Shown: positions 1-64,000 of the stretch, in pieces
How the letters are laid out: every line of letters begins with the position of its first letter
Numbering within the stretch: the stretch's first letter is position 1
Virus record (IMG/VR): IMGVR_UViG_3300020060_000010
Span: 1 to 64,000 of that record
Source: a virus
Length of the DNA: 64,000 nucleotides
Reading direction: 5' to 3' (one strand)
Notes under the pieces: generated by a model
Told to the model about the DNA's origin: nothing
Databases searched by the model: none
Seen by the model: the letters and a program-made list of their open reading frames with translations, nothing else
Program-made: the position numbers and the translations under genes

Positions 1-274
1 GCACCTGAGCGACTGTAGAGAGACCGATGAGTGACTTGAGTGTCTGTGACTCGCCGGAGGCTAGAGCCATGCGGCCCTTGGCAACTCCGCCACCAAGAAG
101 AACGTCAATAGGTAGGATACCGGTTGACCAGTAGCCTGACTTGTACATCTCATGGTCGGCCATCTGCGCCTGGTCAGATGAATCTCCCAGGTGAGCATTC
201 ACGATATTGCGGAGTTCAGAACTCCGACTGGTAGCAATCTCGTTGCCGGTCTCAATCTTCTTCTTTGGTGGCAT
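1..274 (-). CDS. RecA-like recombinase, N-terminal part (runs off window)
   Basis: The N-terminal 91 residues are visible; the rest lies beyond base 1. An N-terminal region is followed by a segment that aligns by eye with the start of the RecA core (ILPIDVLLGGGVAKGRMA), then SGESQTLKS where RecA has its Walker A loop. The invariant glycine before lysine appears to be leucine, so ATP binding may be altered. SD GGAG precedes the ATG, and the start overlaps the upstream stop as TAATG. Likely role: strand exchange or recombination-dependent replication next to the polymerase gene. Confidence 0.7.
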   Translation of the reverse strand, partial: MPPKKKIETGNEIATSRSSELRNIVNAHLGDSSDQAQMADHEMYKSGYWSTGILPIDVLLGGGVAKGRMALASGESQTLKSLIGLSTVAQV

Positions 275-456
275 TAAATGTTCTCCTCATACTTGTATAG
301 TCCGGCCTTCTTCAAGAGTTCTTCCATAATTTCTTTGGTACACATGACGTGCCCATTCTTGTCATACTCCACATAGAGAGCAAACTGGGCGCCGTCTTCT
401 TCGCCACGCCACTCATCTGTTGCGTAAGCTTTATTATTCGGATTCTTTAAAACCAT
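274..456 (-). CDS. hypothetical protein, 60 aa
   Basis: A small acidic, lysine-rich protein of unknown function. It lies between the polymerase and the RecA-like gene. Its start overlaps the end of dnaE by 23 nt and its stop overlaps the next ATG (TAATG), so it is probably translationally coupled in a replication operon. Confidence 0.6.
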   Translation of the reverse strand: MVLKNPNNKAYATDEWRGEEDGAQFALYVEYDKNGHVMCTKEIMEELLKKAGLYKYEENI

Positions 457-3307
457 TGAATGCCTCGTTTTCTGTCAAAGTTTTTACTACGCCGATCAGA
501 GAACCGTTCTTCAAGTACGGCTTGCTTCCGCTCACTCCACTTCGGGTGCAGAAGTCCTCCATACTGGCGTACGGTTGTCCAGCTACAATACTATCAGCAG
601 TAGGTGCTCCAATACCAGGCAAACTCATATATCCTCTGCGGATTCCGTTTCTTTCTTTGTCGATGGTCCAGGCGGACTGAGACTTGTTGATGACTGCCGG
701 AAGAATTCTGAGCCCCTGCTTCTTGGCGTCGTCCAGGTAGTGGTCTTCCTTCTTGATCTCTTTGCCCCATCCTACCTTGACCTTGTTGTTCTTGCCAGCC
801 CAGCAGTTCAGCAGCGCACCCATGTATTCCAGAGGATGATGACGCTTCAAGTATGCCGTGCGATAGGAACGGATGCCGTAACCAACCGAGTGGTTGATCG
901 AGAATCCGTAGCCAGCCATCGCCAACATCTGCTGCCAGAACCATTTGCTTTCAGCCTCTGTGAACCCTGCCTGATCGGCTAGCTCCCAGAACCGTGGCTT
1001 TGCTTCGGCCAGACGCTTCTTGTTGCGCTCTAGGGCGCCAGCACCAGAGTCCTTCATCACCTTCAGAATGTTTGTGATCTCTACGTCGTTCATTCCGATG
1101 GCGCGACCTACCTCAAGTGGCTGCTCTTGGTAAATCATCACACCGTTAGTATCTGCAAATGCATGTACCAAGATCGGGTGTGTGTAGACCGGTGTCCACT
1201 TCTTCGCGCGACGACGGTTCAGATATACTTCCTTGGCTCCAGAGTCAGCAGCACCCGGCATAGAGTATGCCTGGTGGATCACAAAGTCAGCAGTGCTCTT
1301 TGGTGCAAGTTCAACCATGGCGATCGACTTAGGATAGTTCTCCAAGTGGAACAGGCCGACGTGATTCTTTCGGCTCGAAACAAATCGAAGAGTCTTGTCG
1401 TCATCGTTCGGAATCCAGGAGAAGTCAGTGCTGTCCTTGCCAAGGTATTCCATGCACCTTGACATAACTGTCATGGATGTTTGCCCTAGCCAGTCCATCT
1501 TTAGGAGTCCAAGCTGTTCGACATCCTTCATGGTGAACTGGGTGACAAACGTGTCGGCATTGTCAGACTCGTCGTCCTTGGCCATCATCTGCGGGATGAA
1601 GTCTTCGATCGTGACATCTTCAGACGAGACGAGAATACCACCGGCATGCTTGCCGCGAGACTTGTAGACCGAGTTCATTTCAATGATTGCCTTGAGTGGC
1701 CGATAGTCTTCCGGCATACGGCGCTTGACATCTTCCAGTGTCTTGATTGTGTTGTAAGCTTCGTCGCGGAAACGATCCTCCGCTCGCTTGTCAGAGTTCT
1801 TCTTGACAGGCTTGCGACCTTCCTTCTCTGCTGTTGTCTTCTCCATCACCCACTCTTCGTTCTCCAGAGTGATACGAAGAGATGATTTGTAAGTATTGAA
1901 GGCAGAGCCAGTGTCGGAATCCTTGGACTGGCCAAGCTTACCGAGTGTGCCGATCTGAGAGGTCTTGTACTTGACTCCGTTGATCTCAAGTTGAGCGAGG
2001 TAATCAAGAATGATCCAGCGGTACTGATCAGCAATATCGATATCAACGTCAGGCGCACCGATACGGTCCTTGGCCATGAAGCGATCAAAGCTGGTGCCCC
2101 AAATGATTGGGTCCACCTGCGTTACCTTCAGCAGGTAAAGAACGAGTGACCCGTTGGCAGAACCACGAGCCTCAATCGGCACACCGTCATCGATCATAGC
2201 CTTGACGCATTGCAGCACGAGCAAGAAGTAGTTGGCCATTCCGAGATACTTGATGACCTCCAACTCATAGTTTAAACGCTTGATATAGGCTTCGTTGTCG
2301 TCCAGTCCACGACGCATTAGTTCCTTGTGACATTCCTTGTAAAGGACTGTGTCTGGTGTCTTTGATACCTCCGGGATAGCAGCAGTGAATTTCTCTAGCT
2401 GGGGAATAACGAGATTCAGTTTTCCGAGCAAGTCTGAGTACGACTCCTCGAACCGTTCCCAGATAGCAGGCTCCCACTTCTCCTTCATCCATCCAGCCGA
2501 AGCGAGGTGGTATGTGTCGCCAGGGAAGCCAGACTCCTTGCCCTCCGCGTCATTGTAGAGCATGCGCTTCATCAGCGTGTGAGACTCTTGTGTAGACTGA
2601 TCCAGGTAATGGCAATCAGCAGTGGCGATGATCGGAAGCGATAGCTGGTCTGCAACCTGCAGCATAGAATCAATGACTTGAGCCTCTGGCATCTCATTGA
2701 CACCATCAGGGATATTGTGCTTTTGAATCTCTACGTACAGGTTAGGTGTCATCTGCTGTAGCACTCTGGTCGCGCGGACAGCAGCTTCAAGACCATTGTC
2801 GGTCAGTTGCTTCTCTACGAAGCCGAATACACAGCCGGTTGTTACTGCGATGTGCTGCCCGTACTCCTTGCCGAACTCCAGTAGATCGTCTACAAGCAGG
2901 CGCGGGAACTTGTGGTAGCGAGGACGGGTGTAAGAGAGAGTAGAAAGACCCACCAGACCCTGGTAACCCTTCAGATCGAGAGCAATGATTCCTAGGTGAT
3001 ACCTCTCGGCACTCTTAGCTTCATCAGAGTCTATATTGGACAGGTCAAAAGCCGGATCGATGATGTAAGCCTCGATACCTACACCTGGCTTGATTCCATG
3101 CTTCTTGGCAGACGTGTAAAGCTGCACGGCACCGGAGAGAACCCCATGATCTGTTAGACACATGAATGGCTGCCCATACCGAGCAGCACGTTCTACCATA
3201 GAATCTACGGTGTTCATACCATCTTGCACAGAATTATTGCTATGTGCGTGAGCGTGACCGAAATTACTCTTGAATGGCTTGTAACCATCCGGCAACAAGA
3301 TTGCCAT
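434..3307 (-). CDS. dnaE: DNA polymerase III alpha subunit, DnaE-type replicative polymerase
   Basis: 957 aa, a little shorter than bacterial DnaE (about 1,150-1,200). A PHP domain lies at the N-terminus (HAHAHSN at 18-24, LTDHG at 51-55, ATADCHYL at 228-235). The polymerase core has RGSANGS (381-387), the catalytic aspartate motif PDVDID (D420, D422) and a third acidic motif LLKMDWLG (D605). A helix-hairpin-helix segment (LPGIGAPTADSI) is near the C-terminus. The PHP metal ligands look largely kept, so proofreading is possible. The missing length is at the C-terminus (OB and tau-binding region). It probably synthesises the phage genome, with the RecA-like gene in the same operon. Confidence 0.93.
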   Translation of the reverse strand: MAILLPDGYKPFKSNFGHAHAHSNNSVQDGMNTVDSMVERAARYGQPFMCLTDHGVLSGAVQLYTSAKKHGIKPGVGIEAYIIDPAFDLSNIDSDEAKSAERYHLGIIALDLKGYQGLVGLSTLSYTRPRYHKFPRLLVDDLLEFGKEYGQHIAVTTGCVFGFVEKQLTDNGLEAAVRATRVLQQMTPNLYVEIQKHNIPDGVNEMPEAQVIDSMLQVADQLSLPIIATADCHYLDQSTQESHTLMKRMLYNDAEGKESGFPGDTYHLASAGWMKEKWEPAIWERFEESYSDLLGKLNLVIPQLEKFTAAIPEVSKTPDTVLYKECHKELMRRGLDDNEAYIKRLNYELEVIKYLGMANYFLLVLQCVKAMIDDGVPIEARGSANGSLVLYLLKVTQVDPIIWGTSFDRFMAKDRIGAPDVDIDIADQYRWIILDYLAQLEINGVKYKTSQIGTLGKLGQSKDSDTGSAFNTYKSSLRITLENEEWVMEKTTAEKEGRKPVKKNSDKRAEDRFRDEAYNTIKTLEDVKRRMPEDYRPLKAIIEMNSVYKSRGKHAGGILVSSEDVTIEDFIPQMMAKDDESDNADTFVTQFTMKDVEQLGLLKMDWLGQTSMTVMSRCMEYLGKDSTDFSWIPNDDDKTLRFVSSRKNHVGLFHLENYPKSIAMVELAPKSTADFVIHQAYSMPGAADSGAKEVYLNRRRAKKWTPVYTHPILVHAFADTNGVMIYQEQPLEVGRAIGMNDVEITNILKVMKDSGAGALERNKKRLAEAKPRFWELADQAGFTEAESKWFWQQMLAMAGYGFSINHSVGYGIRSYRTAYLKRHHPLEYMGALLNCWAGKNNKVKVGWGKEIKKEDHYLDDAKKQGLRILPAVINKSQSAWTIDKERNGIRRGYMSLPGIGAPTADSIVAGQPYASMEDFCTRSGVSGSKPYLKNGSLIGVVKTLTENEAFNGFKESE

Positions 3308-3325
3308 TCTACCTCCCTCTTTTAG

Positions 3326-3625
3326 TTAGATTAGTGGTTCCCACTCCGTGGCTACCTGTACAAGATCGGGTGACTCTGTTAGATCATAGATGTTATCCTG
3401 ATCAATCTTATACAGAAGTGTCCGCCATGTAAAGTAACTGCCGTCTGTGAACCACTTGGCCTTGCCAATCTTCAGGGCGGTGTAGGTGAACAACTGCCCA
3501 TCTTCTTCAAACTGCTTGTAGTACTTGATGACAGTTCCCTCTTCGAACTCGTCAGCTACTGCTGCCTCAAGCTCCTTGGAACGTGCCTGTTCAACGTGCT
3601 TCTCTTCAAGTGTCGCCACTCTCAT
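3326..3625 (-). CDS. hypothetical protein, 99 aa
   Basis: Unrecognised. The N-terminal third is charged and helical (EEKHVEQARSKELEAAVADEF), followed by an aromatic-rich segment. A good SD (AGAAGGAGAAG) precedes the ATG, and the start overlaps the end of the upstream 48-aa gene by 20 nt. It is the gene immediately before dnaE in the transcript. Confidence 0.65.
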   Translation of the reverse strand: MRVATLEEKHVEQARSKELEAAVADEFEEGTVIKYYKQFEEDGQLFTYTALKIGKAKWFTDGSYFTWRTLLYKIDQDNIYDLTESPDLVQVATEWEPLI

Positions 3626-3752
3626 CTTCTCCTTCTAGTTCTGGATACCAGCCTTCTGCTGTATCTAAGTCGTTGTAGTTTGGTGGGAACACTGACCGGC
3701 ACACGTCTGACTCCCAGAAAGCATCAAGCTCTTCACGAGTCGGCTCGGTCAC
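3606..3752 (-). CDS. small acidic protein, 48 aa, GTG start
   Basis: GTG-initiated frame joined to the preceding gene by a GTGA start/stop overlap and overlapping the next gene by 20 nt. The product is acidic and ends EGEDESGDT. No function recognised; tight coupling on both sides supports it as real. Confidence 0.55.
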   Translation of the reverse strand: MTEPTREELDAFWESDVCRSVFPPNYNDLDTAEGWYPELEGEDESGDT

Positions 3753-3946
3753 AGTGTATTCCTGACCTCATCCAGCGCATGCTGGATTGTCTTCTGTACG
3801 CGTTTGGTGGTTGCCCCGTTGATTGGGACATCGAGATTGTGAAGGATCTCTTGAATCCTGGTCTCGTCGTGATAGAAGTCGAGAATCATTTCTTCAATCT
3901 CCTCGATAACACGGCCCTCTACGTCCAGATCAAATTCGTCATTCAT
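3749..3946 (-). CDS. hypothetical acidic protein, 65 aa
   Basis: Acidic and probably all-helical (DLDVEGRVIEEIEEMI). SD GGAGGAAAATC precedes the ATG. Function unknown. Confidence 0.6.
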   Translation of the reverse strand: MNDEFDLDVEGRVIEEIEEMILDFYHDETRIQEILHNLDVPINGATTKRVQKTIQHALDEVRNTL

Positions 3947-3994
3947 ATGATTTTCCTCCTTGGTATGAATACTGCCCCCAGTATTACATTGTAG

Positions 3995-4414
3995 TTAAAT
4001 ACGTTCCTTATGGTTATTCTCCAAGTACTCGTAGTGCTCTACCGTATAAATAATTTTAGATATCCGAGCTTCTCTCAATGCTATCATACAGCGTTCACAC
4101 GGTCGAGACATACGCGGGACTCCCAGATTATTGACCCGAGCGATGTAAGCGACCGCCCCAGTCATGTCTCCCTTGATCTTCTTCAAGGCAGCAATCTCTG
4201 CATGAAAGCTGGCATCCTTGTTCGGATCTGACATGATGAACGGATCATTGCGGAACTTGTTGGTAGATACTGCAAGGTAGCTGTTGCCCTTCACGATGAT
4301 GCACGCATGCTTGATGCGACACGTGGAGGTAGCTGCAAGCTTCTTAGCGCGCTCCAGGATGGTCTTCTCCTTGTTAGAGAGCCCAACCTTTGTTGCCTTG
4401 TAGAGTGGCCTCCA
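3995..4414 (-). CDS. deoxycytidylate deaminase-like protein; start codon unresolved
   Basis: Zinc-dependent cytidine deaminase fold: HAEIAALKK supplies the zinc histidine and catalytic glutamate, and PCERCM supplies the two cysteine ligands. The family converts dCMP to dUMP for dTTP synthesis, which fits ThyX at 29.2 kb. Homology-like sequence (TSTCRIKHACIIVKGNS) continues upstream of the first GTG (4294) to 4414, but that stretch has no ATG, GTG or TTG and is preceded by an in-frame TAG. The well-placed ATG at 4415 is in a different frame. Either a rare start or a frameshift is used, or the sequence has an error. Confidence 0.7.
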   Translation of the reverse strand, partial: WRPLYKATKVGLSNKEKTILERAKKLAATSTCRIKHACIIVKGNSYLAVSTNKFRNDPFIMSDPNKDASFHAEIAALKKIKGDMTGAVAYIARVNNLGVPRMSRPCERCMIALREARISKIIYTVEHYEYLENNHKERI

Positions 4415-4463
4415 TGGCTACCACACTCCTTCCTCTTGTTCGTGAGTTAACTTCTATATCTGA

Positions 4464-4492
4464 ACCATACCGACCTGAGACGGCCATGTCAA
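4464..4492 (-). promoter_or_regulatory. sigma70-type promoter for the deaminase operon
   Basis: TTGACA, 17-nt spacer, TATGGT on the minus strand. It lies about 50 nt upstream of the deaminase open frame and just past the terminator of the preceding unit. Confidence 0.65.
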
Positions 4493-4501
4493 GGAACAGG
4501 G

Positions 4502-4537
4502 CAAAGAAAAACCCTGCCCCATGGAAGTGGGCAGGGT
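4502..4537 (-). terminator. intrinsic terminator
   Basis: A 9-bp perfect stem (ACCCTGCCC / GGGCAGGGT) with a 9-nt loop is followed on the minus strand by TTTTCTTT, directly after the IPT/TIG protein gene. Confidence 0.9.
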
Positions 4538-4552
4538 CGTTCTATGGATAGA

Positions 4553-5011
4553 TCAGACGAATGTAACGTTACCTGCTGCGACTGAGCCTGAATCGTCAAC
4601 TACGACTACGGCTACTACGCCTGCTGTCTTAGCAGGAGTGGTTACCTTGATCGAGGTGTCAGATACATAGGTTAGAGCAGTTCCGGCGGTTCCGCCGAAA
4701 GTCACAGATTCTACGCCACCGAGCGAAGTTCCAACGATGGTTACAACGGTACCACCAGCAGCAGGAAGACCTGTGCTTGGGGTTACGCTGGTCACGGTTG
4801 CGGTTGCGAAGAGACCGTCGAAGTCAGCCTGTGATAGAACGCTGCCTGGTCCGTAGACGAGACGAGTGCCACTCTCATAAGCTGCACCACGAGGGGTGAA
4901 CTTCTGGTACACCTTGCCGCTGAATACGCGGAGGGGTGTTGTCTGAGTTGTTAGTGCTGTAACCTCAGTCTTGGTGAGGTTTGCGCCTGCGGCGTCGGTA
5001 TACTTTGCCAT
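4553..5011 (-). CDS. IPT/TIG (Ig-like) domain virion-type protein
   Basis: 152 aa. The N-terminal 65 residues are unassigned. Residues 72-152 have the IPT/TIG pattern (VTSVTPSTGLPAAGGTVVTI, then FGGTAGT and VVVVDDSG). Such Ig-like folds decorate phage capsids and tails and are thought to bind surfaces. SD AGGAATTCCA precedes the ATG. It is last in its unit and followed by a strong terminator, which fits a highly expressed structural gene. Confidence 0.7.
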   Translation of the reverse strand: MAKYTDAAGANLTKTEVTALTTQTTPLRVFSGKVYQKFTPRGAAYESGTRLVYGPGSVLSQADFDGLFATATVTSVTPSTGLPAAGGTVVTIVGTSLGGVESVTFGGTAGTALTYVSDTSIKVTTPAKTAGVVAVVVVDDSGSVAAGNVTFV

Positions 5012-5064
5012 ATTGGAATTCCTTTGTTCTTGGGTAAATAGAATCGATTCTACTTAATTGTACC

Positions 5065-6192
5065 TTATGGTTGTGCTACTACGCCACCATTGTCCCAAAC
5101 GTTTCCTGACCAGACGTTGGACCAAGCCTGGCCTGCCTTTGGATGACCGGTTGGGTAAGTACCGCTGCCAGGCAAGAAGCTGGTTGCTGGACCGTAAAAT
5201 GCACACTTGTTGTTGCTACCACGTTCGAACACGTTACCAGTGACCTTGACGCCACGAGGGTTTGGGTATGGCTTGCTAGGCTCGTGGCCTGCATAGAGAC
5301 AGTAGCTACCAGGACTGGCCTTGAGCAGGTTATTCTCATAGACGATATTGTCTAATTGGCTGAAATCGCCAAAGCTAGCTGCTGGACCTGTGCAACCTCC
5401 ACCGTTAGAATTGTTGGGTGTATCGCAAGCGATCGTATTATGCTTAACCAAAACATTAGAACCGCCATTAGATACGTAGCCGTTTACGTGCCAATCAGTA
5501 CCAGGCTTGAGGTACTGAGCATGTAGCCACGAGTCCTGAATGTCACAGTTGGAGCCACAGAGAACAGAAACTCTTGATCCAATTACCTCAGTGCGACGCA
5601 TAGTGATGTCGCCGTAACCAATGACTGGCGCCTGTGATGTTCCGCCATTGAGTGTCGAGTCCTCTACCGTAACCTTGTATGCACCAGGAGATGCGTCCAG
5701 GTCAATGTTGCCATTCAATTGAGAGTTCTTGATAATGACGCCCTTGGCCTTGATAACAAGGGTGCCAGTGATTTTCTTCTTGTCGATTACTGTGTTGGCC
5801 GTTGTGATCGTCATTGATCCAGTGTAATTAGCCAGCACAGTACCTGTTGGGACACCAGTATTATCAGCGTTAGGGAAGTCTCCTGCTGGCTGAGTTGGTG
5901 TTGGGCTAGGTGTAGTCGGTGTAGGAGTTGGCGTTGGTGTCACGGAAGGGCTCGGAGTTACAGATGGAGTAACTGACGGGCTTGGTGTGACACTTGGGCT
6001 AGGAGACGGCGATGGGTTTGTGTAATCGCCATCTACCTTCTTTTCAATGCGATCCAGGCGACAGTCTAAGTAAGCTCTGTTCGTTCCATATTGATCACAT
6101 GGATCTGGATTAGGTACATCAGCAGTCGCTACGACAGCGATACCCAAAAGCAATCCTAGCGCTGCCAGGATACCTAAAATACGTGCTTTCAT
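5065..6192 (-). CDS. secreted right-handed beta-helix protein with Pro/Ser/Thr linker
   Basis: 375 aa. A clear signal peptide occupies residues 1-25 (positive start, hydrophobic core, AVVATA end). A Cys-containing segment follows, then a low-complexity linker of PSPSVTPS-type repeats (about 60-103). The remainder is a parallel beta-helix (GTLVIKAKGVIIKNSQL type repeats) like pectate lyase or tailspike folds. A phage protein with a Sec signal and wall-spanning linker suggests export to the infected cell surface or a processed virion fibre; this is inference. Confidence 0.75.
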   Translation of the reverse strand: MKARILGILAALGLLLGIAVVATADVPNPDPCDQYGTNRAYLDCRLDRIEKKVDGDYTNPSPSPSPSVTPSPSVTPSVTPSPSVTPTPTPTPTTPSPTPTQPAGDFPNADNTGVPTGTVLANYTGSMTITTANTVIDKKKITGTLVIKAKGVIIKNSQLNGNIDLDASPGAYKVTVEDSTLNGGTSQAPVIGYGDITMRRTEVIGSRVSVLCGSNCDIQDSWLHAQYLKPGTDWHVNGYVSNGGSNVLVKHNTIACDTPNNSNGGGCTGPAASFGDFSQLDNIVYENNLLKASPGSYCLYAGHEPSKPYPNPRGVKVTGNVFERGSNNKCAFYGPATSFLPGSGTYPTGHPKAGQAWSNVWSGNVWDNGGVVAQP

Positions 6193-6240
6193 TCTTTTCC
6201 TTTGGTCGGCGCCCCCACTGAACTCAGGATAAGCTCAAAG

Positions 6241-7350
6241 CTATTTTGCAAACAGAACCGCTACTGCTGTTCCATTCTTGGTGATATGAATGTCACTGTC
6301 CTTCTGGCCATATGGCTGGTAGTCCACTGTCATGTGCTGAACGAAGAACTTCTCTGGGTCACCTTCATACCCTTTATCATAGTACTTCATGTCGATATTG
6401 TAAACAGCACTGGCCAAGCTTGTGCCGATGGAAATGTGCGAACCATCGTTGGCGGTACGACCTGCGCGGTCAATGATGAAGGTGGCACCGGAGTGGTTGA
6501 CTGTGCCTTGGACCAGTTCATGGTTGAAGCCGGAGGAGTTGTACTCGCTTCGTACGTTGCGGGTAGTCAGGTTGGTCAGCTTCCAAGCAGTCGGCGCACC
6601 GATGTTGCAGTGATGGAAGTAACTGTCCTCGATCAGACAATCATTGGAAACGTTCAACATGACAGGAGAAGGACCGACAGACTTGTTGGTCACGCGGTCT
6701 CGACAGTCTACTTCACAGCGACGGATGGCCATACGCGGTGCTCCGTGATTTACCAGTCCACCAGATTCTCCAGGAGGAGCAGAAGAGAAGCCTCTGTGCG
6801 CTCCCTTGAGGTAAAGGTTCTCCATACGAATATCTGCTGCTGCACCCTTGATAGCATCGAATGCACAGCCACCCAGGTCACGACCATACATGGTGAAGTT
6901 GGCAATGATAGCTCCAGCGGTCCAACACTCGATGACCTTGTTGCGATTACCTTCGGCATTACCTGCCGGGCCTTGAGAGAATGAAGATGGAGCCAGGTCA
7001 ATGACGGCACCAGGACCCATGCCGATGATGCCAGCCTTGCAACGTGTCATGGCCACGTCGTGGATGCCATCTCCGGAACGAAAACCCTTGCTGGTGTCAA
7101 TAAGATATGGCTCAGGACGCTCTGGGAGTACAAGGACATCGTTGGCACCCAGTACCTTGAAAACGTCTTGTAGAGGAGTAGTGAGACCCCAACGCCAGGT
7201 GACATAGTTGAACTGGGCAGGAGGGTTTAGCTCGGACACGTTAGAGATAACGCGAGGACCGTAGGTAGGCACTGCTGGCACTGATGGAATCAGCAACGTG
7301 TAGGTTTCACCAGCGGCCGTGACTGTGATTGACTGGTCCATGTCATTCAT
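6241..7350 (-). CDS. beta-helix (pectate lyase-like) tail or receptor-binding protein
   Basis: About 369 aa with repeated short beta-strand coils (LNVSNDCLIEDSYFHH, LTNLTTRNVRSEYN) typical of right-handed parallel beta-helices in phage tailspikes. It has no signal peptide. The start chosen is the ATG at 7350, joined to the upstream stop as TGATG; a GTG one codon earlier is possible. Co-transcribed with the 71-aa gene upstream. Glycan binding or cleavage is the likely activity. Confidence 0.65.
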   Translation of the reverse strand: MNDMDQSITVTAAGETYTLLIPSVPAVPTYGPRVISNVSELNPPAQFNYVTWRWGLTTPLQDVFKVLGANDVLVLPERPEPYLIDTSKGFRSGDGIHDVAMTRCKAGIIGMGPGAVIDLAPSSFSQGPAGNAEGNRNKVIECWTAGAIIANFTMYGRDLGGCAFDAIKGAAADIRMENLYLKGAHRGFSSAPPGESGGLVNHGAPRMAIRRCEVDCRDRVTNKSVGPSPVMLNVSNDCLIEDSYFHHCNIGAPTAWKLTNLTTRNVRSEYNSSGFNHELVQGTVNHSGATFIIDRAGRTANDGSHISIGTSLASAVYNIDMKYYDKGYEGDPEKFFVQHMTVDYQPYGQKDSDIHITKNGTAVAVLFAK

Positions 7351-7565
7351 CACGCAGAGGCGGTGTAAACAGCTACCAGCCCATTGTCGGACTTCACTGT
7401 CCAGACTACACCTGTGCGCGAGTCAGTAATCTTCACGGGGAAGTTACCCTTGGCGTTGACAGTTTCGCCAAGTACTGTTACGTCAACAGAGACTACTCTT
7501 TTATCAGAGGTTACGGTCAAAGTATTAGGAGTGACAGCCAGGTCAAGCTTTGCTGTGAGAGCCAT
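7350..7565 (-). CDS. hypothetical virion-associated beta protein, 71 aa
   Basis: Small and beta-rich (LDLAVTPNTLTVTSDKRVV...), resembling an N-terminal attachment domain of a fibre. It is coupled by TGATG to the beta-helix gene. Confidence 0.6.
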   Translation of the reverse strand: MALTAKLDLAVTPNTLTVTSDKRVVSVDVTVLGETVNAKGNFPVKITDSRTGVVWTVKSDNGLVAVYTASA

Positions 7566-7581
7566 GGTGTTCCTTAAAAGC

Positions 7582-7616
7582 AGAAAGGGTGAGCCCGTTG
7601 TAGGCCCACCCTTTCT
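7582..7616 (-). terminator. intrinsic terminator
   Basis: A 14-bp stem (AGAAAGGGTGGGCC / GGGCTCACCCTTTCT, one G-U) with a short loop and a brief T run, placed after the 7632-8123 gene. Confidence 0.8.
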
Positions 7617-7631
7617 ATTATACTACGAGTA

Positions 7632-8123
7632 TTATCTTAGTCTATCGATCGCAATCTCAAGTGACGCAATCTTCTCTTCCAAGCCTGATTTATCAGACTG
7701 AAGCCGTCTAATGTTCCATTCTAGAGATGACTTATCAATCTTGCAATTGTCGATCCACTTGTTGAGTTCCGATGTACGATGAGCTAAAAATTTACGGGCC
7801 TCTTCTGTGCCATTAGTATGTGTCAGAGTACTAAGAGCTTGTAAATTATCGAACAGGTATTCCTTGTACTTGGCAATACGCTCATCAATTTTGCTGGCAA
7901 AGTGATCTGTTTGCACTAAGCTAGTGTATTTATAGCTCGCATACGAACCGCTTTGAGGGGTAATTGTTGTCCTGTCCTTCTGGTACGAAGGATACCTCGG
8001 ATATTCCTCATAAGCTTCTCTGTACTGACCTTTACCATCGAGGTCGTACGTTCCGATGACTCTGTATAGCTCTTTCTTAGTCAGATCAAGCTCATTTTCC
8101 AGAGCACCAATAGTAGTAGACAT
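7632..8123 (-). CDS. coiled-coil protein, 163 aa
   Basis: N-terminal helix, a Tyr/Pro-rich middle (about 30-70), and a C-terminal coiled coil (about 125-163, leucine heptads). SD GAAGGAGACATA. Followed by a strong terminator. Function unknown; possibly structural. Confidence 0.65.
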   Translation of the reverse strand: MSTTIGALENELDLTKKELYRVIGTYDLDGKGQYREAYEEYPRYPSYQKDRTTITPQSGSYASYKYTSLVQTDHFASKIDERIAKYKEYLFDNLQALSTLTHTNGTEEARKFLAHRTSELNKWIDNCKIDKSSLEWNIRRLQSDKSGLEEKIASLEIAIDRLR

Positions 8124-8138
8124 TATGTCTCCTTCTTT

Positions 8139-8182
8139 ACAACGGGTCGCGTCCTGAACGCTTCCCTAGGCGACTGTCGCCT
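8139..8182 (-). ncRNA. hairpin element downstream of tRNA-Arg
   Basis: Contains GGCGA-CAG-TCGCC and the 12-mer AACGGGTCGCGT (8141-8152), which recurs exactly at 9839-9850 beside another hairpin. Possibly a processing or termination element of the array. Confidence 0.35.
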
Positions 8183-8185
8183 TAG

Positions 8186-8265
8186 CGCCTCCAGATAGAA
8201 TCGAACTATCGCGAACAAGGGTAGAAACCTCGTCGCTCAAATACCATGAGTGAAAGCTTAGAGGC
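8186..8265 (-). tRNA. tRNA-Arg(UCU)
   Basis: Acceptor GCCTCTA/TGGAGGC, anticodon arm CGAGG-TTTCTAC-CCTTG, T arm GATAG-TTCGATT-CTATC. The D loop is long (about 15 nt). It is the last gene of the array and its 5' base abuts the stop of the HNH gene. CCA is not encoded. Confidence 0.75.
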
Positions 8266-8666
8266 TATACAGATTTTCTTCTGGGTCGCCTATTGATGCG
8301 TTGATATTCGTTGTTGGCAGATTTACAATCTTGACACTTGCATCCACGCTTATACTTCGCGTATGTGCCACAATCGTGATATATCGTATATTTTTCTTTA
8401 TTTTCTTCTATCGTCTTTAGCATATGACAAGCGTTACAACGCACTACGCATTTGACCAATTCTTTGTCACGGATATCCTTCTTACGCGACCATAATGTTG
8501 CAACATTACATGCCTTAAGCTTGTAATCCACATGATCAATTTCTAATTGCTCTGTACTATCGCAGTCAACACATTTTCCTCCTTGTTCGTTGATCCACTG
8601 AGTACGCCGCTCTGCTCGCCAACGTTTGTCATATTCTCTTTGCTCTTCGATATTTTTATAAGGCAT
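8265..8666 (-). CDS. HNH homing-type endonuclease in the tRNA array
   Basis: About 133 aa. The HNH core is visible (GGKCVDCDSTEQLEIDH, then VVRCNACHMLK), with an extra C-terminal C-rich segment (YKRGCKCQDCKSANNEYQ). The start is the second ATG because SD GGAGGG lies between the two. Such free-standing HNH genes are mobile and spread by cutting related phage DNA. Its stop codon ends at the first base of tRNA-Arg. Confidence 0.8.
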   Translation of the reverse strand: MPYKNIEEQREYDKRWRAERRTQWINEQGGKCVDCDSTEQLEIDHVDYKLKACNVATLWSRKKDIRDKELVKCVVRCNACHMLKTIEENKEKYTIYHDCGTYAKYKRGCKCQDCKSANNEYQRINRRPRRKSV

Positions 8667-8678
8667 TGTTCCCTCCAT

Positions 8679-8764
8679 TTAGTTTCCCGATACGTAAGAA
8701 CCCTTATCATCTCCTTTTGCAGAGGAGAGGCAGCAACCAGCTACAACCACGCCGTGTTCATTTG
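8679..8764. other. intergenic spacer in the tRNA array
   Basis: No gene seen. An imperfect hairpin (CTCCTTTTGCAGAGGAG) is the only structure noted. Confidence 0.3.
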
Positions 8765-8838
8765 TAGGCCAGGCGGGACTTGAACCCGCAGAATCCTGGA
8801 TTTGAGCCAGGTGGATATACCAATTCTCCTACTAGCCC
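8765..8838 (-). tRNA. tRNA with Leu anticodon CAA, short variable loop
   Basis: Acceptor GGGCTAG with two wobble pairs, D-loop TTGG, anticodon arm CCTGG-CTCAAAT-CCAGG, 5-nt variable loop, T arm GCGGG-TTCAAGT-CCCGC, discriminator A. A Leu(CAA) tRNA would normally be class II with a long variable arm; this one is class I. Confidence 0.75.
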
Positions 8839-8844
8839 TTGGAG

Positions 8845-8913
8845 CGAGTACACGGGTTCGAACCGAGACCAACAGAGTGGAAGTCTGTTGTGCTGCCAAT
8901 TAACACCATACTC
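8845..8913 (-). tRNA. tRNA-Gly(UCC)
   Basis: Acceptor GAGTATG/TGTACTC, anticodon arm ACAGA-CTTCCAC-TCTGT, T arm CTCGG-TTCGAAC-CCGTG with one mismatch. Short (69 nt) because of a reduced D arm. Confidence 0.7.
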
Positions 8914-8922
8914 ACACAGCAT

Positions 8923-9009
8923 CAACTCAATCAGGATTTGAACCTGATACTTCCCACCTTTTGCGATGGGTGTGCTTGGGATTGGTTACCCTGCCTCACA
9001 CTCTGAGTT
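8923..9009 (-). ncRNA. aberrant tRNA-like RNA, 87 nt
   Basis: Acceptor-like AACTCAG/TTGAGTT and a canonical T arm (TCAGG-TTCAAAT-CCTGA) enclose a 53-nt middle that does not fold into a normal D arm and 7-nt anticodon loop. The best helices are TGTG/CACA, GGG/CCC and CCCAT-(8 nt)-GTGGG. Either decayed or atypical. Confidence 0.45.
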
Positions 9010-9013
9010 CTGC

Positions 9014-9090
9014 GTGCCCCTCATCAGATTCGAACTGATAACCTTTGCGCCCTGAACGCAACGCCTCTGCCAAGTTGGGCCAGAAGGGCA
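9014..9090 (-). tRNA. tRNA with Leu anticodon CAG, short variable loop
   Basis: Acceptor TGCCCTT/AGGGGCA, anticodon arm TTGCG-TTCAGGG-CGCAA, variable loop AGGTT, T arm ATCAG-TTCGAAT-CTGAT. The second Leu anticodon on a class I body. Confidence 0.75.
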
Positions 9091-9093
9091 TGG

Positions 9094-9182
9094 GGTGTAC
9101 GACGAGGATCGAACTCGCACAAGCATATCTGCTCCTGGGATCACAGCCCAGTCCGACTAACCAAATATTCGGCTCGTACACC
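9094..9182 (-). tRNA. tRNA-His(GUG) with long variable arm
   Basis: An 8-bp acceptor including an encoded G-1:C73 pair, the His identity feature. D stem CCGA/TCGG, anticodon arm CTGGG-CTGTGAT-CCCAG, T arm GCGAG-TTCGATC-CTCGT. The variable region is about 16 nt with a stem AGCA-GATA-TGCT, normally seen only in Leu, Ser and Tyr tRNAs. Confidence 0.75.
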
Positions 9183-9204
9183 ATGTAGCTGTTCCCAAGT
9201 AATC

Positions 9205-9250
9205 TTGGAGGTTGCTATCCTAGTCGAGTTGAACCGAACTTCGGATCTCG
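9205..9250 (-). ncRNA. strong hairpin between tRNAs
   Basis: GTCGAG/CTCGAC closes an inner CCGA-ACT-TCGG stem and includes a T-arm-like GGTTCAA string. It cannot be placed in a normal tRNA. Confidence 0.35.
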
Positions 9251-9261
9251 ACCAACACGGG

Positions 9262-9344
9262 CGGAAGACAGAGAGCATGATTCCCATGGCCGTAACCACC
9301 CTTGGCTTAGCAAGCCAGACCAATCCCTGACTGGTTTATCTTCC
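9262..9344 (-). tRNA. tRNA-Ser(GCU)-like, divergent T arm
   Basis: Acceptor GGAAGAT/GTCTTCC, D stem ACCA/TGGT, anticodon loop TTGCTAA on a TGGC/GCCA stem, a long variable region, discriminator G. The T loop (ATCATGC) lacks the TTC consensus and its stem is weak, so it may be decaying. Confidence 0.5.
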
Positions 9345-9365
9345 TCGTTCTATTCAATTGTATGG

Positions 9366-9454
9366 CGGTTAGTGTAGGATTTGAACCCACGGTCCCTTCG
9401 CAGGGACGTTAGTTTTCAAGACTAATGCAATAAGCCGGACTCTGCCAACTAACC
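9366..9454 (-). tRNA. tRNA-Ser(UGA)
   Basis: Acceptor GGTTAGT/ACTAACC, discriminator G, anticodon arm TTAGT-CTTGAAA-ACTAA, class II variable arm GTCCCTGCGAAGGGAC, T arm GTGGG-TTCAAAT-CCTAC. Confidence 0.9.
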
Positions 9455-9504
9455 AAACGGGATTTTTTAACTAAGCAGACCGCTACGTATCCCTACTGCC
9501 TCTG

Positions 9505-9575
9505 TACTCCATGACGGTACTGACCCGTCGCCATAGCCTTGAGAGAGCTACGTACTGCCTTTATACTAATGGAGC
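9505..9575 (-). tRNA. tRNA-Glu(CUC)
   Basis: Acceptor GCTCCAT/ATGGAGT, D stem GTAT/GTAC, anticodon arm TAGCT-CTCTCAA-GGCTA, T stem GACGG/CCGTC. The T loop GTCAGTA lacks the usual TTC, so automated scanners may miss it. Confidence 0.65.
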
Positions 9576-9646
9576 AAATCGGCTTAGCCTCGCCGTGAGG
9601 GACCGTCACTGTCAAGTGTCTAGGGAGTTTCCCTAGGAACATTACG
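9576..9646 (-). ncRNA. structured spacer downstream of the permuted tRNA
   Basis: Hairpins CTAGGG-AAACT-CCCTAG, CACT-TGAC-AGTG and GTGA-CGGTCCC-TCAC follow each other directly. No ORF or normal tRNA can be drawn. Confidence 0.35.
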
Positions 9647-9724
9647 AAGGGCGACTTCATCCAATTAGTCTACATGAGATACTTAAATCTCATAGCCGGA
9701 ATCGAACCGACGTTTCCCCTCTCG
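9647..9724 (-). tRNA. apparent circularly permuted tRNA (3' half before 5' half)
   Basis: Transcribed order is: CGA + GAGGG (39-43) + GAAAC + T arm GTCGG-TTCGATT-CCGGC + TATGAGA (66-72), an 8-nt linker, then TCTCATG (1-7) + TA + D arm GACT-AATTGGATGA-AGTC + G + CCCTT (27-31). Acceptor halves pair 7/7 and anticodon-stem halves 5/5 (with wobbles). The 3' half abuts tRNA-Trp. The anticodon loop is open at the permutation point and its sequence is unclear (no obvious U33). Confidence 0.5.
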
Positions 9725-9797
9725 CACACCGCGTAGGGCTCGAACCTACAACCTCAGGTTTTGGAGACCTGCATTCTACCAATTGAACTAGCGGTAT
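9725..9797 (-). tRNA. tRNA-Trp(CCA)
   Basis: Acceptor ATACCGC/GCGGTGT, discriminator G, anticodon arm CAGGT-CTCCAAA-ACCTG, T arm GTAGG-TTCGAGC-CCTAC. Confidence 0.9.
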
Positions 9798-9838
9798 ATA
9801 GTGCGTGTTTTAATTAACCCGGAAACACATCACTTAAA

Positions 9839-9882
9839 AACGGGTCGCGTTCTATACATTTATGGAGTTGACTAGTCGCGAC
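9839..9882 (-). ncRNA. hairpin element with shared 12-mer
   Basis: The 12-mer AACGGGTCGCGT (9839-9850) matches 8141-8152. GTCGCG (9844) pairs with CGCGAC (9877). Flanking 9798-9895 holds no recognisable tRNA. Confidence 0.35.
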
Positions 9883-9895
9883 ATAGGACTCTCCG

Positions 9896-9971
9896 TCGGA
9901 ATGGTGAGACTCGAACTCACGAAGATGTCCTCACCCCAAATGAGGCGGCCTAGCCGCTGGCCCACATTCCG
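9896..9971 (-). tRNA. tRNA-Pro(UGG)
   Basis: Acceptor CGGAATG/CATTCCG, D stem GGCC/GGCC, anticodon arm CCTCA-TTTGGGG-TGAGG, T arm GTGAG-TTCGAGT-CTCAC. Confidence 0.9.
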
Positions 9972-10022
9972 TTGTAGCGGGAGGTGTTCCCGCCTAAAGG
10001 TTGTACTTATTTAGTTGTGAAG

Positions 10023-10093
10023 CTCTCCTCCAAGGATTCGGACCTCGACCGAGACATTCAGAGTGTCTAATGCTACCGTTACACCAAAAGAGA
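10023..10093 (-). tRNA. tRNA-Gln(CUG)
   Basis: Acceptor TCTCTTT/GAGGAGA, discriminator G, anticodon arm AGACA-CTCTGAA-TGTCT, T arm CGAGG-TCCGAAT-CCTTG. Confidence 0.85.
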
Positions 10094-10114
10094 TCGTTCT
10101 ATTCTATTCTATTG

Positions 10115-10194
10115 TAGCAGCGGTGGGTGCCGACCCCACTACCTCCGGAGAGACGGGTTTTACAGACCCGCTGTAATGCCGATTACTCACTGCT
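10115..10194 (-). tRNA. tRNA-Tyr(GUA)
   Basis: Acceptor AGCAGTG/CGCTGCT, anticodon arm CGGGT-CTGTAAA-ACCCG, class II variable arm, T stem GTGGG/CCCAC with loop GTCGGCA. The 5' end overlaps the stop region of the HNH gene by 12 nt. Confidence 0.85.
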
Positions 10195-10887
10195 CTGTAG
10201 ATGTTTACGGATTGCGTTGTCCGATACACCAAGTTCTCTTGCTAACTTACTATAGTTGCTATTAGCCAATCTGTCAATGAGTTCTTGTCGTGAAGGCCAG
10301 ACAATTTTTCTCTTTTTGAGATGATGACACTCCATGCATGTAGATGCTCTATGGCTCTTAACTTGCCCGCACTCACAAGATAAACTGCGTGGGATTTTGA
10401 GTTTAACTATTTTTGCCTTAGGAATCTTCTTGCTTTTGTGCCCATATGTAGAAGTTTGCGAATGACAATTTGGGCACAATAGGGTTAAATTTTCCAATAG
10501 ATTGTTGCGCCAGTTACCATCAATATGCTCAACTTCTAAAACAATTTGCTTATCCTGCCAAGTGATGATTCCGCAATTGTGACACTTGTCCTCAACGCCA
10601 AACTCGCGTAATGCTCTGCGTAGCCTATGTGTCGGTTCACGCTTCGTACTGTCTGGGTTGAACATTAAAATATCGCTCGAAGAAATTAAATTTGTCCTCA
10701 AACGGTTATCTCTATTAGCCCAATGTGGATCGTAATGACTTGTGTCTAAATCTAATTTGAATACGCGGCGCTTAAACCACATGTATGAACTGCCAGAACA
10801 ACTGCCCGTTAAAAGTGTGTGTGATTCATTAAAAGATCTACCGGCAGCTACTGCTGCGATGATTTGCTCTTCTGTATATTTACCCAT
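10183..10887 (-). CDS. HNH endonuclease with C-terminal HTH, inside the tRNA array
   Basis: 234 aa. A treble-clef HNH is at about 100-150 (CHNCGIITW, LEVEHIDGNWRNN, NLTLLCPNCHSQT). A second C4 knuckle follows (CECGQVKSH...CMECH), then a C-terminal HTH (LARELGVSDNAIRKHL). Probably a mobile homing endonuclease. TATAAT sits 6 nt upstream of the ATG and no SD is present, so the mRNA is probably leaderless. Its 3' end runs into tRNA-Tyr. Confidence 0.85.
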   Translation of the reverse strand: MGKYTEEQIIAAVAAGRSFNESHTLLTGSCSGSSYMWFKRRVFKLDLDTSHYDPHWANRDNRLRTNLISSSDILMFNPDSTKREPTHRLRRALREFGVEDKCHNCGIITWQDKQIVLEVEHIDGNWRNNLLENLTLLCPNCHSQTSTYGHKSKKIPKAKIVKLKIPRSLSCECGQVKSHRASTCMECHHLKKRKIVWPSRQELIDRLANSNYSKLARELGVSDNAIRKHLQSSE

Positions 10888-10893
10888 ACATAT

Positions 10894-10899
10894 ATTATA
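10894..10899 (-). promoter_or_regulatory. -10 box directly before the HNH start
   Basis: A perfect TATAAT whose expected start site is the A of the ATG at 10887. No good -35 is seen. Confidence 0.5.
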
Positions 10900-10956
10900 G
10901 CAGTTATCCAGTTCGAATAACAGTCAGATGAGCCCACCTCCTGCTCAACTGTGCAG

Positions 10957-11027
10957 TGGTCAATAGTGGAATCGAACCACTTCTCACCGGGCTTCAACCG
11001 GATGCTTTCCCATTAAGCTAAGAGACC
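10957..11027 (-). tRNA. tRNA-Phe(GAA)
   Basis: Anticodon arm TCCGG-TTGAAGC-CCGGT, T arm AGTGG-TTCGATT-CCACT, D stem GCTT/AAGC. Acceptor GGTCTCT/ATTGACC has two mismatches. Confidence 0.8.
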
Positions 11028-11030
11028 ATG

Positions 11031-11130
11031 AGTAGTGTTAGGAGAATCGAACTCCAGTGCCTTGCGCGAGGCTAGGTCCTTTACCTTCTCAGCGGGATCG
11101 AACCGCATTGCAGCCATGCTTCACACTACT
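11031..11130 (-). ncRNA. aberrant tRNA-like RNA with two T-arm motifs, 100 nt
   Basis: An 8-bp closing helix AGTAGTGT/ACACTACT and a T arm GGAG-TTCGATT-CTCC next to it. Inside lie GCAT/ATGC, a second T-arm-like GCGG-TTCGATC-CCGC, AGGT/ACCT and GCCT/AGGC hairpins. If GCGG/CCGC is the anticodon arm the anticodon is CGA (Ser), but position 37 would be U. Confidence 0.4.
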
Positions 11131-11133
11131 ACG

Positions 11134-11206
11134 TACCCCCAGCAGGACTCGAACCTGCGTCACCTGAGTAAGAGTCAGGAGCTAATGCCATCTCAGCTAT
11201 GGAAGC
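11134..11206 (-). tRNA. tRNA-Lys(CUU)
   Basis: Acceptor GCTTCCA/TGGGGGT (three wobbles), anticodon arm CCTGA-CTCTTAC-TCAGG, T arm GCAGG-TTCGAGT-CCTGC, discriminator A. Confidence 0.9.
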
Positions 11207-11267
11207 GCGTGGCTGTTTTGAGTTCTCAGGTAGCCAACCTTCAATGACCGTATGTTAACGGTGCTCG

Positions 11268-11338
11268 TGGAAATATAGAGAGTCGAACTCTAATTGCCAG
11301 AATGCAAATCTGGCGTCCTACCATTGGACGATATTCCC
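11268..11338 (-). tRNA. tRNA-Ala(UGC)
   Basis: Acceptor GGGAATA/TATTTCC, D stem GTCC/GGAC, anticodon arm CCAGA-TTTGCAT-TCTGG, T arm TAGAG-TTCGACT-CTCTA. Confidence 0.9.
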
Positions 11339-11388
11339 GTACTGCTATGCAATTGTAAAAGACAATCGCCACCAGCGCAATCTTCGAG

Positions 11389-11463
11389 TTCGAAGAGAAG
11401 GATTTGAACCTTCGACAACTCGCGTATCAGGCGAGCACTCTAACCAGACTGAGTTACCTTCGA
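11389..11463 (-). tRNA. tRNA-Ile(GAU)
   Basis: Acceptor TCGAAGG/TCTTCGA, D stem ACTC/GAGT, anticodon arm CTCGC-CTGATAC-GCGAG, T arm GAAGG-TTCAAAT-CCTTC. Confidence 0.92.
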
Positions 11464-11552
11464 GCGCCTGTCTAGGACACCATGCCTATGACGGAGTAGA
11501 CAGTCTCCGGGAATTCTGACTTGTACATTGTCAAGGTAATTCCATACCCCTG
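11464..11552 (-). ncRNA. structured RNA between tRNA-Arg and tRNA-Ile
   Basis: GGAATT/AATTCC encloses CTTG-(8 nt)-CAAG. Next is CGGAG-ACTGTCTA-CTCCG (8-nt loop), which competes with CTGTCTA/TAGACAG. The spacing suits a tRNA-sized gene, but no cloverleaf can be completed. Confidence 0.35.
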
Positions 11553-11623
11553 CGGTTCCGCACAGAATTGAACTGTGTAGGATGGCTTCGTAGGCCTTCC
11601 TCTGGAAATCCACCAGCAAAACC
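11553..11623 (-). tRNA. tRNA-Arg(ACG)
   Basis: Acceptor GGTTTTG/CGGAACC, anticodon arm AAGGC-CTACGAA-GCCAT, T arm CACAG-TTCAATT-CTGTG. The D arm CTGG-TGGATTT-CCAG is displaced toward the acceptor. Confidence 0.75.
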
Positions 11624-11624
11624 A

Positions 11625-11746
11625 TGTCAGTGATTCTTATGCCTGCCCCTGGTCTTCTCAGCACAATCTCTAGTAGGGCAATTAATTCTACTAGCAGCTT
11701 CCCTGTTTTCACACAGTACCTACACCGGTTAGCAACGCTCACTGAC
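11625..11746 (-). ncRNA. structured RNA, 122 nt, tRNA-like ends
   Basis: Perfect 7-bp ends GTCAGTG/CACTGAC and an internal 7-bp hairpin CTAGTAG/CTACTAG with an 11-nt loop. No conventional D, anticodon or T arms. Confidence 0.35.
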
Positions 11747-11771
11747 AAGCGTCCGGCTTTCTTAAGGGTAG

Positions 11772-11842
11772 TAGACGTGGAGAGAATCGGACTCCCGTTG
11801 GCTCCGTGTAAAGGAGCTAGTTTACCATTAACGTACACGTCC
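11772..11842 (-). tRNA. tRNA-Val(UAC)
   Basis: Acceptor GGACGTG/CACGTCT, anticodon arm GCTCC-TTTACAC-GGAGC, T arm GGGAG-TCCGATT-CTCTC. Confidence 0.9.
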
Positions 11843-11864
11843 ATGTTTGTGTTAATTTGTTACG

Positions 11865-11938
11865 CGACCTTGAAGGGACTCGAACCCTCGGCCTCCACCG
11901 TGACAGGGTGGCGCTCTAACCGGCTGAGCTACAAAGCC
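11865..11938 (-). tRNA. tRNA-Asp(GUC)
   Basis: Acceptor GGCTTTG/CAAGGTC, discriminator G, anticodon arm CCACC-CTGTCAC-GGTGG, T arm GAGGG-TTCGAGT-CCCTT. Confidence 0.92.
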
Positions 11939-11953
11939 ATACTTGTTACTACG

Positions 11954-12026
11954 CAGTCCATGTCAGGATTGAACTGACCTTCTCTTGCTTGAAAGGCAAG
12001 CGAGATAACCACTACTCCAATGGACC
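11954..12026 (-). tRNA. tRNA-Glu(UUC)
   Basis: Acceptor GGTCCAT/ATGGACT, discriminator G, anticodon arm CTTGC-CTTTCAA-GCAAG, T arm GTCAG-TTCAATC-CTGAC. Confidence 0.92.
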
Positions 12027-12032
12027 ATGTTG

Positions 12033-12055
12033 GCGGGGCTTTTACAGTGCCCCGC
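12033..12055. other. 7-bp hairpin in the tRNA array
   Basis: GCGGGGC / GCCCCGC with a 9-nt loop; no T run on either strand. Possibly an RNA processing signal. Confidence 0.35.
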
Positions 12056-12106
12056 TAATTCATCTGTTGAAGGTTTACACTCCTTCGGGTTTCCAATGAA
12101 AGGAAG

Positions 12107-12177
12107 AGCCCCAGTGCGGAATCAGACCGCCGTATCCGCTTTACAAGAGCGGCACTTTGTCACTAAGTTACAAGGGC
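12107..12177 (-). tRNA. tRNA-Thr(UGU)
   Basis: Anticodon arm CCGCT-CTTGTAA-AGCGG, acceptor GCCCTTG/CTGGGGC with one mismatch, T arm GGCGG-TCTGATT-CCGCA with one mismatch. Confidence 0.85.
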
Positions 12178-12179
12178 AT

Positions 12180-12212
12180 GTTGCCGGTGATCAGTCCGGC
12201 CATCCAACACAT
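12180..12212 (-). ncRNA. hairpin upstream of tRNA-Thr
   Basis: GCCGG-ACTGATCA-CCGGC (8-nt loop) extended by TGTT/AACA. The same loop style as the hairpin at about 11490. Confidence 0.35.
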
Positions 12213-12261
12213 TATCATTGATTGGGAATGTCTGGGGTCATGACCAACCCAGCTATGGTGA

Positions 12262-12315
12262 GCTAGATCGTTCCTGGCCAGGATGATCCCTGGGCGCACA
12301 ACGCTCTAGCTCGTT
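12262..12315 (-). ncRNA. compact structured RNA, about 53 nt
   Basis: A perfect 7-bp end helix GAGCTAG/CTAGCTC encloses GCG-TTGT-GCGC and CCAG-GGATCATC-CTGG (8-nt loop). Too short for a normal tRNA. Confidence 0.35.
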
Positions 12316-12323
12316 CAATACTT

Positions 12324-12420
12324 AGTACAAGCTCGGATATTATCCCGAGATCTCCATTGGGCCATACGTACATCTTAATGACGCGGTACTCCTCCGGGCT
12401 CTATCTTGAGCTACTTGTAC
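12324..12420 (-). ncRNA. tRNA-like RNA, 97 nt, 8-nt T-type loop
   Basis: Acceptor GTACAAG/CTTGTAC, then TA and a classic-looking D arm GCTC-AAGATA-GAGC. The 3' arm is CTCGG-GATAATAT-CCGAG. The 47-nt middle has no clear 7-nt anticodon arm. It is packed 3 nt from tRNA-Asn like a genuine array member. Confidence 0.45.
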
Positions 12421-12423
12421 AAG

Positions 12424-12510
12424 CTCTAGTGGTAGGGATCGAACCTACGGTATCTCTCGACACGGCACATTAACAGTGTGCTACGAAAAACCAGCATTCG
12501 TGTCACTAGA
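12424..12510 (-). tRNA. tRNA-Asn(GUU) with long variable arm
   Basis: Acceptor TCTAGTG/CACTAGA, discriminator G, D stem ACGA/TCGT, anticodon arm GCACA-CTGTTAA-TGTGC, T arm GTAGG-TTCGATC-CCTAC. The variable region is 16 nt with a 5-bp stem GTGTC-GAGA-GATAC, unexpected for Asn. Confidence 0.8.
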
Positions 12511-12514
12511 ATAG

Positions 12515-12586
12515 TCGCGCAGGAGGGATTCGAACCCTCGATATTCAGGTTATGAGCCTGGTGCCTTACCTCTTGGCTACCGCGCA
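12515..12586 (-). tRNA. tRNA-Met(CAU) (or Ile-CAU)
   Basis: Acceptor TGCGCGG/CTGCGCG, D arm GCC/GGC, anticodon loop CTCATAA on a CAGG/CCTG stem, T arm GAGGG-TTCGAAT-CCCTC, discriminator A. A lysidine-modified Ile reading cannot be excluded. Confidence 0.85.
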
Positions 12587-12589
12587 TTG

Positions 12590-12682
12590 ATCGACAGTAA
12601 CTAACGAGAGCATATATTCTCTCTTGTGTTAGCTATTTCCACCCGCTAAGGTGGCCTTGATGCCGCCAGACACCATCAGTTA
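12590..12682 (-). ncRNA. cloverleaf-like RNA with 8-nt loops
   Basis: End helix GTAAC/GTTAC, D-like GATG/CATC with GG in its loop, CCAC-CTTAGCGG-GTGG (8-nt loop carrying UAG), and GAGAG-AATATATG-CTCTC (8-nt loop) extended by CTAAC/GTTAG. Confidence 0.4.
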
Positions 12683-12685
12683 CAG

Positions 12686-12804
12686 TTCTCCGTCCGCGAT
12701 TCGAACGCGGTTGCTACTCCCGCCCCTGGTCGTTTCAGACGTATCAGGCTGGTGGTTCTAGTAGCGCTCATTTTCTTCGTGCCTGTCCACCTGGCATACG
12801 GAGA
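12686..12804 (-). ncRNA. tRNA-like RNA with 70-nt central insert
   Basis: Canonical ends: acceptor TCTCCGT/ACGGAGA, D arm GCC-AGGTGGACA-GGC, T arm CCGCG-TTCGAAT-CGCGG. In place of about 25-38 nt of anticodon and variable region there are 70 nt closed by GCTACT/AGTAGC with nested CCTG/CAGG. It may carry an insertion or extended arm; no intron hallmarks seen. Confidence 0.45.
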
Positions 12805-12860
12805 TGGCTAGAGAATCATTGAAGTCATTTATGATTGAGAACTTATTGTTCTCTGCCATT

Positions 12861-12888
12861 ATCTTACTACACTCTATTGTTTTGTCAA
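12861..12888 (-). promoter_or_regulatory. promoter of the tRNA array (proximal)
   Basis: TTGACA, 16-nt spacer, TAAGAT, about 55 nt before the first tRNA-like gene. Confidence 0.65.
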
Positions 12889-12960
12889 GACCCCTTCTCG
12901 GCCGTGAGACCGAGGTGCGGGGCCAACATCTTTCTTGTTACTTCCCAAGCTGATGATACT

Positions 12961-12990
12961 ATCCTACAGTCTCGGTTCCTGCCTTGTCAA
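12961..12990 (-). promoter_or_regulatory. promoter of the tRNA array (distal)
   Basis: TTGACA, 18-nt spacer, TAGGAT. A CTCGG/CCGAG hairpin (about 12898-12915) lies between the two promoters. Confidence 0.65.
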
Positions 12991-13012
12991 GCCTCTTTCG
13001 GAACTTTCTTTC

Positions 13013-13996
13013 CTAGATGACTAGGTCAATAATGGTCTGAGCTAGATCTTCGTCAGTCGTACTACGACTATACTCGATCTGGCTGTCATCGTCAAGCTGC
13101 TTGTTCAGTTCCACAATCATACCTTGCAATTCAGCTCGGCTTGCACCGCGAATCTCGTCCTCGGTCCAGCCACCCTCTTCTTCCTCATCCTCTTCGGACT
13201 CAGTTACTTCAGGCTCTGCTACTGGTGCTGCCTCTACAGGCTCTTCACCGAAGAGTAGCTTGACAACTTCCTCTACGTCAAGACCTGTGAGCTTAGAAGC
13301 TTCAATATCTTCATCAATAGCAATGGTCTTCAAGGTAGCGAGGTCCAGTGCTCGCGCACCCTCACGGGTTAGCGGTGGTGAGTCATCATCATCTTCCGGC
13401 TCAGGAGTGCTGTAGTCAGTATCATCTGGAACCTCTTCAGGCTCAGAATCTACCTTCTCCGCCTTGGCTGGTGTGTTACCGGCCAACTCATCAACTGTCT
13501 TGCCGACGAGCATCTCGAAGTTGACGATGAGGATCACTAGTTCTGGCTTCTCATACTTCTCGTAGTGATCGATGTTGTGGCTATCATTGTCAACACCTAC
13601 TGCTGCAGCCTTGCGGCGGAGTGTACGGATATTGACCTTGGTCAACTCATCGATACGATCCCCTGGAGCCTTGCTGTCTGCCAGCGCCACCCCTTCACCC
13701 GTTGGCAACGTCTCGACTACCTTTTCCTCTTCAACCTCTTCGACTACCTTATCAGCGTTAATCTTGTCGATCGTACGCGTGAAAGGTGTCTTGTCTGAGA
13801 TGACGAGAGGGTTGGTTGTGTTAGTTGTAGTTACCAGTGGAGTCAGCGGATGGATTACCTCTGGCTTAGCAGGTACCACCTTGGTCTCTACTGCTGGCCA
13901 GTCTGTACCCTGCTGGGAAGCCAGCCGAGCTACTACCTTGTCGGCAATAGCATCGGCTAGCTCCTCAAACAACTGATTGAAATCAGTCAACGTCAA
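13013..13996 (-). CDS. large acidic protein with SAP/Rho-N-like helices
   Basis: 327 aa, very acidic, with Glu/Asp-rich linkers (about 75-95, 185-212, 262-280). It has short helical repeats resembling Rho-N or SAP modules (NIRTLRRKAAAVGV, then DLATLKTIAIDEDI and ASRAELQGMIVELN). These motifs bind nucleic acid in other proteins, so a role at DNA is plausible. It directly follows the 197-aa gene (1-nt gap). Confidence 0.6.
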   Translation of the reverse strand: MTLTDFNQLFEELADAIADKVVARLASQQGTDWPAVETKVVPAKPEVIHPLTPLVTTTNTTNPLVISDKTPFTRTIDKINADKVVEEVEEEKVVETLPTGEGVALADSKAPGDRIDELTKVNIRTLRRKAAAVGVDNDSHNIDHYEKYEKPELVILIVNFEMLVGKTVDELAGNTPAKAEKVDSEPEEVPDDTDYSTPEPEDDDDSPPLTREGARALDLATLKTIAIDEDIEASKLTGLDVEEVVKLLFGEEPVEAAPVAEPEVTESEEDEEEEGGWTEDEIRGASRAELQGMIVELNKQLDDDSQIEYSRSTTDEDLAQTIIDLVI

Positions 13997-14590
13997 TCAC
14001 TTCTTCAGACGTAGCTTGGGCTTTGCTGGAGCATCGTCAGCAATAGCATCGTCAGCAAGCTCATCCTCGGAAGGAGGATTGACGAGACGATCTAGAACTG
14101 CCTCAAGGTCAGGTAGCTGATCCTGGAAGCGAGCGATGTCAACAGCGGAGCGCTCTGAATCGAACTTGTAACGAGTCTCCAGGCCCTCACCAGTCTTGTA
14201 AAGCTCAAAGGTGAAGGAAGTAATATCGGCATCCTTGCGGGTACCGAACTCCAGTAGATCCTTAGCGAGACCAGAAGTTAGCTGAACTACGATAACCTTG
14301 GCCTCCTTTGGATCAAGTGCTGGGGCTAGGAAGCGAACAGATGGCTTCTTGCCATACTCTTCCTCGATCTCGTCCCATGCGTCATCATCGTGCTCCAGGG
14401 TGACATAGTTTGAGCCGGTCCAGACCTGGAAGCAGGGGAGCCACTCGAATGGCTCGGAAAGGAACTGGACGGTTAGCTCGCCATCCTTGGGGATGAAGGC
14501 AACGTATGGTCCGTCTACCTTCTTCTTGGGCTTACGGGTAAGGATGTCCTTGGCCGTAGCCTTCTTCTTGAGGTTTAGGTTTTCTGTCAT
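13997..14590 (-). CDS. candidate ssDNA-binding-type phage protein, 197 aa
   Basis: A basic N-terminus (LKKKATAKDILTRKPKKK), a compact beta-rich core (VAFIPKDGELTVQFL..EPFEWLPCFQVW) and an acidic then basic C-terminal tail. The layout (beta core plus acidic tail, near replication genes) resembles phage SSB proteins, but I see no decisive motif. Its N-terminal AKDILTRKP motif recurs in the 17187-17591 protein. Confidence 0.5.
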   Translation of the reverse strand: MTENLNLKKKATAKDILTRKPKKKVDGPYVAFIPKDGELTVQFLSEPFEWLPCFQVWTGSNYVTLEHDDDAWDEIEEEYGKKPSVRFLAPALDPKEAKVIVVQLTSGLAKDLLEFGTRKDADITSFTFELYKTGEGLETRYKFDSERSAVDIARFQDQLPDLEAVLDRLVNPPSEDELADDAIADDAPAKPKLRLKK

Positions 14591-14659
14591 TGTGTTCTCC
14601 TTGTGCTTGTTCCATTTGATTGCGCGGTATCGCGACTTGTTTGGATACTTGTACCTCTT

Positions 14660-15049
14660 CTAGAAATCTTCGTCGCCCTCCTCCTCCTTCTTCTTGTAGA
14701 TCCGCACGTATGCAGTTCCAGGCTTCTCTGTGACACAACCCTTCAAGGCTGATGGTTTAATTGTCCCACTCGCGAGGGCCTCATTCAAGAGATTCTCGTC
14801 AACAACTAGTCGAGAGATCTTCTTGAACTGTAGTTCGCCTACGTTGGCACGTACCTTGTCCCAGTCCCAAGTCTTCTTCTCTGGACGGACGATACGGATA
14901 ACTTCTTCGCCTACCTCGTACTCGTCACCGGCAGCCTCTGTGGCAGCGAACAGTGCCTTTTTGGCGTCATCAAGGTTACTCTCCGCGAACTTGACCTCGC
15001 GCTTGGCGTCCAAGAACTCTTCGCGCAGTAGCTCGATACTCTTGTTCAT
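14660..15049 (-). CDS. coiled-coil protein, 129 aa
   Basis: The N-terminal 40 residues form a heptad-rich helix; the C-terminus is KKKEEEGDEDF. Start overlaps the preceding small TM gene (ATGA). Unknown function, near the candidate SSB. Confidence 0.6.
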   Translation of the reverse strand: MNKSIELLREEFLDAKREVKFAESNLDDAKKALFAATEAAGDEYEVGEEVIRIVRPEKKTWDWDKVRANVGELQFKKISRLVVDENLLNEALASGTIKPSALKGCVTEKPGTAYVRIYKKKEEEGDEDF

Positions 15050-15135
15050 CGGTTACGAGTCCCGAAGTTGGCACCAATGATAAGCGCTACTAGAAAAATA
15101 GTAATACATACGATAATTAGTTGAACTGTGTCCAT
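15046..15135 (-). CDS. tiny single-TM protein, 29 aa
   Basis: One hydrophobic segment (VQLIIVCITIFLVALIIG). SD GAGGAAAG. Stop overlaps the next ATG; start overlaps the previous stop (TGATG). Confidence 0.55.
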   Translation of the reverse strand: MDTVQLIIVCITIFLVALIIGANFGTRNR

Positions 15136-15239
15136 CAATACTTTCCTCTACTTCCTGGTCCACGTGCATAGATCTTTTCGATCACAAACAACAGTATACT
15201 ACCCACCACTGACAGTAGGAACGTCTTCAAGTCAGTCAA
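15135..15239 (-). CDS. tiny membrane protein, 34 aa, TTG start
   Basis: One TM segment (FLLSVVGSILLFVI) and a basic tail. Overlaps the upstream gene by 8 nt and is coupled to the next by TGATG. Weak SD; holin-like accessory or membrane modulator possible. Confidence 0.45.
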   Translation of the reverse strand: MTDLKTFLLSVVGSILLFVIEKIYARGPGSRGKY

Positions 15240-15522
15240 TTGCGCCGTGCTTACGGTAGAACTTCTTGTTGCTGTTGCCCCACTCTGACTGGATGTGATC
15301 AGCAATGAATACGATGCCTACAAATAGTCCAACCAGAACGAGACCAGCAAAACAAAGACTGAAGTAGATAAGTGCCGGGCTGATTACTGACCACCAAGAC
15401 CAAGTTGCCACCGCGCCAACACCAGCCAACTTCAAGCCGATGAACACTGCCGTCAACACGGCTGCGAGAAATCCAAAGAAGCCTATACCGCCTGATGCGT
15501 TACTCTGATTCGCCATAACCAT
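15232..15522 (-). CDS. membrane protein, 96 aa, 2-3 TM helices
   Basis: Hydrophobic stretches at about 12-35 and 50-75. Unknown role. ATG at 15522 or 15516; SD AAGCAGG. Confidence 0.6.
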   Translation of the reverse strand: MVMANQSNASGGIGFFGFLAAVLTAVFIGLKLAGVGAVATWSWWSVISPALIYFSLCFAGLVLVGLFVGIVFIADHIQSEWGNSNKKFYRKHGAID

Positions 15523-15868
15523 AACCTGCTTTCTTTAGTAGTTTAACCGCAGTCTCACCAGTCATCATGACATACCACTTACCAGCGTCAGAGATACCAC
15601 GCTTCTTAGCCCAGACAAGGCCAATCTCTGCTCCCGCATTGATACGCTCTTCTTCTGCCTCTTTCAGCCACCCAGAGAATTCCAGCTTAGCGGCGTTCTT
15701 AACCTCTACCACGACAGAAGGAACAGGGTAGCCACCAGGGTTAATGTCTCCTTTGTCGGCAGTACCCATGAGTCTACGCCGTTCTGCTGCTGGCCACAGG
15801 TGCTGGCGTAGATAGGCAAGAACACCGTTTTCCCCAACTCTTCCGTAGGCTCCTGGTTTATTCGCCAT
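15500..15868 (-). CDS. PD-(D/E)XK Holliday junction resolvase-like nuclease
   Basis: 122 aa, typical of small archaeal-type or phage resolvases. The motif is spread as GENGV (E), TADKGDI (D), VVVEVKN (E-x-K), with a downstream helix KEAEEERINAG. Family proteins cut branched DNA during replication and packaging. No decisive discrimination from VRR-NUC-type nucleases. Confidence 0.7.
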   Translation of the reverse strand: MANKPGAYGRVGENGVLAYLRQHLWPAAERRRLMGTADKGDINPGGYPVPSVVVEVKNAAKLEFSGWLKEAEEERINAGAEIGLVWAKKRGISDAGKWYVMMTGETAVKLLKKAGYGYGESE

Positions 15869-16064
15869 TCTTAATCTTTCCTGTTAGCTTGTAGTAGCGT
15901 GCACCGAGCGTGAAGTCATATCCTGACTCAGCCAGGACATCGTCTGCGAGTAATAGATGTCCGAAAGACTTCTTGAACTTCTCCAAGTACGGCTCAACGT
16001 CTACGTCCTGATCTGTATCAAGGAGATAGCACGCAGTTAGGTCTGCCTTGGAGTAATCATGCAT
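15858..16064 (-). CDS. hypothetical protein, 68 aa
   Basis: Unrecognised; overlaps neighbours at both ends (11 and 8 nt), consistent with the operon. Confidence 0.55.
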   Translation of the reverse strand: MHDYSKADLTACYLLDTDQDVDVEPYLEKFKKSFGHLLLADDVLAESGYDFTLGARYYKLTGKIKNGE

Positions 16065-16323
16065 CTGGAACTACCGGCATTTCTACGATACCTGTGATCT
16101 GTACCTGCGTGTAGCCTTCTGGCCACAAATCATCATCTGGACGCGCACCGTAGGTGAGAGTCAACGACTTGATGTCAGTCGCCTTGTTGTCGTAGCAAGC
16201 CTGCATGAATGTCTCTACGATTGCGTGGATCTCGCTGCCGATAATGTTGGCACGGGCATCCTCGTACACTCCGTCAACGACAACAATACGACGTGAGCCA
16301 ACCTGAATCTCAGGCACAATCAT
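16057..16323 (-). CDS. hypothetical protein, 88 aa
   Basis: Begins MIVPEIQVGSRRIVVVDGVY. The start is chosen near the upstream stop (14-nt overlap), because longer versions would run deep into the upstream gene. Unknown. Confidence 0.55.
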   Translation of the reverse strand: MIVPEIQVGSRRIVVVDGVYEDARANIIGSEIHAIVETFMQACYDNKATDIKSLTLTYGARPDDDLWPEGYTQVQITGIVEMPVVPDA

Positions 16324-16495
16324 TCTCTGCATATAATAGGCCAACCTCATAGTCGAGGAAACGCTTCTCGGTCTCAACCAAGTCCTGATCGGTACCGTCA
16401 AGCTGATCCTCAGTGTAGTGGTCAGGCACAGTATATCCGTATGTCTCAAATACATTCAACATTTGCTGACGGTACTCACCAAAGTAGTCGTTCAT
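16310..16495 (-). CDS. hypothetical acidic protein, 61 aa
   Basis: SD GGAGGAGAAC precedes the ATG. Acidic, aromatic-rich. Unknown. Confidence 0.6.
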   Translation of the reverse strand: MNDYFGEYRQQMLNVFETYGYTVPDHYTEDQLDGTDQDLVETEKRFLDYEVGLLYAENDCA

Positions 16496-16515
16496 GTTCT
16501 CCTCCTTAGTAGTTG

Positions 16516-16821
16516 TTATACGTTGGACCAGCCAATATTCTGCTGTCCTAGCTGCTCTCTGAAGCTGCCTGCTGGCTCCTCTTCCGGCTCAGCGTCCTTC
16601 TGTTCAGCCAGTCTCTTCACAGTAACATCGTAGTCTTCTTCTGTCAACTGCTCGAACCAATATTTTAGTCCTGGTGACAGGTGCATTGCTGTGAAGCCTT
16701 CTTTGTCTACAAACTCTACCGCACCGCTGGGGAGATAGTCAACCTTATCGCAGACAACTGCTGTACCGAATTCTTCACCGTCGCCGGTTAGCATGATGAG
16801 GTAATATTCAGGACTCGTCAT
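16516..16821 (-). CDS. hypothetical protein, 101 aa
   Basis: Starts MTSPEYYLIML, overlapping the upstream stop by 14 nt. Acidic C-terminal linker (DAEPEEEPAG). Unknown. Confidence 0.55.
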   Translation of the reverse strand: MTSPEYYLIMLTGDGEEFGTAVVCDKVDYLPSGAVEFVDKEGFTAMHLSPGLKYWFEQLTEEDYDVTVKRLAEQKDAEPEEEPAGSFREQLGQQNIGWSNV

Positions 16822-17107
16822 CGTCATCCTCAATAGACCAGTCATAATCAGCATCCTCGTAGATATCACCGTAGTCAAGAGTGTTGTCGCGGACTGGCTT
16901 GATGCTTGGATCACGCCAAATCTGTGTTACCCGACTGGACACTACCTCTGCGAACCTGCCACCGACGACGGAGCGGAGGTAAAGTTGGCCGTATAGATTA
17001 TGCTTAACGTGCCATTGAATCTTGTACTGCGAGAGGAGAACAATGTCTCCTACGCGAGGCGCGTGTACTGCTGGGTCGAGATGATAACGCTCTGATGTTT
17101 TAGGCAT
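16808..17107 (-). CDS. hypothetical SH3-like protein, 99 aa
   Basis: The beta-rich N-terminal half (GDIVLLSQYKIQWHVKH) resembles small SH3-type barrels; the C-terminus is acidic (DDDDES). Unknown. Confidence 0.5.
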   Translation of the reverse strand: MPKTSERYHLDPAVHAPRVGDIVLLSQYKIQWHVKHNLYGQLYLRSVVGGRFAEVVSSRVTQIWRDPSIKPVRDNTLDYGDIYEDADYDWSIEDDDDES

Positions 17108-17186
17108 ATTGTGAGTTTCCTTTGCTTGTTTACGTACACTAATTGTACAACTGAATCGGTTAAGGAAACTACGCTTTTACGTGACT

Positions 17187-17591
17187 TTATTTAATCGTTA
17201 CCGGATTAGTATCAGGTCGGTAACACTTGCTATTGCAGCAGGTTTCTTCCCAGGACTCCTGGTGATGGTATACCCAGATCTGTTCTGTGTCCTCGTTCAT
17301 GACGCGGACAGACCAGAGGAGGACAGGGTTGTACTCAACGATCTCTTTGCCGGAACTGGTCAACATCTCAATGACGTAATCAAGACGCTGGGTCTTAGTC
17401 AGCTTCACAGTGGTCAGGAGAGCATCATCCTCATAGACGTGTACCCAAGCCTTGAGTTTACTGTTGTCCTTGTACCACTTGTTAGCTGCCAACTCTTCCT
17501 TAGACAGCGCACCAATACGGGAGCGGAGGTCTGGCTCCCGCTTGGCACGTGGCTTCTTGGTAAGAAGGTCTTTAGCTGAGGTACGAGTCAT
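17187..17591 (-). CDS. hypothetical protein sharing the AKD-LLT N-terminal motif
   Basis: 134 aa. The start at 17591 gives MTRTSAKDLLTKKPRAKR, matching the N-terminus of the 14.0-14.6 kb protein. Ends with two Cys pairs. Overlaps the upstream stop by 20 nt. Confidence 0.5.
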   Translation of the reverse strand: MTRTSAKDLLTKKPRAKREPDLRSRIGALSKEELAANKWYKDNSKLKAWVHVYEDDALLTTVKLTKTQRLDYVIEMLTSSGKEIVEYNPVLLWSVRVMNEDTEQIWVYHHQESWEETCCNSKCYRPDTNPVTIK

Positions 17592-17772
17592 CTTCCCAAC
17601 CGCTAGGATTAAAACCGATGGCGACTGATACTTGGTAGAACACCTTGTCACATGTCTTACACATGACCAAGCACTCTGTGCCGAAGAGAACGGCAGGAGG
17701 AATATCGTGACCTGCTCTGCAACAGGCTAGAAGCTCACCTGGCGCGTCAGGCTCTCGTGGCTCGCCATTCAT
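17572..17772 (-). CDS. hypothetical CxxC protein, 66 aa
   Basis: Contains CCRAGH and CKTCDK, a possible zinc knuckle. Coupled to its neighbour by a short overlap. Confidence 0.5.
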   Translation of the reverse strand: MNGEPREPDAPGELLACCRAGHDIPPAVLFGTECLVMCKTCDKVFYQVSVAIGFNPSGWEDDSYLS

Positions 17773-18035
17773 GACTGAACCGCCAGCGCCTTGTCAAACT
17801 TCTTGCTGACAGCAATGGTCTTGTTGTCGATGTGCTTCTGGACAGTGTTGATAGGAATGTCGAGTAGTACTGAATATACATCTGTACCGTACGAGAGGTC
17901 ACTGGCGTTCTTTGCCGTGTTGTGTTCCTCATAGAGAGTGGCATCCAGACGGAAAGCGTCAATCGCGTCAACGCCGATTCCGTAGAGTCGCACTCGAACA
18001 AAACTCGTACCCTTGTTATTTACCTTTACGGTCAT
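17769..18035 (-). CDS. hypothetical protein, 88 aa
   Basis: The second ATG is chosen because GGAG lies 6 nt before it. First gene after the palindrome at 18044. Confidence 0.6.
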   Translation of the reverse strand: MTVKVNNKGTSFVRVRLYGIGVDAIDAFRLDATLYEEHNTAKNASDLSYGTDVYSVLLDIPINTVQKHIDNKTIAVSKKFDKALAVQS

Positions 18036-18043
18036 GAACATCT

Positions 18044-18055
18044 CCTATCGATAGG
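18044..18055. promoter_or_regulatory. 12-bp palindrome, possible operator
   Basis: CCTATCGATAGG overlaps the SD region of the gene starting at 18035. Confidence 0.35.
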
Positions 18056-18117
18056 AAGGTGTTAAACTACATATTTCACCTTGTGGTTTAGTTAGTTTAG
18101 TAACTTTGTTAGTACTA

Positions 18118-18717
18118 TTATACTGCTTCGGGCTTCACTTCTAGCTCCAAGCGAACGTTATCACAAAATCCACACCACGGCAAACCAAGTCCAACCCACT
18201 TCTGGGTCAGGCGAATGATGTACCCGCACTGAGCACAGCTAGCCTTGAGCAGGCGGCTGCCAGGTTGCGGAGAGGTAGACGTGTCGAACTTGGGCTGCTG
18301 GTACTCACCTAGGACAGGGAGGAACACGTCTACGTAGCGCCGCTCAAGCTCTTCAGACGGTGCTGTAGCGTACCAGGGTGGTACCAAGCCCAACGCCTTG
18401 CATGCCTGTGCAAACGGCTTCTTGTGGTTCGTGTCAGGTGGGAAGCAACAATGGATCAACTCGTGGCAGATGGTAGCCAGTACTTCTACTGAATCAGTCA
18501 AGACAGGGGAGATGAAGATGTGTAGCACGCCCTTGTCCCCAGCCTCGTGCCAGGTCACTCCAATGTTGCCAGTAGCTGTGTGGTAGTAGCGAGCTTGGGT
18601 TGGACCTACACTGATGTGAATCTTCTTGCGAGGTAGCTTGAGTCCTGCGGCCTTGAAGTCGGGAACCATCAGATCAATGGCCTGGTTCAACCACTCTTCG
18701 CGATTGAACCGCATCAC
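18118..18717 (-). CDS. SprT-like zinc metalloprotease-type protein
   Basis: 199 aa. HELIH at about 85-89 is the HExxH zinc motif, and a C-terminal zinc ribbon follows (CAQCG about 160, WCGFC about 182). The SprT/Spartan family acts on DNA-bound proteins in other systems, but phage members are uncharacterised. A second SprT-like protein is at 50.8 kb. Confidence 0.75.
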   Translation of the reverse strand: MMRFNREEWLNQAIDLMVPDFKAAGLKLPRKKIHISVGPTQARYYHTATGNIGVTWHEAGDKGVLHIFISPVLTDSVEVLATICHELIHCCFPPDTNHKKPFAQACKALGLVPPWYATAPSEELERRYVDVFLPVLGEYQQPKFDTSTSPQPGSRLLKASCAQCGYIIRLTQKWVGLGLPWCGFCDNVRLELEVKPEAV

Positions 18718-19100
18718 TTGGCCTTGGGGAACGCCTCATAGAGGAGACCGATCGCGGACAGGTAGTTCATGCTCTTGACGAATTCTAGGATCTCGTGGTT
18801 CTCGATCGTGACACCCTGACCTGCCAGGTTGGCAAGGTTTACCCGACGCATTACCTGCTCGTAAGTCGAACCCTTCCGGACATGTTCGAACGGATGGATC
18901 GATCCGTGGGCCAGGAGAGTGACGTAGCACTGGAGACCGATGAGACTCTGTAGGGCCAGGGCTTCTACCTCGATAGGCAGAGCGTTGATGTTTGGCTTAG
19001 TCTCATGGATCGCGGCATCGTTCAGGACACGCATGAAGTCTACCAGCGCTTCTTCTAGTGTCTGGATCTCATTCTCAGACAAAGGGTCATCGCTCGACAC
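18714..19100 (-). CDS. hypothetical helical protein, 128 aa, GTG start
   Basis: A GTG start (SD GAGG) is preferred over a longer frame overlapping the upstream gene. All-helical by appearance. Coupled to the SprT-like gene by a 4-nt overlap. Confidence 0.55.
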   Translation of the reverse strand: MSSDDPLSENEIQTLEEALVDFMRVLNDAAIHETKPNINALPIEVEALALQSLIGLQCYVTLLAHGSIHPFEHVRKGSTYEQVMRRVNLANLAGQGVTIENHEILEFVKSMNYLSAIGLLYEAFPKAK

Positions 19101-19323
19101 GGTTGGCCTCACGATTGATGAAGAAGTTGGCAAGTTCGACGGCTTCATTGTAGCTGTAACACCAGTCGTCTTCAACGCTGTATCCAGTGGCCGGATCAAA
19201 AGACTCTACGTGCCACCAGTCGTCAGACGGGATTCCTAGATTCCTAACGCTGGCAACTACTCGCCCCTCACTGTCCGTGTGGTAAGCGCTGCCGATCTTC
19301 CATCCTTCTACCTGCTTTGTCAT
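19087..19323 (-). CDS. hypothetical protein, 78 aa
   Basis: SD GGAGGGGCAGC. Aromatic-rich; no motif recognised. Confidence 0.6.
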   Translation of the reverse strand: MTKQVEGWKIGSAYHTDSEGRVVASVRNLGIPSDDWWHVESFDPATGYSVEDDWCYSYNEAVELANFFINREANRVER

Positions 19324-19344
19324 GCTGCCCCTCCTTCATCTAGT

Positions 19345-19614
19345 TCAAATAGTGTTACGCTTTCTCAACTTGACAACCATCACGCCAAGAATGACCAAGT
19401 TTACCACTGTCAGCGTTGATAGTAAATAGCCAGCCACGACGAACACAAGAGCAATATCTGCCTTGTAGAACACGTACAGAGTTAGTAGGAGGATAACATC
19501 CAGCAGGACTAGAGTGACAAAGCTCGCCAAGGTCACTCCTAGTCCTTTGACTGTGAAGTACTTAGACATAGACACTGTTCTCAATCCTTCCGTATCATAG
19601 TTATTACTTTCCAT
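19345..19614 (-). CDS. membrane protein, two TM helices
   Basis: 89 aa from 19614, or about 74 from an internal GTG/ATG near 19570 (better SD). Hydrophobic segments TLASFVTLVLLDVILLLTL and ALVFVVAGYLLSTLTVVNL. Unknown. Confidence 0.55.
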   Translation of the reverse strand: MESNNYDTEGLRTVSMSKYFTVKGLGVTLASFVTLVLLDVILLLTLYVFYKADIALVFVVAGYLLSTLTVVNLVILGVMVVKLRKRNTI

Positions 19615-19691
19615 GATATCTCAAAAATGCACAACCTGCATATAAAACTGTTTGTGAAAATGCTGTGAGTTAGTCTCGTTCTTATAACATT

Positions 19692-19720
19692 TTGTCCAAA
19701 ACGGACACGCTTTTGGACAA
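19692..19720. promoter_or_regulatory. 10-bp perfect inverted repeat, operator-like
   Basis: TTGTCCAAAA and TTTTGGACAA flank a 9-nt centre in the 120-nt gap between two genes. No T run follows, so an operator is more likely than a terminator. Confidence 0.45.
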
Positions 19721-19734
19721 CTATAACGAGTATG

Positions 19735-19923
19735 TCACTCTGTAGTGATCTGTTCGTGTGCCCACTGAGCGGCATCAACTTCAGTCAAAAACCCTCGTGA
19801 GGCCTTGGAGAAATTTCTGGTCTGCTCTGGTGGGCCATCCATGATGTATACGGAAAATGTACCATCTTCTTCAGTCACCTTGGCAAAGTGTTCGTCGTTC
19901 TCAATTACAGTATACCGCGCCAT
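19735..19923 (-). CDS. hypothetical protein, 62 aa
   Basis: Start coupled to the previous stop (TGATG). Unknown. Confidence 0.55.
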   Translation of the reverse strand: MARYTVIENDEHFAKVTEEDGTFSVYIMDGPPEQTRNFSKASRGFLTEVDAAQWAHEQITTE

Positions 19924-20459
19924 CAGACCAGAAGCTCCTGTACCAGCTTCAACTGACGTGGCTGTACTGGGATGGCATAGGTATTGTTTGCCGCCTCGAT
20001 TGCACTCAGTAGCTCATCGAGCGCGACAAGGTAGAGACTACTCTTCGCGCTGATCAGTTCGTCATAGTCTTCCTGGCTTAGACCGTTGTACATGACATCC
20101 TTGACCCAGCACCCGACCTGAAAGTTGTAGTTCTGAATCTTGATCCAAGCCTTCATCATCTCGTCGTCATCAGAGACATTATCGAGGTCAATGATGGCGT
20201 CAGTCAAGTTGACTGGTAGACCGGCAGTACCGATGAAGCGGTTGACGTAGTTGAGTAGTAGTTGACGGTGCTCTGCGTCTACGTAGTCGTTGACCTGCTG
20301 GCCAACGTAGGCAAGTTCCTCGTCAACACACGCTGGGGTGTCACTCCACTCTTCACCGGTCAAGAAGCTCACTGCTTCCATCAGGCATGCGCCGCTCTCA
20401 GGACCCTCGTGGGCTCCCTTGGAAAGCAGGATCGGCATAAAATCTGGTACTGAACTCAT
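19923..20459 (-). CDS. conserved actinophage-type protein, 178 aa
   Basis: Begins with MPILLSKGAHEGPESGACL-type sequence, which I recall as common in actinobacterial phages and hosts but without known function. Helical. ATGA-coupled to the preceding zinc-ribbon gene. Confidence 0.6.
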   Translation of the reverse strand: MSSVPDFMPILLSKGAHEGPESGACLMEAVSFLTGEEWSDTPACVDEELAYVGQQVNDYVDAEHRQLLLNYVNRFIGTAGLPVNLTDAIIDLDNVSDDDEMMKAWIKIQNYNFQVGCWVKDVMYNGLSQEDYDELISAKSSLYLVALDELLSAIEAANNTYAIPVQPRQLKLVQELLV

Positions 20460-20599
20460 TTAGTTTCCTCCTTGTTGTTTTGTTCTAGTCGACAGTCATC
20501 GATTACAGTGCCGCACTCGCTACACCTGTAATGCATAGTATCGTCGCACGGACAGATCTCGCGGTCAAACCAGATATCAGCATGCGGACACTTATCCAC
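20456..20599 (-). CDS. small zinc-ribbon protein, 47 aa, GTG start
   Basis: Cys/His pairs CPH, CPC, CSEC suggest a zinc ribbon. ATGA overlap with the next gene; start overlaps the previous TM gene. Confidence 0.5.
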   Translation of the reverse strand: MDKCPHADIWFDREICPCDDTMHYRCSECGTVIDDCRLEQNNKEETK

Positions 20600-20714
20600 G
20601 AGTCAACGCCTCTATCAGACGCGACCCTAGCCAGAGGGCAGCAAAGACAACGAACCCGGCAATGATGGCAAGCCAGATCACTAGACCGCTAGTCTTCTTG
20701 TCGTACTTGCCCAT
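20592..20714 (-). CDS. single-TM protein, 40 aa
   Basis: Hydrophobic core LVIWLAIIAGFVVFAALWL. SD AGGAGCAGGCAG. Unknown. Confidence 0.5.
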   Translation of the reverse strand: MGKYDKKTSGLVIWLAIIAGFVVFAALWLGSRLIEALTRG

Positions 20715-20883
20715 CTGCCTGCTCCTTTGCTTGTAGGTATCCAACCAATCCCGCCATTGCTCTCTTTGTTTCTTCCAGACCGGTGGCCAGGATGAGTACT
20801 TGTTTCGACAACAGTATCACAGCGTTCTGTAGTTCTTCAATCGTCGGTGTCTTCTGATTCGAACTGTTCGATTCTTGCTGCAC
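20689..20883 (-). CDS. hypothetical helical protein, 64 aa
   Basis: Gln/Ser-rich N-terminus and an amphipathic helix. Overlaps both neighbours (26 and 47 nt). Confidence 0.45.
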   Translation of the reverse strand: MQQESNSSNQKTPTIEELQNAVILLSKQVLILATGLEETKRAMAGLVGYLQAKEQADGQVRQED

Positions 20884-21031
20884 GGTCCTCCTTAACGGCC
20901 TCCGTAACGCGCCTGATCAGGTCCTGAGCAACATCAGGTTGATAAGAACTATCAACTTCAAGCTCGTAGATATCACGATTGATGTTACCTTCGTCGTCTT
21001 CCCACTCACTGGTGATTCTAGCTGTGATCAT
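20837..21031 (-). CDS. hypothetical acidic protein, 64 aa
   Basis: Overlaps neighbours; acidic C-terminus. Unknown. Confidence 0.5.
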   Translation of the reverse strand: MITARITSEWEDDEGNINRDIYELEVDSSYQPDVAQDLIRRVTEAVKEDRAARIEQFESEDTDD

Positions 21032-21141
21032 GCCGTCTTTAGTCCCTTCTTCAGGTACTCTACTGCCACTGTAGCAGAGTCAGATGTCCTTGTCCATGGA
21101 TTTCGTGAAAGCCATGCAAGAAACTTTAGCTCTTCAGACAT
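21028..21141 (-). CDS. small protein, 37 aa
   Basis: Begins MSEELKF, like the protein starting near 25017. The start is placed at the 8-nt overlap with the upstream stop. Confidence 0.45.
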   Translation of the reverse strand: MSEELKFLAWLSRNPWTRTSDSATVAVEYLKKGLKTA

Positions 21142-21460
21142 CAGTGTCCCTGAGTGCCGCCTGGAAGTCGTGAAGCAGAGATGGAATGGTACTGTTGCAG
21201 GTCCAATCCTCTTCCCACGCCTTAAGGACACTTTCGACTCTCTCCAGCTTAGCCTTGAGTACATCTCGTTCGGTCTGGATCTGCTTGGCGGTCTTCATGC
21301 GGATGCTCTTGAGGCCATCTGTATCTTCGAAAACTTCAAACTCATGGTCTGGCTGGGCTGCATGCAGCTCGTTAATCTGACGTCCCAGTTCCGCTTCTCG
21401 GCGTTCTGAACTCTTCAGCCAGCGCTCCAGCCGCCTGACTTCTGCCGCTAAATCTTCCAT
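21134..21460 (-). CDS. coiled-coil protein, 108 aa
   Basis: Heptad-rich (EDLAAEVRRLERWLKSSERRE). SD GGAGGATGC. Preceded by its own promoter. Confidence 0.65.
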   Translation of the reverse strand: MEDLAAEVRRLERWLKSSERREAELGRQINELHAAQPDHEFEVFEDTDGLKSIRMKTAKQIQTERDVLKAKLERVESVLKAWEEDWTCNSTIPSLLHDFQAALRDTDV

Positions 21461-21488
21461 GCATCCTCCTTCGTAGTCGTGATCTCAA

Positions 21489-21518
21489 ACTCTATCACTT
21501 AGTCTGACCGCGCGTCAA
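21489..21518 (-). promoter_or_regulatory. sigma70-type promoter
   Basis: TTGACG, 18-nt spacer, TAGAGT, about 30 nt upstream of the 21460 start. Confidence 0.6.
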
Positions 21519-21724
21519 GATGTTTTGTACGTTGCTTCCACCCGAGTGAACGACTTACCGCTCTCTACTCCTACTTCCAGTACAGAGTACTTGGTCTGAG
21601 TAAGATCCTGCTCGCGCTTGCGAGAGTAGAAGGCGGCCAACATCTTAGAGTTGGCCAGTGCCGCGTCCAGTGTTGCCCCGCTTGCTGTCTGTGTATATGT
21701 CCGCATTTCTCTTGCCCCTGTCAT
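21515..21724 (-). CDS. hypothetical protein, 69 aa
   Basis: ATG at 21724 (SD AGGA) or 21706 (SD AGGGG). Unknown. Confidence 0.55.
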   Translation of the reverse strand: MTGAREMRTYTQTASGATLDAALANSKMLAAFYSRKREQDLTQTKYSVLEVGVESGKSFTRVEATYKTS

Positions 21725-21725
21725 A

Positions 21726-22418
21726 TCAGTCCTGCCAATGCAAGTCGCCCATGACTGCTCTGTAAATTGCTGTAAGCGTACGATAATTCTTCTCTGTATA
21801 GTTTGCCGTCCCGATCAGGTGACGTGTCATGAGTCCTAGTGCTGTGAACTCTACGATAGTCTTGCTGACCGTGTAACTCGGTGCTACTACTGCTGACTGT
21901 ACAAGGTTCCACTGTGAGTCGGAGATCCCTGCCAGGGTGGCTGCTTCGTGTGCCCGCCCCTGCGCATCAGTCATCAGGTCATACCAGGTGGTACCACTCT
22001 CACCCTGGAGGTTACTCGCCTTGAGGTGAGTCTCCATCAGCTTCTTCAGTTTCTCTTCCGGAAGGTCTGCAGCCTTTCGTCCAAGTTGCTCAAGTGCTGA
22101 GCCTTGCGGCCCCATCATTACACAGCCAGGCATCTCTGCGTCTGGTACCACTCGCACCTGACGAAAGTAGCTGATGTGTCCGATGGTTAGAACTGGTCGG
22201 CCAGTGACTACGAAGATACGACCTTTGATATCTGTGACACCACGGATGTTCTGGTATCGATCTGTCGCTTCGATTGCCGTCTTAGGATCATCTGGATCTA
22301 CCGGCTTCTTCCTGCCAGAGGATGGTACAGAGACAACGTTTTGCATGTATTGCGTCTCGCCAAAGCTGTAGCCTTGTGCGTTACCGTCCGCATCAGCGGC
22401 AAGATAGAATCTCTTCAT
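21726..22418 (-). CDS. hypothetical protein, 230 aa
   Basis: The start at the second ATG follows SD GGAAGTGAGAGAC. Beta-rich N-terminal half (GRIFVVTGRPVLTIG) and helical C-terminus. No family recognised. Confidence 0.6.
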   Translation of the reverse strand: MKRFYLAADADGNAQGYSFGETQYMQNVVSVPSSGRKKPVDPDDPKTAIEATDRYQNIRGVTDIKGRIFVVTGRPVLTIGHISYFRQVRVVPDAEMPGCVMMGPQGSALEQLGRKAADLPEEKLKKLMETHLKASNLQGESGTTWYDLMTDAQGRAHEAATLAGISDSQWNLVQSAVVAPSYTVSKTIVEFTALGLMTRHLIGTANYTEKNYRTLTAIYRAVMGDLHWQD

Positions 22419-22465
22419 GTCTCTCACTTCCATTCAGTTTCTGCATCATAGAGTACTATCTTAGC

Positions 22466-22498
22466 ACAAACAAAAGGACCGGATCAACAGATCCGGCC
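22466..22498 (-). terminator. intrinsic terminator
   Basis: GGCCGGATC-TGTT-GATCCGGTCC stem followed on the minus strand by TTTTGTTTGT. Confidence 0.9.
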
Positions 22499-22513
22499 CC
22501 AATGTTAGAGTTA

Positions 22514-22702
22514 TTACGTAGTCTTTAGCTCGATGTGAAAAGGAGGACAGACGCGTCCTCGTGTTGAGTATCCTACTGACCGTGCGTAGGCTCGGTTGTA
22601 GACAGGAGGAGTGCCCTTGTCCTGCTTGATCTCGATGAGTCCCGCGTTGGTCTTACCTTCGCGTGCATCGTTTGTGTAGTTATTGTCGGCTGGAGTGGTC
22701 AT
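22514..22702 (-). CDS. hypothetical protein, 62 aa
   Basis: Last gene before a strong terminator. Unknown; Asn/Thr-rich start. Confidence 0.55.
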   Translation of the reverse strand: MTTPADNNYTNDAREGKTNAGLIEIKQDKGTPPVYNRAYARSVGYSTRGRVCPPFHIELKTT

Positions 22703-22950
22703 GAAGTTAGTACTCCTTCTCGTCGGTTGGTGTAGCGTCCTGCTACCTTGTTGTCACTGGTCAGATCCAGGTGGACCTGAGTGCCGTCATGGAATGTGAC
22801 GATGGCAGAGCGGTCATTGCCGGTACCGTAGCGATCCTTCAGTGTCAGAACCAACTGCATCTTCTCGATGCCGAGAGTTGGCCAGTTCTGCTGGCAGTAC
22901 CACTCAACGCGGCTCTGTAGAATGTATGAATCATGTGGTTTGTCTGGCAT
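22699..22950 (-). CDS. hypothetical protein, 83 aa
   Basis: SD GGAGGAAGT. A beta-rich middle. Coupled to the next gene by ATGA. Confidence 0.6.
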   Translation of the reverse strand: MPDKPHDSYILQSRVEWYCQQNWPTLGIEKMQLVLTLKDRYGTGNDRSAIVTFHDGTQVHLDLTSDNKVAGRYTNRREGVLTS

Positions 22951-22959
22951 ACTTCCTCC

Positions 22960-23184
22960 TTACTTCTTGCAATCCTTGGTCTCAAAGAAACAGATGACTC
23001 CGTTGTCATTCTTCTTCTCTGTCTTGTTAGTGTTCTTATCGGGACAACTGATACCTGCTGTCTTGGCATCTTCCTTGTCCATGGTGAAGCAGAGGTAAGC
23101 CTGGTCGTTGCGCGGCTGTGGCTCGCAGCCAGTAAAGAACAGTGCCGCGATACCTACGATGGCACCGATGACAATCTTCTTCAC
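22960..23184 (-). CDS. small lipoprotein
   Basis: 74 aa. Signal peptide with lipobox FTGC at 18-21, so Cys21 would be lipidated and the mature part surface-exposed. One of three small lipoproteins in the window. Phage lipoproteins often block superinfection; inference here. Confidence 0.75.
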   Translation of the reverse strand: MKKIVIGAIVGIAALFFTGCEPQPRNDQAYLCFTMDKEDAKTAGISCPDKNTNKTEKKNDNGVICFFETKDCKK

Positions 23185-23321
23185 AATTCATCATCCCACT
23201 TGAACCGTGCTGACAGAGTGGTTGGCTTACTCTCACGCGGGGACAGTACCAGTACGCGCTTACGTCCTGCATTCTTACCTGGCGCCTGCTTCTCGCCGCT
23301 CTTAGCATTCTTGTTAACCAT
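23181..23321 (-). CDS. basic protein, 46 aa
   Basis: Lys/Arg-rich; SD AAGGA. Linked by a 4-nt overlap to the lipoprotein gene. Unknown. Confidence 0.5.
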   Translation of the reverse strand: MVNKNAKSGEKQAPGKNAGRKRVLVLSPRESKPTTLSARFKWDDEL

Positions 23322-23322
23322 G

Positions 23323-23535
23323 TTAGTTGTCCTTGTCTGGTAGATCGAAGCTGAAACGAATCTCATCGTCCCATGCTTCTACGCGAATAGTGTCATCGTA
23401 GTACTTGAGCCCGCGAGTGTCAAGCTCTTGCCCAATGGCTGAGATTACCTTGGAAACCTCGGTGCCGTTGGTCGGGCTCGGAAGAGAATACACCTTGCGG
23501 CGCTCTACAACTTCAAAGCTGGTGTACGTTGCCAT
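23323..23535 (-). CDS. hypothetical protein, 70 aa
   Basis: The start MATYTSF follows SD AAGGAGACAACC. The promoter lies just upstream. Confidence 0.6.
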   Translation of the reverse strand: MATYTSFEVVERRKVYSLPSPTNGTEVSKVISAIGQELDTRGLKYYDDTIRVEAWDDEIRFSFDLPDKDN

Positions 23536-23569
23536 GGTTGTCTCCTTAAGTAGTTGGTGTAGTAGTAGT

Positions 23570-23598
23570 ACTGTAACAAGACACGGGAAGAGAGTCAA
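23570..23598 (-). promoter_or_regulatory. promoter nested in a terminator-like hairpin
   Basis: TTGACT, 17-nt spacer, TACAGT. The spacer holds the 3' arm of a CACGGGAAG/CTTCCCGTG stem that ends the upstream unit. Confidence 0.6.
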
Positions 23599-23627
23599 TA
23601 CTTCCCGTGCCCTGTCTCAGCATGTGG

Positions 23628-23843
23628 CTATCCGCTGTAATAATCGTTCGGCAGCGACTTGCTTTCGTCCCGAGTTGTAGTGCCCCAGAACTTAATCTCT
23701 AGGCTGTCATCGCCTCGCACGAATTCAGCAGCCTTGAGATACGCATCGTGTACTGTATCCGCGTTGAAGGATGCAACTACCCAGTAAGGGTTGCCAGAAT
23801 TCTTCTTGGCTACGTCTGCTGTTCCATAAGTAATTCTATTCAT
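23628..23843 (-). CDS. hypothetical protein, 71 aa
   Basis: SD TAGGAGGTG. Followed by the hairpin at about 23583-23612. Unknown. Confidence 0.6.
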   Translation of the reverse strand: MNRITYGTADVAKKNSGNPYWVVASFNADTVHDAYLKAAEFVRGDDSLEIKFWGTTTRDESKSLPNDYYSG

Positions 23844-23914
23844 TTTTCACCTCCTAACATAACAATGAACACATCTTCTATCCCCGCTAATGACACACTT
23901 GAAGAGCGCCCACC

Positions 23915-24154
23915 TCAGGAAAACCAAGGCCCCAACGCTTCCGGGAAATCCTCTGGCTGTAGATTACGTAGACGGGAAACAAGTTCCTGAAGCATGAGTT
24001 CACTAATTGGCCCCTCGTTTAGTGCGTGAGGGCCGACATATAGTGGAGTCTTATTGCGCTCTACTAGAAACCCAAATGCAATTGGGTTGCCCTCTTCATC
24101 AACATCAATGATGGCTCGTGCTGGGAATACTACCTGTGCTTTGTTTACTGTCAT
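23915..24154 (-). CDS. hypothetical protein, 79 aa
   Basis: MTVNKAQ start after SD AAGGAGATAAAC. Unknown. Confidence 0.6.
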   Translation of the reverse strand: MTVNKAQVVFPARAIIDVDEEGNPIAFGFLVERNKTPLYVGPHALNEGPISELMLQELVSRLRNLQPEDFPEALGPWFS

Positions 24155-24164
24155 GTTTATCTCC

Positions 24165-24371
24165 TTAATAGATTCTTGTCTTTTTGTTGTCTCGTTCAAT
24201 GCGCCGCTTTGCAGCATCTACCAATCTCTTTGCTGTTTTGTTTGCCGACTTCTCAGTAGGTCGCCACCAGGTTTGTACGTAAAACTGGAATCCATCAGGA
24301 CTCACGGCAACGCGGTAACCTAGTGGAACTTTGGTAACTTCAGCACAAGGTTTCGGATTAACTATGTACAT
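24165..24371 (-). CDS. hypothetical basic protein, 68 aa
   Basis: Basic C-terminal helix (AKRRIERDNKKTR). One-base overlap with the upstream stop (TAATG). Confidence 0.55.
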   Translation of the reverse strand: MYIVNPKPCAEVTKVPLGYRVAVSPDGFQFYVQTWWRPTEKSANKTAKRLVDAAKRRIERDNKKTRIY

Positions 24372-24793
24372 TACGCTTCCTGCTTACTGTGGAACCACTT
24401 GCGTAGGTCTTCCTTCTCCTGCTCAGTCAATGAGTCTCCACCTTTGCCGAAAGTAATCGGCTCAATAACCTCAAGGTCTTCAGGTAGAACATACACTGAC
24501 TTACGACGTAGGTCAAAGGTGACGATGTAGGCTTCAAACCCTTCCCTCGCGATGAAGTTAGCGCCAGTATCAAAGTAATTCACATTGCCGTTAGCCAGAG
24601 TTCGCTTGCCGGTGATGATTCCTTCACCGAAATACGCAGGCCATGGCTGAGCGATCTTGCCGAAACATTGAAGCTCCCACTCACTTGTAGGAACCCATTC
24701 TTTATCGTACTTGAGATTGTCGGCTGAGTATTTATTCTTGCGTGTGATAGTCCTCTTGTACCGTACACGTGTACCTAACTGTAGGTTAGTCAT
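24371..24793 (-). CDS. SH3/KOW-like protein, 140 aa
   Basis: The N-terminal LGTRVRYKRTI and beta-rich body fit the small barrel family common in this window. Unknown function. Confidence 0.5.
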   Translation of the reverse strand: MTNLQLGTRVRYKRTITRKNKYSADNLKYDKEWVPTSEWELQCFGKIAQPWPAYFGEGIITGKRTLANGNVNYFDTGANFIAREGFEAYIVTFDLRRKSVYVLPEDLEVIEPITFGKGGDSLTEQEKEDLRKWFHSKQEA

Positions 24794-25020
24794 CTTTCAC
24801 CAGCCGTTAGCCAAGTGCCGATGTAATCATATAGTTCTTCTACCTGTTCGCGGTTCAGAGGTACGCCGACTGAATCCCAGCCATCCTTGGTCCAGAAGTA
24901 TAGCTCCTGGTACTGCTTATTTGAGTTGGTGTTGTCGTAGTTGTCTACAACCTCAAGATATGAATCTGTCTTGCTGCCGTCGTTATCACACGCGGCGAAC
25001 TTAAGTTCTTCACTCATCAT
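24790..25020 (-). CDS. hypothetical acidic protein, 75-76 aa
   Basis: Tandem ATGs at 25020/25017; MSEELKF start shared with the 21141 protein. Overlaps the upstream stop. Confidence 0.55.
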   Translation of the reverse strand: MMSEELKFAACDNDGSKTDSYLEVVDNYDNTNSNKQYQELYFWTKDGWDSVGVPLNREQVEELYDYIGTWLTAGER

Positions 25021-25195
25021 CTTCCTCCTTTGGTAGCTGTAGTACAGTCTCTCCGCTTACTGGATCTTTCCACTCACGAATCTCCTGCTCGTACTCTTCC
25101 TTGTACTCCTGGACTCGCGCTTCGTGGCAAGCCCGTTCCTTCGCATCCATCTTAGCTAGCATCTCTGCCTTGAGTTCTGACCATAGCTTACTCAT
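25010..25195 (-). CDS. helical charged protein, 61 aa
   Basis: ATG at 25195 after SD GGGAG. Glu/Arg-rich helix. Unknown. Confidence 0.55.
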   Translation of the reverse strand: MSKLWSELKAEMLAKMDAKERACHEARVQEYKEEYEQEIREWKDPVSGETVLQLPKEEDDE

Positions 25196-25412
25196 CTTCA
25201 CTCCCTGGTGTCCATACTACAATGGCGGGGAAGTCGTCAGGTTCCAGCGAGTAGCCAGTAACACCTGCGTCTTCATGCCCGGCAAATGACCAGCCACAAT
25301 AGTAGACAGGGTTTGTAGCAGAAGTTCTCACTGCAGCGTTACCTCCAGCTACTCGCAAAATAGTACCGATCGGCAACAGGTCCGCTTCTTCCGGCGTATT
25401 GATTACTGTCAT
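25188..25412 (-). CDS. hypothetical SH3-like protein, 74 aa
   Basis: LPIGTILRVAGGN followed by a beta-rich body. Four-nt overlap with the SLOG gene. Confidence 0.5.
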   Translation of the reverse strand: MTVINTPEEADLLPIGTILRVAGGNAAVRTSATNPVYYCGWSFAGHEDAGVTGYSLEPDDFPAIVVWTPGSEDE

Positions 25413-25771
25413 GCTTCCTCCGTCTCATAGATTAGAACGTTGAGTCCTGCCTTCTTGGCGCGTCGGATACAGTCGTTGGTACCTCTGGACTCGCCTTGTG
25501 GGAATGCTAGCACAAGGTCAGGCTCGCTGTCTACAAGTTCTTGATTGCGCTTCGGTCCTGCCGCCTTGCCGTGTGCGTTCCAGTCAGCCTTGAAGACTAC
25601 CAATCCAATGCCATGCATCTCTGCGTAGTCACGAGCGTACTTGTCAGCACCAGTAGGACAGTCTCCTACAAAGATATCAGGCTGTCCTCTATGCTGCCAT
25701 ACTGTATTCAGAACCCCGTAGACCTTCTCTCGGTCCTTCAGGTTGCGCGATCCGGTGACAAGTACTCTCAC
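25409..25771 (-). CDS. SLOG/YspA-like (DUF2493) nucleotide-binding protein
   Basis: About 120 aa. The family pattern is clear: VRVLVTGSRN, VGDCPTGADKYAR, ADWNAHGKAAGPKRN, AFPQGESRGT. SLOG domains bind nucleotides or nucleotide-derived signals and occur in defence and phage contexts. GTG start from a GTGA overlap; a longer reading would run into the upstream gene. Confidence 0.85.
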   Translation of the reverse strand: MRVLVTGSRNLKDREKVYGVLNTVWQHRGQPDIFVGDCPTGADKYARDYAEMHGIGLVVFKADWNAHGKAAGPKRNQELVDSEPDLVLAFPQGESRGTNDCIRRAKKAGLNVLIYETEEA

Positions 25772-25971
25772 TCTTCCTCCTTGAACTCGATGAGAGTGTC
25801 TCCAACGCCAAAACGCATCCAACCATCCGCATAACCCTGCTCTTCCAGTTCTAGCCATGTTCCGGACGAAGGGTGGTGCTCGATGCCCTTAATTTTGTAC
25901 GCGTTGTCGTTGATAATAGCTACACGGTTAAGATGATCCGCGTGAAGATGCCTAACCTGAATTCTCTTCAT
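25768..25971 (-). CDS. hypothetical protein, 67 aa
   Basis: SD GGAGAGAGATG region; acidic C-terminus. Coupled to the SLOG gene. Confidence 0.55.
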   Translation of the reverse strand: MKRIQVRHLHADHLNRVAIINDNAYKIKGIEHHPSSGTWLELEEQGYADGWMRFGVGDTLIEFKEEE

Positions 25972-26067
25972 CTCTCTCCTGTCTGTGCTGTGGCGGGCTT
26001 GGGACCATCCGTTGCGCTCTGCTGTAAAACCCGGTGGGTACCTCTTACCTACGGATAGACCACAATT

Positions 26068-26217
26068 TTACTTCTTGTAGTTCGCGATCTCTTCTAGTAC
26101 CGTATCACGAACGGTGTCTACCTGTCTACGTCTTTCGACAAGAAACTTAGCGAGAGTTACCTGATAAATATTGGGCTCGCTTGCCTTCACTACTTCCTGC
26201 GCCTTCTGACTCAGCAT
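26068..26217 (-). CDS. small helical protein, 49 aa
   Basis: Strong SD (GGAGGAACC). Overlaps the C-terminal part of the 26147-26341 gene by 71 nt in another frame. Confidence 0.5.
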   Translation of the reverse strand: MLSQKAQEVVKASEPNIYQVTLAKFLVERRRQVDTVRDTVLEEIANYKK

Positions 26218-26341
26218 GGTTCCTCCGTTCGTTGTCATTCTTGATCAGATCATCAATCTCTTCTGGTGTCAGACCCATCATATCTGATAGGTACTGCTTG
26301 TTAAGTTCTCTTCGCGCGGCGATAGAGGTAAAGCCGGTCAT
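26147..26341 (-). CDS. hypothetical protein, 64 aa
   Basis: Helical (LTPEEIDDLIKNDNE). The start is beside the upstream stop. Unknown. Confidence 0.5.
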   Translation of the reverse strand: MTGFTSIAARRELNKQYLSDMMGLTPEEIDDLIKNDNERRNHAESEGAGSSEGKRAQYLSGNSR

Positions 26342-26342
26342 C

Positions 26343-26621
26343 TCAGTATCCAGCGTCTCGGAATGCCTTGTCAACAGCTTCTTCAGCAATCTTCTTGCCG
26401 GTGAACGAGTCACGTAAAGCTTCATACGTCGGCCCGCCAATGAAAGCTCCACTGATCATGTCTTGGCGAGCCCGTTCGTATCCGAGACGGTGGACCTCTC
26501 GAACATACTTGGCTAGTGCAGCCTCAACGTCAAGGAAGGTAGTCTCGCGATAGATTACATGATTTGCGTAGTCATCAGCATACCGAACGATAGTATCGAG
26601 TAGATCGTCTCGCGCGCTCAT
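26343..26621 (-). CDS. hypothetical helical protein, 92 aa
   Basis: Coupled by ATGA to the preceding gene. No motif recognised. Confidence 0.6.
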   Translation of the reverse strand: MSARDDLLDTIVRYADDYANHVIYRETTFLDVEAALAKYVREVHRLGYERARQDMISGAFIGGPTYEALRDSFTGKKIAEEAVDKAFRDAGY

Positions 26622-26806
26622 GACTCTTCTACCTTGTCGATCGCAGCCTGTAGCTGACGCGGACTCATAGCCGCGTTAAACGGGTGACGACCACCAAGGT
26701 CTACTGATACAGTCCAGCGTCCGCCCTTGAAGCGGACCACGGTTGCCTCCTTGACACCAACTCCAAACCAGATACGTAGCTTCTCTCCTACTGTGAATTC
26801 ATTCAT
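26618..26806 (-). CDS. SH3/KOW-like protein, 62 aa
   Basis: VGEKLRIWFGVGVKEATVVRF is a small-barrel pattern. Coupled at both ends. Confidence 0.5.
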   Translation of the reverse strand: MNEFTVGEKLRIWFGVGVKEATVVRFKGGRWTVSVDLGGRHPFNAAMSPRQLQAAIDKVEES

Positions 26807-26996
26807 TAACTTCCTCCTCTACACTGGCAGCCATAGCTGCAAGGAACTCAGCCGCGAGCTTGTTGTCGTGGTTCAGTAGCGCCTGGTTCGGGTTGAATCC
26901 GAAGGTGAGGCAGCCCTTGATAATCTTCTCAGTGATACCTGGTGTATGGTTCTCGCGAACACGGTACACAATCTCTTCCATGCGGGGATCAGTCAT
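26799..26996 (-). CDS. hypothetical protein, 65 aa
   Basis: Helical. First gene after the promoter at 27042. Unknown. Confidence 0.55.
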   Translation of the reverse strand: MTDPRMEEIVYRVRENHTPGITEKIIKGCLTFGFNPNQALLNHDNKLAAEFLAAMAASVEEEVNE

Positions 26997-27041
26997 TATT
27001 TTTCATACTCCTCTAGTTAGTAAGCCAAATGCATATCGGTG

Positions 27042-27070
27042 AGTCTACCGTTTGCATCTCTCCTTGTCAA
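27042..27070 (-). promoter_or_regulatory. sigma70-type promoter
   Basis: TTGACA, 17-nt spacer, TAGACT, upstream of 26996. Confidence 0.6.
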
Positions 27071-27073
27071 CAC

Positions 27074-27301
27074 TCAGAAGCCATCCTTGTCAAGCGTCTC
27101 CTTCAGGCGTCTATGTCGCAGGGCAGCAACGGTGTTCGTAGTACCCAGGAGAACCAGGATGAACACGTTCAGGATCAGTCCGATGTATTGCATGTCATCA
27201 ATGAAGAAGGCAAGGGCCATCGCTGCTGCCCCAAGGAATGCCGCGCTCGCTACCACTACGTTGATAATGTAGTACAGGAGGTGTCTCTTAGAAAGACGCA
27301 T
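27074..27301 (-). CDS. membrane protein, two TM helices, 75 aa
   Basis: YYIINVVVASAAFLGAAAMA and IGLILNVFILVLLGTT are the TM segments; basic C-terminus. The start overlaps the upstream gene by 14 nt. Confidence 0.55.
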   Translation of the reverse strand: MRLSKRHLLYYIINVVVASAAFLGAAAMALAFFIDDMQYIGLILNVFILVLLGTTNTVAALRHRRLKETLDKDGF

Positions 27302-27500
27302 TGCGAGTGCTCGCAATCTGAGCAGCCGCATCGTCGTATGCCTTGGCCAGCCCGGCAAGGGCATGGTCAGCGTCACCAAAGTCAAACTTGACACTGATCT
27401 CAACCCTTGGTGTCACATTGCGATCTTGTGCCGACAACGGCGACCCAGTAGCAATTGACTCCTTGACAACCGAGACATGTACACGTGGTGTGGTAGTCAT
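27288..27500 (-). CDS. hypothetical protein, 70 aa
   Basis: ATG at 27500 follows SD GGGAG. Unknown. Confidence 0.55.
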   Translation of the reverse strand: MTTTPRVHVSVVKESIATGSPLSAQDRNVTPRVEISVKFDFGDADHALAGLAKAYDDAAAQIASTRNASF

Positions 27501-27533
27501 CGGCACTCCCTTCTCTGTGATGTAGCTTACTGT

Positions 27534-27689
27534 CTAAACGTACGCTCTTGCCCGCGCCTTGTCAAGCCTTTGCGCTATCTTATCTGTCTTGATGCAATCT
27601 GCCACGTAGGTAGCGATGTTGATACCTGCGTAGATGCCGAACAAGCCTGTTACTCCAAATCCGATCGCTGTGAAGATTTTCTTGACCAT
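27534..27689 (-). CDS. small membrane protein, 51 aa
   Basis: One TM segment (IGFGVTGLFGIYAGINIA). SD AGGAGTCCAGCAGA. Its 3' end contains the promoter at 27537. Confidence 0.5.
   Translation of the reverse strand: MVKKIFTAIGFGVTGLFGIYAGINIATYVADCIKTDKIAQRLDKARARAYV
27537..27565 (-). promoter_or_regulatory. sigma70-type promoter
   Basis: TTGACA, 17-nt spacer, TACGTT; lies in the 3' end of the 51-aa gene and serves the gene starting at 27500. Confidence 0.6.
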
Positions 27690-28084
27690 TCTGCTGGACT
27701 CCTTTTCGCGTGTAGTTTCATCTGCTTCTTGGCGTACCTGATAAAGTTCTTCCGATACGCACGTTCTACCTTGTCAGAGCCTGCTTCGTCGATATAGTCC
27801 TTGAGCGCGAGCCGTGCAGCTTTCCGTACTGGACGCTCAATCAGACGTAGCTTGACGTAGGTCACGACTGCGACAACCAACATCCACGGCCACAAGAACA
27901 GCATGGCGTGGTCGAAGTGGCTCCGGACCTGATCAAAGTGTAGACCAGAGTCCTGATACTCATGGAGAAGGTTGTTCAGAAACCGCTCGTTCTTGGCGTG
28001 AACGCGGCCAGTGTAGAACACGAAGCCGAGACCGACAACGACGTAGCCGAGCACACAGAGCAGGAAGACACTGAAAGGACTCAT
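27650..28084 (-). CDS. membrane protein, 144 aa, 2 TM
   Basis: TM at about 3-24 and 60-80 (MLFLWPWMLVVAVVTYV), long basic C-terminal tail. Unknown. Confidence 0.6.
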   Translation of the reverse strand: MSPFSVFLLCVLGYVVVGLGFVFYTGRVHAKNERFLNNLLHEYQDSGLHFDQVRSHFDHAMLFLWPWMLVVAVVTYVKLRLIERPVRKAARLALKDYIDEAGSDKVERAYRKNFIRYAKKQMKLHAKRSPAEWSRKSSQRSDLE

Positions 28085-28338
28085 TCTGCCTTCTTGTCAA
28101 ACAGATGCTTAAAATCAAAATTGGGCTTAGCAGGGCCAAAAGAACTCGTCCACGCGCGGCTAAGATTGACATGGAGGTGCTCTAGATGGCCAGGAACAAA
28201 TGCCTCTGTCTTCTCGTCATCCTCAATCCAGATATCAATGCCGAAATCAGAAAGCTTATCGGTCACTGTCTCGAACAGTTCCTCCAGACGCTCCTTGATT
28301 AGCTCCTTGTTCAGTTCAAACTTTAGTCTCTTAGTCAT
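28081..28338 (-). CDS. hypothetical protein, 85 aa
   Basis: N-terminal charged helix. Coupled by ATGA overlaps on both sides. Confidence 0.6.
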   Translation of the reverse strand: MTKRLKFELNKELIKERLEELFETVTDKLSDFGIDIWIEDDEKTEAFVPGHLEHLHVNLSRAWTSSFGPAKPNFDFKHLFDKKAE

Positions 28339-28628
28339 CGTGCCTCACGTGCCTTCTTTAGTCGTTCTCCTGCAGCAAGACGCTGCTCTTCTGTCATAAC
28401 TCGCTTGGTCTGACGCTTGACGCCACTGGTTGGTGACCACTGCCCCATTGGTACAGTTGCTTCAATCCAGCGAGTGCGGCCATAACGACCCTCTCGTACG
28501 ATTGTTACCCCCGGATGACGTTCCAGCTTTGTGATATCCCTAGCAACACAACTGTAAATGCGAACAAAGTCCTCGCCCATGTTGTTGATACAAATTGTCT
28601 CTTGTTCTGGAACTGTTACTGCTGCCAT
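28335..28628 (-). CDS. hypothetical protein, 97 aa
   Basis: SD AGGAGTTATGGC region; basic C-terminus (ERLKKAREAR). Unknown. Confidence 0.6.
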   Translation of the reverse strand: MAAVTVPEQETICINNMGEDFVRIYSCVARDITKLERHPGVTIVREGRYGRTRWIEATVPMGQWSPTSGVKRQTKRVMTEEQRLAAGERLKKAREAR

Positions 28629-28637
28629 AACTCCTCC

Positions 28638-28847
28638 TTAGTTTTGAATTCTCTTGATTGACATTCTCACTACGTTGTGTCGGTTGATCAGGACACGCTC
28701 TGTCTCTGTCTCGTATAGCTTTGCTGAGCCTCTGTGCGCGTCCAGAAGAAAGCCAGCGAAATCTGCACCAGTGACAGTGTAGTACTCAACCTGACCGCTC
28801 TCGTAGAGAAACGTCACTTCGATAATGCTCTCGTCAGTTAGATCCAT
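28638..28847 (-). CDS. hypothetical protein, 69 aa
   Basis: The start MDLTDES follows SD GGAAGGGAACC; a longer frame lacks an SD. Confidence 0.6.
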   Translation of the reverse strand: MDLTDESIIEVTFLYESGQVEYYTVTGADFAGFLLDAHRGSAKLYETETERVLINRHNVVRMSIKRIQN

Positions 28848-28862
28848 GGTTCCCTTCCACAT

Positions 28863-28899
28863 AAAGCAATAACCTCAACCCTACCAGAGGATTGAGGCT
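28863..28899 (-). terminator. intrinsic terminator
   Basis: CCTCAATCC / GGGTTGAGG stem followed by TTATTGCTTTAT on the minus strand. Confidence 0.75.
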
Positions 28900-28914
28900 A
28901 CTACAAGGGGTTGA

Positions 28915-29145
28915 TCAGTTAAATCTACGTTGCACATCCAGGACGCGGCCATGCTTGTCCAGACAGATTGGTACTGTACCTTGCTCGGACACGTGGCCAC
29001 CTTTGGCTACACAATCGTCGCGGAAGAAATTCATCTGTCTGATACTGGCCCAGGAGCCGAGCACCACTACGAGCACGACAAATACAAGTACGCTGATTAC
29101 GAATCGCGTAACGAACTTCACCGTCTTATCATCAGTAGTAGCCAT
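28915..29145 (-). CDS. single-TM protein, paralogue of 30986-31225
   Basis: 76 aa: N-terminal TM (FVISVLVFVVLVVVLGSWA), then a conserved extracytoplasmic module (MNFFRDDCVAKGGHV...ICLDKHGRVLDVQRRF) with two cysteines. Followed by a terminator. Confidence 0.7.
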   Translation of the reverse strand: MATTDDKTVKFVTRFVISVLVFVVLVVVLGSWASIRQMNFFRDDCVAKGGHVSEQGTVPICLDKHGRVLDVQRRFN

Positions 29146-29160
29146 GATACCAATTATAAC

Positions 29161-29877
29161 CTACGGTGAGACTCTGCCGGAAGTGACAAAGGCAGCATGA
29201 GTAACTGGCATCTTCTCTTGGAAATACTGTTCCGCCTGCTCAGCGAGGATCTCGATCTCTCGTTGCGGGTAGGAAGGAAAGGTGCTTCCTACTACATTTC
29301 GACGCAGAGACATGAAGTTCATCATGGACCGCGCATTGATGGTCAGATAGACAGATGAGTAGATATTGACTGGAAGGACCAATCGTGCCACTTCGCGAGC
29401 AATACCAGTGTCGAGAAGCTCCTGGTAGTGTCCGTACGCGGCCTGTGCTGCCGAACGTATCCTGTGGTCCACCACGAACTTCTGCGCATCGGTACCTGCT
29501 ACGAATGTGTATGCACCTGGCTTCCCTTGCTGAACGAGGTTGCGATTCTCATCCGGCACGTAGAAAAGAGGCTTCATCTCGCGATATCTGGCTGACTCCT
29601 CGGAATAACTGCTTATACGATGCTTGACCAGTTCGCGCATGACGAAGATAGGCGCATGAAAGTAGAAGGTGAAGTAGGAGTGCTCAAAAGGAACACCGTG
29701 ACGATCTCGCATCAAATAATTGATGAGTCCTACGTTCTTCCCAGTCATCTCGTGGCTGTTGTGTAGAGAACGTTCACCAGAAGTGGAAACCCGTGCCGCT
29801 TGGCAAACCCGTCCATCTCCTCCGAGAAAATCAACCAACTCAGCCGTAATCTTACTGGTGAATTCAACTTCAGGCAT
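29161..29877 (-). CDS. thyX: flavin-dependent thymidylate synthase
   Basis: 238 aa, normal ThyX length. The signature region is KHRISSYSEESARY at 85-98, where the usual first Arg of RHRxxSxxxxSxR is Lys. ThyX makes dTMP from dUMP using FAD and methylene-THF. With the dCMP-deaminase-like protein it would supply dTTP for phage DNA. Four-nt ATGA overlap with the previous gene. Confidence 0.92.
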   Translation of the reverse strand: MPEVEFTSKITAELVDFLGGDGRVCQAARVSTSGERSLHNSHEMTGKNVGLINYLMRDRHGVPFEHSYFTFYFHAPIFVMRELVKHRISSYSEESARYREMKPLFYVPDENRNLVQQGKPGAYTFVAGTDAQKFVVDHRIRSAAQAAYGHYQELLDTGIAREVARLVLPVNIYSSVYLTINARSMMNFMSLRRNVVGSTFPSYPQREIEILAEQAEQYFQEKMPVTHAAFVTSGRVSP

Positions 29878-30073
29878 GATCGCCTTCGAAACCCCAGCCG
29901 ATCGGGCGGACGCGATGATACTTTACTTCCAATTCAGCCAGTGTATAAAATTCAGTTCCGCCCACTGCAACCCAACAGTCCTGCCTGACGCGCCAACGGT
30001 CGCGGATATAATCGAGCGATTCGCCATTAGCCTGTACACATTCCACTAGGACCGGGACGTTCGGCAGGCTCAC
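29870..30073 (-). CDS. hypothetical protein, 67 aa
   Basis: Overlaps thyX start by 8 nt and the lipoprotein stop by 4 nt. Unknown. Confidence 0.55.
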   Translation of the reverse strand: MSLPNVPVLVECVQANGESLDYIRDRWRVRQDCWVAVGGTEFYTLAELEVKYHRVRPIGWGFEGDHA

Positions 30074-30300
30074 TTCTTGGCTCCACAGTTAGAAGACTTG
30101 AATACGCAGACTGTTACTTGACTGGTAGGCTCACCCAGGACAAACTTGGGCGGCTTGATCTTCTTACTCTTCTTTGCGGCCTGGAGAGGTAGAACGTTGC
30201 CTCCGTCTGGCTTGGAGCCTGGTGGTGCCTTTGGTGGGTCACAAGCAGCAAGTCCAGTCGCTACAAGGACAGCTACTACAGCTACAATAAGCTTCTTCAC
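30070..30300 (-). CDS. small lipoprotein
   Basis: 76 aa; signal peptide with lipobox LAAC (17-20), then a Pro/Lys-rich mature part with two C-terminal cysteines. Likely surface-anchored; possible superinfection factor (inference). Confidence 0.75.
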   Translation of the reverse strand: MKKLIVAVVAVLVATGLAACDPPKAPPGSKPDGGNVLPLQAAKKSKKIKPPKFVLGEPTSQVTVCVFKSSNCGAKK

Positions 30301-30746
30301 TTGATAGCTCCCTTCAAGGTGTTGATGAACTCTTCGGCGTCTTGTAGACGACGCTCAAGCTCAAGGTAATCATCATTATTTGGACTCTTGACTACACGCG
30401 TTACCAGCTTTTCCACTCGGTCTTCAAGCTGCTCTAGGCGACCCGACTCATTCATCATAAAGCGACGGCTGGACTCGTCAGCAAGATCTCGTACGACACT
30501 AACCAGCTTCTCGTAGTCAGGGCTTGGATCTTCAGCGGCTGGGTCCTTATCTTCTGCTAAATCGTCCATTACAAAGTAATCAGTAGGGAAGCTATAGCGG
30601 TATCCGTAAACTGACTCCTTGTTGCGGTTATCAGCGAGCGCAACAACATCAGTATATTTGTCGCCAGAAGAAGTAACAACTCCCACGAGCCAACTGCCAT
30701 ACTGTGGCTTCTTTAGCCTGACTGTGCTTCCTAGCTTAAAGCTCAT
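30297..30746 (-). CDS. SH3/KOW-like plus coiled-coil protein, 149 aa
   Basis: MSFKLGSTVRLKKPQYG opens a small barrel; residues 85-149 are a coiled coil (LEDRVEKLVTRVV, LERRLQDAEE). SD GAGGAGACAAA. Confidence 0.6.
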   Translation of the reverse strand: MSFKLGSTVRLKKPQYGSWLVGVVTSSGDKYTDVVALADNRNKESVYGYRYSFPTDYFVMDDLAEDKDPAAEDPSPDYEKLVSVVRDLADESSRRFMMNESGRLEQLEDRVEKLVTRVVKSPNNDDYLELERRLQDAEEFINTLKGAIK

Positions 30747-30913
30747 TTTGTCTCCTCTTTTAGTGGTGGTGGCCATTTCGTGCCTAAGTAGTGAAGTTTT
30801 CCTGCCTCGTCCAGACGGCAAAACAGTTTCCCCGCAATGGAACGAATAATCACTATGCCTTCCGGCAAGTAGCGTGGCTCGATCTTCTTTGACCAAGGCC
30901 AGTTGATCTGCAT
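30743..30913 (-). CDS. hypothetical protein, 56 aa
   Basis: SD GGAGGAGATCAG; ATGA overlap with the next gene. Unknown. Confidence 0.55.
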   Translation of the reverse strand: MQINWPWSKKIEPRYLPEGIVIIRSIAGKLFCRLDEAGKLHYLGTKWPPPLKEETK

Positions 30914-30940
30914 CTGATCTCCTCCCGTGAAACAGTGATA

Positions 30941-30965
30941 CCCCTAAACCTACCAGGTCCAGGGG
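30941..30965 (-). terminator. probable terminator hairpin
   Basis: CCCCT-ACCT-loop-AGGT-AGGGG two-part stem after the 30986-31225 gene; weak T run. Confidence 0.5.
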
Positions 30966-30985
30966 CGCACAGTCAATAGGTTGGA

Positions 30986-31225
30986 TCAGAAAAATCTACG
31001 CTCTACGTTGGTGAGAACTCGACCATCCTCGTCAATGCAGATAGAGACCGCGCCGGTATCAAGTACCGTGCCGCCTACAGCAGCGCAGTCCTGCTTGTAG
31101 AAGTTGATCTGACGGTTACTCAGGATGATACCGCCCACTACCACGATAGTGATGAGGATGATAAAAACGATGAGCGACCGGAACAGCCACTTGGTTCCTA
31201 CAGCTTCAGCAATGTCATTATTCAT
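30986..31225 (-). CDS. single-TM protein, paralogue of 28915-29145
   Basis: 79 aa: TM helix (LFRSLIVFIILITIVVVGG), then INFYKQDCAAVGGTV...SICIDEDGRVLTNVERRF, matching the 28.9 kb protein position by position. Confidence 0.7.
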   Translation of the reverse strand: MNNDIAEAVGTKWLFRSLIVFIILITIVVVGGIILSNRQINFYKQDCAAVGGTVLDTGAVSICIDEDGRVLTNVERRFF

Positions 31226-31273
31226 AATCGTATTATACCTTATCTCTTACATCCACATTATGGAACAAAAGTT

Positions 31274-31387
31274 TCATCCGAAGCTCCCGAAACCGCTGAA
31301 ATGTGATACCGTAAAGTAAATAGTCATCAAGATTACAAAGTAGAGCACGATTAGGATGGCTCTTGGCTTCGTTGTTCTCTTACTCAT
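31274..31387 (-). CDS. single-TM protein, 37 aa
   Basis: TM AILIVLYFVILMTIYFTV. SD AAGGAAAGCC. Confidence 0.55.
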   Translation of the reverse strand: MSKRTTKPRAILIVLYFVILMTIYFTVSHFSGFGSFG

Positions 31388-31408
31388 GGCTTTCCTTCCG
31401 GCAGGATC

Positions 31409-31440
31409 ATATCTAATATCATACAGGAATCCTTAGATCC
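31409..31440 (-). promoter_or_regulatory. probable promoter
   Basis: TTGTAA, 17-nt spacer, TATGAT, upstream of the 37-aa TM gene. Confidence 0.5.
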
Positions 31441-31452
31441 TTACAAAGTATA

Positions 31453-32016
31453 CTAATTAGATGCTGGTGCTCTACCATAGTCAAGGCCCACTGGCTTCAA
31501 CTTGGTCCCGTTAAAACGGCGTCCGAATGCAGAGATAGCTTCCTTCTCATTCTCCTTCTTGACATAGCCCAGTGTGATATGTGGCTTGTAGCCAGGATGA
31601 GTGTCAATGTGAGGCAGGAAGGAAAGACGATCATGAGCTTCCATGATGTTGTCGGTCAGTTTGATATGTCCGACAATACAAGCATAGTTAGGCTCGTCCT
31701 TGTAGGAGGAAGGGAAAGATCCTACCTTCTCCAGAACTGGCGCTTCTGGCTCCCAGCCGGACAGTACCTTGTCCACTGCTGCGCGGATAGTGTTGGCGTT
31801 GCGGAGGAGGCCATAGAGCAGCGTTACATGGTCTCCAGCATTGATTCCCTTGATGTAGCGATAGTCAGGATTCTCAGAGTAGTACTCCCACTCCTTAGGC
31901 ACGATGAAGTCGGTCTTGAGCTTCTCTACCTTGAGCATGACACAACCCATCTTGGGTACGTCGATGCCGAAGTAAGCCTTCAGTACATCCTTGTAGTCGT
32001 TTGCATTAATGCTCAT
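31453..32016 (-). CDS. 2H phosphoesterase (LigT/2'-5' RNA ligase-like)
   Basis: 187 aa with the two HxT motifs of the 2H superfamily: HVTLLYG at H63 and HITLGYV at H146. Family members hydrolyse 2'-5' or cyclic phosphate linkages. In phages some degrade host signalling nucleotides or repair RNA. SD AAGGAGAAGCGA. Substrate not predictable from sequence. Confidence 0.85.
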   Translation of the reverse strand: MSINANDYKDVLKAYFGIDVPKMGCVMLKVEKLKTDFIVPKEWEYYSENPDYRYIKGINAGDHVTLLYGLLRNANTIRAAVDKVLSGWEPEAPVLEKVGSFPSSYKDEPNYACIVGHIKLTDNIMEAHDRLSFLPHIDTHPGYKPHITLGYVKKENEKEAISAFGRRFNGTKLKPVGLDYGRAPASN

Positions 32017-32037
32017 TCGCTTCTCCTTCTGTGTAGG

Positions 32038-32274
32038 TCAGTCCCATGTCGCGTCTTCGTATTCTTCGGCGAGAGACAAAGACATAGAGTTGGCTCTCTT
32101 CAGCGCCTCTGCCCAGGTTGCATGGTGGAAGATGTTATCGTAGCCTCCGACACCGCCAAGCTCCCGAGCGCGCCAAGTGTGTCCATCTACGATGTGCTTC
32201 TTCAGTATACGCGCCCAAGGATACTCAGGATCAACCTTTCCGCCGATTAGACGGATCTTCTTTACCTCAGCCAT
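32038..32274 (-). CDS. hypothetical protein, 78 aa
   Basis: Overlaps the upstream stop by 8 nt. Unknown. Confidence 0.6.
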   Translation of the reverse strand: MAEVKKIRLIGGKVDPEYPWARILKKHIVDGHTWRARELGGVGGYDNIFHHATWAEALKRANSMSLSLAEEYEDATWD

Positions 32275-32440
32275 CTACTTCCTCAACAATCTCCTGTAGC
32301 TTCTCGCCAATCTCAACCTCTACTGGCTTATTGCCGCGATAGTCTGTGTTCTGTAGATTATGTGCGAGTACGGCTACCTTACGGACTGCTGCCCAAAGTG
32401 CATTGTACTCTTCTTCGTCAATCTCCATACTATCACTCAT
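32267..32440 (-). CDS. hypothetical acidic protein, 57 aa
   Basis: Helical and acidic; overlaps both neighbours by 8 nt. Confidence 0.55.
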   Translation of the reverse strand: MSDSMEIDEEEYNALWAAVRKVAVLAHNLQNTDYRGNKPVEVEIGEKLQEIVEEVDG

Positions 32441-32609
32441 CACGCCACTCCTTAATCAGTTTGAGTACCTGTCGGCTTATATGGTTCTTCTGATTGTGCT
32501 TAGCCGCATAGTCTTCGATGTCATTGACAAGCGATAGTAGTCTATGCGCCTCCTTCTCGTAATTCACCAAAAGCCACTTACTGTCCGCGCGAAGGTCATC
32601 GCTGTTCAT
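32433..32609 (-). CDS. hypothetical helical protein, 58 aa
   Basis: Overlaps neighbours at both ends. Unknown. Confidence 0.55.
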   Translation of the reverse strand: MNSDDLRADSKWLLVNYEKEAHRLLSLVNDIEDYAAKHNQKNHISRQVLKLIKEWRDE

Positions 32610-32812
32610 AACCGATCCTCCAGCTTAGCAATGATACTACGGTGACTCACCCAGTGATACATTTCCTCTGCGCTCCAACGATAGTCCTTGGCGATTTCAA
32701 CTAGAGCCGCGACAAACTGGTCTTCAGCCTCCCCAATCGCCTCGTAGGTATCCTCGTGTCGCATGTCCTCGTAGTCTTCGTCAGACATGCTCGGATCGTC
32801 ATTGTAACTCAC
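32606..32812 (-). CDS. hypothetical acidic protein, 68 aa
   Basis: ATGA-linked to both neighbours; acidic N-terminal half. Confidence 0.6.
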   Translation of the reverse strand: MSYNDDPSMSDEDYEDMRHEDTYEAIGEAEDQFVAALVEIAKDYRWSAEEMYHWVSHRSIIAKLEDRL

Positions 32813-33048
32813 AGTTCCTCCTTCAGCGCCGTTGGATGAGACCTACCGATAGATGTAATGGTTACGCGGTGTTCGTCGTAGGTGCCAAAGTAATGCGTTG
32901 TATTGTAAACTAAGCTATTGACGAAATGGAATGGAGGAATGATGAATCCATACTTGTCCGCCGAAACTACAATACCTTCTACCTTGGTCCCGTTGTCCAG
33001 CTTGAGTGATACAAAGTCGCCCTTCTGGATCTTCTGTGGATCAAGCAT
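32809..33048 (-). CDS. SH3/KOW-like protein, 79 aa
   Basis: IQKGDFVSLKLDNGTKVEGIVV is a small-barrel motif. Coupled. Confidence 0.55.
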   Translation of the reverse strand: MLDPQKIQKGDFVSLKLDNGTKVEGIVVSADKYGFIIPPFHFVNSLVYNTTHYFGTYDEHRVTITSIGRSHPTALKEEL

Positions 33049-33437
33049 CAGAAACCTGCCTTCACTGTCTCGATAGCGCGGTTATATTCTTCTGAGTTCT
33101 CTTCGTAGTAGCCGTTATCAAGGCGGTCCTTCGTACAAGGGACACAATCGCACTCTTCGTCGGAGTCACCGTGAATCCAATCGATCCGGCCGATGTTGAG
33201 CCAACCGTAGCCGTAGACATCGATGCTGCCAGCGATAGCGTAGTCACCGTCCATGTAGAGCCAGTAGATATCTTGGCCGCGTCCAGTTCGGGTCTCTTCG
33301 AGGTAGTCTACCATCATATTATGGCTGTAGTACGAATGATCAATGTGGATGCCGTAGTCGTTGCGGAGAGAATTAAATACGCGCTCTACTTCGGCAATCT
33401 GCTTGTCTGTCATCTTGCTCTTGATAAAGCCGCTCAT
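33048..33437 (-). CDS. hypothetical protein, 129 aa
   Basis: ATGA start overlap. Contains CDCVPC and many acidic/aromatic residues. Unknown. Confidence 0.6.
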   Translation of the reverse strand: MSGFIKSKMTDKQIAEVERVFNSLRNDYGIHIDHSYYSHNMMVDYLEETRTGRGQDIYWLYMDGDYAIAGSIDVYGYGWLNIGRIDWIHGDSDEECDCVPCTKDRLDNGYYEENSEEYNRAIETVKAGF

Positions 33438-33685
33438 GATACAGGCCATCCGTACTTGCGAACATATTCATCCAGCGCATCGCCGACGCTATCTTTGCGC
33501 AAGCTATCGTGAATATAGTTGGTGTCGATATCCCAGCGCTTTGCTACTGGCTCAAGAGATAGAAAGAACTCTACCCAGGCAGTTTTAACGGCGTCTTCGA
33601 ACACTTCGTAACGAACATCCAAACCTTCATCAGATAGCTCGTCATATTCTTTGTCCCAGTACTGTGCCTTAATTCCGTCATCCAT
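33434..33685 (-). CDS. hypothetical protein, 83 aa
   Basis: MDDGIKAQYW start after SD AAGGAGACAAGTC. Unknown. Confidence 0.6.
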   Translation of the reverse strand: MDDGIKAQYWDKEYDELSDEGLDVRYEVFEDAVKTAWVEFFLSLEPVAKRWDIDTNYIHDSLRKDSVGDALDEYVRKYGWPVS

Positions 33686-34106
33686 GACTTGTCTCCTTAT
33701 ATACTCGTACGAGTGCTGGATGTTCTGCGCGCCATTGTGCCCACGAATCATCCGTCAGTTTCCAATCAATCCATTCCTGGATATCAGGCTTGCCCGGAAG
33801 CGGTGCTTCACCCTTCGCACATCTTTCACATACTTCAGCGTACACCATATCATTGTTATCGTCTAGAGTGTATGTATCCTCATCATCCCAATCAACCGGC
33901 TCACCAGTGATTGAATGCCAAGAGCCAAACTGAAGATGTAGTTCACAAAAGAACAGACCACAACCATGTTCTCCACCATACGGCTTGGAACCACAGACGT
34001 ATCCTAGTCCGCGATCAATCTGTACCTGACAACCAGGATGGTCACATTCTGCGGGAACACCATAGCCGATGTCTCGACCGTTATGGTATCCAATCTGCCA
34101 ACCCAT
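33678..34106 (-). CDS. cysteine-rich zinc-binding protein, 142 aa
   Basis: Cys/His pattern CDHPGC, VCG, GCGLFFCELH, CERC indicates a multi-zinc fold. The MGWQIGYHN start resembles proteins I recall from actinophages; function unknown. Confidence 0.6.
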   Translation of the reverse strand: MGWQIGYHNGRDIGYGVPAECDHPGCQVQIDRGLGYVCGSKPYGGEHGCGLFFCELHLQFGSWHSITGEPVDWDDEDTYTLDDNNDMVYAEVCERCAKGEAPLPGKPDIQEWIDWKLTDDSWAQWRAEHPALVRVYKETSHG

Positions 34107-34107
34107 G

Positions 34108-34353
34108 TCAGGCCACTTCTTCTCGGTAGTTCTTAACAAGAGTATCAATGACAGAAGCTACTACTGAAGAAGGCAGGAAGCCAGTGTAGATCGAAGCGAA
34201 ATACCCATTCCCGCTCTTGTACAGAGTTAGATCCTTTTCGTCCATCTCGAAACTGAAGCCAGCAAGTGTGTACTCTGTGTCGAACTCGTCATCAGCAGAG
34301 TGACGCTCCCACGCGAAGCAACTCTTGTCCGCGACTTCTCCAATAAAGCTCAT
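34108..34353 (-). CDS. hypothetical protein, 81 aa
   Basis: MSFIGEV start after SD GGAGGAGACAAG. Unknown. Confidence 0.6.
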   Translation of the reverse strand: MSFIGEVADKSCFAWERHSADDEFDTEYTLAGFSFEMDEKDLTLYKSGNGYFASIYTGFLPSSVVASVIDTLVKNYREEVA

Positions 34354-34393
34354 CTTGTCTCCTCCTGTAGTAGTTACCTGAACAGTAGCACTG

Positions 34394-35461
34394 TTACTTG
34401 GTGTCGTCAAGTAGATTCTTGAGCCAAGCTGCGGCCAAGAACAATCCGTCAGCTTCACCGGAGATCTGTGCCGCGTTGACCTCGTGCCGGGACGGGTTGT
34501 CCTCGTTACTCTGATCATACTTCATGGCGCGGTCAGTAATTTGCTGCACCAGTTCCTGTACCTTGGCGCGGTCTACTGTCTTGGGCTCAATGTCATCTTG
34601 GCCTAAAACAATATCCAAATGGTCGTTGTACTTAGAATCTTCCTTAGCTACATGGGTAAGAGCAGTCACAGCAATTCCGTCAGTGTCGCCATTAGACCGA
34701 ACGTACCCTTCAGCATACCCGCCTGATACGTCAGTAACAGTATATACTGCGTGTTCACCCCAGCGTACACAATCTCCTACCTTGATAGGACGATCGATTG
34801 GCTTGAAGCCTGCGAGGTACTCTGGTTCGGGGTTGTTAGAGACAAACAGGCCACTGACGCCAACACTACCGGGATGACGGCTAATCTTATAGTTAAAGAA
34901 GTCTCCGAGAGGAATATCTCCCGCGATCTGTACGTAAGAGTCATAGTCAGGTAGTTCTACTGGCTTGAACTCTCCGAGCGCCGTCACTGCCTCTTCGGTC
35001 AATTCGGCGTAATCAGTATTTGGCAGCCAACGTTCAAGAACACGATCCAGACCAGTATGGGTACCAACCTGGTTGTAATCATCAATGTGTACCTGTACAA
35101 GAGCACTATTCTTCTCAAACTCTTCCTTGGTGTAGATGTCAGTGATATCTTTGCCGGAAGAGAGAAAAGCATCAGTACTGTATACTACGCGCCACTTGTT
35201 GGTAACATCTCCTGCGACCTTAACTCTATCTCCTGCCTTAATAACTGGTCCAGTAGTGTAAGAAAGAGTAGGAATAGAGAAGGTGCGATCCTTTACCTCG
35301 TTTGCTGGCTTAATCTGAACACCGCTCGCGTTAACGATGAACAGTGGCTTCTTCAACTTCTCTACCTCGCGCTCAAGCCTAGATACACGGTCAAGTGTGT
35401 TTTCCATATCGGTGCCGAGATCGTACAACTGATCGTTGACACTAGGTAGTTCAAAAGTCAT
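34394..35461 (-). CDS. multi-barrel protein with N-terminal coiled coil, 355 aa
   Basis: Coiled coil at about 15-38 (DRVSRLEREVEKLKK), then at least two SH3/KOW-type barrels (IKAGDRVKVAGD about 75; IKVGDCVRWGEH about 230) and a helical C-terminus. No enzyme motif. Confidence 0.6.
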   Translation of the reverse strand: MTFELPSVNDQLYDLGTDMENTLDRVSRLEREVEKLKKPLFIVNASGVQIKPANEVKDRTFSIPTLSYTTGPVIKAGDRVKVAGDVTNKWRVVYSTDAFLSSGKDITDIYTKEEFEKNSALVQVHIDDYNQVGTHTGLDRVLERWLPNTDYAELTEEAVTALGEFKPVELPDYDSYVQIAGDIPLGDFFNYKISRHPGSVGVSGLFVSNNPEPEYLAGFKPIDRPIKVGDCVRWGEHAVYTVTDVSGGYAEGYVRSNGDTDGIAVTALTHVAKEDSKYNDHLDIVLGQDDIEPKTVDRAKVQELVQQITDRAMKYDQSNEDNPSRHEVNAAQISGEADGLFLAAAWLKNLLDDTK

Positions 35462-35646
35462 TAGTTCTCCTCCAGTAGTTCTAGTAGGTCTTCTCCGATG
35501 ACGGCAACTTCAGGTCGCTGCTGATTAGCTAACGCTAGCGCGTACTCGCGTACCTTGTCAAGAGTAATCTCGGATACCGGAAGGTGACCTTTGGTAGGCA
35601 CATAAACAAGGTCATTGTCGCACTCAAAGCAAGTATAGTTACTCAT
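35461..35646 (-). CDS. small CxxC protein, 61 aa
   Basis: CFECDNDL near the N-terminus, helical C-terminus. SD GGAGATTGGGACA. Confidence 0.55.
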   Translation of the reverse strand: MSNYTCFECDNDLVYVPTKGHLPVSEITLDKVREYALALANQQRPEVAVIGEDLLELLEEN

Positions 35647-35848
35647 TGTCCCAATCTCCAATCAAGTCGTCTAGTAGTTCAAGAGTTGTGTTAAAACCTG
35701 ATTCTTGTCCGGCATTATACGCGGCCAACCTATTGCGATTATTTTCGTCATTAATACGAGCAGACTCCTCTGCAATAGCTAGCTCGTGTCCAATGTTGTA
35801 TCGCACCTTCTTAAGGTCTGCAAGGATATCTTCTGCCTTCTTACCCAT
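35639..35848 (-). CDS. hypothetical helical protein, 69 aa
   Basis: TGATG-coupled start. Unknown. Confidence 0.6.
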   Translation of the reverse strand: MGKKAEDILADLKKVRYNIGHELAIAEESARINDENNRNRLAAYNAGQESGFNTTLELLDDLIGDWDNE

Positions 35849-36024
35849 CAGGCCCACCAATCACAAGCGTCTACAACAGCCTGGTATGCCGCACGGACCT
35901 CTTCAGGTACAACCTGTAGCAGAATACTGTCCGCGTATGAGTGTGCAAACTCGGGATCGCCGAAATGCAACAGTGCCACATTCTGTAGCTGCTTGATCGC
36001 CGCTGCCTTTGTCAACTTTGCCAT
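35848..36024 (-). CDS. hypothetical protein, 58 aa
   Basis: MAKLTKA start after SD AAAGGAGAGAG. Unknown. Confidence 0.55.
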   Translation of the reverse strand: MAKLTKAAAIKQLQNVALLHFGDPEFAHSYADSILLQVVPEEVRAAYQAVVDACDWWA

Positions 36025-36050
36025 CTCTCTCCTTTTTGATAGTTGTTTTG

Positions 36051-36117
36051 CACCGCATGCAAGAATCGAACTTGCTGTCGTAGGCCTAGAAAACCCTGAC
36101 CTATCCAAAGATGCGGC
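36051..36117 (-). tRNA. isolated tRNA-like gene lacking a normal D arm
   Basis: Acceptor GCCGCAT/ATGCGGT, discriminator G, perfect T arm GCAAG-TTCGATT-CTTGC. The middle folds as TAGGTC-(11 nt)-GGCCTA, leaving only 7 nt for a D arm. The loop contains U-UCU-A (Arg UCU possible). 67 nt, 25 kb from the array, with its own promoter. Confidence 0.5.
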
Positions 36118-36131
36118 TTGCTGTTAGATCA

Positions 36132-36161
36132 AACGTATCACGAGTGCCGACATTACGTCAA
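36132..36161 (-). promoter_or_regulatory. promoter of the isolated tRNA-like gene
   Basis: TTGACG, 18-nt spacer, TACGTT; the predicted start is about 8 nt before the tRNA 5' end. Confidence 0.65.
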
Positions 36162-36229
36162 GAGGTCAGAAGATGTTTCTTACATAAGCCTGGACTGTTT
36201 GACCTATCTTAAACGGTACAGAGCTACGG

Positions 36230-36541
36230 TTATCGGTTATTTTCATACTTGGCCTCTTCTCCTTTGGGAATCATTAGTTCGGGTAGGATGGTTGCGATGA
36301 TTTTGATAGGTTGGTTCGCGTAGTAGCGGCTGATTTCACCAGTTGTAATGTATTCAGAGTCTTCTAGCTCAGGATAAGCATATGAAGCGTATGAGCGAGA
36401 GGAGTTGTGTTGCCATGTCCACAAATCGTTCACTCCGCGATAATGCAACCATCGTACAAACCGCACCGGCTGTTTACTATCGTCAGACAATACGTCATAT
36501 GTTTCAATGAGAGCTACATTGTTATCAGTCCAGAACATCAT
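36230..36541 (-). CDS. hypothetical protein, 103 aa
   Basis: MMFWTDNN start overlapping the upstream stop. Unknown. Confidence 0.55.
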   Translation of the reverse strand: MMFWTDNNVALIETYDVLSDDSKQPVRFVRWLHYRGVNDLWTWQHNSSRSYASYAYPELEDSEYITTGEISRYYANQPIKIIATILPELMIPKGEEAKYENNR

Positions 36542-36750
36542 CGTGTTAGTCCCATCAAGGTATGCATGTACTGCTCCCATGCTTCATCGGTTACATCTTT
36601 TAGTTCGATACAATCAACCGCGCCAGGAACAGGAACTCTCTGCCCGAAGAAGTAGGGAGAGTTAAAATCTGTCCGCTCATGACGGTTATCTGACTCGAAA
36701 GTGTGCAGTACTTCTCCGGCCTCGTCAATGTAGGCCCAACCTTGGCTCAC
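36538..36750 (-). CDS. hypothetical protein, 70 aa
   Basis: Coupled at both ends. Unknown. Confidence 0.6.
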   Translation of the reverse strand: MSQGWAYIDEAGEVLHTFESDNRHERTDFNSPYFFGQRVPVPGAVDCIELKDVTDEAWEQYMHTLMGLTR

Positions 36751-36911
36751 GGCTTCTCCATCAAGTGTAGTGTTAGTAGAATACCTTTGGCATTCTCGAA
36801 CTCGCCAGTCCAGAAACTCTCATAGCTGGGATAATCTTCAATGTCCTGGTTGCTACTCCACCAATCCATCATGAAATTATTTACAATATTATCAAGATCT
36901 TGTACTGGCAT
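36747..36911 (-). CDS. hypothetical acidic protein, 54 aa
   Basis: The start at 36911 follows SD AAGGACGAG and overlaps the TM gene by 20 nt. Unknown. Confidence 0.5.
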   Translation of the reverse strand: MPVQDLDNIVNNFMMDWWSSNQDIEDYPSYESFWTGEFENAKGILLTLHLMEKP

Positions 36912-37110
36912 CTCGTCCTTCGATCTTAACAGATGACTTCCAGTGTCCGGTTTCCCAACTCTCATCCAGATCCGCCGAAAGGTTGGCCAGAGGACAACCC
37001 CAAGGAATACGATTCTTGATTGGTTTAGGTAGGGCCATAATTACTGTGTCAATAACGTTGCATAGACTCTCCAGTGCCCACACGATGAAGTGCTTGAGTT
37101 TACTCGTCAT
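36892..37110 (-). CDS. small membrane-associated protein, 72 aa
   Basis: Hydrophobic segment (HFIVWALESLCNVIDTVIMAL). Start overlaps the upstream stop. Unknown. Confidence 0.5.
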   Translation of the reverse strand: MTSKLKHFIVWALESLCNVIDTVIMALPKPIKNRIPWGCPLANLSADLDESWETGHWKSSVKIEGRDASTRS

Positions 37111-37339
37111 CAAAGTACCACTGCTCAATAGCGTCAATATCTTGTAGTTCTGTCAACATAGCTCGCTTGCCTTGGTCAAATAACATCTGTGCTACTGGGT
37201 AGATCCACTCAAGAGCCTGCTGCTTGACGCCCCACTGAGTGATCGTAGGCAGGTCGTCGAACGGGATAGTGCCGTCGTGTTTGGCGTATACGGCGCGTGC
37301 AGCTACATCAACTGCTTCTGTGAGTTCAGGCGCGCTCAT
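37100..37339 (-). CDS. hypothetical protein, 79 aa
   Basis: ATGA-coupled. Unknown. Confidence 0.6.
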   Translation of the reverse strand: MSAPELTEAVDVAARAVYAKHDGTIPFDDLPTITQWGVKQQALEWIYPVAQMLFDQGKRAMLTELQDIDAIEQWYFDDE

Positions 37340-37521
37340 AGCTTCTCTAATTCATCAGCGAAGAAAGGTAGTTGTAATGTTGTTATATCCATCTGAACCA
37401 TGTAGTCAAACTCGTACTTATGCTCAACCTCGATCACTACACCAGTCGAACCAGTGCAATCATCGTAACCTTCGCGGCAAGCAACGACCTTTACCTTAGT
37501 ACCTACTTCGTATCCGCTCAT
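37336..37521 (-). CDS. SH3/KOW-like protein, 61 aa
   Basis: VGTKVKVVACREGYDDCTGSTGVV barrel pattern. Coupled. Confidence 0.5.
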   Translation of the reverse strand: MSGYEVGTKVKVVACREGYDDCTGSTGVVIEVEHKYEFDYMVQMDITTLQLPFFADELEKL

Positions 37522-37709
37522 TCTGTCTCCTCATATGGGTTAGGCCAACCTTCATGTGTGTTGTTACCTTTCCGCCACGCATCGGCTTGTAGGGCCTTGA
37601 GCCCGCGATCCACTTCCTCTTCTACGTTATCTCTATATCGACCTTGCCAAGGGCCACCAGTGATAGCCCAATCTCGAATTTCTTCAATAGAAGGTGTGTA
37701 GTTAGTCAC
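37518..37709 (-). CDS. hypothetical protein, 63 aa
   Basis: Coupled at both ends. Unknown. Confidence 0.55.
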   Translation of the reverse strand: MTNYTPSIEEIRDWAITGGPWQGRYRDNVEEEVDRGLKALQADAWRKGNNTHEGWPNPYEETE

Positions 37710-38023
37710 AGTCCTTCCAGTTCGTTGGCGTAGTCAGCAATCTCTTTGGCCTTGTTACGTAGAACGTACTCTACAGCAGTCTCTTCAGTGCCGTCAAGCT
37801 GGCTGAGAGAATCTTTCACTGCCGCGTTGTAGGAGTCTCGCTCCTGCTGCTCAAGGATCTCTACGATCTCGTTGATGCTGCCTTCTCTGGTTGCCGCTCT
37901 GCCCTCTGGTGACATGCGCCAGGCAAATTCAGCCTTTAGCTGCTCTGACTCGTCTAACTCATCTTCGTAGTCAGACAGTAGAGCGTCAAGGTCGTCTTCG
38001 TACTCGTCCCAGCCGCGTGTCAT
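37706..38023 (-). CDS. acidic coiled-coil protein, 105 aa
   Basis: Very acidic helical N-terminus; TGATG-coupled start. Unknown. Confidence 0.6.
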   Translation of the reverse strand: MTRGWDEYEDDLDALLSDYEDELDESEQLKAEFAWRMSPEGRAATREGSINEIVEILEQQERDSYNAAVKDSLSQLDGTEETAVEYVLRNKAKEIADYANELEGL

Positions 38024-38289
38024 CAGTTCACCGGCCACAGGACAATAGCTTCAACTGCCGTATCTGGCGCTGCAAAGTATTCGTCAGGCTCACCAGTTTC
38101 TTCTCGCTGCTCATCAGTCATGTAAGCGTCTCCTGACCATGTACTGGTAGCCTCATACAGACCAACATACCCTTCTGTAAGCGGAGAGAATCCGTTGCCT
38201 TCTGCATCCTTTGATAGAATGATAACTGTTTCTCCTGGCAAGTCAGATAGGTCTTCAGTCAATAGTCTAATCAGTTCATCTTTAGTCAT
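38023..38289 (-). CDS. hypothetical protein, 88 aa
   Basis: MTKDELIRLL start, acidic. The GETVIILSKDAEGN segment resembles small phage beta proteins. Unknown. Confidence 0.6.
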   Translation of the reverse strand: MTKDELIRLLTEDLSDLPGETVIILSKDAEGNGFSPLTEGYVGLYEATSTWSGDAYMTDEQREETGEPDEYFAAPDTAVEAIVLWPVN

Positions 38290-38525
38290 CAGAACGGCCT
38301 CTTGACGTACTTCTGCTCAAACCACCAGATCAGGTTAGCTAATCCGACCAAGAGCCCGAGCAGGATACCAAGACCAACAGTGATGATTGCACCGGATGCC
38401 GGACCATACCACAGTGGCTGGCCATCATTGTAAGCAGCAAGAGTAAAAACTGCAGTAGTGGAGATGAATACGAAGATAGTTCCTAGGATGCCGAGACCAA
38501 TATTGAACGCCCTGCGGCTAATCAT
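38289..38525 (-). CDS. membrane protein, two TM helices, 78 aa
   Basis: TM at about 10-32 and 48-68. The start overlaps the previous stop by 4 nt. Confidence 0.6.
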   Translation of the reverse strand: MISRRAFNIGLGILGTIFVFISTTAVFTLAAYNDGQPLWYGPASGAIITVGLGILLGLLVGLANLIWWFEQKYVKRPF

Positions 38526-38731
38526 TCGTTGTCCCAAGAGACAGTAACGTTGGCGTCGCGGACCAGAGTATGGATGGCCTCGTAGATCTCTTCGCGTTCG
38601 TCGTCGTCAATCTCATATTCGTCAAATAGATCATTCAACTCATAGTTCTCACAGATAGATAGAAACTCAAAATCCTCAAGCTGTGTCTTGATAAAATCTC
38701 GTGCGAAATCACGCTTAGTTGCGTCATCCAT
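38522..38731 (-). CDS. acidic helical protein, 69 aa
   Basis: Dense Asp/Glu (ELNDLFDEYEIDDDEREEI). Unknown; a DNA mimic is conceivable but unsupported. Confidence 0.55.
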   Translation of the reverse strand: MDDATKRDFARDFIKTQLEDFEFLSICENYELNDLFDEYEIDDDEREEIYEAIHTLVRDANVTVSWDNE

Positions 38732-39149
38732 TGTTGTTCTCCTTCGTTAGTTCTACTGACTTGCCGGAATTAAGGTCACGTTCTAGCTCGCGGCTCAACA
38801 TGGTGCTGGTGTACTCATAATCCAGATAGTTAGCAGCCTGTGCAGCGCTAGCGGAGACCAGAGGATCATGGTTCGCCGTGATACGCGAGTAGCTCCGAGC
38901 AAGGTCCGCCTCTTCCTTGAGTGTGAGAGTCTTTGATAGCCCGCGTGCAGGGGTTAGACGATTGTAGATGCGCTCTCCGTAGAACATTAGCAGCAACGCC
39001 CACAGTAGTGTGCTGCCGATGTCTCCAGTGCCGATCCAAACTGCCAGGTTTACACCGAACACGACATTAGAAATAGCAATGAGAATCAGAAGGAACAATC
39101 CTCCAATGTCTCGTACTGCTTCCTTGATCCATTCCCAGTTCTCTCTCAT
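38724..39149 (-). CDS. membrane protein, 141 aa
   Basis: Two TM helices (GLFLLILIAISNVVFGVNL; STLLWALLLMFYG) and a long cytoplasmic helical tail. Unknown. Confidence 0.6.
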   Translation of the reverse strand: MRENWEWIKEAVRDIGGLFLLILIAISNVVFGVNLAVWIGTGDIGSTLLWALLLMFYGERIYNRLTPARGLSKTLTLKEEADLARSYSRITANHDPLVSASAAQAANYLDYEYTSTMLSRELERDLNSGKSVELTKENNNG

Positions 39150-39328
39150 CGTGGCTCCTTCAAGTCTCGTAGTTCCATCGTGTTAGCTTGCTGGTTGAGC
39201 CAGACATATACGTCGCGCTCACTCAGTGTCTTCTCTGTCTTGGTGCTGTCCAGCGTCTCTGCCAGATCACGCAGTAGCTTCCGCATCGACTCGTGTGCTT
39301 GGTGAATCTCCATGTACTTGTAAGTCAC
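39146..39328 (-). CDS. small helical protein, 60 aa, GTG start
   Basis: GTG at 39328 is preceded by SD GGAGGAGAGAA and lies downstream of the promoter at 39360; an ATG at 39403 would precede it. Confidence 0.55.
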   Translation of the reverse strand: MTYKYMEIHQAHESMRKLLRDLAETLDSTKTEKTLSERDVYVWLNQQANTMELRDLKEPR

Positions 39329-39359
39329 TTCTCTCCTCCTGTAGTGGTTTCTCTTCTTT

Positions 39360-39388
39360 ACAGTATCAGCGCAGAAAGAGCCTGTCAA
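39360..39388 (-). promoter_or_regulatory. sigma70-type promoter
   Basis: TTGACA, 17-nt spacer, TACTGT. Confidence 0.65.
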
Positions 39389-39624
39389 TGGTTTCTGCTC
39401 CACCAGTGATGTTTCTTCGCCGCGACCCGAGTGTTTCTCTCATCCCAGTGAAGAGGAGTCCTACCTCTGTACTCGGAGATGGCTCCGCAAGCGCATCTGA
39501 AGTACTGGTGGAGACCAGAGAATCCTTGAGTCTGGACCACGCAAACGTGGACGGTAGGAGGTACTGTGGCCTCGAACCAGGGAACGCCGTTCAAGTGTTG
39601 AATCTGTGAATCTCCATCAAGCAT
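39385..39624 (-). CDS. hypothetical protein, 79 aa
   Basis: CxC motif (RCACGAI) and a His-rich C-terminus. SD GAGAGAGGAC. Own promoter upstream. Confidence 0.6.
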   Translation of the reverse strand: MLDGDSQIQHLNGVPWFEATVPPTVHVCVVQTQGFSGLHQYFRCACGAISEYRGRTPLHWDERNTRVAAKKHHWWSRNH

Positions 39625-39657
39625 TCTGTTCTTGTCCTCTCTCGTGGTTGTAGTCCC

Positions 39658-39686
39658 AACCTACACCTAGAGAAGAAGCCTGTCAA
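39658..39686 (-). promoter_or_regulatory. sigma70-type promoter
   Basis: TTGACA, 17-nt spacer, TAGGTT. Confidence 0.65.
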
Positions 39687-39695
39687 GACGCAGAA

Positions 39696-39736
39696 AGACC
39701 CTGACGCTTTCTCACATGGAGCGCTTATCAGGGTCT
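39696..39736 (-). terminator. probable intrinsic terminator
   Basis: AGACCCTGA / TCAGGGTCT with an inner AGCGCT stem, followed by TTTCTG. It contains the stop of the 51-aa gene. Confidence 0.6.
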
Positions 39737-39883
39737 AACGCGGTGCCCGAAGGCTGTTACCATGTACAGGTATTGTGTGTTTCTCTTGGTTTCCTGGTAC
39801 TTGATCCTGTACTGCAACCCTCTCAAAATGCCATCGGTCTTGAGAGTTATTAAAGTCGATCCTAGCGCTTGGTCAGACTCCAT
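39728..39883 (-). CDS. small protein, 51 aa
   Basis: A protein-like frame beginning MESDQALGSTLITLKTDG and ending AFGHRVRP. No clear SD. A monocistronic unit between a consensus promoter (39963) and the hairpin at 39696. Unknown. Confidence 0.5.
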   Translation of the reverse strand: MESDQALGSTLITLKTDGILRGLQYRIKYQETKRNTQYLYMVTAFGHRVRP

Positions 39884-39962
39884 GGCTACTAGAAAGGTCT
39901 GATACTTCCTAGTCTCACATCTACCCTGCTTTACGTCACAGGTCGGGGATCAACTACTACTA

Positions 39963-39991
39963 ACTATACTGTTTTCTCTGGCTCCCGTCAA
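39963..39991 (-). promoter_or_regulatory. sigma70-type promoter
   Basis: TTGACG, 17-nt spacer, TATAGT; drives the 51-aa gene. Confidence 0.65.
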
Positions 39992-40015
39992 GGGGTTTCA
40001 GAACTTTTTTTCAGC

Positions 40016-40061
40016 AAAATGCCCCACCGTGGTTGGCTTCTGAGGGCGAACAGGTGGGGCA
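40016..40061 (-). terminator. intrinsic terminator
   Basis: TGCCCCACC / GGTGGGGCA stem followed by TTTTG on the minus strand. Confidence 0.75.
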
Positions 40062-40245
40062 CTGCTACAGGTACTCCTGCGAGAGGATTGCATTCAAGTC
40101 ATGATGGTCGCGAGGGACTTTCACCCCATCTTCTGCCGTGTGGGCAGACGTTTTGTGTTACAACCATGATTAAACTACGCGGCTAGACTTGACTACTTGT
40201 TGACAGCTAGCAAAGCACGTTCTAGAAAACTTCGCTGCAAGTACT
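40062..40245 (-). ncRNA. candidate structured small RNA or leader
   Basis: Between a promoter-like TTGTGC-N17-TATATT (about 40244-40272) and the terminator at 40016. Contains CTGCC-CACAC-GGCAG, GGG-GTGAAAG-CCC and GCGA/TCGC helices. Short frames (22 and 31 codons) lack SDs. Confidence 0.4.
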
Positions 40246-40330
40246 AATATACTACTTCTTCAACTTCTGCACAAGAAAATCGAGGAACTTAATTAAGTTC
40301 TTTAGTGCGGCCGAGACGTAGTAGCGCCAG

Positions 40331-40519
40331 CTATAGCGTGCCATCTGTTCCGGCTCTGCTGAGAATCCATGCAACGACGATCGCAACCGCTCCGATGATG
40401 AGAAGAGTTACTGCTGAAGCGATAGATCCCCAGACACCCAGGATGGCCAGCACAAGTACCACTGCGCCGACTACGAGAAAAAGTACGCCGATACTACTTA
40501 CTACACGTGTTAGAGACAT
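40331..40519 (-). CDS. membrane protein, two TM helices, 62 aa
   Basis: MSLTRVV start after SD TGGAGGTCAA. Nearly all hydrophobic with a short Gly turn; holin-like in shape but without lysis genes nearby. Confidence 0.55.
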   Translation of the reverse strand: MSLTRVVSSIGVLFLVVGAVVLVLAILGVWGSIASAVTLLIIGAVAIVVAWILSRAGTDGTL

Positions 40520-40562
40520 TTGACCTCCAGTGATCAACTACACCTTATCATACGGAGGCCGA

Positions 40563-40958
40563 TCAGTCAAACGTCGCTTGTGGATCATTGTAGTTCGGTC
40601 TGAACCTAAACTCGATGCCCTTCATGTCTTGTACTCGATACTTGTAGGTGACAGTCGTTGTCTTACCTTTGGCGAGACGGATGGAGTTAGGACTCTCGAC
40701 CAGGACCGCGTTTCCCTTGCTGGTAGACAGACCGGTCAACGGGCGTATCTCTACTTTCATACCTGCTCTGTTAGTGATCGTAACGCGGATTGAGACCTTC
40801 TTGGCCTCTTTGTCCAGGATCGGCTTAGCTGCCTTGATTTTGTAGTCTCCAAGTGTAACTGAATCACCAAAATCGAGGTGTTTCACCTTGGCAGTCTTCT
40901 CTGGCTCGCAAGCAGAGAGAAGCAACAGAAGAACTGCTACTACTGCCAGGATCTTCAT
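40563..40958 (-). CDS. lipoprotein with beta domain, 131 aa
   Basis: Signal peptide with lipobox LSAC (14-17). The mature part resembles DUF4352/immunoglobulin-like secreted proteins (KVSIRVTITNRAGMKVE). TAATG coupling. Surface-anchored; role unknown. Confidence 0.7.
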   Translation of the reverse strand: MKILAVVAVLLLLLSACEPEKTAKVKHLDFGDSVTLGDYKIKAAKPILDKEAKKVSIRVTITNRAGMKVEIRPLTGLSTSKGNAVLVESPNSIRLAKGKTTTVTYKYRVQDMKGIEFRFRPNYNDPQATFD

Positions 40959-41182
40959 TACACGGCCTCGATGTCCTCTGCGTTCCACAGCATTGTCTTT
41001 GGCTTCTTCGGGTTAAAAGTGTCTTTCTGTCCATCCATAGCAACAATGTAGACCTCTGCTGCTATTCCTGCGTACCGGATAACTCCAGTCTTGCCGAGTT
41101 GAGAGTCGGTTGCTACGTGCTGGATAATTCTAACTCGCGTCCCTGCCGGGAGGAGTGAATCGGTCTTCGATTTCAAGCTCAT
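40958..41182 (-). CDS. SH3/KOW-like protein, 74 aa
   Basis: LPAGTRVRIIQHVATDSQLGKTG barrel start. Coupled to the lipoprotein gene. Confidence 0.55.
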   Translation of the reverse strand: MSLKSKTDSLLPAGTRVRIIQHVATDSQLGKTGVIRYAGIAAEVYIVAMDGQKDTFNPKKPKTMLWNAEDIEAV

Positions 41183-41312
41183 GATAATCTGCGCCTACCT
41201 TCCAATTGTCGCGATACCAGAATGCTGCCTCGCTTGCGGCAGGCCAGAACTTGTAGACTCCTTGGACTTCATCTCCCCAGTCGTCACTGGTGATTACGAC
41301 GTAGACATTCAT
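41130..41312 (-). CDS. hypothetical protein, 60 aa, paralogue of the next
   Basis: Ends with FTPPG, as does the 41312-41500 protein; both have a similar Trp/Tyr-rich body. Overlaps the following gene by 53 nt. Confidence 0.5.
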   Translation of the reverse strand: MNVYVVITSDDWGDEVQGVYKFWPAASEAAFWYRDNWKVGADYHELEIEDRFTPPGRDAS

Positions 41313-41500
41313 CAGTCATCCCACCCAGGAGGAGTAAATGTGCTAGGGATGCGCTCCATGTACACATAGATAGCCTCGCCGTACTCGCCAACATCGATCC
41401 AATAGTCACGACACTCGTTAGCGGCCTCCAGGTTGTCAAACATACCCAAGTCTACGGCCAGAATCGTTTCGTTCGACTGCACGGTCCAAATCAGCATCAA
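41312..41500 (-). CDS. hypothetical protein, 62 aa
   Basis: Similar layout to the 41130-41312 protein (strand, helix EAANECRDYW, FTPPG end), suggesting tandem duplication. Confidence 0.55.
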   Translation of the reverse strand: MMLIWTVQSNETILAVDLGMFDNLEAANECRDYWIDVGEYGEAIYVYMERIPSTFTPPGWDD

Positions 41501-41703
41501 TTGCCTCTCTCTAGTAGTTCTACATTCCAGGCAGATACTACTCTCGTTCTGGCCTGGCTGTCAAGAGAGATTACGTGCAACTTCTGGTTGATTTCCAACT
41601 CTGACACCGCATCCCACTCGCTGTCGATGTGGTCAATGACCCAGCGAGGGACGAGACGGTTGTTCTTGAGAGCTACCACGTCGCCAATTTGATATTCACT
41701 CAC
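41497..41703 (-). CDS. SH3/KOW-like protein, 68 aa
   Basis: YQIGDVVALKNNRLVPRWVI barrel pattern; coupled. Confidence 0.5.
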   Translation of the reverse strand: MSEYQIGDVVALKNNRLVPRWVIDHIDSEWDAVSELEINQKLHVISLDSQARTRVVSAWNVELLERGN

Positions 41704-42034
41704 GAGGAAGCTCCACTTCTACTTCTACAATGGCGTAGTTTTGACTCCGGCTAGGATAGTGAATCTCTGCATCTTCCTTGTTCGTGAAAGTGTTGATATA
41801 CCGAGCATCAGCCTTACGTAGTACTACATAGATGTAGGCCCAAGTCTTCTTCTTCCAACCGATAGTGTCGCCAATCTTGACCTTCTGGCCGTGGACCACA
41901 TCGATCTTATCGAGGTCCCAGTATCCGTTACCACCTTCTGCGTTGAACACAGTAAAATGGTCAGGCTTAAGGAACTCCACGGCGCCGTTAATCACTGCCT
42001 TGATAGGGTAGTACTCACCAGTCCATTCAGTCAT
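41696..42034 (-). CDS. SH3/KOW-like protein, 112 aa
   Basis: A central VKIGDTIGWKKKTWAYIYVV barrel pattern. Unknown. Confidence 0.5.
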   Translation of the reverse strand: MTEWTGEYYPIKAVINGAVEFLKPDHFTVFNAEGGNGYWDLDKIDVVHGQKVKIGDTIGWKKKTWAYIYVVLRKADARYINTFTNKEDAEIHYPSRSQNYAIVEVEVELPRE

Positions 42035-42363
42035 CGGTTGTCCTTGACGTACTGAGCCAGAAGGAGAATGTACTCTCCTAGCGCATAGCGGCTTGGCGGC
42101 TCGTCGCTTTCAAGAGCGTTGCCGAGAGTGTCAATGATTTCATCAAGCTTATCCTCTGCCAACTCAAGCTCGTGCTCAGTGTAGAGGATGTTTAGTTCGC
42201 CACTGTCTGGATGATTGACCTTGACGCGGTAGTTCAGAGTGTTATATGGACGATGTTCTACTACTGTGCCGACTAGTCCGATAGTGGTGGTGTTATTAGG
42301 ATTAAATTCAGTCTGTCCATTGATATTAGTTACACGAACCTTGTCGCCTACTTTGAAGCTCAT
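42031..42363 (-). CDS. KOW-like protein, 110 aa
   Basis: MSFKVGDKVRVTNING start joined by ATGA to the upstream stop; helical C-terminus. Confidence 0.6.
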   Translation of the reverse strand: MSFKVGDKVRVTNINGQTEFNPNNTTTIGLVGTVVEHRPYNTLNYRVKVNHPDSGELNILYTEHELELAEDKLDEIIDTLGNALESDEPPSRYALGEYILLLAQYVKDNR

Positions 42364-42578
42364 AGGTATACATCCACCTCTCTGATTACACAACGGTCGT
42401 CACGGGTAAGCTGATGATACTCTGCTGTCCGCTCATTGTCGAATGATTCGGATAGAGCCCATCCTCCGCCGACACGTGGTACAAAAGTAAGCCATACCGT
42501 GACAGGCTCGCACCACTCGTCATCAGCGGAAGGATTATAATCTACAGCGTCGTCGTTCTCATCGTAGCCGTCAGTCAT
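42360..42578 (-). CDS. hypothetical protein, 72 aa
   Basis: Acidic; coupled. Unknown. Confidence 0.55.
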   Translation of the reverse strand: MTDGYDENDDAVDYNPSADDEWCEPVTVWLTFVPRVGGGWALSESFDNERTAEYHQLTRDDRCVIREVDVYL

Positions 42579-42760
42579 GCTCTCGCCTCTACGATTGCCG
42601 TGATGGTGGTCTGAGAGGGTTCACGCTGGTCTCCGTGGTCAACTGAGATGTCAATCTTAGCATCACCATCGGCAACCTCGTCCAGGAACTCCTGCAGATC
42701 TCCTGCCGTTAGTGCCGAACCAGTGACGGTCATCGTGTAGGTCTGAGTAATCTTAGTCAC
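42575..42760 (-). CDS. hypothetical protein, 61 aa
   Basis: ATGA-coupled; alpha/beta pattern. Unknown. Confidence 0.55.
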   Translation of the reverse strand: MTKITQTYTMTVTGSALTAGDLQEFLDEVADGDAKIDISVDHGDQREPSQTTITAIVEARA

Positions 42761-42932
42761 TCTTTGCTCCTCGCTCTAGTGTCTCAACACGCTCTTCTAG
42801 TTCCTGAAGGTACCCTACAAGGTAGTCGATGTCAATACCACAGTCACGATCTGGATCGGAATTCAGTGATCCAGTGTCGATCTGAGCCTTGATCTCGTCG
42901 CGGCGAGTGAAGGTGTACTTGTACTCAGGCAT
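42753..42932 (-). CDS. hypothetical protein, 59 aa
   Basis: MPEYKYT start after SD GGAGGACA; C-terminal coiled coil. Unknown. Confidence 0.55.
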   Translation of the reverse strand: MPEYKYTFTRRDEIKAQIDTGSLNSDPDRDCGIDIDYLVGYLQELEERVETLERGAKSD

Positions 42933-43740
42933 TGTCCTCCACTTCCTCCGCAAGACGCTTGACAAGCTGAGCAAGAGAGGCTAGGTCGTAGCCCTGGCTA
43001 CCAGCAGTGGTGTACCTCTTGCTGGTGTAGTCGTAGAACGCCTCTGCAAGCTCGGAGAGGGTCTTCTTCTCAACCTTGAACTTAGGTGCAGTAATCTCTA
43101 CCTTCTTGAGCCATTGGCCATTTAAATCAAGAGTCTGTGGAATACTGGTCTTGTCGAGCCGAACAGTGTAAATGTCCTTCTTGTCAGCGACAAGATGAAT
43201 AACAGTACCCGTATCTCCACGAGCAACACTGTAGTGCGAAAACGATACGGTAATCTTTACCTTGTCACCAACCTTGAACTTAGGCTCTGGTGCAGGAGTA
43301 GGTACATGCTCAAGCTCGTAGTGGTAGTACCAGAAGGTATTACCGTTGGGGTATTCTACGCGGATCTGGTTGTTAGCACCGTTCTCACTCAGACGAAAAC
43401 CAACAATTACACCGTTACTCCGGGAATCCTTGACGCGAACCTTATCACCAGTGCCGAAACCGTACACCTTAAGAACATCAGAAGCTTTGATAGTGTTGGA
43501 AGCTACGTTAGACTTCTCTGCCGCCTCTACAAGCCTCTTAACCGCGCTATGATGCTCAACAAAGGTCAAATCCTCGGCGTACTTATTGCAAACTCTGTGA
43601 GTGGCCTTGCTGTCATCCCAGTAAACAATACGATAAATGTCAGGTGACTTCTTGAAGCTGCCATAGATGTTGCCGGTAAGAGTAACGCCGTCGATAGATC
43701 TCTTAAATGAAACTAGGTCTCCTGGATAAAACTTGGTCAT
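42925..43740 (-). CDS. triple SH3/KOW-like repeat protein, 271 aa
   Basis: Three small barrels: YPGDLVSFKRSI (about 5), GTGDKVRVKDSR (about 97) and FKVGDKVKITVSF (about 154), plus a helical C-terminus. Such folds bind nucleic acid or proteins. SD AAGGAGACAGT; own promoter. Confidence 0.6.
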   Translation of the reverse strand: MTKFYPGDLVSFKRSIDGVTLTGNIYGSFKKSPDIYRIVYWDDSKATHRVCNKYAEDLTFVEHHSAVKRLVEAAEKSNVASNTIKASDVLKVYGFGTGDKVRVKDSRSNGVIVGFRLSENGANNQIRVEYPNGNTFWYYHYELEHVPTPAPEPKFKVGDKVKITVSFSHYSVARGDTGTVIHLVADKKDIYTVRLDKTSIPQTLDLNGQWLKKVEITAPKFKVEKKTLSELAEAFYDYTSKRYTTAGSQGYDLASLAQLVKRLAEEVEDNA

Positions 43741-43770
43741 ACTGTCTCCTTTGTTAGTGTCATGTGGTGT

Positions 43771-43799
43771 AGATTACTCTGTCTCGTCTGCCGTGTCAA
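43771..43799 (-). promoter_or_regulatory. sigma70-type promoter
   Basis: TTGACA, 17-nt spacer, TAATCT. Confidence 0.65.
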
Positions 43800-44037
43800 G
43801 CCAAAACTCAGACTTGATCCCCGAAAGTGTGTCATGCCAGGCAACGCACGTGTAGATGGTGTAACCTTCACTGTTCTTTACAGAAGCGCCGTTAGTGCCC
43901 AGGAGAGGTACATAGAGGTATTTAACCTCCTGCTTAAACGTGTACGTCGTGCTTGGAATCTCGCGGCCAGTAGCGAACACCTGGCCATCTTGAGGACCTC
44001 CCTGCCAGATGCAGGGTGTCAATCTTAGCGCGCCCAT
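43774..44037 (-). CDS. hypothetical protein, 87 aa
   Basis: MGALRLTP start after SD AAGGAGAGAC. Downstream end overlaps the next promoter. Confidence 0.6.
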   Translation of the reverse strand: MGALRLTPCIWQGGPQDGQVFATGREIPSTTYTFKQEVKYLYVPLLGTNGASVKNSEGYTIYTCVAWHDTLSGIKSEFWLDTADETE

Positions 44038-44066
44038 GTCTCTCCTTGTCTCGTAGTGTTGGTTCC

Positions 44067-44095
44067 AACGTATCACAAGCTTCTAGTGCCGTCAA
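44067..44095 (-). promoter_or_regulatory. sigma70-type promoter
   Basis: TTGACG, 17-nt spacer, TACGTT; overlaps the end of the 605-aa gene. Confidence 0.6.
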
Positions 44096-45909
44096 GGCAA
44101 TCCGCGAGTCATTTCAAAATTGTTTGCTGGCTCCGGCTTTACCTTGTCGAAGTGTGCAGAGAAGTACCACACAGAGTCACCAGTAGGAGTTGGTGTGAAC
44201 CAATTTCCTCCGCGCGAAAGTGCCTTGACCTCAAATGTCGTTCCGAGCATAACCTCGCGCTGTCGCTCTCCATGAGTATCACAACTACGTAGAGTTACTA
44301 CTCCTCGGTTGGCTTCTACTTTGTCTCCAATAGAGAATTTGGGTGCGGAGATTGCCTTTGGTGCCGCTTTGACAAGCTCCAAGCAAACTGTGTCATAAAA
44401 GTACTTGGTGCCCTTGACCCAATCCTTTCCAACCTCCGTCACCTTGATGTGATAACCAGGACCGACAACCATACTACTTGTTGCGTTTGGCTTACTGCGA
44501 GAGGGAATGGTCTGAGTAGGAGTAACCCAATCTCCGATCTTGAATTGTGGTGCCGGAGAAATAAGCGCTTCTGCAATTTTTTGATGATGGTCGTTTAGTG
44601 CTGAACTCAGAACAAAACGCGCTTGACTCTTGTCTCCGTCAAAGTGCTTCTTTGCTAACTTATAGTACTGCCTCTCAGTAAGTTCACCACTGATTACTGC
44701 TCTAATAAGACTACCAATGTTTGCGTCTTTGTATGTTTCTAGCACCGGTAGTTCAACAGAGACATACATCCGCGCGGGCTTACCAGTTACCTTGCACATA
44801 AGAATTGGTGCCGTTGTATCAGGATCACAATACCTACAGGTGCAAGAGTTACGGATGCAATTCTCTGCCGGAGTGATACCAAAGGTGGGGTTGCAGGCTA
44901 CACAAGAACAACTATCACTCGTCGCGTGCTGGTCTTTCGGAACATCGAGCCCAGGCAAAGAATAGGTACTGTATGCCGTTACATGGTCCATCTGCCTTTT
45001 GGCGAGTTCATAAGTATCATAGGTTGAACTCTGTCGAGTGCCGTCCTTGTATGTGATGCAAAGGTAGTGGATGCCGTATCGAGACAGAATATCTGCCTTC
45101 TCAACCTGAGACCGCGCATTGTCCGCCGAGATAATGCTGGTGCTTACTACGGTCTTATCCTTCTTTAGTCGCTTGACTTCATTCCGTGCCGTTTCAATAT
45201 TTAGAAGGTATATGGTTTCATTGGTGCCATCATTGTAATTGATTTTTAGACAAATTCGTCCGGCTCTGTAATCCTCGTCCTTGGCAGGTACAGAGAGAGC
45301 TTTGTACTGATCTGTAGTTCTGAACTCTTCCCAATGGTCCGCGCACATAGGCAGACCAAACTTCTGTGTCCTGTAACAATCATCGTTACTGCACTTGTTG
45401 TCCTTAATAGGAGTAACGGACATATCTTCTGGAAGGACAACACTACTTCCTGGCAAACTGGCATGCCATGCTTCCGAATATGTCTTGAAAGACTCGTTAG
45501 TGCCGTTCTTTTGAGTGACAACGTAATTGAGAGGTACATAGATAGAGCTACTACTACTGATCCGTTTCATAGGGTCTTTGTACTGGCATTCTGTACATAC
45601 GCACTTGTCAGGGTGCTCAGAGAGGGTCCATCCCAACTCGCGCTCTTGGGCATTAATGTAGAGCCAATCCACGCGGCTGTCAAAATCGTTTGGATCAAGT
45701 TCCCTCTGTTGCTCTACCTTGGGTGCCGACTCGATAGCTGTCTTGGGAAGCTGTTGAATGATTGACACGGCGATAGGAGTAATTGCCAGAGCAGCAGCGC
45801 CAAGGATAGCCAGGATGACACCGGGACCGAACGCGACGCCGACAGTGGTCAATACAACGATACTCAGAGCCATGACACAGAGCCAGAACATACTCTTTGC
45901 GCTGGTCAT
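44092..45909 (-). CDS. membrane-anchored multi-zinc-knuckle protein, 605 aa
   Basis: Two N-terminal TM helices (about 5-50). The long cytoplasmic part carries several C-x-C-x2-C knuckles (CVCTEC about 105; CSCVAC and CTCRYC about 335-360) and a CSNDDC...C segment. It has repeated N-G-T-N-E/DGT motifs and two C-terminal SH3-like barrels (FKIGDWVTP, FSIGDKVEANRG). The largest protein of the region and unlike anything I can name. Confidence 0.65.
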   Translation of the reverse strand: MTSAKSMFWLCVMALSIVVLTTVGVAFGPGVILAILGAAALAITPIAVSIIQQLPKTAIESAPKVEQQRELDPNDFDSRVDWLYINAQERELGWTLSEHPDKCVCTECQYKDPMKRISSSSSIYVPLNYVVTQKNGTNESFKTYSEAWHASLPGSSVVLPEDMSVTPIKDNKCSNDDCYRTQKFGLPMCADHWEEFRTTDQYKALSVPAKDEDYRAGRICLKINYNDGTNETIYLLNIETARNEVKRLKKDKTVVSTSIISADNARSQVEKADILSRYGIHYLCITYKDGTRQSSTYDTYELAKRQMDHVTAYSTYSLPGLDVPKDQHATSDSCSCVACNPTFGITPAENCIRNSCTCRYCDPDTTAPILMCKVTGKPARMYVSVELPVLETYKDANIGSLIRAVISGELTERQYYKLAKKHFDGDKSQARFVLSSALNDHHQKIAEALISPAPQFKIGDWVTPTQTIPSRSKPNATSSMVVGPGYHIKVTEVGKDWVKGTKYFYDTVCLELVKAAPKAISAPKFSIGDKVEANRGVVTLRSCDTHGERQREVMLGTTFEVKALSRGGNWFTPTPTGDSVWYFSAHFDKVKPEPANNFEMTRGLP

Positions 45910-46118
45910 CAGTCGTCCAAACTCAGTCGTTCTACCTTGTGCGCGCTTAGCCAGAATGCCTCTGAGCGGTCATCAGAATAGCTTGGACGGACATGTAGGA
46001 AGCTACCCATACTTGCATACACTGTGACCCAGGTTCCGCGCTTGTGCCCGGATCGTACACAGACAATCTCTCCTTTGTCAAAAGGACGCCGGTCAGACTC
46101 CTTAGTTGTGTTAGACAT
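45909..46118 (-). CDS. SH3/KOW-like protein, 69 aa
   Basis: FDKGEIVCVRSGHKRGTWVTVY barrel; one-base overlap with the 605-aa gene start. Confidence 0.5.
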   Translation of the reverse strand: MSNTTKESDRRPFDKGEIVCVRSGHKRGTWVTVYASMGSFLHVRPSYSDDRSEAFWLSAHKVERLSLDD

Positions 46119-46299
46119 CGATGCTCACACCTTCCCAATAGTTGTCGCCGTGTGCATAGTCAAAACTCGTTTCGTCCGCAAACTCAAAGTGCACCTTACG
46201 AACAGTATTGCAAATATAGATACCGTAATCTGTCTCAGTTACAATTTCAATTTCCGGGTCAAACTCGCCCAACTTCTCAATTAGCTCACGTACCTTCAT
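46111..46299 (-). CDS. hypothetical protein, 62 aa
   Basis: MKVRELIEKLGEFDPEIEI is a common small-phage-protein pattern. SD GGAG. Confidence 0.6.
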   Translation of the reverse strand: MKVRELIEKLGEFDPEIEIVTETDYGIYICNTVRKVHFEFADETSFDYAHGDNYWEGVSIDV

Positions 46300-46300
46300 T

Positions 46301-46480
46301 TCATGCTCCAATCAATGTCTTAGGCTCGATAACAAAGTCTGCCTTGCGATGATAGCTGTATTGAGCAACTTCGGAAGCGATGAATTCTTCTGCCGCCTCG
46401 GGTGTCGTGAATACTTCCTGTAGCTCTGTGGTCTCAATATCGGGACAATAGAGCACTACGTAGACTGTCTGGTTAGTCAT
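46301..46480 (-). CDS. hypothetical protein, 59 aa
   Basis: Start coupled by ATGA to the upstream 31-aa gene; its end contains the SD of the next gene. Confidence 0.55.
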   Translation of the reverse strand: MTNQTVYVVLYCPDIETTELQEVFTTPEAAEEFIASEVAQYSYHRKADFVIEPKTLIGA

Positions 46481-46572
46481 TCTTGTTCCTCCATTGCATA
46501 GATGAGTGATTCAAGCTGGTCTATATCTTTGCCGCGCAAAGCGGACATCATACGTGCATCTAACTCTGCCAT
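46477..46572 (-). CDS. very small protein, 31 aa
   Basis: Helical (MAELDARMMSALRGKDIDQL). Weak SD; ATGA-linked to the next gene. Confidence 0.4.
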   Translation of the reverse strand: MAELDARMMSALRGKDIDQLESLIYAMEEQE

Positions 46573-46588
46573 ACTCTTATGTTCTCTG

Positions 46589-47008
46589 TCAATAGTAATC
46601 GGAAAGATGTGGCTCGCGTTTCTTACGCGCCCATGGGTGCTCAAGCTCGCGTGCTGCCTTGCGCTTGGTCTCTGCCTGCGTCTCGGTTAGCACGTGGTTA
46701 GTCGCTCGCCTCTCCCGCTTGTCAGCACCGATCCGGGTCAGTGGGTAAAGGATGGTCCCCAGCGGCCGGAGATTCACCCGCACAGAGTGCCAGAGTCCTT
46801 GCAGCGGGTAGAGCACTAGGACGCGACCTAGGACGTTCAGAGCGCGACGAGAATAAGAGACGATCAGGACTGCACCGACAAGAGTCATAGCCCAAGCGAA
46901 TCCAACAGAGTTTGGCACGTTTGGATATGATGCCGGATCAATACGTGCTACATAAAGAATCCCAACCCCGAACACGAGGAACGGAACTGCCACTTTAAGT
47001 CGATTCAT
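46589..47008 (-). CDS. membrane protein, 139 aa
   Basis: Two TM helices (VPFLVFGVGILYVA; FAWAMTLVGAVLIV) and a basic tail. Coupled to the HNH gene. Confidence 0.55.
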   Translation of the reverse strand: MNRLKVAVPFLVFGVGILYVARIDPASYPNVPNSVGFAWAMTLVGAVLIVSYSRRALNVLGRVLVLYPLQGLWHSVRVNLRPLGTILYPLTRIGADKRERRATNHVLTETQAETKRKAARELEHPWARKKREPHLSDYY

Positions 47009-47880
47009 CTTGCCATCCTTCCTCTATCTTCAGCGTTATGGGTGAACAGTCTATTGCGCAATTCTTGTGCGGCTAATGCTGCCTCATAAGGATCATCGAA
47101 TACACCATTGAAATAGGTCTTTTTGTTATGCGCGGCATATGCTTTCCACCGACCATCGCCATTAGGTGTAACTCCTCGATAACCGCTCTGTGATACGCGA
47201 GATAAGAAAGCTCGGTTTTCTTGATTCTCTTTATTTGTGGCTAACCTAAGGTGGTCGGGGTTAACACAACTGCGATGACGGCATTCATGGTCAATTTCCA
47301 ACCCATTAGGAATTTCTCCATTGAATTCTTGATAAGACCATCGGTGTGCTCGATACTGACCATCCTTCATATGAAATTTGCCATATCCGTCTTTGTCCAG
47401 CTTTTTGTTCCAATACCAGCACCCATCAATATTCTTATCGTGATTTAGCTCAAAGCGCTCTATCGGAGTTAATGGCGTAGGAACATAAAAAGGGTCACCG
47501 TATTCAGTAAATCTGTATTTGTGCTCTTTACAATAACCATAACCTAAATGAATTTCATTACATCCGTCAATGTCGCAATAGCGAATTGGGATTCGCTTTT
47601 TGTCGGAGAGATAAAAATGATCCGGGTTCACACAGTGATACCTTTCGCATGTCTGCATTACAAACATCTTGTCTGGAATCGGACCAATGTACAATTCGTA
47701 TGACAATCGGTGTGCCTTATATGGCTTGGTCTTAAAGGCGCCCTGTGCATAACCTTGCGGACCAATCGTGCCAGTCCAAAGCCAACATCCGTCGTCTGAG
47801 ACCTCATATCGCGCTGTGAAGTTCTCTTCAATGGTCTTAGGTTTCAGAAAACTAACCTCCCTGCCTCTACTTCCTAGCAT
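47005..47880 (-). CDS. homing endonuclease with two HNH modules and an AP2 domain
   Basis: 291 aa. The first HNH-like module (AHRLSYELYIG...CERYHCVNPDHF) lacks a clean catalytic HD; the second (AHRWSYQEFNG...LEIDHECRHRSCVNPDHLRL) looks complete. A C-terminal AP2 DNA-binding domain follows (SGYRGVTPNGDGRWKA). SD GGTGGAAC. A free-standing mobile endonuclease. Confidence 0.9.
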   Translation of the reverse strand: MLGSRGREVSFLKPKTIEENFTARYEVSDDGCWLWTGTIGPQGYAQGAFKTKPYKAHRLSYELYIGPIPDKMFVMQTCERYHCVNPDHFYLSDKKRIPIRYCDIDGCNEIHLGYGYCKEHKYRFTEYGDPFYVPTPLTPIERFELNHDKNIDGCWYWNKKLDKDGYGKFHMKDGQYRAHRWSYQEFNGEIPNGLEIDHECRHRSCVNPDHLRLATNKENQENRAFLSRVSQSGYRGVTPNGDGRWKAYAAHNKKTYFNGVFDDPYEAALAAQELRNRLFTHNAEDRGRMAR

Positions 47881-47977
47881 TGTTCCACCTTTCCTAGTCT
47901 GCCGCTACACGTCGCGCTCCCGCTACTCGAATCGCTCCCGCTACACTAGCACGAATCGTACTGTTTTGGGAAGGGCT

Positions 47978-48012
47978 AAACCCCGGTAGCGGAGAGAGGT
48001 CGCTACCGGAGT
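47978..48012 (-). terminator. intrinsic terminator
   Basis: CTCCGGTAGCG / CGCTACCGGGG stem followed by TTTAG, after the ATPase gene. Confidence 0.8.
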
Positions 48013-48028
48013 CTGCCCTAGTCATTGA

Positions 48029-49060
48029 TCATCCAACAGTGACGCCATGCGATTCGAACACGGACTCGAATTGGGCCAGAGTGAACCCCTTGCGTACAGT
48101 GTTACCCTTGCGGACGTTAATAGGTGCAAGCTTAAACGGGTCCAAGGCTGCCACCAACTCTTTAGAGTTGAGAATGCCAGTCATGACCAGAACGTCTTCG
48201 GTTTGAATCTTAACTGACTCCATAACAGAGAAAGTGTCAGCGATGCCCTGTAGCAGCTTGGTAGTCGCGTCCTGGTGGAGTGAAGCGTAATCCGCGAACA
48301 CGAATCGAAGTGCAGAGACAAACTCCTCGCGAACACCGAACGTATCCGCAATCGCCACCATGGGCCACACTAGCTCGCTAGTCCTATCGTTAAGCCCGTC
48401 AAGTACCTCTAGCGGGTAAGCCTTAAGCGTCTCGGTGTGCTCGGTCAGCCATTCCTCTACGCGGTCCAGGATCGGTCCTGTAATGCCCTGAACGTCCGTG
48501 GAGAAGAAAGGTACAGTGTCGCCCTGGCCAGTCACCTTACGGCGCAGCACGATCGGGATACAACGGTCCAGAACGGTGTCAGGAAGCTCGGAAGTCGCAT
48601 CATTAATTCCGCTCAAAACCTTGCTTCCGAAAACGTTAAACTGGCGAACCTCTCCCTTATCGACACGCGGAACAGTGGCACCAATCTTGCAACCGGCGTT
48701 GATAACTGCGTTCAATTCTTTGTTGCCGCTTCGGCCCTTACTCCACACGGTATCCACTTCATCAATCATCATACACGGCTGTCCCAATTGATCGATACTT
48801 CTGAACATCGTCGCGGGAGTCATTGACACCGCTTTCAGTGGATTGGGGACCAAGGTAGCCAATACATCAAGAGTCAATGTCTTGCCTGAGCGCTTCTCGG
48901 CACTGTTGATATAAGCATATGCGGTCGTCTTAGGAATGCCGTGATGGAATGACCAGGCGTGCACCGCAAACACTGACAGAATCAGCTTATTCTCGTCCGA
49001 CGTGGCGACATATTTTCCGATGTAGCTCTGAATCTCTTTTAGGACGGTAGTCTCCGTCAT
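48029..49060 (-). CDS. DUF3631-type P-loop ATPase
   Basis: 343 aa. Walker A is AEKRSGKT (54-61) and Walker B is MMIDEVD (97-103). The following ELPDTVLDRCIPIVLRRK segment is typical of DUF3631 proteins in mobile elements and phages. It may be a helicase-like or motor ATPase. First gene after the promoter near 49.1 kb and ended by a strong terminator. Confidence 0.8.
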   Translation of the reverse strand: MTETTVLKEIQSYIGKYVATSDENKLILSVFAVHAWSFHHGIPKTTAYAYINSAEKRSGKTLTLDVLATLVPNPLKAVSMTPATMFRSIDQLGQPCMMIDEVDTVWSKGRSGNKELNAVINAGCKIGATVPRVDKGEVRQFNVFGSKVLSGINDATSELPDTVLDRCIPIVLRRKVTGQGDTVPFFSTDVQGITGPILDRVEEWLTEHTETLKAYPLEVLDGLNDRTSELVWPMVAIADTFGVREEFVSALRFVFADYASLHQDATTKLLQGIADTFSVMESVKIQTEDVLVMTGILNSKELVAALDPFKLAPINVRKGNTVRKGFTLAQFESVFESHGVTVG

Positions 49061-49097
49061 GCTTTGCTACCTCTCTCCAGGTGGGAGTCTCTCTCCC

Positions 49098-49130
49098 GAT
49101 AAGTAGAACACTACCAGTACAGATATTGAA
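49098..49130 (-). promoter_or_regulatory. probable promoter for the ATPase gene
   Basis: TTGTGA, 17-nt spacer, TAGTGT. Confidence 0.45.
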
Positions 49131-49164
49131 TCACAAGCCATTGTCCAAATAGTGAGATTGGAAT

Positions 49165-49197
49165 CGGCAGGACTAAACTCATACTTTCTTCCTGCCG
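49165..49197 (-). terminator. hairpin, possible terminator
   Basis: CGGCAGGA / TCCTGCCG with a 16-nt loop. An 18-codon frame with SD GAGG (about 49208-49264) precedes it. Confidence 0.45.
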
Positions 49198-49267
49198 AAA
49201 CCAAGCTAACTACTCTGGGCTATCCTTGTGCTGCCTGGCGTACTCTTTGGCCTCATTTGACGGCATT

Positions 49268-49381
49268 TCAGTATCCTCTCACAACAGCAACGATTGCGAC
49301 AACCATTAGACCGATTGCCAGGATAGGCCAGACGGACATAAAGAGAACGAACGCTACGTCATCGGGGTCCCACTTAGACAT
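49268..49381 (-). CDS. single-TM protein, 37 aa
   Basis: TM FVLFMSVWPILAIGLMVVAIV. SD GGGAGGTCTA. Overlaps the previous gene by 8 nt. Confidence 0.5.
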   Translation of the reverse strand: MSKWDPDDVAFVLFMSVWPILAIGLMVVAIVAVVRGY

Positions 49382-49604
49382 TAGACCTCCCGAAGTCCTT
49401 CAGGATGACGCGATAATCGTCGGCCACGCTGGCAAACGCAGAGGACTTGCCTTGCAGTCTTGAATACTCTTCGGTTGTCCGCGTATCCTCACTCATCCGC
49501 AAGCAACTCGCCGCGCGTCGATCGTTTCGCTCTATCTCATCCTCAATACGGGAGATAAGGCTCTCAAAGGCAAGCTCAGTTTGAAATGGATTATTCATTT
49601 TCAT
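49374..49604 (-). CDS. hypothetical helical protein, 76 aa
   Basis: Helical; coupled. Unknown. Confidence 0.6.
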   Translation of the reverse strand: MKMNNPFQTELAFESLISRIEDEIERNDRRAASCLRMSEDTRTTEEYSRLQGKSSAFASVADDYRVILKDFGRSNV

Positions 49605-49780
49605 ACTCCCTGTCGTCCCGCATTGTAAAGGTTAGAATGGAATGCTGCCTTGGCTTCCTCTAGAATCTTCTCTACGTCAAGTTCACGCGTCTGGGCTTTC
49701 GCCTTGCGGCTGTAGCGCTTGGCGATGCTGGCAAGCTTTCGGCTCGCGTCCCGCTTAGTATTCAATCCGTAGTCACTCAT
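49601..49780 (-). CDS. basic helical protein, 59 aa
   Basis: MSDYGLN start by ATGA; Lys/Arg-rich. Unknown. Confidence 0.55.
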   Translation of the reverse strand: MSDYGLNTKRDASRKLASIAKRYSRKAKAQTRELDVEKILEEAKAAFHSNLYNAGRQGV

Positions 49781-49977
49781 GAAACCGTCACCCATTCCAG
49801 TGCAGTACGCAGGACATTGTCATAGTCGCCAGACATAGCCTGATCAGTGAACTCGTCAATCTCTGCCGCGTCGACTCCGGCCCGGCGGAGTGCCTTGGCA
49901 ACCGATCCGATGATGCCGAACGCGTTACCATCCTGTCCGGTCTGAACCTCAATATCGGGGTACTTAACCTCGCTCAT
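49777..49977 (-). CDS. hypothetical protein, 66 aa
   Basis: MSEVKYPDIEV start with SD GAGAAGA; alpha/beta. Unknown. Confidence 0.6.
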   Translation of the reverse strand: MSEVKYPDIEVQTGQDGNAFGIIGSVAKALRRAGVDAAEIDEFTDQAMSGDYDNVLRTALEWVTVS

Positions 49978-49982
49978 TCTTC

Positions 49983-50228
49983 TCACCACTCCAATTCAAC
50001 GGTAGGGATATCTTCGGGCTCTGAGTTGTAGATAATCTCACAGACGGTTTCAAGGATAGGGTCGTCTCGCTTAATCTCTGCGAGGTTACCGTTTCCCGGC
50101 ATGATGTAGTCGCGGCTAAAACCATCCTTGCGATCAACTTCCGCCAGAGTCACGGAAAGGATCTTCTCCGTGTCCGTATCAACCCAGAAGTAAACACTTC
50201 CGGTAAACTCTACACTAACTCGCGTCAT
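49983..50228 (-). CDS. hypothetical protein, 81 aa
   Basis: MTRVSVEF start after SD AGGAGAGAA; resembles small phage proteins predicted to form a beta sheet. Unknown. Confidence 0.6.
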   Translation of the reverse strand: MTRVSVEFTGSVYFWVDTDTEKILSVTLAEVDRKDGFSRDYIMPGNGNLAEIKRDDPILETVCEIIYNSEPEDIPTVELEW

Positions 50229-50265
50229 TTCTCTCCTAGTGGTTAGTCTTTGCTTTCTAAGTCCT

Positions 50266-50294
50266 AATCTACTCTGGACTTCGCTGTCCGTCAA
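50266..50294 (-). promoter_or_regulatory. sigma70-type promoter
   Basis: TTGACG, 17-nt spacer, TAGATT. Confidence 0.65.
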
Positions 50295-50315
50295 GGTGCT
50301 ATCTCAGGATGTGGA

Positions 50316-50585
50316 CTACTGCCCCTGTCCGCCCGAAAACTCATTGTCACTGTATCCGGAACGGTTAACGATCGGATAGAAACCACGGTCCTTAGCTTTA
50401 ATCTCTGCCCGCGCATCTTCGATCTTATCACGCTGTTCAGTAACTATCGCGTCAAGTTTCTCATTCTCCGCGCGGAGACGTTCAATCTCAGCATAGGCCT
50501 GTTGCACCACGTTCCGCTGACCACGAGTCAAATTATCACCGTGGTTCACTATGATGGCAAGGTTGGTCAGTAGAATGTCACTCAT
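50316..50585 (-). CDS. coiled-coil protein, 89 aa
   Basis: Coiled coil at 30-65 (IERLRAENEKLDAIVTEQ). ATGA-coupled. Confidence 0.6.
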   Translation of the reverse strand: MSDILLTNLAIIVNHGDNLTRGQRNVVQQAYAEIERLRAENEKLDAIVTEQRDKIEDARAEIKAKDRGFYPIVNRSGYSDNEFSGGQGQ

Positions 50586-50761
50586 CGTTCACCGCTCCAG
50601 TCATGCGGCTTGAATCCACCTGTAACCAACCAGGCATCGATCGCATCAAACTTCTCCGCAAACTCTTCTAGCAACTCTCCCGCATCGTCATCTAGAAACG
50701 CATTATTGAGTACGCGGTCGGTCAATGATCGCAGGCTGGCAAGGGTCTGATCGGGGTCCAT
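50582..50761 (-). CDS. hypothetical acidic protein, 59 aa
   Basis: SD GAGAGAAACGAA region; acidic helices. Unknown. Confidence 0.55.
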   Translation of the reverse strand: MDPDQTLASLRSLTDRVLNNAFLDDDAGELLEEFAEKFDAIDAWLVTGGFKPHDWSGER

Positions 50762-50807
50762 TTCGTTTCTCTCTTCTCTCGTTTGTTGGTCTTGGTAGTA
50801 ACTTAGC

Positions 50808-51284
50808 TCAGATTCCTAGCGATGTCAATAGCTCGGAGGCACGTTTCCAGTCCGGGTTCACGTGCCAGTCGATCACCGCGTTTGGCTTGCAGGCAGTACA
50901 GACGTAGCCACCGGAGACAGGCGCACGGTGCTTACCGTAGCGGTGTCCGTTGAGACAGACGCCGATGTACTTCGCGTCAGGGGTGGTGAGGTTATGGGTC
51001 CGCTTGCCATCCCCACCTAGCTCCAAGCACTTAGCGCGCCACAGGGGGCCGTGTGAGTCGTTGGGTATGATGCCGTGGCTTGCCTCATGCAGGCCGATCA
51101 GGTGGAAGTCTTCCAGGCTGTTCAGGGCCGCAATCGGAGCAGACAGTCTGATCAGTCGCTTGCCAGCGTAGCAGACGCCAGCTTGACGGACAGAGTTGCT
51201 CCAAGTCCATCGATAGCTGGGGAGGTAACCTCGCAGCAAGCTTGTGAATTCGCGGGAGAAATGTTTGAAGTCGTTTGCATCCAT
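50808..51284 (-). CDS. second SprT-like zinc metalloprotease-type protein
   Basis: 158 aa. HEASH at 66-70 with a downstream His (NDSHGPLW), then a zinc-ribbon-like C-terminus (CLNGH...CTACK). Same family as the 18.1 kb protein but shorter and with low direct similarity. SD GGCAAGACA. Confidence 0.7.
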   Translation of the reverse strand: MDANDFKHFSREFTSLLRGYLPSYRWTWSNSVRQAGVCYAGKRLIRLSAPIAALNSLEDFHLIGLHEASHGIIPNDSHGPLWRAKCLELGGDGKRTHNLTTPDAKYIGVCLNGHRYGKHRAPVSGGYVCTACKPNAVIDWHVNPDWKRASELLTSLGI

Positions 51285-51295
51285 TGTCTTGCCTC

Positions 51296-51496
51296 TCAGT
51301 AAACGAAACCGTCAACTTTGCGCAGCTTTGTACGGACTTCCTCCGCCCGTACGTGACTCTGCCAGTATTCACCATACTTAGCCTTGGCGTACTGATTGGC
51401 AACCTGCTCATTGGCGAATACTAGCACTTCTCCCCATCCTGAGCAAGCCCATTCATCACAGTCGCATGGATCGGACACAAGCCATACCGTGTCCAT
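51296..51496 (-). CDS. hypothetical protein, 66 aa
   Basis: MDTVWLVSDPCDCDEW start; Cys/Trp-rich, similar in layout to the 41.3 kb pair. TAATG-coupled. Confidence 0.55.
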   Translation of the reverse strand: MDTVWLVSDPCDCDEWACSGWGEVLVFANEQVANQYAKAKYGEYWQSHVRAEEVRTKLRKVDGFVY

Positions 51497-51555
51497 TAGT
51501 CGGCATCCGAGAGACGCTCTACGAACTCTTCTGAGTCAGTTACCGTGATAAGCAT
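51496..51555 (-). CDS. 19-aa peptide
   Basis: SD AAGGTCTGAC precedes the ATG and the stop overlaps the next ATG (TAATG). Possibly a coupling leader. Confidence 0.4.
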   Translation of the reverse strand: MLITVTDSEEFVERLSDAD

Positions 51556-51556
51556 G

Positions 51557-51928
51557 TCAGACCTTAGCCGCAAACCAGGTAGTGCTAGCCTCCGAGCGAC
51601 GGAAGCGGGACCGCGCGCGCTCAGGATGGCCACCAAACTTAGCGGCGAACTCAGACCACGGTGCAGTCGGGAAGTGAGCCTTAAACGTATGCTCTGCCTG
51701 TCCCTTGCCATACACGTCAGACTGATCAAGGCGACGCTTGATAGAGGACTCAGGATTGAACTTGCGGGACCGGTCGCTAGCGAACTTAGCAAGCGAGCCG
51801 ACAGTAACGTGGTACTCTCCGCCGGAGTAGGTAGCGACTACATCGCTATTGTGAATCGCGTCAAGCATCGTCGGGTACGAAACTCCGGCCAGCTTGGCGG
51901 ACTTGATACCGTTGAAAGTGTGCGTCAT
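51557..51928 (-). CDS. hypothetical protein with HTH-like start, 123 aa
   Basis: AKLAGVSYPTMLDAI near the N-terminus resembles an HTH; basic C-terminus. First gene of the leftward block, with its own promoter. SD GGAGAAACC. Confidence 0.5.
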   Translation of the reverse strand: MTHTFNGIKSAKLAGVSYPTMLDAIHNSDVVATYSGGEYHVTVGSLAKFASDRSRKFNPESSIKRRLDQSDVYGKGQAEHTFKAHFPTAPWSEFAAKFGGHPERARSRFRRSEASTTWFAAKV

Positions 51929-51977
51929 GATGGTTTCTCCTTTTGGTCTGGTCAGTCTCTCTGACCTTGTGATGGTT

Positions 51978-52007
51978 AATCTACCTGGGTCTGATCTAGC
52001 GTGTCAA
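51978..52007 (-). promoter_or_regulatory. promoter at the head of the leftward block
   Basis: TTGACA, 18-nt spacer, TAGATT. Confidence 0.7.
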
Positions 52008-52016
52008 CCTAGCGTC

Positions 52017-52184
52017 TCAAGAGATGAGACTGCGAATTCGTTTATTGTTGACAGGCGCGGACTTGTAATACGATTGGCCAACACTTCGCTTTGCATAATA
52101 CCTGACCGTACGAACCGCAACATTAAACCGCTCCGCCAATTGGGTCGCAGTTTGATATGACTGTCGATCAGAACTGTGAAACAT
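52017..52184 (-). CDS. HTH protein, 55 aa (possibly frameshift product)
   Basis: TATQLAERFNVAVRTVRYYAKR is a clear HTH. The preceding 27-aa frame (52168-52251) reads like its missing N-terminus in another frame. Confidence 0.5.
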   Translation of the reverse strand: MFHSSDRQSYQTATQLAERFNVAVRTVRYYAKRSVGQSYYKSAPVNNKRIRSLIS

Positions 52185-52251
52185 AATACCTGTTATGACG
52201 ATAGTTATCTTTGATGTACCAAATGTCTGCGGCGCTAAGTTGACTGCTCAT
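52168..52251 (-). CDS. 27-aa frame upstream of the HTH frame
   Basis: MSSQLSAADIWYIKDNYRHNR then stop. It overlaps the HTH frame by 17 nt; a shift of one base would fuse them. Confidence 0.4.
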   Translation of the reverse strand: MSSQLSAADIWYIKDNYRHNRYYVSQF

Positions 52252-52293
52252 AACCAGACTCTATCTGTCTGTTGGAAGGATGTCAAGGGAGTC

Positions 52294-52503
52294 TCACATG
52301 CTGGACAAGTGAGCCTTGCAGGTCCGGGGATGAGTCTGGCAGACGCAACGGAACGTAGTATCGTACGGTAGCTTAGCCTTGCGCTCTATGTCGCGCTGAG
52401 AGGCAACCTCGCGTCTCTCAGCTTCCGCTTTCAGGATGTAGGCAGGCTTAAGACTGACGTAGCCACCCATGGCGGTCCCGACTCTGCCTTTACCTTTACT
52501 CAT
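52294..52503 (-). CDS. hypothetical basic protein, 69 aa
   Basis: MSKGKGRVGT start after SD AAGG; C-terminal CVCQTHPRTC knuckle. Unknown. Confidence 0.5.
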   Translation of the reverse strand: MSKGKGRVGTAMGGYVSLKPAYILKAEAERREVASQRDIERKAKLPYDTTFRCVCQTHPRTCKAHLSSM

Positions 52504-52623
52504 GACGTTTACCTTGATAGACTGTACTGTTGATTCAATTTTACAGCACGGCACAAGTCGAGTCCAGAGAATGAGTTGTCAGATTCCTACAAAAATACGT
52601 CAGAAAGTTTGTAGGTAAAATCA

Positions 52624-52653
52624 TTGACAAAGATTTGCCCAGTATTTTATAAT
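52624..52653 (+). promoter_or_regulatory. strong consensus promoter
   Basis: TTGACA, 18-nt spacer, TATAAT: the closest match to consensus in the window, firing into the HNH locus. Confidence 0.8.
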
Positions 52654-52659
52654 TGAATC

Positions 52660-52925
52660 TTAGTACTTAAATAATTACTTCGTACTCTCTCATAACTCAT
52701 ACATTTCTCGTTCCTCGAAATGCATAAGTTATTCAAGAATACTCAGTAATTATGAAAGAAATTTTGAAATTCATTTCGGAAAACAACAAACGAAAAAAAC
52801 TAACTTAGCGGGAAAGAATTCCAGTAGTCCGAAGGACAGTTCTCTTCCGGCATACCGAAGGTAACTATCTCCGTTCCGCTTCGCTCCACTACGATAGTTG
52901 TGCTGCAACCACTCAATTTTTAAAA
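52660..52925 (+). ncRNA. AT-rich structured leader RNA of the HNH locus
   Basis: A long nested hairpin: AATTACT(52672)/AGTAATT, ATAACT/AGTTAT and CATTTC-loop-GAAATG with symmetric CATA internal loops. Then AACTATC/GATAGTT near 52866-52903. No ORF with an SD. Confidence 0.5.
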
Positions 52926-52929
52926 TTGG

Positions 52930-52935
52930 TACAAT
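52930..52935 (+). promoter_or_regulatory. -10 box directly before the HNH start
   Basis: TACAAT ends 5 nt before the ATG at 52941; no -35 seen. Suggests a leaderless transcript. Confidence 0.4.
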
Positions 52936-52940
52936 GGACT

Positions 52941-53303
52941 ATGACAAAGAGACGTAGAACAAGAATTTCCTACAGAGCTAAGTACCGTAGGTACTTGAAG
53001 AGTAAAGCATGGTCTGATAAACGAAATCAGTATTGGAATTCTTCATCAACTCGAAAAACTTGTTTGTTCTGCGGAAAGAGAAGAACTCAAGCTAAGTTAG
53101 ATTTACACCACCTTGATTACTCACATGTTTATAACGAACGTCTGAAAGATTTGATTCCGCTCTGTTCTATCCTTGACAGGACAGGAAACGGATGTGGAGC
53201 ACACAAGACAGTAACTCTAGCTTGGTCAAGAGAGAAACGTCTACCTGTTAAAGATAGACGCACTCTCAGACAACTAACCTTTGACTTGATCCCGCTTAGA
53301 TAG
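52941..53303 (+). CDS. HNH endonuclease, 120 aa, AT-rich locus
   Basis: Very basic N-terminus (TKRRRTRISYRAKYRRYLK) and an HNH core: CLFCGKRRTQ, LDLHHLDY, LIPLCSILD..GNGCGAHK. No SD. Base composition is clearly more AT-rich than its neighbours, suggesting recent transfer. Free-standing mobile nuclease likely. Confidence 0.75.
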   Translation: MTKRRRTRISYRAKYRRYLKSKAWSDKRNQYWNSSSTRKTCLFCGKRRTQAKLDLHHLDYSHVYNERLKDLIPLCSILDRTGNGCGAHKTVTLAWSREKRLPVKDRRTLRQLTFDLIPLR

Positions 53304-53327
53304 AGTTCACGAACGAAAGAACTGGCA

Positions 53328-53570
53328 TCAGAGCCAAAACGATTCGTATTCATACAGCCACGAACTGATCAGTGCTTCCGCATCATCCGGATCAATGGTA
53401 TCCGGGTCAAGATCGACCGTGCGAAGAATGTCGTTTGACAGGATGTCTCCGGCCCATTCTCCAGAGAGAGGATCGGATCGGTAGTCGTGACTCTTGGCGT
53501 AGGACACCGCATGCTCTTGCACCTTGGCGTCTGCCAGTCCGTACTCAAAGCCGCTCATCTGCTTACTCAC
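53328..53570 (-). CDS. hypothetical acidic protein, 80 aa, GTG start
   Basis: SD AAGGGAGACAAC precedes the GTG. The only leftward gene within the rightward region, with its own promoter. Unknown. Confidence 0.55.
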   Translation of the reverse strand: MSKQMSGFEYGLADAKVQEHAVSYAKSHDYRSDPLSGEWAGDILSNDILRTVDLDPDTIDPDDAEALISSWLYEYESFWL

Positions 53571-53615
53571 GTTGTCTCCCTTGTTCTCTTCCCGCGCCTT
53601 GCGGGTGATGGGTGA

Positions 53616-53644
53616 AACGTATCCTGTCTGCTGACCAGAGTCAA
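53616..53644 (-). promoter_or_regulatory. promoter of the 80-aa leftward gene
   Basis: TTGACT, 17-nt spacer, TACGTT. Confidence 0.6.
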
Positions 53645-53681
53645 ACACCTGTCTCAAGATGTAAGATGACCCCGGCAGGGC

Positions 53682-53710
53682 TTGACAGATCCGGAACGAG
53701 AGAGTAGATT
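53682..53710 (+). promoter_or_regulatory. rightward promoter 1
   Basis: TTGACA-N17-TAGATT; divergent from 53616. Confidence 0.65.
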
Positions 53711-53829
53711 TCTGTCTATCGGGTCAAGCGAAACCGTAGGGATTGCCTCACTAGCTCAGCAGTCAGGACTAGGGTTGAGTCTCTGAGAGTAGCGCCATAG
53801 TTACTCCGGAGATACCCGTAAGTGTCGGC

Positions 53830-53858
53830 TTGACAGTAGGAAAGCAAGATGATAGCGT
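53830..53858 (+). promoter_or_regulatory. rightward promoter 2
   Basis: TTGACA-N17-TAGCGT. Confidence 0.55.
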
Positions 53859-53941
53859 GAGACCAGAACGAACGGCCACTGTGCCACTAGTAAGGTGGTG
53901 ATTATCATGACTGGGCCAGAGAAAGACTGGCACCCGAAAGC

Positions 53942-53970
53942 TTGACAACAGAATAGCTTGGCGGAACAAT
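53942..53970 (+). promoter_or_regulatory. rightward promoter 3
   Basis: TTGACA-N17-AACAAT; weak -10. Confidence 0.4.
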
Positions 53971-54174
53971 CCTGAATAAATAGGATACTCCCCAAGTCAG
54001 TCCGATATAACCAGCCGGACTATAAATGGACTTGGTTGGGTTGCATAGCCCAATAGTATGCCGTACTGGAAATCATCCGAAAACAGAATCCCGGTGTGAT
54101 CTCAGGAAACCGTCTCTACAAGCCGTAAACCGCAAGAGACGGACCCACCTAAACTTCTATGAGAGAGGCAGACC

Positions 54175-54387
54175 ATGGCCAAAGGCAAGACAAGCTCAGC
54201 ACCAAAGGCGAAGTTTTACGTCCTAGTCGGCCACAACGGCACTGTGCTGCCCTTGACGGCGCTTTGTGTAGCTCACCTGACCAAAACGAATTACCTGCCG
54301 CTACAGCGCCGTTTTGACCTCTCCCAATGGGCGCAGGTCAGCGAGGGAACCTGTATCATCTGTCCGGATGACGAGACTGGGGTTTGA
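54175..54387 (+). CDS. hypothetical protein, 70 aa
   Basis: SD GAGAGAGGCAGACC. A CIICPDDE knuckle near the end. Unknown. Confidence 0.6.
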   Translation: MAKGKTSSAPKAKFYVLVGHNGTVLPLTALCVAHLTKTNYLPLQRRFDLSQWAQVSEGTCIICPDDETGV

Positions 54388-54413
54388 CAGTCTGCCCGGT
54401 CTGTGATTAGATA
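54384..54413 (+). promoter_or_regulatory. rightward promoter 4
   Basis: TTGACA-N18-TAGATA, overlapping the end of the preceding gene. Confidence 0.6.
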
Positions 54414-54441
54414 CAGCTATCAACTACTGAAAGGTAAGACA

Positions 54442-54720
54442 ATGGCTACCAAGGCAGACCGGGATGAGGCTATCCGCAAGTTGCAAGAAATGGCTCCGAG
54501 ATTGGGAAAGGCTATCAATACGGTGATGGCGCTTGATCAGACCGCGACCCATGAGGAACTGGTCGCTAAGCTTGACGCTATGAAGCCAGGAAGTAAGGTA
54601 TTCGGCGCGCGGGACGAGTACACCAAAAGCCGCGTCCGTTGGACCTCCGGCATTTGGGGTGACAGGCTAACGTCTGACGAAGTTGTCTTTCGTTGCGGCA
54701 CCGGTCTGGCAGATCAGTAA
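54442..54720 (+). CDS. hypothetical helical protein, 92 aa
   Basis: SD AAAGGTAAGAC. Basic N-terminal helix. TAATG-coupled to the next gene. Confidence 0.6.
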   Translation: MATKADRDEAIRKLQEMAPRLGKAINTVMALDQTATHEELVAKLDAMKPGSKVFGARDEYTKSRVRWTSGIWGDRLTSDEVVFRCGTGLADQ

Positions 54721-54911
54721 TGATCGGCCAGCGGCTCGTGATCGACCCGGTAGAGTGTGAGTGTACCGACTGTATCCTAGGCGATTCCGTGCCCGCTGAC
54801 AGGCTCACAGAGCGTCGCAAGGATCGTGTGGCGCAGGATGATCCGGGTGTGATTGATCGTACCGGCTACAGTGAGCGAGACTGGGACCAAATCTTGCTGA
54901 CCAGTATGTGA
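54720..54911 (+). CDS. small Cys-containing protein, 63 aa
   Basis: CECTDC motif; charged C-terminus. Coupled to the preceding gene. Confidence 0.55.
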   Translation: MIGQRLVIDPVECECTDCILGDSVPADRLTERRKDRVAQDDPGVIDRTGYSERDWDQILLTSM

Positions 54912-54919
54912 GACGGGGC

Positions 54920-54948
54920 TTGACTTGCCCAGTCGGCAGGCGTAGAGT
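54920..54948 (+). promoter_or_regulatory. rightward promoter 5
   Basis: TTGACT-N17-TAGAGT. Confidence 0.55.
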
Positions 54949-54949
54949 A

Positions 54950-55121
54950 AAACTTAATAGAACAGCAGGGAAGCCGAGAGGCAGAGTAGGTCCAGGGTCA
55001 GGCCGTAAAGCGTCGGGCGGACAGAAAACTCTCGGTAGTTTCAATTCTCGATAGCGCGACATAGAGAAATGTCTCTATCGGGAGTTGTGATTCAAAACCC
55101 TAACGAGAGATAGGCGAGACA
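54950..55121 (+). other. 170-nt leader before the 40-aa gene
   Basis: Contains an ATAGAGA-AATG-TCTCTAT hairpin at 55063-55080. No ORF with an SD. Confidence 0.35.
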
Positions 55122-55244
55122 ATGAAGGTTCGCGCGTTGATCGTAATCTTTTGTTCTATTGCAGCACTTATCGGCTTTCTACTGCCGCCGGACCCTTGGC
55201 AAGCAATTGCGGATGCCATTCGATCTTACTACACTTATAACTAA
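55122..55244 (+). CDS. small exported or membrane protein, 40 aa
   Basis: N-terminal hydrophobic helix (ALIVIFCSIAALIGFLL), then a short aromatic tail. SD AGGCGAGACA. Confidence 0.55.
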   Translation: MKVRALIVIFCSIAALIGFLLPPDPWQAIADAIRSYYTYN

Positions 55245-55264
55245 GAAAACGAGAGGAAATCGAC

Positions 55265-55510
55265 GTGCTGACCGAATACTACCAACTGACAATCGACAGA
55301 GACAATCATCCCCGCGTCACTGAGACGTTTCCGAGCGCGCGGGAGGCGTGGACGTTTGTACTGTCTCAGTATCCTACCCTCACCACATTCTCTGCCGGAC
55401 TGGCAACTGGCCTACGGATGGCCGACTACCCGACGCGCGTAGAGTTTGACCTTGACTACAGCGGAGGATACATCACCGCGTCAGTGGAGCGTGTTGTCCC
55501 TGTCTCATGA
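55265..55510 (+). CDS. hypothetical protein, 81 aa, GTG start
   Basis: SD GAGAGGAAATC. Alpha/beta pattern. Unknown. Confidence 0.6.
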   Translation: MLTEYYQLTIDRDNHPRVTETFPSAREAWTFVLSQYPTLTTFSAGLATGLRMADYPTRVEFDLDYSGGYITASVERVVPVS

Positions 55511-55521
55511 TGCGGACAGGC

Positions 55522-55550
55522 TTGACACCGGACTGACGCGGGTATAGATT
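55522..55550 (+). promoter_or_regulatory. rightward promoter 6
   Basis: TTGACA-N17-TAGATT. Confidence 0.65.
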
Positions 55551-55582
55551 AGTTCTTACAAGCCAAACGAAAGGGCAAGACA

Positions 55583-55768
55583 ATGGGAAAGTCAAAGCGA
55601 GACCTTGACCAGGACTGGCGAAACTACGGTCCGAACGAAGGCTACGCGCAAGCGATGGCGGACCTGAGAAAGTCTGGCGCGGCAGGGTTTCATATCCCGA
55701 CCCCGAATCGTGAACGCCAGAGAGGGCAGGCTACACGCCGCGCCATCCGTGACCAGTGGGAAGGGTAG
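55583..55768 (+). CDS. hypothetical charged protein, 61 aa
   Basis: SD AAAGGGCAAGAC. Unknown. Confidence 0.6.
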   Translation: MGKSKRDLDQDWRNYGPNEGYAQAMADLRKSGAAGFHIPTPNRERQRGQATRRAIRDQWEG

Positions 55769-55773
55769 GGACC

Positions 55774-55920
55774 ATGCTCTACATCGTCGCCAACGGCCCC
55801 ACCAATGCCCGCAGGATCGCTGCTGAGCAGTCAGGCGGACGTCCGGTCAAGTTCGTTCGTACCCTGTGTGTGCCTGGTCAGGGACGCACGTATGAATTCA
55901 AAATCCTGCCCAGCATGTAA
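55774..55920 (+). CDS. hypothetical protein, 48 aa
   Basis: MLYIVANGPTNARRIA start, like MLYTIV at 56394, so possibly a related pair. SD GGAAGGGTAGGG. Confidence 0.55.
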   Translation: MLYIVANGPTNARRIAAEQSGGRPVKFVRTLCVPGQGRTYEFKILPSM

Positions 55921-55928
55921 GATACCGG

Positions 55929-55957
55929 TTGACATCCCGCCGGACCTGAGATAAATT
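55929..55957 (+). promoter_or_regulatory. rightward promoter 7
   Basis: TTGACA-N17-TAAATT. Confidence 0.6.
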
Positions 55958-55999
55958 ACTACCAACAGTAAAGAAACCAAAACTTTAAGGGAGAAAGAA

Positions 56000-56308
56000 A
56001 TGACCGACTTCTATGTGTCCCGCGAATCGTTCGACAACTTCACGGACGAGAATATCACTCTTGCGGAGTTGGTAGAGTCCGAGCTTACCGACAATAAGTT
56101 GCACGAGTTGCATGACAGTGACCTTGACGAGATTTACGGCACTGTGACCGTGGCGGGATATGAGTATGATACTGCCCGCGCTCTGAAGTCCCTTGACGAA
56201 GTCGCGTATAACGAGAGCTTCAATAATTTTATCGATGCGGAGTGCAAGAACACCGGTTACGGTTCGATCGTTTCCATTGACCCCGAAACGGGTAGCGAAG
56301 ATTACTGA
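56000..56308 (+). CDS. acidic protein, 102 aa
   Basis: SD AAGGGAGAAAGAA. Strongly acidic (DEIYGTV, DSDLDEI). ArdA-like or DNA-mimic functions are conceivable but unproven. Confidence 0.6.
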   Translation: MTDFYVSRESFDNFTDENITLAELVESELTDNKLHELHDSDLDEIYGTVTVAGYEYDTARALKSLDEVAYNESFNNFIDAECKNTGYGSIVSIDPETGSEDY

Positions 56309-56325
56309 CCTCCGAGAGCTTGCTT

Positions 56326-56354
56326 GCCCTAGGAATGTCCCCCGCATCCTAGGG
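56326..56354. terminator. 8-bp hairpin, possible attenuator
   Basis: CCCTAGGA / TCCTAGGG with a 13-nt loop between two genes; no T run. Confidence 0.4.
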
Positions 56355-56393
56355 TGGGTTAGACCCCGGCAGGACCTATGAGAGGCTCACAGC

Positions 56394-56537
56394 ATGCTCT
56401 ACACCATTGTAACGACTGACCGTGCAGGACTCGTCACAGCCAAGCATGAGCGCCTGACCAAGGATCAAGCGGACGCGCTGGCACTCAGTATCGAGCTTCC
56501 TGCCGGACACAAGATCACGCGGCGAGAGTCAAAGTAG
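56394..56537 (+). CDS. hypothetical protein, 47 aa
   Basis: MLYTIVTTDRAGLV start. SD GAGAGGCTCACAGC. Unknown. Confidence 0.55.
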   Translation: MLYTIVTTDRAGLVTAKHERLTKDQADALALSIELPAGHKITRRESK

Positions 56538-56563
56538 AAAGAGTCTCATCATCCGGACAGGAC

Positions 56564-56592
56564 TTGACGGCACCGAAAGACTAGAGTAGGTT
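56564..56592 (+). promoter_or_regulatory. rightward promoter 8
   Basis: TTGACG-N17-TAGGTT. Confidence 0.6.
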
Positions 56593-56632
56593 AGTACTTA
56601 GAGGGAGAGAGACTCCCAAACGAGAGGAAACC

Positions 56633-56887
56633 ATGATGACACGGCACTCCAATTGGGACGATTACCGGACCGAAGCAGAGTATTGGACGGTAGTCGACAC
56701 GTTCAGCGGTCAGGCCACGGTCTACGTCTCCAAGGCAGGAGGCGGAACGATTGGCAAAGAATACTCCGGCACCTGGTACGTTGAAATTCAGCTCAACGGA
56801 GAGATCTACTGGGAGTCTATTGAAACCGGTATGCCGCACGATCACGACCGTGTTGCTAAGCTAGCAGTCGACCTTAAGTTTGATTGA
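56633..56887 (+). CDS. hypothetical protein, 84 aa
   Basis: SD GAGAGGAAACC; beta-rich. Unknown. Confidence 0.6.
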   Translation: MMTRHSNWDDYRTEAEYWTVVDTFSGQATVYVSKAGGGTIGKEYSGTWYVEIQLNGEIYWESIETGMPHDHDRVAKLAVDLKFD

Positions 56888-56921
56888 TCGCCGTCTGAGC
56901 AATTTTGATTCCCGACTGGGG

Positions 56922-56951
56922 TTGACACTCAGTCGGGTTTCATGATAGCTT
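56922..56951 (+). promoter_or_regulatory. rightward promoter 9
   Basis: TTGACA-N18-TAGCTT. Confidence 0.65.
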
Positions 56952-56984
56952 CAGATCAACGTCAAACCAACGAAGGATACGGAA

Positions 56985-57308
56985 ATGTTCTCAGATAAGG
57001 CAGTCGCAAAGTTCACTGTCGGAGTAGTCGCAGTTGTGGCAGTTGTGGCGGGTGGATCATGGGTCTATAACCAGAACGTCCAGAGCGCGGCGGAGGCTAA
57101 CAAGCCGGTAGCGATTGACGCCTGCACAGCGGCCATCCGTTCCCGCGTCCCTGCTGCCACTGTGAGCGGCTCGGAAGCGTTCGGCTCACTGGCAGACGGC
57201 TTCACTGTGACAGGCCGTGTGAGCGTCGCAGGCGTCTCTGCCAGCTACGTCGGAGACGTGGTCAAGCGTGGCGACAGTCTAATCTGTACGATTGTCAGCG
57301 CTGGCTGA
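56985..57308 (+). CDS. membrane-anchored or secreted small protein, 107 aa
   Basis: One N-terminal TM/signal segment (FTVGVVAVVAVVAGGSWVY), then an extracytoplasmic domain with two cysteines, like DUF4333-type actinobacterial proteins. SD AAGGATACGGAA. Confidence 0.65.
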   Translation: MFSDKAVAKFTVGVVAVVAVVAGGSWVYNQNVQSAAEANKPVAIDACTAAIRSRVPAATVSGSEAFGSLADGFTVTGRVSVAGVSASYVGDVVKRGDSLICTIVSAG

Positions 57309-57334
57309 GACTGTCCACATCGCAAGATGACGCC

Positions 57335-57363
57335 TTGACAGGCTCAGTCCGGCAGGATAGATT
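57335..57363 (+). promoter_or_regulatory. rightward promoter 10
   Basis: TTGACA-N17-TAGATT. Confidence 0.65.
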
Positions 57364-57395
57364 GATCCTAACGAACCAAACGAGAGGTTAAGACA

Positions 57396-57590
57396 ATGCG
57401 ACCCTACTCTTTCTTTAATGACTCTGAACTTGACGGACAGATCGACGCGATGCATGCCTGTGGAGAGGATCTGACCAACGTTCTCTATGAGAAGTCTCTC
57501 CGGCTGGCAGGCTTTCCGGATGCCCGTTACAAGGCTGTCGGCTGGGGCGAGGATAAGACTTGCGAGCGCGTGGCCCCGTGGATTGACTGA
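57396..57590 (+). CDS. hypothetical protein, 64 aa
   Basis: SD GAGAGGTTAAGAC. Unknown. Confidence 0.6.
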   Translation: MRPYSFFNDSELDGQIDAMHACGEDLTNVLYEKSLRLAGFPDARYKAVGWGEDKTCERVAPWID

Positions 57591-57649
57591 GCCTACGAAA
57601 AGGCGTGAAAAGCCTATGTTTTTGCGTAATAAAGATATGACAGAAACTA

Positions 57650-57678
57650 TTGACAGAGTTTGAAACTCAGATTACAAT
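57650..57678 (+). promoter_or_regulatory. rightward promoter 11
   Basis: TTGACA-N17-TACAAT. Confidence 0.7.
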
Positions 57679-57712
57679 CGCACATATCAAACCACTATCT
57701 AAGGATATCGCT

Positions 57713-57991
57713 ATGAATGCTGCAGACATCGTGATCGGCCAGGACATCATGGTAATGAAGGATGAAAGCGGGCTAGGCTTTCCGGCGGTCGTGAGCATCG
57801 TTTCTGCTAGCGTCCTAAACCATCCGAGCGGTGTCTCCCACCGTGTCATTGTGACCAATGGGGACGGGCACTACGGGGTTGGCTACGTGGTCCAGCGAGG
57901 GTCAGCCAAGCCACGGGTGATGATTCGGGAGGAAGCGGACTTCCACAATGAGTTTGCCATTTCCGACTCCGCTGACCGAGACTGGAACTAA
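57713..57991 (+). CDS. hypothetical beta-rich protein, 92 aa
   Basis: MNAADIVIGQ start after SD AAGGATATCGCT, downstream of promoter 11. SH3-like appearance. Unknown. Confidence 0.55.
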   Translation: MNAADIVIGQDIMVMKDESGLGFPAVVSIVSASVLNHPSGVSHRVIVTNGDGHYGVGYVVQRGSAKPRVMIREEADFHNEFAISDSADRDWN

Positions 57992-58004
57992 TTTTCAGTA
58001 GCCC

Positions 58005-58034
58005 TTGACAGGCAACCGGCGGGCGTGACATGAT
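58005..58034 (+). promoter_or_regulatory. rightward promoter 12
   Basis: TTGACA-N18-CATGAT. Confidence 0.5.
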
Positions 58035-58079
58035 GAAAGCTTAGCCTCAAATCGGCAGTCCAAGATGTGAGACAGGCAC

Positions 58080-58109
58080 TTGACTCCCTAGGCGGGTAGG
58101 GAGTAAGCT
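58080..58109 (+). promoter_or_regulatory. rightward promoter 13
   Basis: TTGACT-N18-TAAGCT. Confidence 0.5.
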
Positions 58110-58141
58110 ACAGTTAACGGATCGAAACAAGGGGAGAAATC

Positions 58142-58315
58142 ATGAGCAAGCAAAGCGTACTGAACCGGATCAATGACTTTCTCAACGGCATGGCTGACGG
58201 AGTCGCGGCGGAGGTAGTCAAGGATACTGGCCTGGTCTACGTGGCGGGTCAGGGTGCCCTTGACGCTGACCAGTACGCGGAGTACCTCGCGGGAGAAGAG
58301 ACGTCCACATCCTGA
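58142..58315 (+). CDS. hypothetical protein, 57 aa
   Basis: SD AAGGGGAGAAATC. Unknown. Confidence 0.55.
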   Translation: MSKQSVLNRINDFLNGMADGVAAEVVKDTGLVYVAGQGALDADQYAEYLAGEETSTS

Positions 58316-58323
58316 GATAGCAC

Positions 58324-58352
58324 TTGACCAGGCAGGACAGACAGAGTAGGCT
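58324..58352 (+). promoter_or_regulatory. rightward promoter 14
   Basis: TTGACC-N17-TAGGCT. Confidence 0.5.
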
Positions 58353-58386
58353 ACAGCTAAGAAGTCAAACACACCAGGGAGTCAAA

Positions 58387-58647
58387 ATGTTCGAATTGCG
58401 AATCGTCGGAGGAAGCATCCGGAAGCCGGTTGACCACACGGAAGAGTTTGACTCGGTCGAGGCAGCATGGAGCGCGGCTGGACAGATTACCAAGGCTTGC
58501 CAGTATGATTTGGGATACATGCGAGCACTAGGTCAGCACGGCAACACGGACGTTCTGCACTCGGTTGAGACCAACGCCGGATTGACCTACCGGGTGAGTG
58601 TGACCGGACCGGATCAGGTTGCAGGCAAGCCCCAGACTGACCGGTAA
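58387..58647 (+). CDS. hypothetical protein, 86 aa
   Basis: SD CAGGGAGTCAAA. Alpha/beta pattern. Unknown. Confidence 0.6.
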   Translation: MFELRIVGGSIRKPVDHTEEFDSVEAAWSAAGQITKACQYDLGYMRALGQHGNTDVLHSVETNAGLTYRVSVTGPDQVAGKPQTDR

Positions 58648-58675
58648 CGAGTTGTCCACGATGTGAGATCCGGGC

Positions 58676-58704
58676 TTGACACTGAGCCCGGACTCACGTA
58701 AGTT
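58676..58704 (+). promoter_or_regulatory. rightward promoter 15
   Basis: TTGACA-N17-TAAGTT. Confidence 0.6.
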
Positions 58705-58747
58705 TTGTCTTAGCGGGAGAGATAGTCTCTCCGGCAGAGAGGTAGAA

Positions 58748-58954
58748 ATGAACACCCTTGATTATCTCCGCTGGATGGGCGAGGATTCGGTCTATGTTCG
58801 GTCCGCTGACCTGCTCACTGACGTTGTGGTCACTGACCACTACCGGAACGTGATTGCCAGTTTCAAGGATTGCACCGATGCCGAAGCTGACAAAATCATG
58901 GCAAGCTTTCCGGTCAAGGTGGGCGAGATTATCGGCAGGGTCGAACACTACTGA
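58748..58954 (+). CDS. hypothetical acidic protein, 68 aa
   Basis: SD AGAGAGGTAGAA. Unknown. Confidence 0.6.
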   Translation: MNTLDYLRWMGEDSVYVRSADLLTDVVVTDHYRNVIASFKDCTDAEADKIMASFPVKVGEIIGRVEHY

Positions 58955-59027
58955 CCGCTTTGGTAGCCCATCCGATGGGTGGGTTGCCATGGCAGGCCAG
59001 AACGGCACCAACAGAGGAGGCAGAGAC

Positions 59028-59222
59028 ATGAGTAACGATGACAACCCCTACACGTGTACGGGAGAGGCTCAAAAGATGGGCAAGGGAGAGCGGGTGAGGG
59101 ACATCTTGTTCCATGGTCTGGTCCTTCCCCTGGTCGGGGCGGCATCGGTGATCGTAGGTCTCTACGCGGGAATGACACTCGATTCATTCCTAGGACTGTC
59201 TCGGCTGGTTTACGGGAAGTAG
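59028..59222 (+). CDS. small membrane protein, 64 aa
   Basis: A C-terminal TM helix (VLPLVGAASVIVGLYAGM). SD AGAGGAGGCAGAGAC. Confidence 0.55.
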   Translation: MSNDDNPYTCTGEAQKMGKGERVRDILFHGLVLPLVGAASVIVGLYAGMTLDSFLGLSRLVYGK

Positions 59223-59265
59223 GAAAACTGCCAAGAAGTTGGCAGGAAACTAGCGGGTAAACCAC

Positions 59266-59294
59266 TTGACACGGCAGGCAGGGACCGGTAATGT
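59266..59294 (+). promoter_or_regulatory. rightward promoter 16
   Basis: TTGACA-N17-TAATGT, 20 nt before the 14-bp inverted repeat. Confidence 0.65.
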
Positions 59295-59316
59295 TTGCCT
59301 TGCGGGGATGAAAACT

Positions 59317-59450
59317 TAACAGAGAGTCGGCCAAGAGAATACGGCGACAGACCCGAAAGGGCTCACGTCGATAGGGTGTCAGCGACAGATACTAAATCCG
59401 GCAGACCCGGTACCCGTCAAACCATGGTAGTAACCACCGACTCTCTGTTA
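59317..59450 (+). ncRNA. structured leader closed by a 14-bp perfect helix
   Basis: 59317-59330 (TAACAGAGAGTCGG) is perfectly complementary to 59437-59450. The 106 nt between contain CCCGAAAGGG and GACCCGGTACCCGTC-type smaller stems. Promoter upstream, small ORF and terminator downstream. Confidence 0.6.
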
Positions 59451-59488
59451 GATCTTCACTCTCGACCGAACCGACGAAAGGCAAGACA

Positions 59489-59572
59489 ATGGCTGCACCT
59501 GCTACTTGTTCGGGAAACGGAACGTGTGACCCGCGCATCCCTCACATTTGTTACAAGGGAACCAAAGCCTGA
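59489..59572 (+). CDS. 27-aa Cys-containing peptide
   Basis: SD GAAAGGCAAGAC. Three cysteines (CSGNGTCDPRIPHIC). Unknown; expressed after the structured leader and before a strong terminator. Confidence 0.5.
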   Translation: MAAPATCSGNGTCDPRIPHICYKGTKA

Positions 59573-59592
59573 CAGACCAGCAAGACAGGATG

Positions 59593-59618
59593 GCCCCGCT
59601 ACGGCGGGGTTTTCTTGC
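59593..59618 (+). terminator. intrinsic terminator
   Basis: CCCCG-loop-CGGGG followed by TTTTCTT. Confidence 0.85.
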
Positions 59619-59940
59619 GTCCTGGCGCGCGTCTCTGACCTTGGCATGTCTGACCTGGACTGATGTACGGGAAGAGTCCTGAGCGGGCCGTGGCGGGCTG
59701 GCTACCCTCCGGCAGGGAGGGTCGGGCGTGAGCTTGCGAGCGACCGGGGTGGGTTGGGAGAGTCATCCCAAAGGATGGTCACTCAGTAGTATGAAGTATG
59801 TGATAAGGGATTGATGGTAGACAGATAGGTAGAACAAATGATAGGTTGGAAGGGATGAGTAAGAATAAACGTGCAACCAAGAGTTGCGCTTAGGGTTCAA
59901 ACCAACATATTGAAGGATATCGATTTGAAAGGTGGTGATA
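59619..59940. other. gene-free stretch with hairpins
   Basis: ACCCTCC-GGCAG-GGAGGGT (59711-59729) and GCAAC/GTTGC (about 59875-59889). No convincing ORF. Confidence 0.35.
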
Positions 59941-60213
59941 ATGATGGTCGAAAGGGTCATCAAACTTAGACATTCTCTCGCATTCCACGCGCGTAAAGGC
60001 GCTGAATTGTTCCCTGACGACGTGCCTACGGGGAAACGGATATGCAAAGGCAAATGTGGTCTAGCCCTGCCTACGGGGAAGTTCTATACGTGGAAAGACC
60101 AGAGAGATAACCGCACCTATACCCGTACAGAATGCAAAGACTGTCACCTAGATAAGACCAATGAAGCGAGACGTAATAGGAAAGGCAAAGGGGTGCCTAC
60201 GGGGACAGAATAG
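59941..60213 (+). CDS. small zinc-finger protein, 90 aa
   Basis: C-x3-C ... C-x2-C (CKGKC, CKDCH) resembles treble-clef/HNH-type zinc cores without the catalytic HH. SD AAAGGTGGTGAT. Three PTG tripeptides are encoded by the GCCTACGGGG DNA repeat. Confidence 0.55.
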   Translation: MMVERVIKLRHSLAFHARKGAELFPDDVPTGKRICKGKCGLALPTGKFYTWKDQRDNRTYTRTECKDCHLDKTNEARRNRKGKGVPTGTE

Positions 60214-60326
60214 AACTCTCTCCGCATGCCTACGGGGATTGATATGGGTATGCCTACGGGGAATGGGAAAGGCTATTCAATGCACTCTATTGACCCGCCT
60301 ATTCATGTCCACGCATGCCTACGGGG
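60024..60326 (+). repeat. six direct copies of GCCTACGGGG
   Basis: Exact copies begin at 60024, 60069, 60195, 60228, 60252 and 60317. Three lie in the zinc-finger ORF, three after its stop; the last is in a different frame, so selection is probably at DNA level. Confidence 0.8.
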
Positions 60327-60453
60327 CGGCATCCATATCAAGGGCTAGATGCCTCTATGCGGGACCAGTAGACAGCTACCCATACAGACACACCATGGCA
60401 GGGGTCAACGCTCTCTAGGGTGGCACACAGGGGCAGGGAGGAGTGGTGCTGCT

Positions 60454-60543
60454 GTGAGTGCAGGCGCTGTAGGGGCACGTGTAGGGCGTCCAGTGGCGTT
60501 AGGTAGCCTAGCTATGTGGTTTGATGTCGAGTTCGAGTTGTAG
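60454..60543 (+). CDS. doubtful 29-aa frame, GTG start
   Basis: SD GGGAGG is 12 nt upstream of a GTG. Weak evidence. Confidence 0.25.
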   Translation: MSAGAVGARVGRPVALGSLAMWFDVEFEL

Positions 60544-60624
60544 GCGGGGTGGAGGGGATGGGGCGCGTTAGATACACCCCCAGCGAAACAGAGGCTGGCC
60601 CTCCCTCTTTTCGTAAATGGGCGT

Positions 60625-60764
60625 ATTCCGTGGACACCGGAATGTCAAAAGTGTACCGAAAGTGGTACGGTTTTGACACGAGAAAATCCCCAAGTCGGAA
60701 TAAGAGGCTGGCTATTCCGAGTTATCATTTAACGAGCTTGTCATCTATTAAAGGATATGACAAG
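60625..60764 (+). ncRNA. four consecutive strong hairpins
   Basis: ATTCCG/CGGAAT (60625-60643), GTCAAAA+GTACC/GGTAC+TTTTGAC (60644-60677), GGAATA/TATTCC (60697-60718), CTTGTCAT/ATGACAAG (60737-60764). The strand is unknown. An 84-codon plus frame through it lacks an SD. Confidence 0.5.
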
Positions 60765-60944
60765 TTGAAGCAAGTTATTTGTCACTTCCGCTCGACATGG
60801 TAAATATCCGAGGATAATCTTCTATGTTTTAGTGATATCATAGTTCACAATAAGGGCCAGTTCATTATTTTTATAAACAGTCTTAAGTTGAACGTAGCCA
60901 TGTTTCTCGAACTGACCTGTTTCTTCTCTGAGGAAACGGAGAAA
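60765..60944. other. AT-rich gene-free stretch
   Basis: No ORF with SD and no promoter clearly seen. Confidence 0.3.
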
Positions 60945-60978
60945 CAAGAAAACCCCGCCGGATCTACCGGAACGGGGC
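60945..60978 (-). terminator. intrinsic terminator of the 61-kb RNA
   Basis: CCCCGTTCCGG / TCCGGCGGGG stem followed by TTTTCTTG on the minus strand. Confidence 0.85.
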
Positions 60979-61290
60979 CAGCGAGCACCTGTGGCTTTAA
61001 CCACAGATGAGCTTACTCTTGCGCCTCACCTCGGAATCAGTAGTGGCTTATCCGAAGTCTCTTGACTTGGTAGATTTCTCAGAGGCTCTACCTGCCCGCT
61101 GGTCTCACGTTCCCAGCAAACGCCTGGAGCCATCACTACAAGGCCACAGGAACTTCTTCTGTTTTTTTGACTTAGCCACGGTCCACATGGGGGGCCGCAA
61201 GCAGCACGACTAAGTCTTATCTCCTGTGCCGGAGTCCTGCGAGGCTCCTCCCATTTGAGCATTCTTTCGAAGAGGCTTGGGAGGATGTCT
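60979..61290 (-). ncRNA. candidate structured ncRNA, about 300 nt
   Basis: Ends in a strong terminator. Helices: CTGTGG-TTAAAG-CCACAG, GGTAGA/TCTACC, GACTTAG (about 61210)/CTAAGTC (about 61169) and GGAGCC/GGCTCC. Overlapping frames (68 codons plus, 78 codons minus) lack SDs. Not tmRNA, RNase P or group I intron by motif inspection. Confidence 0.5.
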
Positions 61291-61305
61291 ATTATTTCTA
61301 TTCTA

Positions 61306-61374
61306 TCATCCGAAATAGAACCTGTATACCTTTAGATGATACTTCTTCAACCACTCTGCCTCGTCCGGGTGCAT
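61306..61374 (-). CDS. 22-aa peptide
   Basis: SD GAGGTAGTC precedes the ATG; sits between the 57-aa gene and the ncRNA. Possibly a leader. Confidence 0.4.
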   Translation of the reverse strand: MHPDEAEWLKKYHLKVYRFYFG

Positions 61375-61384
61375 GACTACCTCA

Positions 61385-61558
61385 TTAGAGATATCGCCTG
61401 GCGGGCGTGAGCGGAGCGAGCGGGTTCTCTTCATCCGGCTCGTCGTAGTACCATTCATCCGGCAGTGGGCCAGTAGAGTTGAGGTATTCGGCGTATTCTT
61501 CTTTGGTCAGGACGCGGAAACGAAGTTGATCTTTGGGTTTACCCGGCGATTTAGTCAC
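61385..61558 (-). CDS. hypothetical protein, 57 aa, GTG start
   Basis: GTGA-coupled to the upstream gene. Pro/Glu-rich. Unknown. Confidence 0.5.
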   Translation of the reverse strand: MTKSPGKPKDQLRFRVLTKEEYAEYLNSTGPLPDEWYYDEPDEENPLAPLTPARRYL

Positions 61559-61911
61559 GCTTGGTTCTCCCGTACGTGTTTAACCCACTCGCGAGTTACC
61601 TCAATGATGGTTGGCTCGTGTGATCGCGCTCTGTCCGTCTGCACCCAGCCGATGTTGAATCGATCAAAGGCTTCATCGCAGTCACAGAAGTAGTCTGCAC
61701 TGAATGGCTCGTTCCACCCATCACCATCCGCGCTTACCTCTAGTTTGTGATACTCGTTGAAGAGCATGTAAGCCATGGCCTCTTCATAGATTTCCGCGTC
61801 AGAGCACTTGTCGATTGGACGGCATCCATTCTCGTCAATTTCTCCACTGGCCAGCAGTCGCTCGTACTCGTTGTGCGCATCTGGATCAAGACTATCCCAA
61901 AACTCAATCAT
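61555..61911 (-). CDS. hypothetical acidic protein, 118 aa
   Basis: Contains CDCDEAF; acidic. Overlaps the next gene by 8 nt. Confidence 0.6.
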   Translation of the reverse strand: MIEFWDSLDPDAHNEYERLLASGEIDENGCRPIDKCSDAEIYEEAMAYMLFNEYHKLEVSADGDGWNEPFSADYFCDCDEAFDRFNIGWVQTDRARSHEPTIIEVTREWVKHVRENQA

Positions 61912-62122
61912 TGATCGGCAGATCTCTTGTGTTCAAGACAGGCTTATCGAATGCCGCAATGAAGTACTCGACATCATTCTTTAGCTCGTCAATGGTCTCA
62001 CCAGATGGCGTGACAGGATTTGACCAAAGCCAAATCTCTCCGTTATCGTTATAGTAGATTTCATGGATCTGGAGTAGCCCGTCCTTATCATTCTGAACTA
62101 CTCTGTGGTTCCAGTGACTCAT
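61904..62122 (-). CDS. hypothetical protein, 72 aa
   Basis: The MSHWNHRVVQNDKDG start after SD AGGAGCACA resembles a widespread small-protein family in bacteria and phages. Unknown. Confidence 0.6.
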   Translation of the reverse strand: MSHWNHRVVQNDKDGLLQIHEIYYNDNGEIWLWSNPVTPSGETIDELKNDVEYFIAAFDKPVLNTRDLPIND

Positions 62123-62345
62123 TGTGCTCCTCCTTCTTTTCGCGTCTCCAGGTGATAAAATTCTTGCCATAGACGAATCCATAGGCTAGCGCCGAGATAA
62201 TAAATCCGTACTGTACAGTAACACAGGCATAGACAATCCACAAGACCTGAGCGGCCAATCCTACAAGCCAGCCCCACGCATTCTTCTTACCTGCGATCCA
62301 AAGGCCAGCGATGCCGACCGCAGCCAATACCAAAGACCATACCAC
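62088..62345 (-). CDS. membrane protein, 85 aa
   Basis: Two to three TM helices (LVLAAVGIAGLWIAG; GLAAQVLWIVYACV). Resembles a small nicotinamide-transporter-like or holin-like membrane protein; not resolved. Confidence 0.6.
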   Translation of the reverse strand: MVWSLVLAAVGIAGLWIAGKKNAWGWLVGLAAQVLWIVYACVTVQYGFIISALAYGFVYGKNFITWRREKKEEHNESLEPQSSSE

Positions 62346-62455
62346 TTGTAAGCCCCAATCTCCTCTAGTTGTCGGACTACGATCTTGTACTCTCTAGCGA
62401 ACTCTGAACTCTTCATATCTTTTTCGAAGTCGCGCCAGTACACACTGTCTCTCAC
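62261..62455 (-). CDS. hypothetical protein, 64 aa, GTG start
   Basis: GTGA-coupled to the GDPD gene; overlaps the membrane-protein gene by 85 nt, so the 3' part may be extra. Confidence 0.45.
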   Translation of the reverse strand: MRDSVYWRDFEKDMKSSEFAREYKIVVRQLEEIGAYKWYGLWYWLRSASLAFGSQVRRMRGAGL

Positions 62456-63903
62456 GATACGCTGACTCCAGAAACGAATCCGCTTGTACCGTTCGCTGCC
62501 AGTGCGAAGAACTGGTCTCCGCCGTACGTACCTGACGCTACCACAAGTTTGGTACCACTGGCAAGGTCTGTGGCGGTAAAAGTATTGCCAACTCGCTTGA
62601 ACTCTACCTTGCGACGTCCACCAGATCCGACAGGAGTAGTCTCGATTGACCCGAGCAGGAGTGGAGCACCATTGTCGTTGCGGTAGATAGACATCTGCCC
62701 ATTGCGGCGCCAGAGGACTCCGTAGCCGTACTGCTGGGACACAGTTGGACTGCTCTCGTCTCGCCAGACAGCATCCGGGCCAACGACTGCCTTGCCCTTG
62801 CCACAGCCTACAAACATGCCGAGCCAGCGAGTATCACTTGAACAGTTGCTGCCGTAGTCGAATGTTGCACGGATCTTGAAGTCGCCGTTGATGACCCCAG
62901 CCCATGTCTGGGTGAGTGAGCGGGTGCGAGAACCGACTGGGTTACGCTTGACGGAAATCTTTCCGCGAGCCGCGTCCTGGAAGCTCCAGAGACGACCTGT
63001 GTTACCGTCCGCCACGTCTGCAGCGGTGACTCCTTCTTGCCAACCAGGGTAAGCGAAGCGCTTGGCATACGGATCGGCGGTCAATTTACGGCTCTGGCCG
63101 GAAACATACCACGGATCGTCAGAAATGAGACCGACTGCGCCTCTGTCATGGTCAAAATCGCCTTGGATCGGATCTTCGACAGTCCAGGTTGCCATCTTAA
63201 GGCCTGCAGCCTTGAAAGCATCGAAAGAAGACTGTGCTGTACCACGCGAGATACCAATGTACTCGATACCGGCCGCCTTGATCTGTGCAGGCGTTTGAGC
63301 AACTGAACCCTGTACGAGGTACAAAGAGACCAAACCGGCGTCCGCGATGAGTGCGGCACTGTTATAGTCAAAGGAACTCAGGATAATGGAGCCCTGTAGC
63401 CCACGTGCGTTAATGGTCTCAATGATTTCTGCAGCCTCAGAGGCGTTCTTGGCCTCGACCAGCAGTGTTCGGCCTCCGAATTCGTCCAAAACCTCATCCC
63501 ACAGGAGAGGAGTGCCGTAGTCGCCACCAGGAATTGGATTCTTGACCTTGCCGCGCTTGAACTGGGCGCTGGTGAGGCTACTGACTGCACCAGTCACGCC
63601 AATCATGGTCCGGGTGACTGTTTCGTCGTGGATAACGGCGAACTTGCCGTCTGCTAGCTTACGCAGGTCAATTTCTGGTAGATACCCTGAGTTGGATGTT
63701 GCCTTGTAACCTTCTAGACAGTGTTCCGGGTAGATATTGGCTCCACCTCTGTGTCCTGCGATCCATGGTGTCTTGATAGTCATTGGCTTCCTAGGTGTTG
63801 CGTTAGATGATGTAAGTGGTTCCAGGGGTCCAGAGGACAGCCAAAGGCCGCCTAGCAAAAAACCACTGAACGTTCGCCTGCTTAAGAATGACTGCTGGTT
63901 CAA
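62452..63903 (-). CDS. glycerophosphodiester phosphodiesterase with C-terminal lectin-like domain
   Basis: 483 aa from a TTG start (63903). GDPD motifs: GHRGG (H51, R52), EIDL (E77, D79), IHDE (H92). Residues about 290-483 form a beta-sandwich, laminin-G-like. The TTG has SD GGAGGAGGAG and gives a Tat-like signal (SRRTFSGFLLGGLWL), but this stretch overlaps the upstream gene by 101 nt. An ATG at 63783 (SD AGGAAG) would give a signal-less 443-aa form. It may cleave teichoic-acid or lipid head groups at the cell surface. Confidence 0.85.
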   Translation of the reverse strand: MNQQSFLSRRTFSGFLLGGLWLSSGPLEPLTSSNATPRKPMTIKTPWIAGHRGGANIYPEHCLEGYKATSNSGYLPEIDLRKLADGKFAVIHDETVTRTMIGVTGAVSSLTSAQFKRGKVKNPIPGGDYGTPLLWDEVLDEFGGRTLLVEAKNASEAAEIIETINARGLQGSIILSSFDYNSAALIADAGLVSLYLVQGSVAQTPAQIKAAGIEYIGISRGTAQSSFDAFKAAGLKMATWTVEDPIQGDFDHDRGAVGLISDDPWYVSGQSRKLTADPYAKRFAYPGWQEGVTAADVADGNTGRLWSFQDAARGKISVKRNPVGSRTRSLTQTWAGVINGDFKIRATFDYGSNCSSDTRWLGMFVGCGKGKAVVGPDAVWRDESSPTVSQQYGYGVLWRRNGQMSIYRNDNGAPLLLGSIETTPVGSGGRRKVEFKRVGNTFTATDLASGTKLVVASGTYGGDQFFALAANGTSGFVSGVSVS

Positions 63904-64000
63904 GTAACTCCTCCTCCATGTCTAGTAGTGGCTTGGCCACAGTGTTAGCCCAGTAATCTACGTCATGCCACAGAGACCAGGTGTAGCCGATGTTGTCTCT
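63803..64000 (-). CDS. C-terminal end of an unknown upstream protein (partial)
   Basis: An open frame entering from beyond 64000 and ending at TAA (63803-63805). Visible part: aromatic (NIGYTWSLWHDVDYW), then MEEELLEPAVIL. Its end overlaps the putative signal peptide of the GDPD gene. Confidence 0.5.
   Translation of the reverse strand, partial: RDNIGYTWSLWHDVDYWANTVAKPLLDMEEELLEPAVILKQANVQWFFARRPLAVLWTPGTTYII

What the first reader, a model, noticed from the sequence alone, without database searches (positions are those of the whole stretch)
9647..9724. Apparent circularly permuted tRNA gene in a phage tRNA array
A complete 3' half (39-43 stem, variable loop, T arm, acceptor 66-72) precedes a complete 5' half (acceptor 1-7, TA, D arm with TTGG, 27-31 stem), separated by 8 nt. 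Acceptor halves pair over 7 bp and anticodon-stem halves over 5 bp. The 3' half abuts tRNA-Trp, so it cannot have a conventional 5' half. Permuted tRNAs are known from some algae and archaea; a phage example would need a circularising or ligation step, and this phage has a 2H-type protein. The anticodon loop lacks a clear U33, so it might instead be debris from recombination.
Basis: partly seen in the sequence, partly recalled or inferred. Interest (0 to 1): 0.8.

Follow-up and report, generated by a model that had tools for sequence, protein, structure and literature searches.

The report
Permuted tRNA-like module in phage array
A phage carries, between ordinary tRNA genes, a tRNA-shaped RNA whose second half is written before its first half; similar elements occur in unrelated phages and match the tRNA-mimicking part of bacterial Y RNAs, so it is more likely a non-decoding tRNA mimic, or a decayed one, than a tRNA that is spliced back together.

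Summary
A complete tRNA 3' half lies directly behind tRNA-Trp, followed by 8 nt and a complete 5' half. The acceptor pairs 7/7 and the anticodon stem 5/5; halves of two different phage tRNAs pair this well with probability 8.5e-5.

The arrangement is not unique. A scan of 373 phage loci found 63 such orphan modules. 57 have a closing outer stem, and several match Rfam YrlA, the bacterial Y RNA whose tRNA-like domain is itself a permuted tRNA. The window copy has the same module but no Ro-binding stem, only 14.7 bits to YrlA (cut-off 69), and no TROVE gene in its 83.5-kb contig. Other stemless modules, right behind tRNAs or in tandem, occur in unrelated phages: L382, L136, probably L133, Lacusarx (two), L379 (two).

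Best reading: a permuted tRNA-like module working like the Y RNA tRNA-like domain, released by tRNA-array processing, not decoding; its mimic role is inferred. The main rival is tRNA debris. A functional permuted tRNA-Arg is unlikely: U33 and G34 would be the last bases of tRNA-Trp, and no RtcB or RNA_ligase family protein was found. No RNA data and no close relatives with the array were available.

The parts
9725..9797 (-). tRNA-Trp (CCA anticodon), directly upstream; its discriminator base is at 9725
   Evidence: ARAGORN and Rfam RF00005, 60.6 bits
9716..9720 (-). AGGGG, 3' strand of the anticodon-stem-like helix (39-43)
   Evidence: pairs 5/5 with 9647-9651
9712..9715 (-). AAAC, variable loop
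   Evidence: sequence; AAAC before the T arm in 4 of 61 other modules and 17 of 1,493 conventional tRNAs
9695..9711 (-). T arm GTCGG-TTCGATT-CCGGC
9688..9694 (-). TATGAGA, 3' strand of the acceptor stem
   Evidence: pairs 7/7 with 9673-9679
9680..9687 (-). TTTAAGTA, linker that closes the acceptor stem into a hairpin; no CCA encoded
   Evidence: sequence
9673..9679 (-). TCTCATG, 5' strand of the acceptor stem
9653..9670 (-). D arm GACT-AATTGGATGA-AGTC, with U8 and A9 at 9672-9671
9647..9651 (-). CCCTT, 5' strand of the anticodon-stem-like helix (27-31); C9646 would extend the stem by one pair
9620..9636 (-). CTAGGGA-AAC-TCCCTAG, strong hairpin downstream of the module, role unknown
   Evidence: folding

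Best explanation
The element is a permuted tRNA-like RNA module: T arm, closed acceptor hairpin, D arm, all closed by a helix in the place of the anticodon stem. It has the architecture of the tRNA-like domain of bacterial Y RNAs (YrlA), but lacks the Ro-binding basal stem and lies directly behind tRNA-Trp. Shown: the anatomy, its non-randomness, and the recurrence of stemless modules behind tRNAs in unrelated phages. Inferred: it is transcribed with the array, its 5' end is made by 3' processing of tRNA-Trp, and it stays open at the anticodon end and does not decode. Also inferred: it acts as a tRNA mimic for tRNA-binding proteins, for example as a ligand of PNPase or a competitor of a host anticodon nuclease, a role proposed for YrlA.
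For: All four helices complete and both halves orphan. The same order recurs in 63 orphan modules, 57 with an outer stem, and Rfam calls several of them YrlA (L045 48.9 bits, L078 45.9, L133 33.6, L059 33.1, L063 31.7); the YrlA consensus itself shows T arm, closed acceptor, D arm inside an anticodon-like stem. A model from the other modules ranks the window element first in the window. Stemless modules behind tRNAs or in tandem: L382 (acceptor 6/6, anticodon stem 5/5), L136 (5/5, 5/5), L133 (weaker), Lacusarx L022 (two), L379 (two, one without acceptor helix). Four of 7 contigs fetched only by the 3'-half motif hold permuted modules. Y RNA biology: PMC8394870, PMC7790460.
Against: No outer stem, YrlA score 14.7 against a cut-off of 69, no TROVE in the contig. 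No sister phage with the array, hence no compensatory change seen for this copy. No expression data. TROVE is not significantly more frequent in records with modules (6 of 21 usable records against 3 of 26, p = 0.14).
Confidence: 0.5

Rival explanations
1. Debris: a tRNA gene was duplicated in tandem (spacer about 7 nt); then one deletion fused tRNA-Trp to the anticodon loop of copy 1 and another removed the 3' half of copy 2. The remaining halves pair because they come from one tRNA.
For: TG at the Trp/module junction could be a microhomology. The anticodon loop is eroded. The array holds other odd tRNA-like pieces. L379 has a module without an acceptor helix.
Against: Needs two deletions that both end at the anticodon loop while all four helices stay intact. 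Similar layouts recur in unrelated phages; the module score is reached by 0.03% of swapped pairs.
Confidence: 0.28
2. Degenerate Y RNA: a complete phage Y RNA lost the 5' strand of its Ro-binding stem by a deletion that joined it to tRNA-Trp; what remains is no longer a working Ro ribonucleoprotein.
For: Stem-bearing Y-RNA-like modules lie in many phage tRNA arrays. The 3' flank of the window element contains CACTTGAC, which resembles the end of the Ro-binding strand as I remember it for Y RNAs (not tested statistically).
Against: No significant YrlA score, no outer stem, no TROVE. Stemless modules recur, so loss of the stem would have to have happened several times.
Confidence: 0.14
3. A genuine circularly permuted tRNA-Arg (GCG): the precursor is trimmed at both acceptor ends and joined in the anticodon loop between C32 and U33, giving loop C-U-GCG-A-G.
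For: Arg is the isotype I could not find in the array. A20 is present and the joined loop would have U33 and C35. L377, with a similar 3' half, is a conventional tRNA-Arg.
Against: U33 and G34 overlap the last two bases of tRNA-Trp. No RtcB or RNA_ligase family protein in the contig. No known bacterial route for such a junction.
Confidence: 0.07

Closest known systems
Bacterial Y RNA, YrlA (Rfam RF02553), partner of Rsr/Ro60
   Same: Permuted tRNA-like domain: T arm, closed acceptor hairpin, D arm, closed by an anticodon-like helix
   Different: No Ro-binding basal stem, 14.7 bits against a cut-off of 69, no TROVE in the contig; lies directly behind a tRNA
Circularly permuted tRNA genes of red algae and archaea (from general knowledge)
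   Same: 3' half precedes 5' half with a short linker between the acceptor strands
   Different: Anticodon loop not independently encoded; no ligase found; no evidence of a mature tRNA
Permuted two-piece tmRNA (Rfam RF04321)
   Same: Acceptor closed by a loop, 3' part before 5' part; one is present in Lacusarx
   Different: The window element has a full D arm and no mRNA-like domain, and does not match the family
Stemless permuted modules in Lacusarx (L022), L382, L136, L379
   Same: Orphan 3' half directly behind a tRNA or another module, then a paired 5' half
   Different: Acceptor length, linker (up to 62 nt) and helix sequences differ; none is annotated or characterised

Membership tests
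Bacterial Y RNA (YrlA, RF02553) | tRNA-like domain in permuted order with closed acceptor | tested here: met
   Anatomy and helices, same order as the Rfam consensus
Bacterial Y RNA (YrlA, RF02553) | Basal stem that binds Ro/Rsr | tested here: not met
   No outer stem (5 bp best); with tRNA-Trp cut out the flank duplex is no better than shuffles
Bacterial Y RNA (YrlA, RF02553) | Match to the family model | tested here: not met
   14.7 bits against gathering score 69, E 0.15 for the contig; many stem-bearing phage modules also miss 69 bits but reach 28-49
Bacterial Y RNA (YrlA, RF02553) | Ro60/TROVE protein in the same genome | tested here: inconclusive
   None in the 83.5-kb contig, which may be incomplete; a host protein could serve
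Circularly permuted tRNA gene | 3' half precedes 5' half and both pair | tested here: met
Circularly permuted tRNA gene | All tRNA positions encoded, including the anticodon loop | tested here: inconclusive
   Complete only if U33 and G34 are taken from the end of tRNA-Trp
Circularly permuted tRNA gene | Splice signal at the junction and a ligation activity | tested here: inconclusive
   No RtcB or RNA_ligase family protein in the contig; a splice motif was not tested and a host ligase is possible
Circularly permuted tRNA gene | Mature or circular RNA in cells | not testable with these tools
   No RNA data
Permuted two-piece tmRNA (RF04321) | Match to the family, mRNA-like domain | tested here: not met
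   No match to it, although the same library finds it in Lacusarx

The most novel reading that the evidence does not exclude
Phages encode circularly permuted tRNAs that are matured and decode, with the Y-type outer stem, or the upstream tRNA in stemless copies, serving as the scaffold that brings the two ends together for ligation; Y RNAs would then be relatives of such permuted tRNAs. Many phage modules do carry an anticodon arm with U33 and a purine at 37.
Probability: 0.08. Interest if true: 0.92.

Novelty: new variant of a known kind. Interest (0 to 1): 0.55.

Why it matters
It indicates that phage tRNA arrays commonly hold permuted tRNA-like RNAs that standard tRNA finders miss: Y-RNA-like ones with an outer stem, some in phages with a Ro protein, and a stemless form next to tRNAs. 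That makes it testable, in cultured phages such as Streptomyces phage Comrade and Sphingobium phage Lacusarx, whether phages use tRNA mimics against host RNA decay or anticodon nucleases, and whether Y RNAs descend from permuted tRNAs.

Tried and rejected
(1) Chance pairing of two unrelated halves: rejected. (2) A missed conventional tRNA partner: none for either half. (3) Relatives with the array: DnaE kin (Gordonia phages Chidiebere, GMA6 and DalanDe, Brevibacterium phage Cantare, four IMG/VR contigs) have no tRNA array in the stretches fetched and no module; the contigs with an identical or 72%-identical terminase are 9-kb fragments. (4) The first pattern search gave only conventional tandem tRNAs. 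(5) Using the module model alone to prove membership: rejected, because tandem conventional tRNAs can score as high (46.7 bits). (6) A small self-splicing intron or ribozyme in the conserved flanks of the stem-bearing modules: dropped when Rfam identified several as YrlA. (7) TROVE enrichment as proof: not significant. (8) Other BLAST hits to the 3' half (Comrade tRNA-Pro, Bordetella phage): a conventional tRNA, and an attachment-site-like 3' half next to an integrase.

Full report
Observation. The feature lies on the minus strand of an IMG/VR virus record of 83,545 bases. Behind tRNA-Trp (9797-9725) comes AGGGG-AAAC-GTCGG-TTCGATT-CCGGC-TATGAGA, then TTTAAGTA, then TCTCATG-TA-GACT-AATTGGATGA-AGTC-G-CCCTT. 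All four helices are complete. Neither half belongs to a conventional tRNA and neither has a conventional partner within 110 nt. Among 1,493 parsed conventional phage tRNAs, halves of two different isotypes pair 7/7 in the acceptor and 5/5 in the anticodon stem with probability 8.5e-5. The full module score is reached by none of 2,818 conventional T arms with their own downstream sequence, and by 0.03% of swapped pairs. The halves therefore come from one tRNA or are held together by selection.

Kin of the phage. The DnaE polymerase is about 41% identical to those of Gordonia and Brevibacterium phages. The stretches of those relatives that were fetched contain no tRNA array, and a module search of seven related records found nothing.

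The same architecture elsewhere. A BLAST search with the 3' half led to Sphingobium phage Lacusarx, where unannotated sequence between tRNA genes holds two consecutive permuted modules. A structural scanner run on phage contigs fetched by T-arm/D-arm patterns found many more: 63 distinct orphan modules in 373 loci, 58 without any conventional partner. The pattern preselects close T-arm/D-arm pairs, so this is not a frequency estimate. 57 of the 63 have an outer closing stem (score 7 or more; 31% of mismatched flanks reach that); a stem score of 8 or more is reached by 67%, against 11% for mismatched flanks. Rfam finds YrlA, the bacterial Y RNA, at several of them, though below its curated cut-off (L045 48.9 bits, L078 45.9, L133 33.6, L059 33.1, L063 31.7), and the YrlA consensus itself shows T arm, closed acceptor and D arm in permuted order. 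In Streptomyces phage Comrade such an element lies about 0.7 kb from an annotated Ro-like RNA-binding protein, confirmed as TROVE. So a permuted tRNA in a phage array is, in general, the tRNA-like domain of a Y-RNA-like element. Bacterial Y RNAs are known to mimic tRNA, to be modified by TruB and DusA, and to tether Rsr to PNPase (PMC8394870); a competitor role against an anticodon nuclease has been proposed (PMC7790460); and TROVE proteins have been noted in some jumbo phages (PMC7824862).

Is the window element a Y RNA? By test, no. It scores 14.7 bits to YrlA, against a cut-off of 69 and 14.0 for an ordinary tandem tRNA site in the same contig. It has no outer stem, with or without tRNA-Trp in between. 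The contig has no TROVE. What it shares is the permuted tRNA-like module itself; a model built from the other phages' modules ranks it first in the window, 41.8 bits against 31.6. That model alone is not proof, because tandem conventional tRNAs can reach 46.7 bits; the orphan status of both halves is what counts.

A stemless, tRNA-abutting form. The last pattern scan used only the 3'-half motif. Of 7 contigs found, Lacusarx, L379 and L382 hold stemless permuted modules, L380 looks like a stem-bearing Y-RNA-like element, and L377, L381 and L378 are conventional or conventional-like. L382 repeats the window's layout: tRNA-Asp, then AGGGGAAACGTCGGTTCGAATCCGGC-TCACTC, a 62-nt linker, GAGTGA, D arm, CCCCT. 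L136, fetched for another reason, has GGGGG...CTCCC behind tRNA-Thr. L133 has a weaker example behind tRNA-Met. L379 has two in tandem, one without any acceptor helix. The helices differ in sequence among these phages while staying paired. Of 11 orphan T arms that start 8-20 nt behind a tRNA, three have a permuted partner scoring above 9 (window, L382, L136) and L133 comes close at 8.8, where about 3% would be expected to pass 9. Because the window and L382 were not drawn at random, this supports a recurrent form but does not prove it.

Anticodon arms in the stem-bearing modules. In 37 of 63 modules the 3' piece holds a hairpin with a 7-nt loop in anticodon register. 30 of these have U33 and a purine at 37, against 1-5 when the register is shifted. 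Examples are TCTTT-CTGTAAA-AAAGA in L296 and L340 (Tyr-like), CTGCAAA in L366, CTGGAAA in L330 and CTGCTAA in L181. Several linkers begin with NCCA (for example L059, L063 and L125). These phage elements thus carry a more complete tRNA than the Rfam YrlA consensus shows. I found no paper describing this in the library searched, but several central Y RNA papers are not held, so I make no claim of priority.

Mechanism. The most likely reading is a non-decoding tRNA mimic, co-transcribed with the array and given its 5' end by 3' processing of tRNA-Trp. The anatomy and the recurrence are shown; transcription, processing and the mimic role are inferred. Against a decoding permuted tRNA stand the anticodon loop (U33 and G34 would be bases of tRNA-Trp), the absence of RtcB and RNA_ligase family proteins in the contig and the lack of a known route. 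For it stands only that Arg seems to be the isotype missing from the array and that the joined loop would read GCG with A20 in the D loop. Debris remains a serious rival, since the copy lacks the stem that marks Y RNAs and meets tRNA-Trp at a possible microhomology.

Verdict. The interpretation as a permuted tRNA gene is only partly supported. It works like, but is not by test a member of, the Y RNA family; I file it as a stemless variant of the permuted tRNA-like module.

Noticed in passing
Loci L296, L340, L330, L366, L181, L254, L259, L228, L194, L137, L078 and others: Phage Y-RNA-like modules often carry an anticodon arm (7-nt loop, U33, purine 37) with many different anticodons, and several encode NCCA at the acceptor end; the Rfam YrlA consensus shows no such arm.
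   Followed up: partly
L019 10306-10440 (Streptomyces phage Comrade): Unannotated permuted module with a 14-bp outer stem, about 0.7 kb from a Ro-like (TROVE) gene: a Y-RNA-like element in a cultured phage.
   Followed up: partly
L022 7920-8090 (Sphingobium phage Lacusarx): Two tandem unannotated permuted modules behind an unannotated tRNA-Met-like gene; the same phage also has a permuted tmRNA (L022 15689-15961).
   Followed up: partly
L269 minus ~11286, L335 ~8159, L360 minus ~1994: 3' end of a tmRNA-like acceptor followed within a few bases by what looks like a tmRNA 5' end: probable permuted (two-piece) tmRNA in viral contigs.
   Followed up: no
window 10103-10190, 11028-11132, 8920-9010, 12107-12177 (minus): tRNAs or tRNA-like sequences that ARAGORN does not list: Tyr-like (GTA), Ser-like (CGA) with long variable arm, Cys-like, and Thr (TGT, found by Rfam).
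   Followed up: partly
window ~12310-12422 (minus): tRNA-like sequence with a perfect 7-bp acceptor (GTACAAG/CTTGTAC) and D arm but an unusually long middle part and no normal T loop.
   Followed up: no
window 10183-10887 and 8265-8678 (minus): Open reading frames that look like HNH-type endonucleases, one inside the tRNA array and one just beyond its end; the first overlaps a stretch similar at DNA level to T4-like phage HNH endonuclease genes over about 108 bases.
   Followed up: no
L378 minus ~80-200: A tRNA-like gene in normal order whose anticodon stem is extended by a long hairpin.
   Followed up: no
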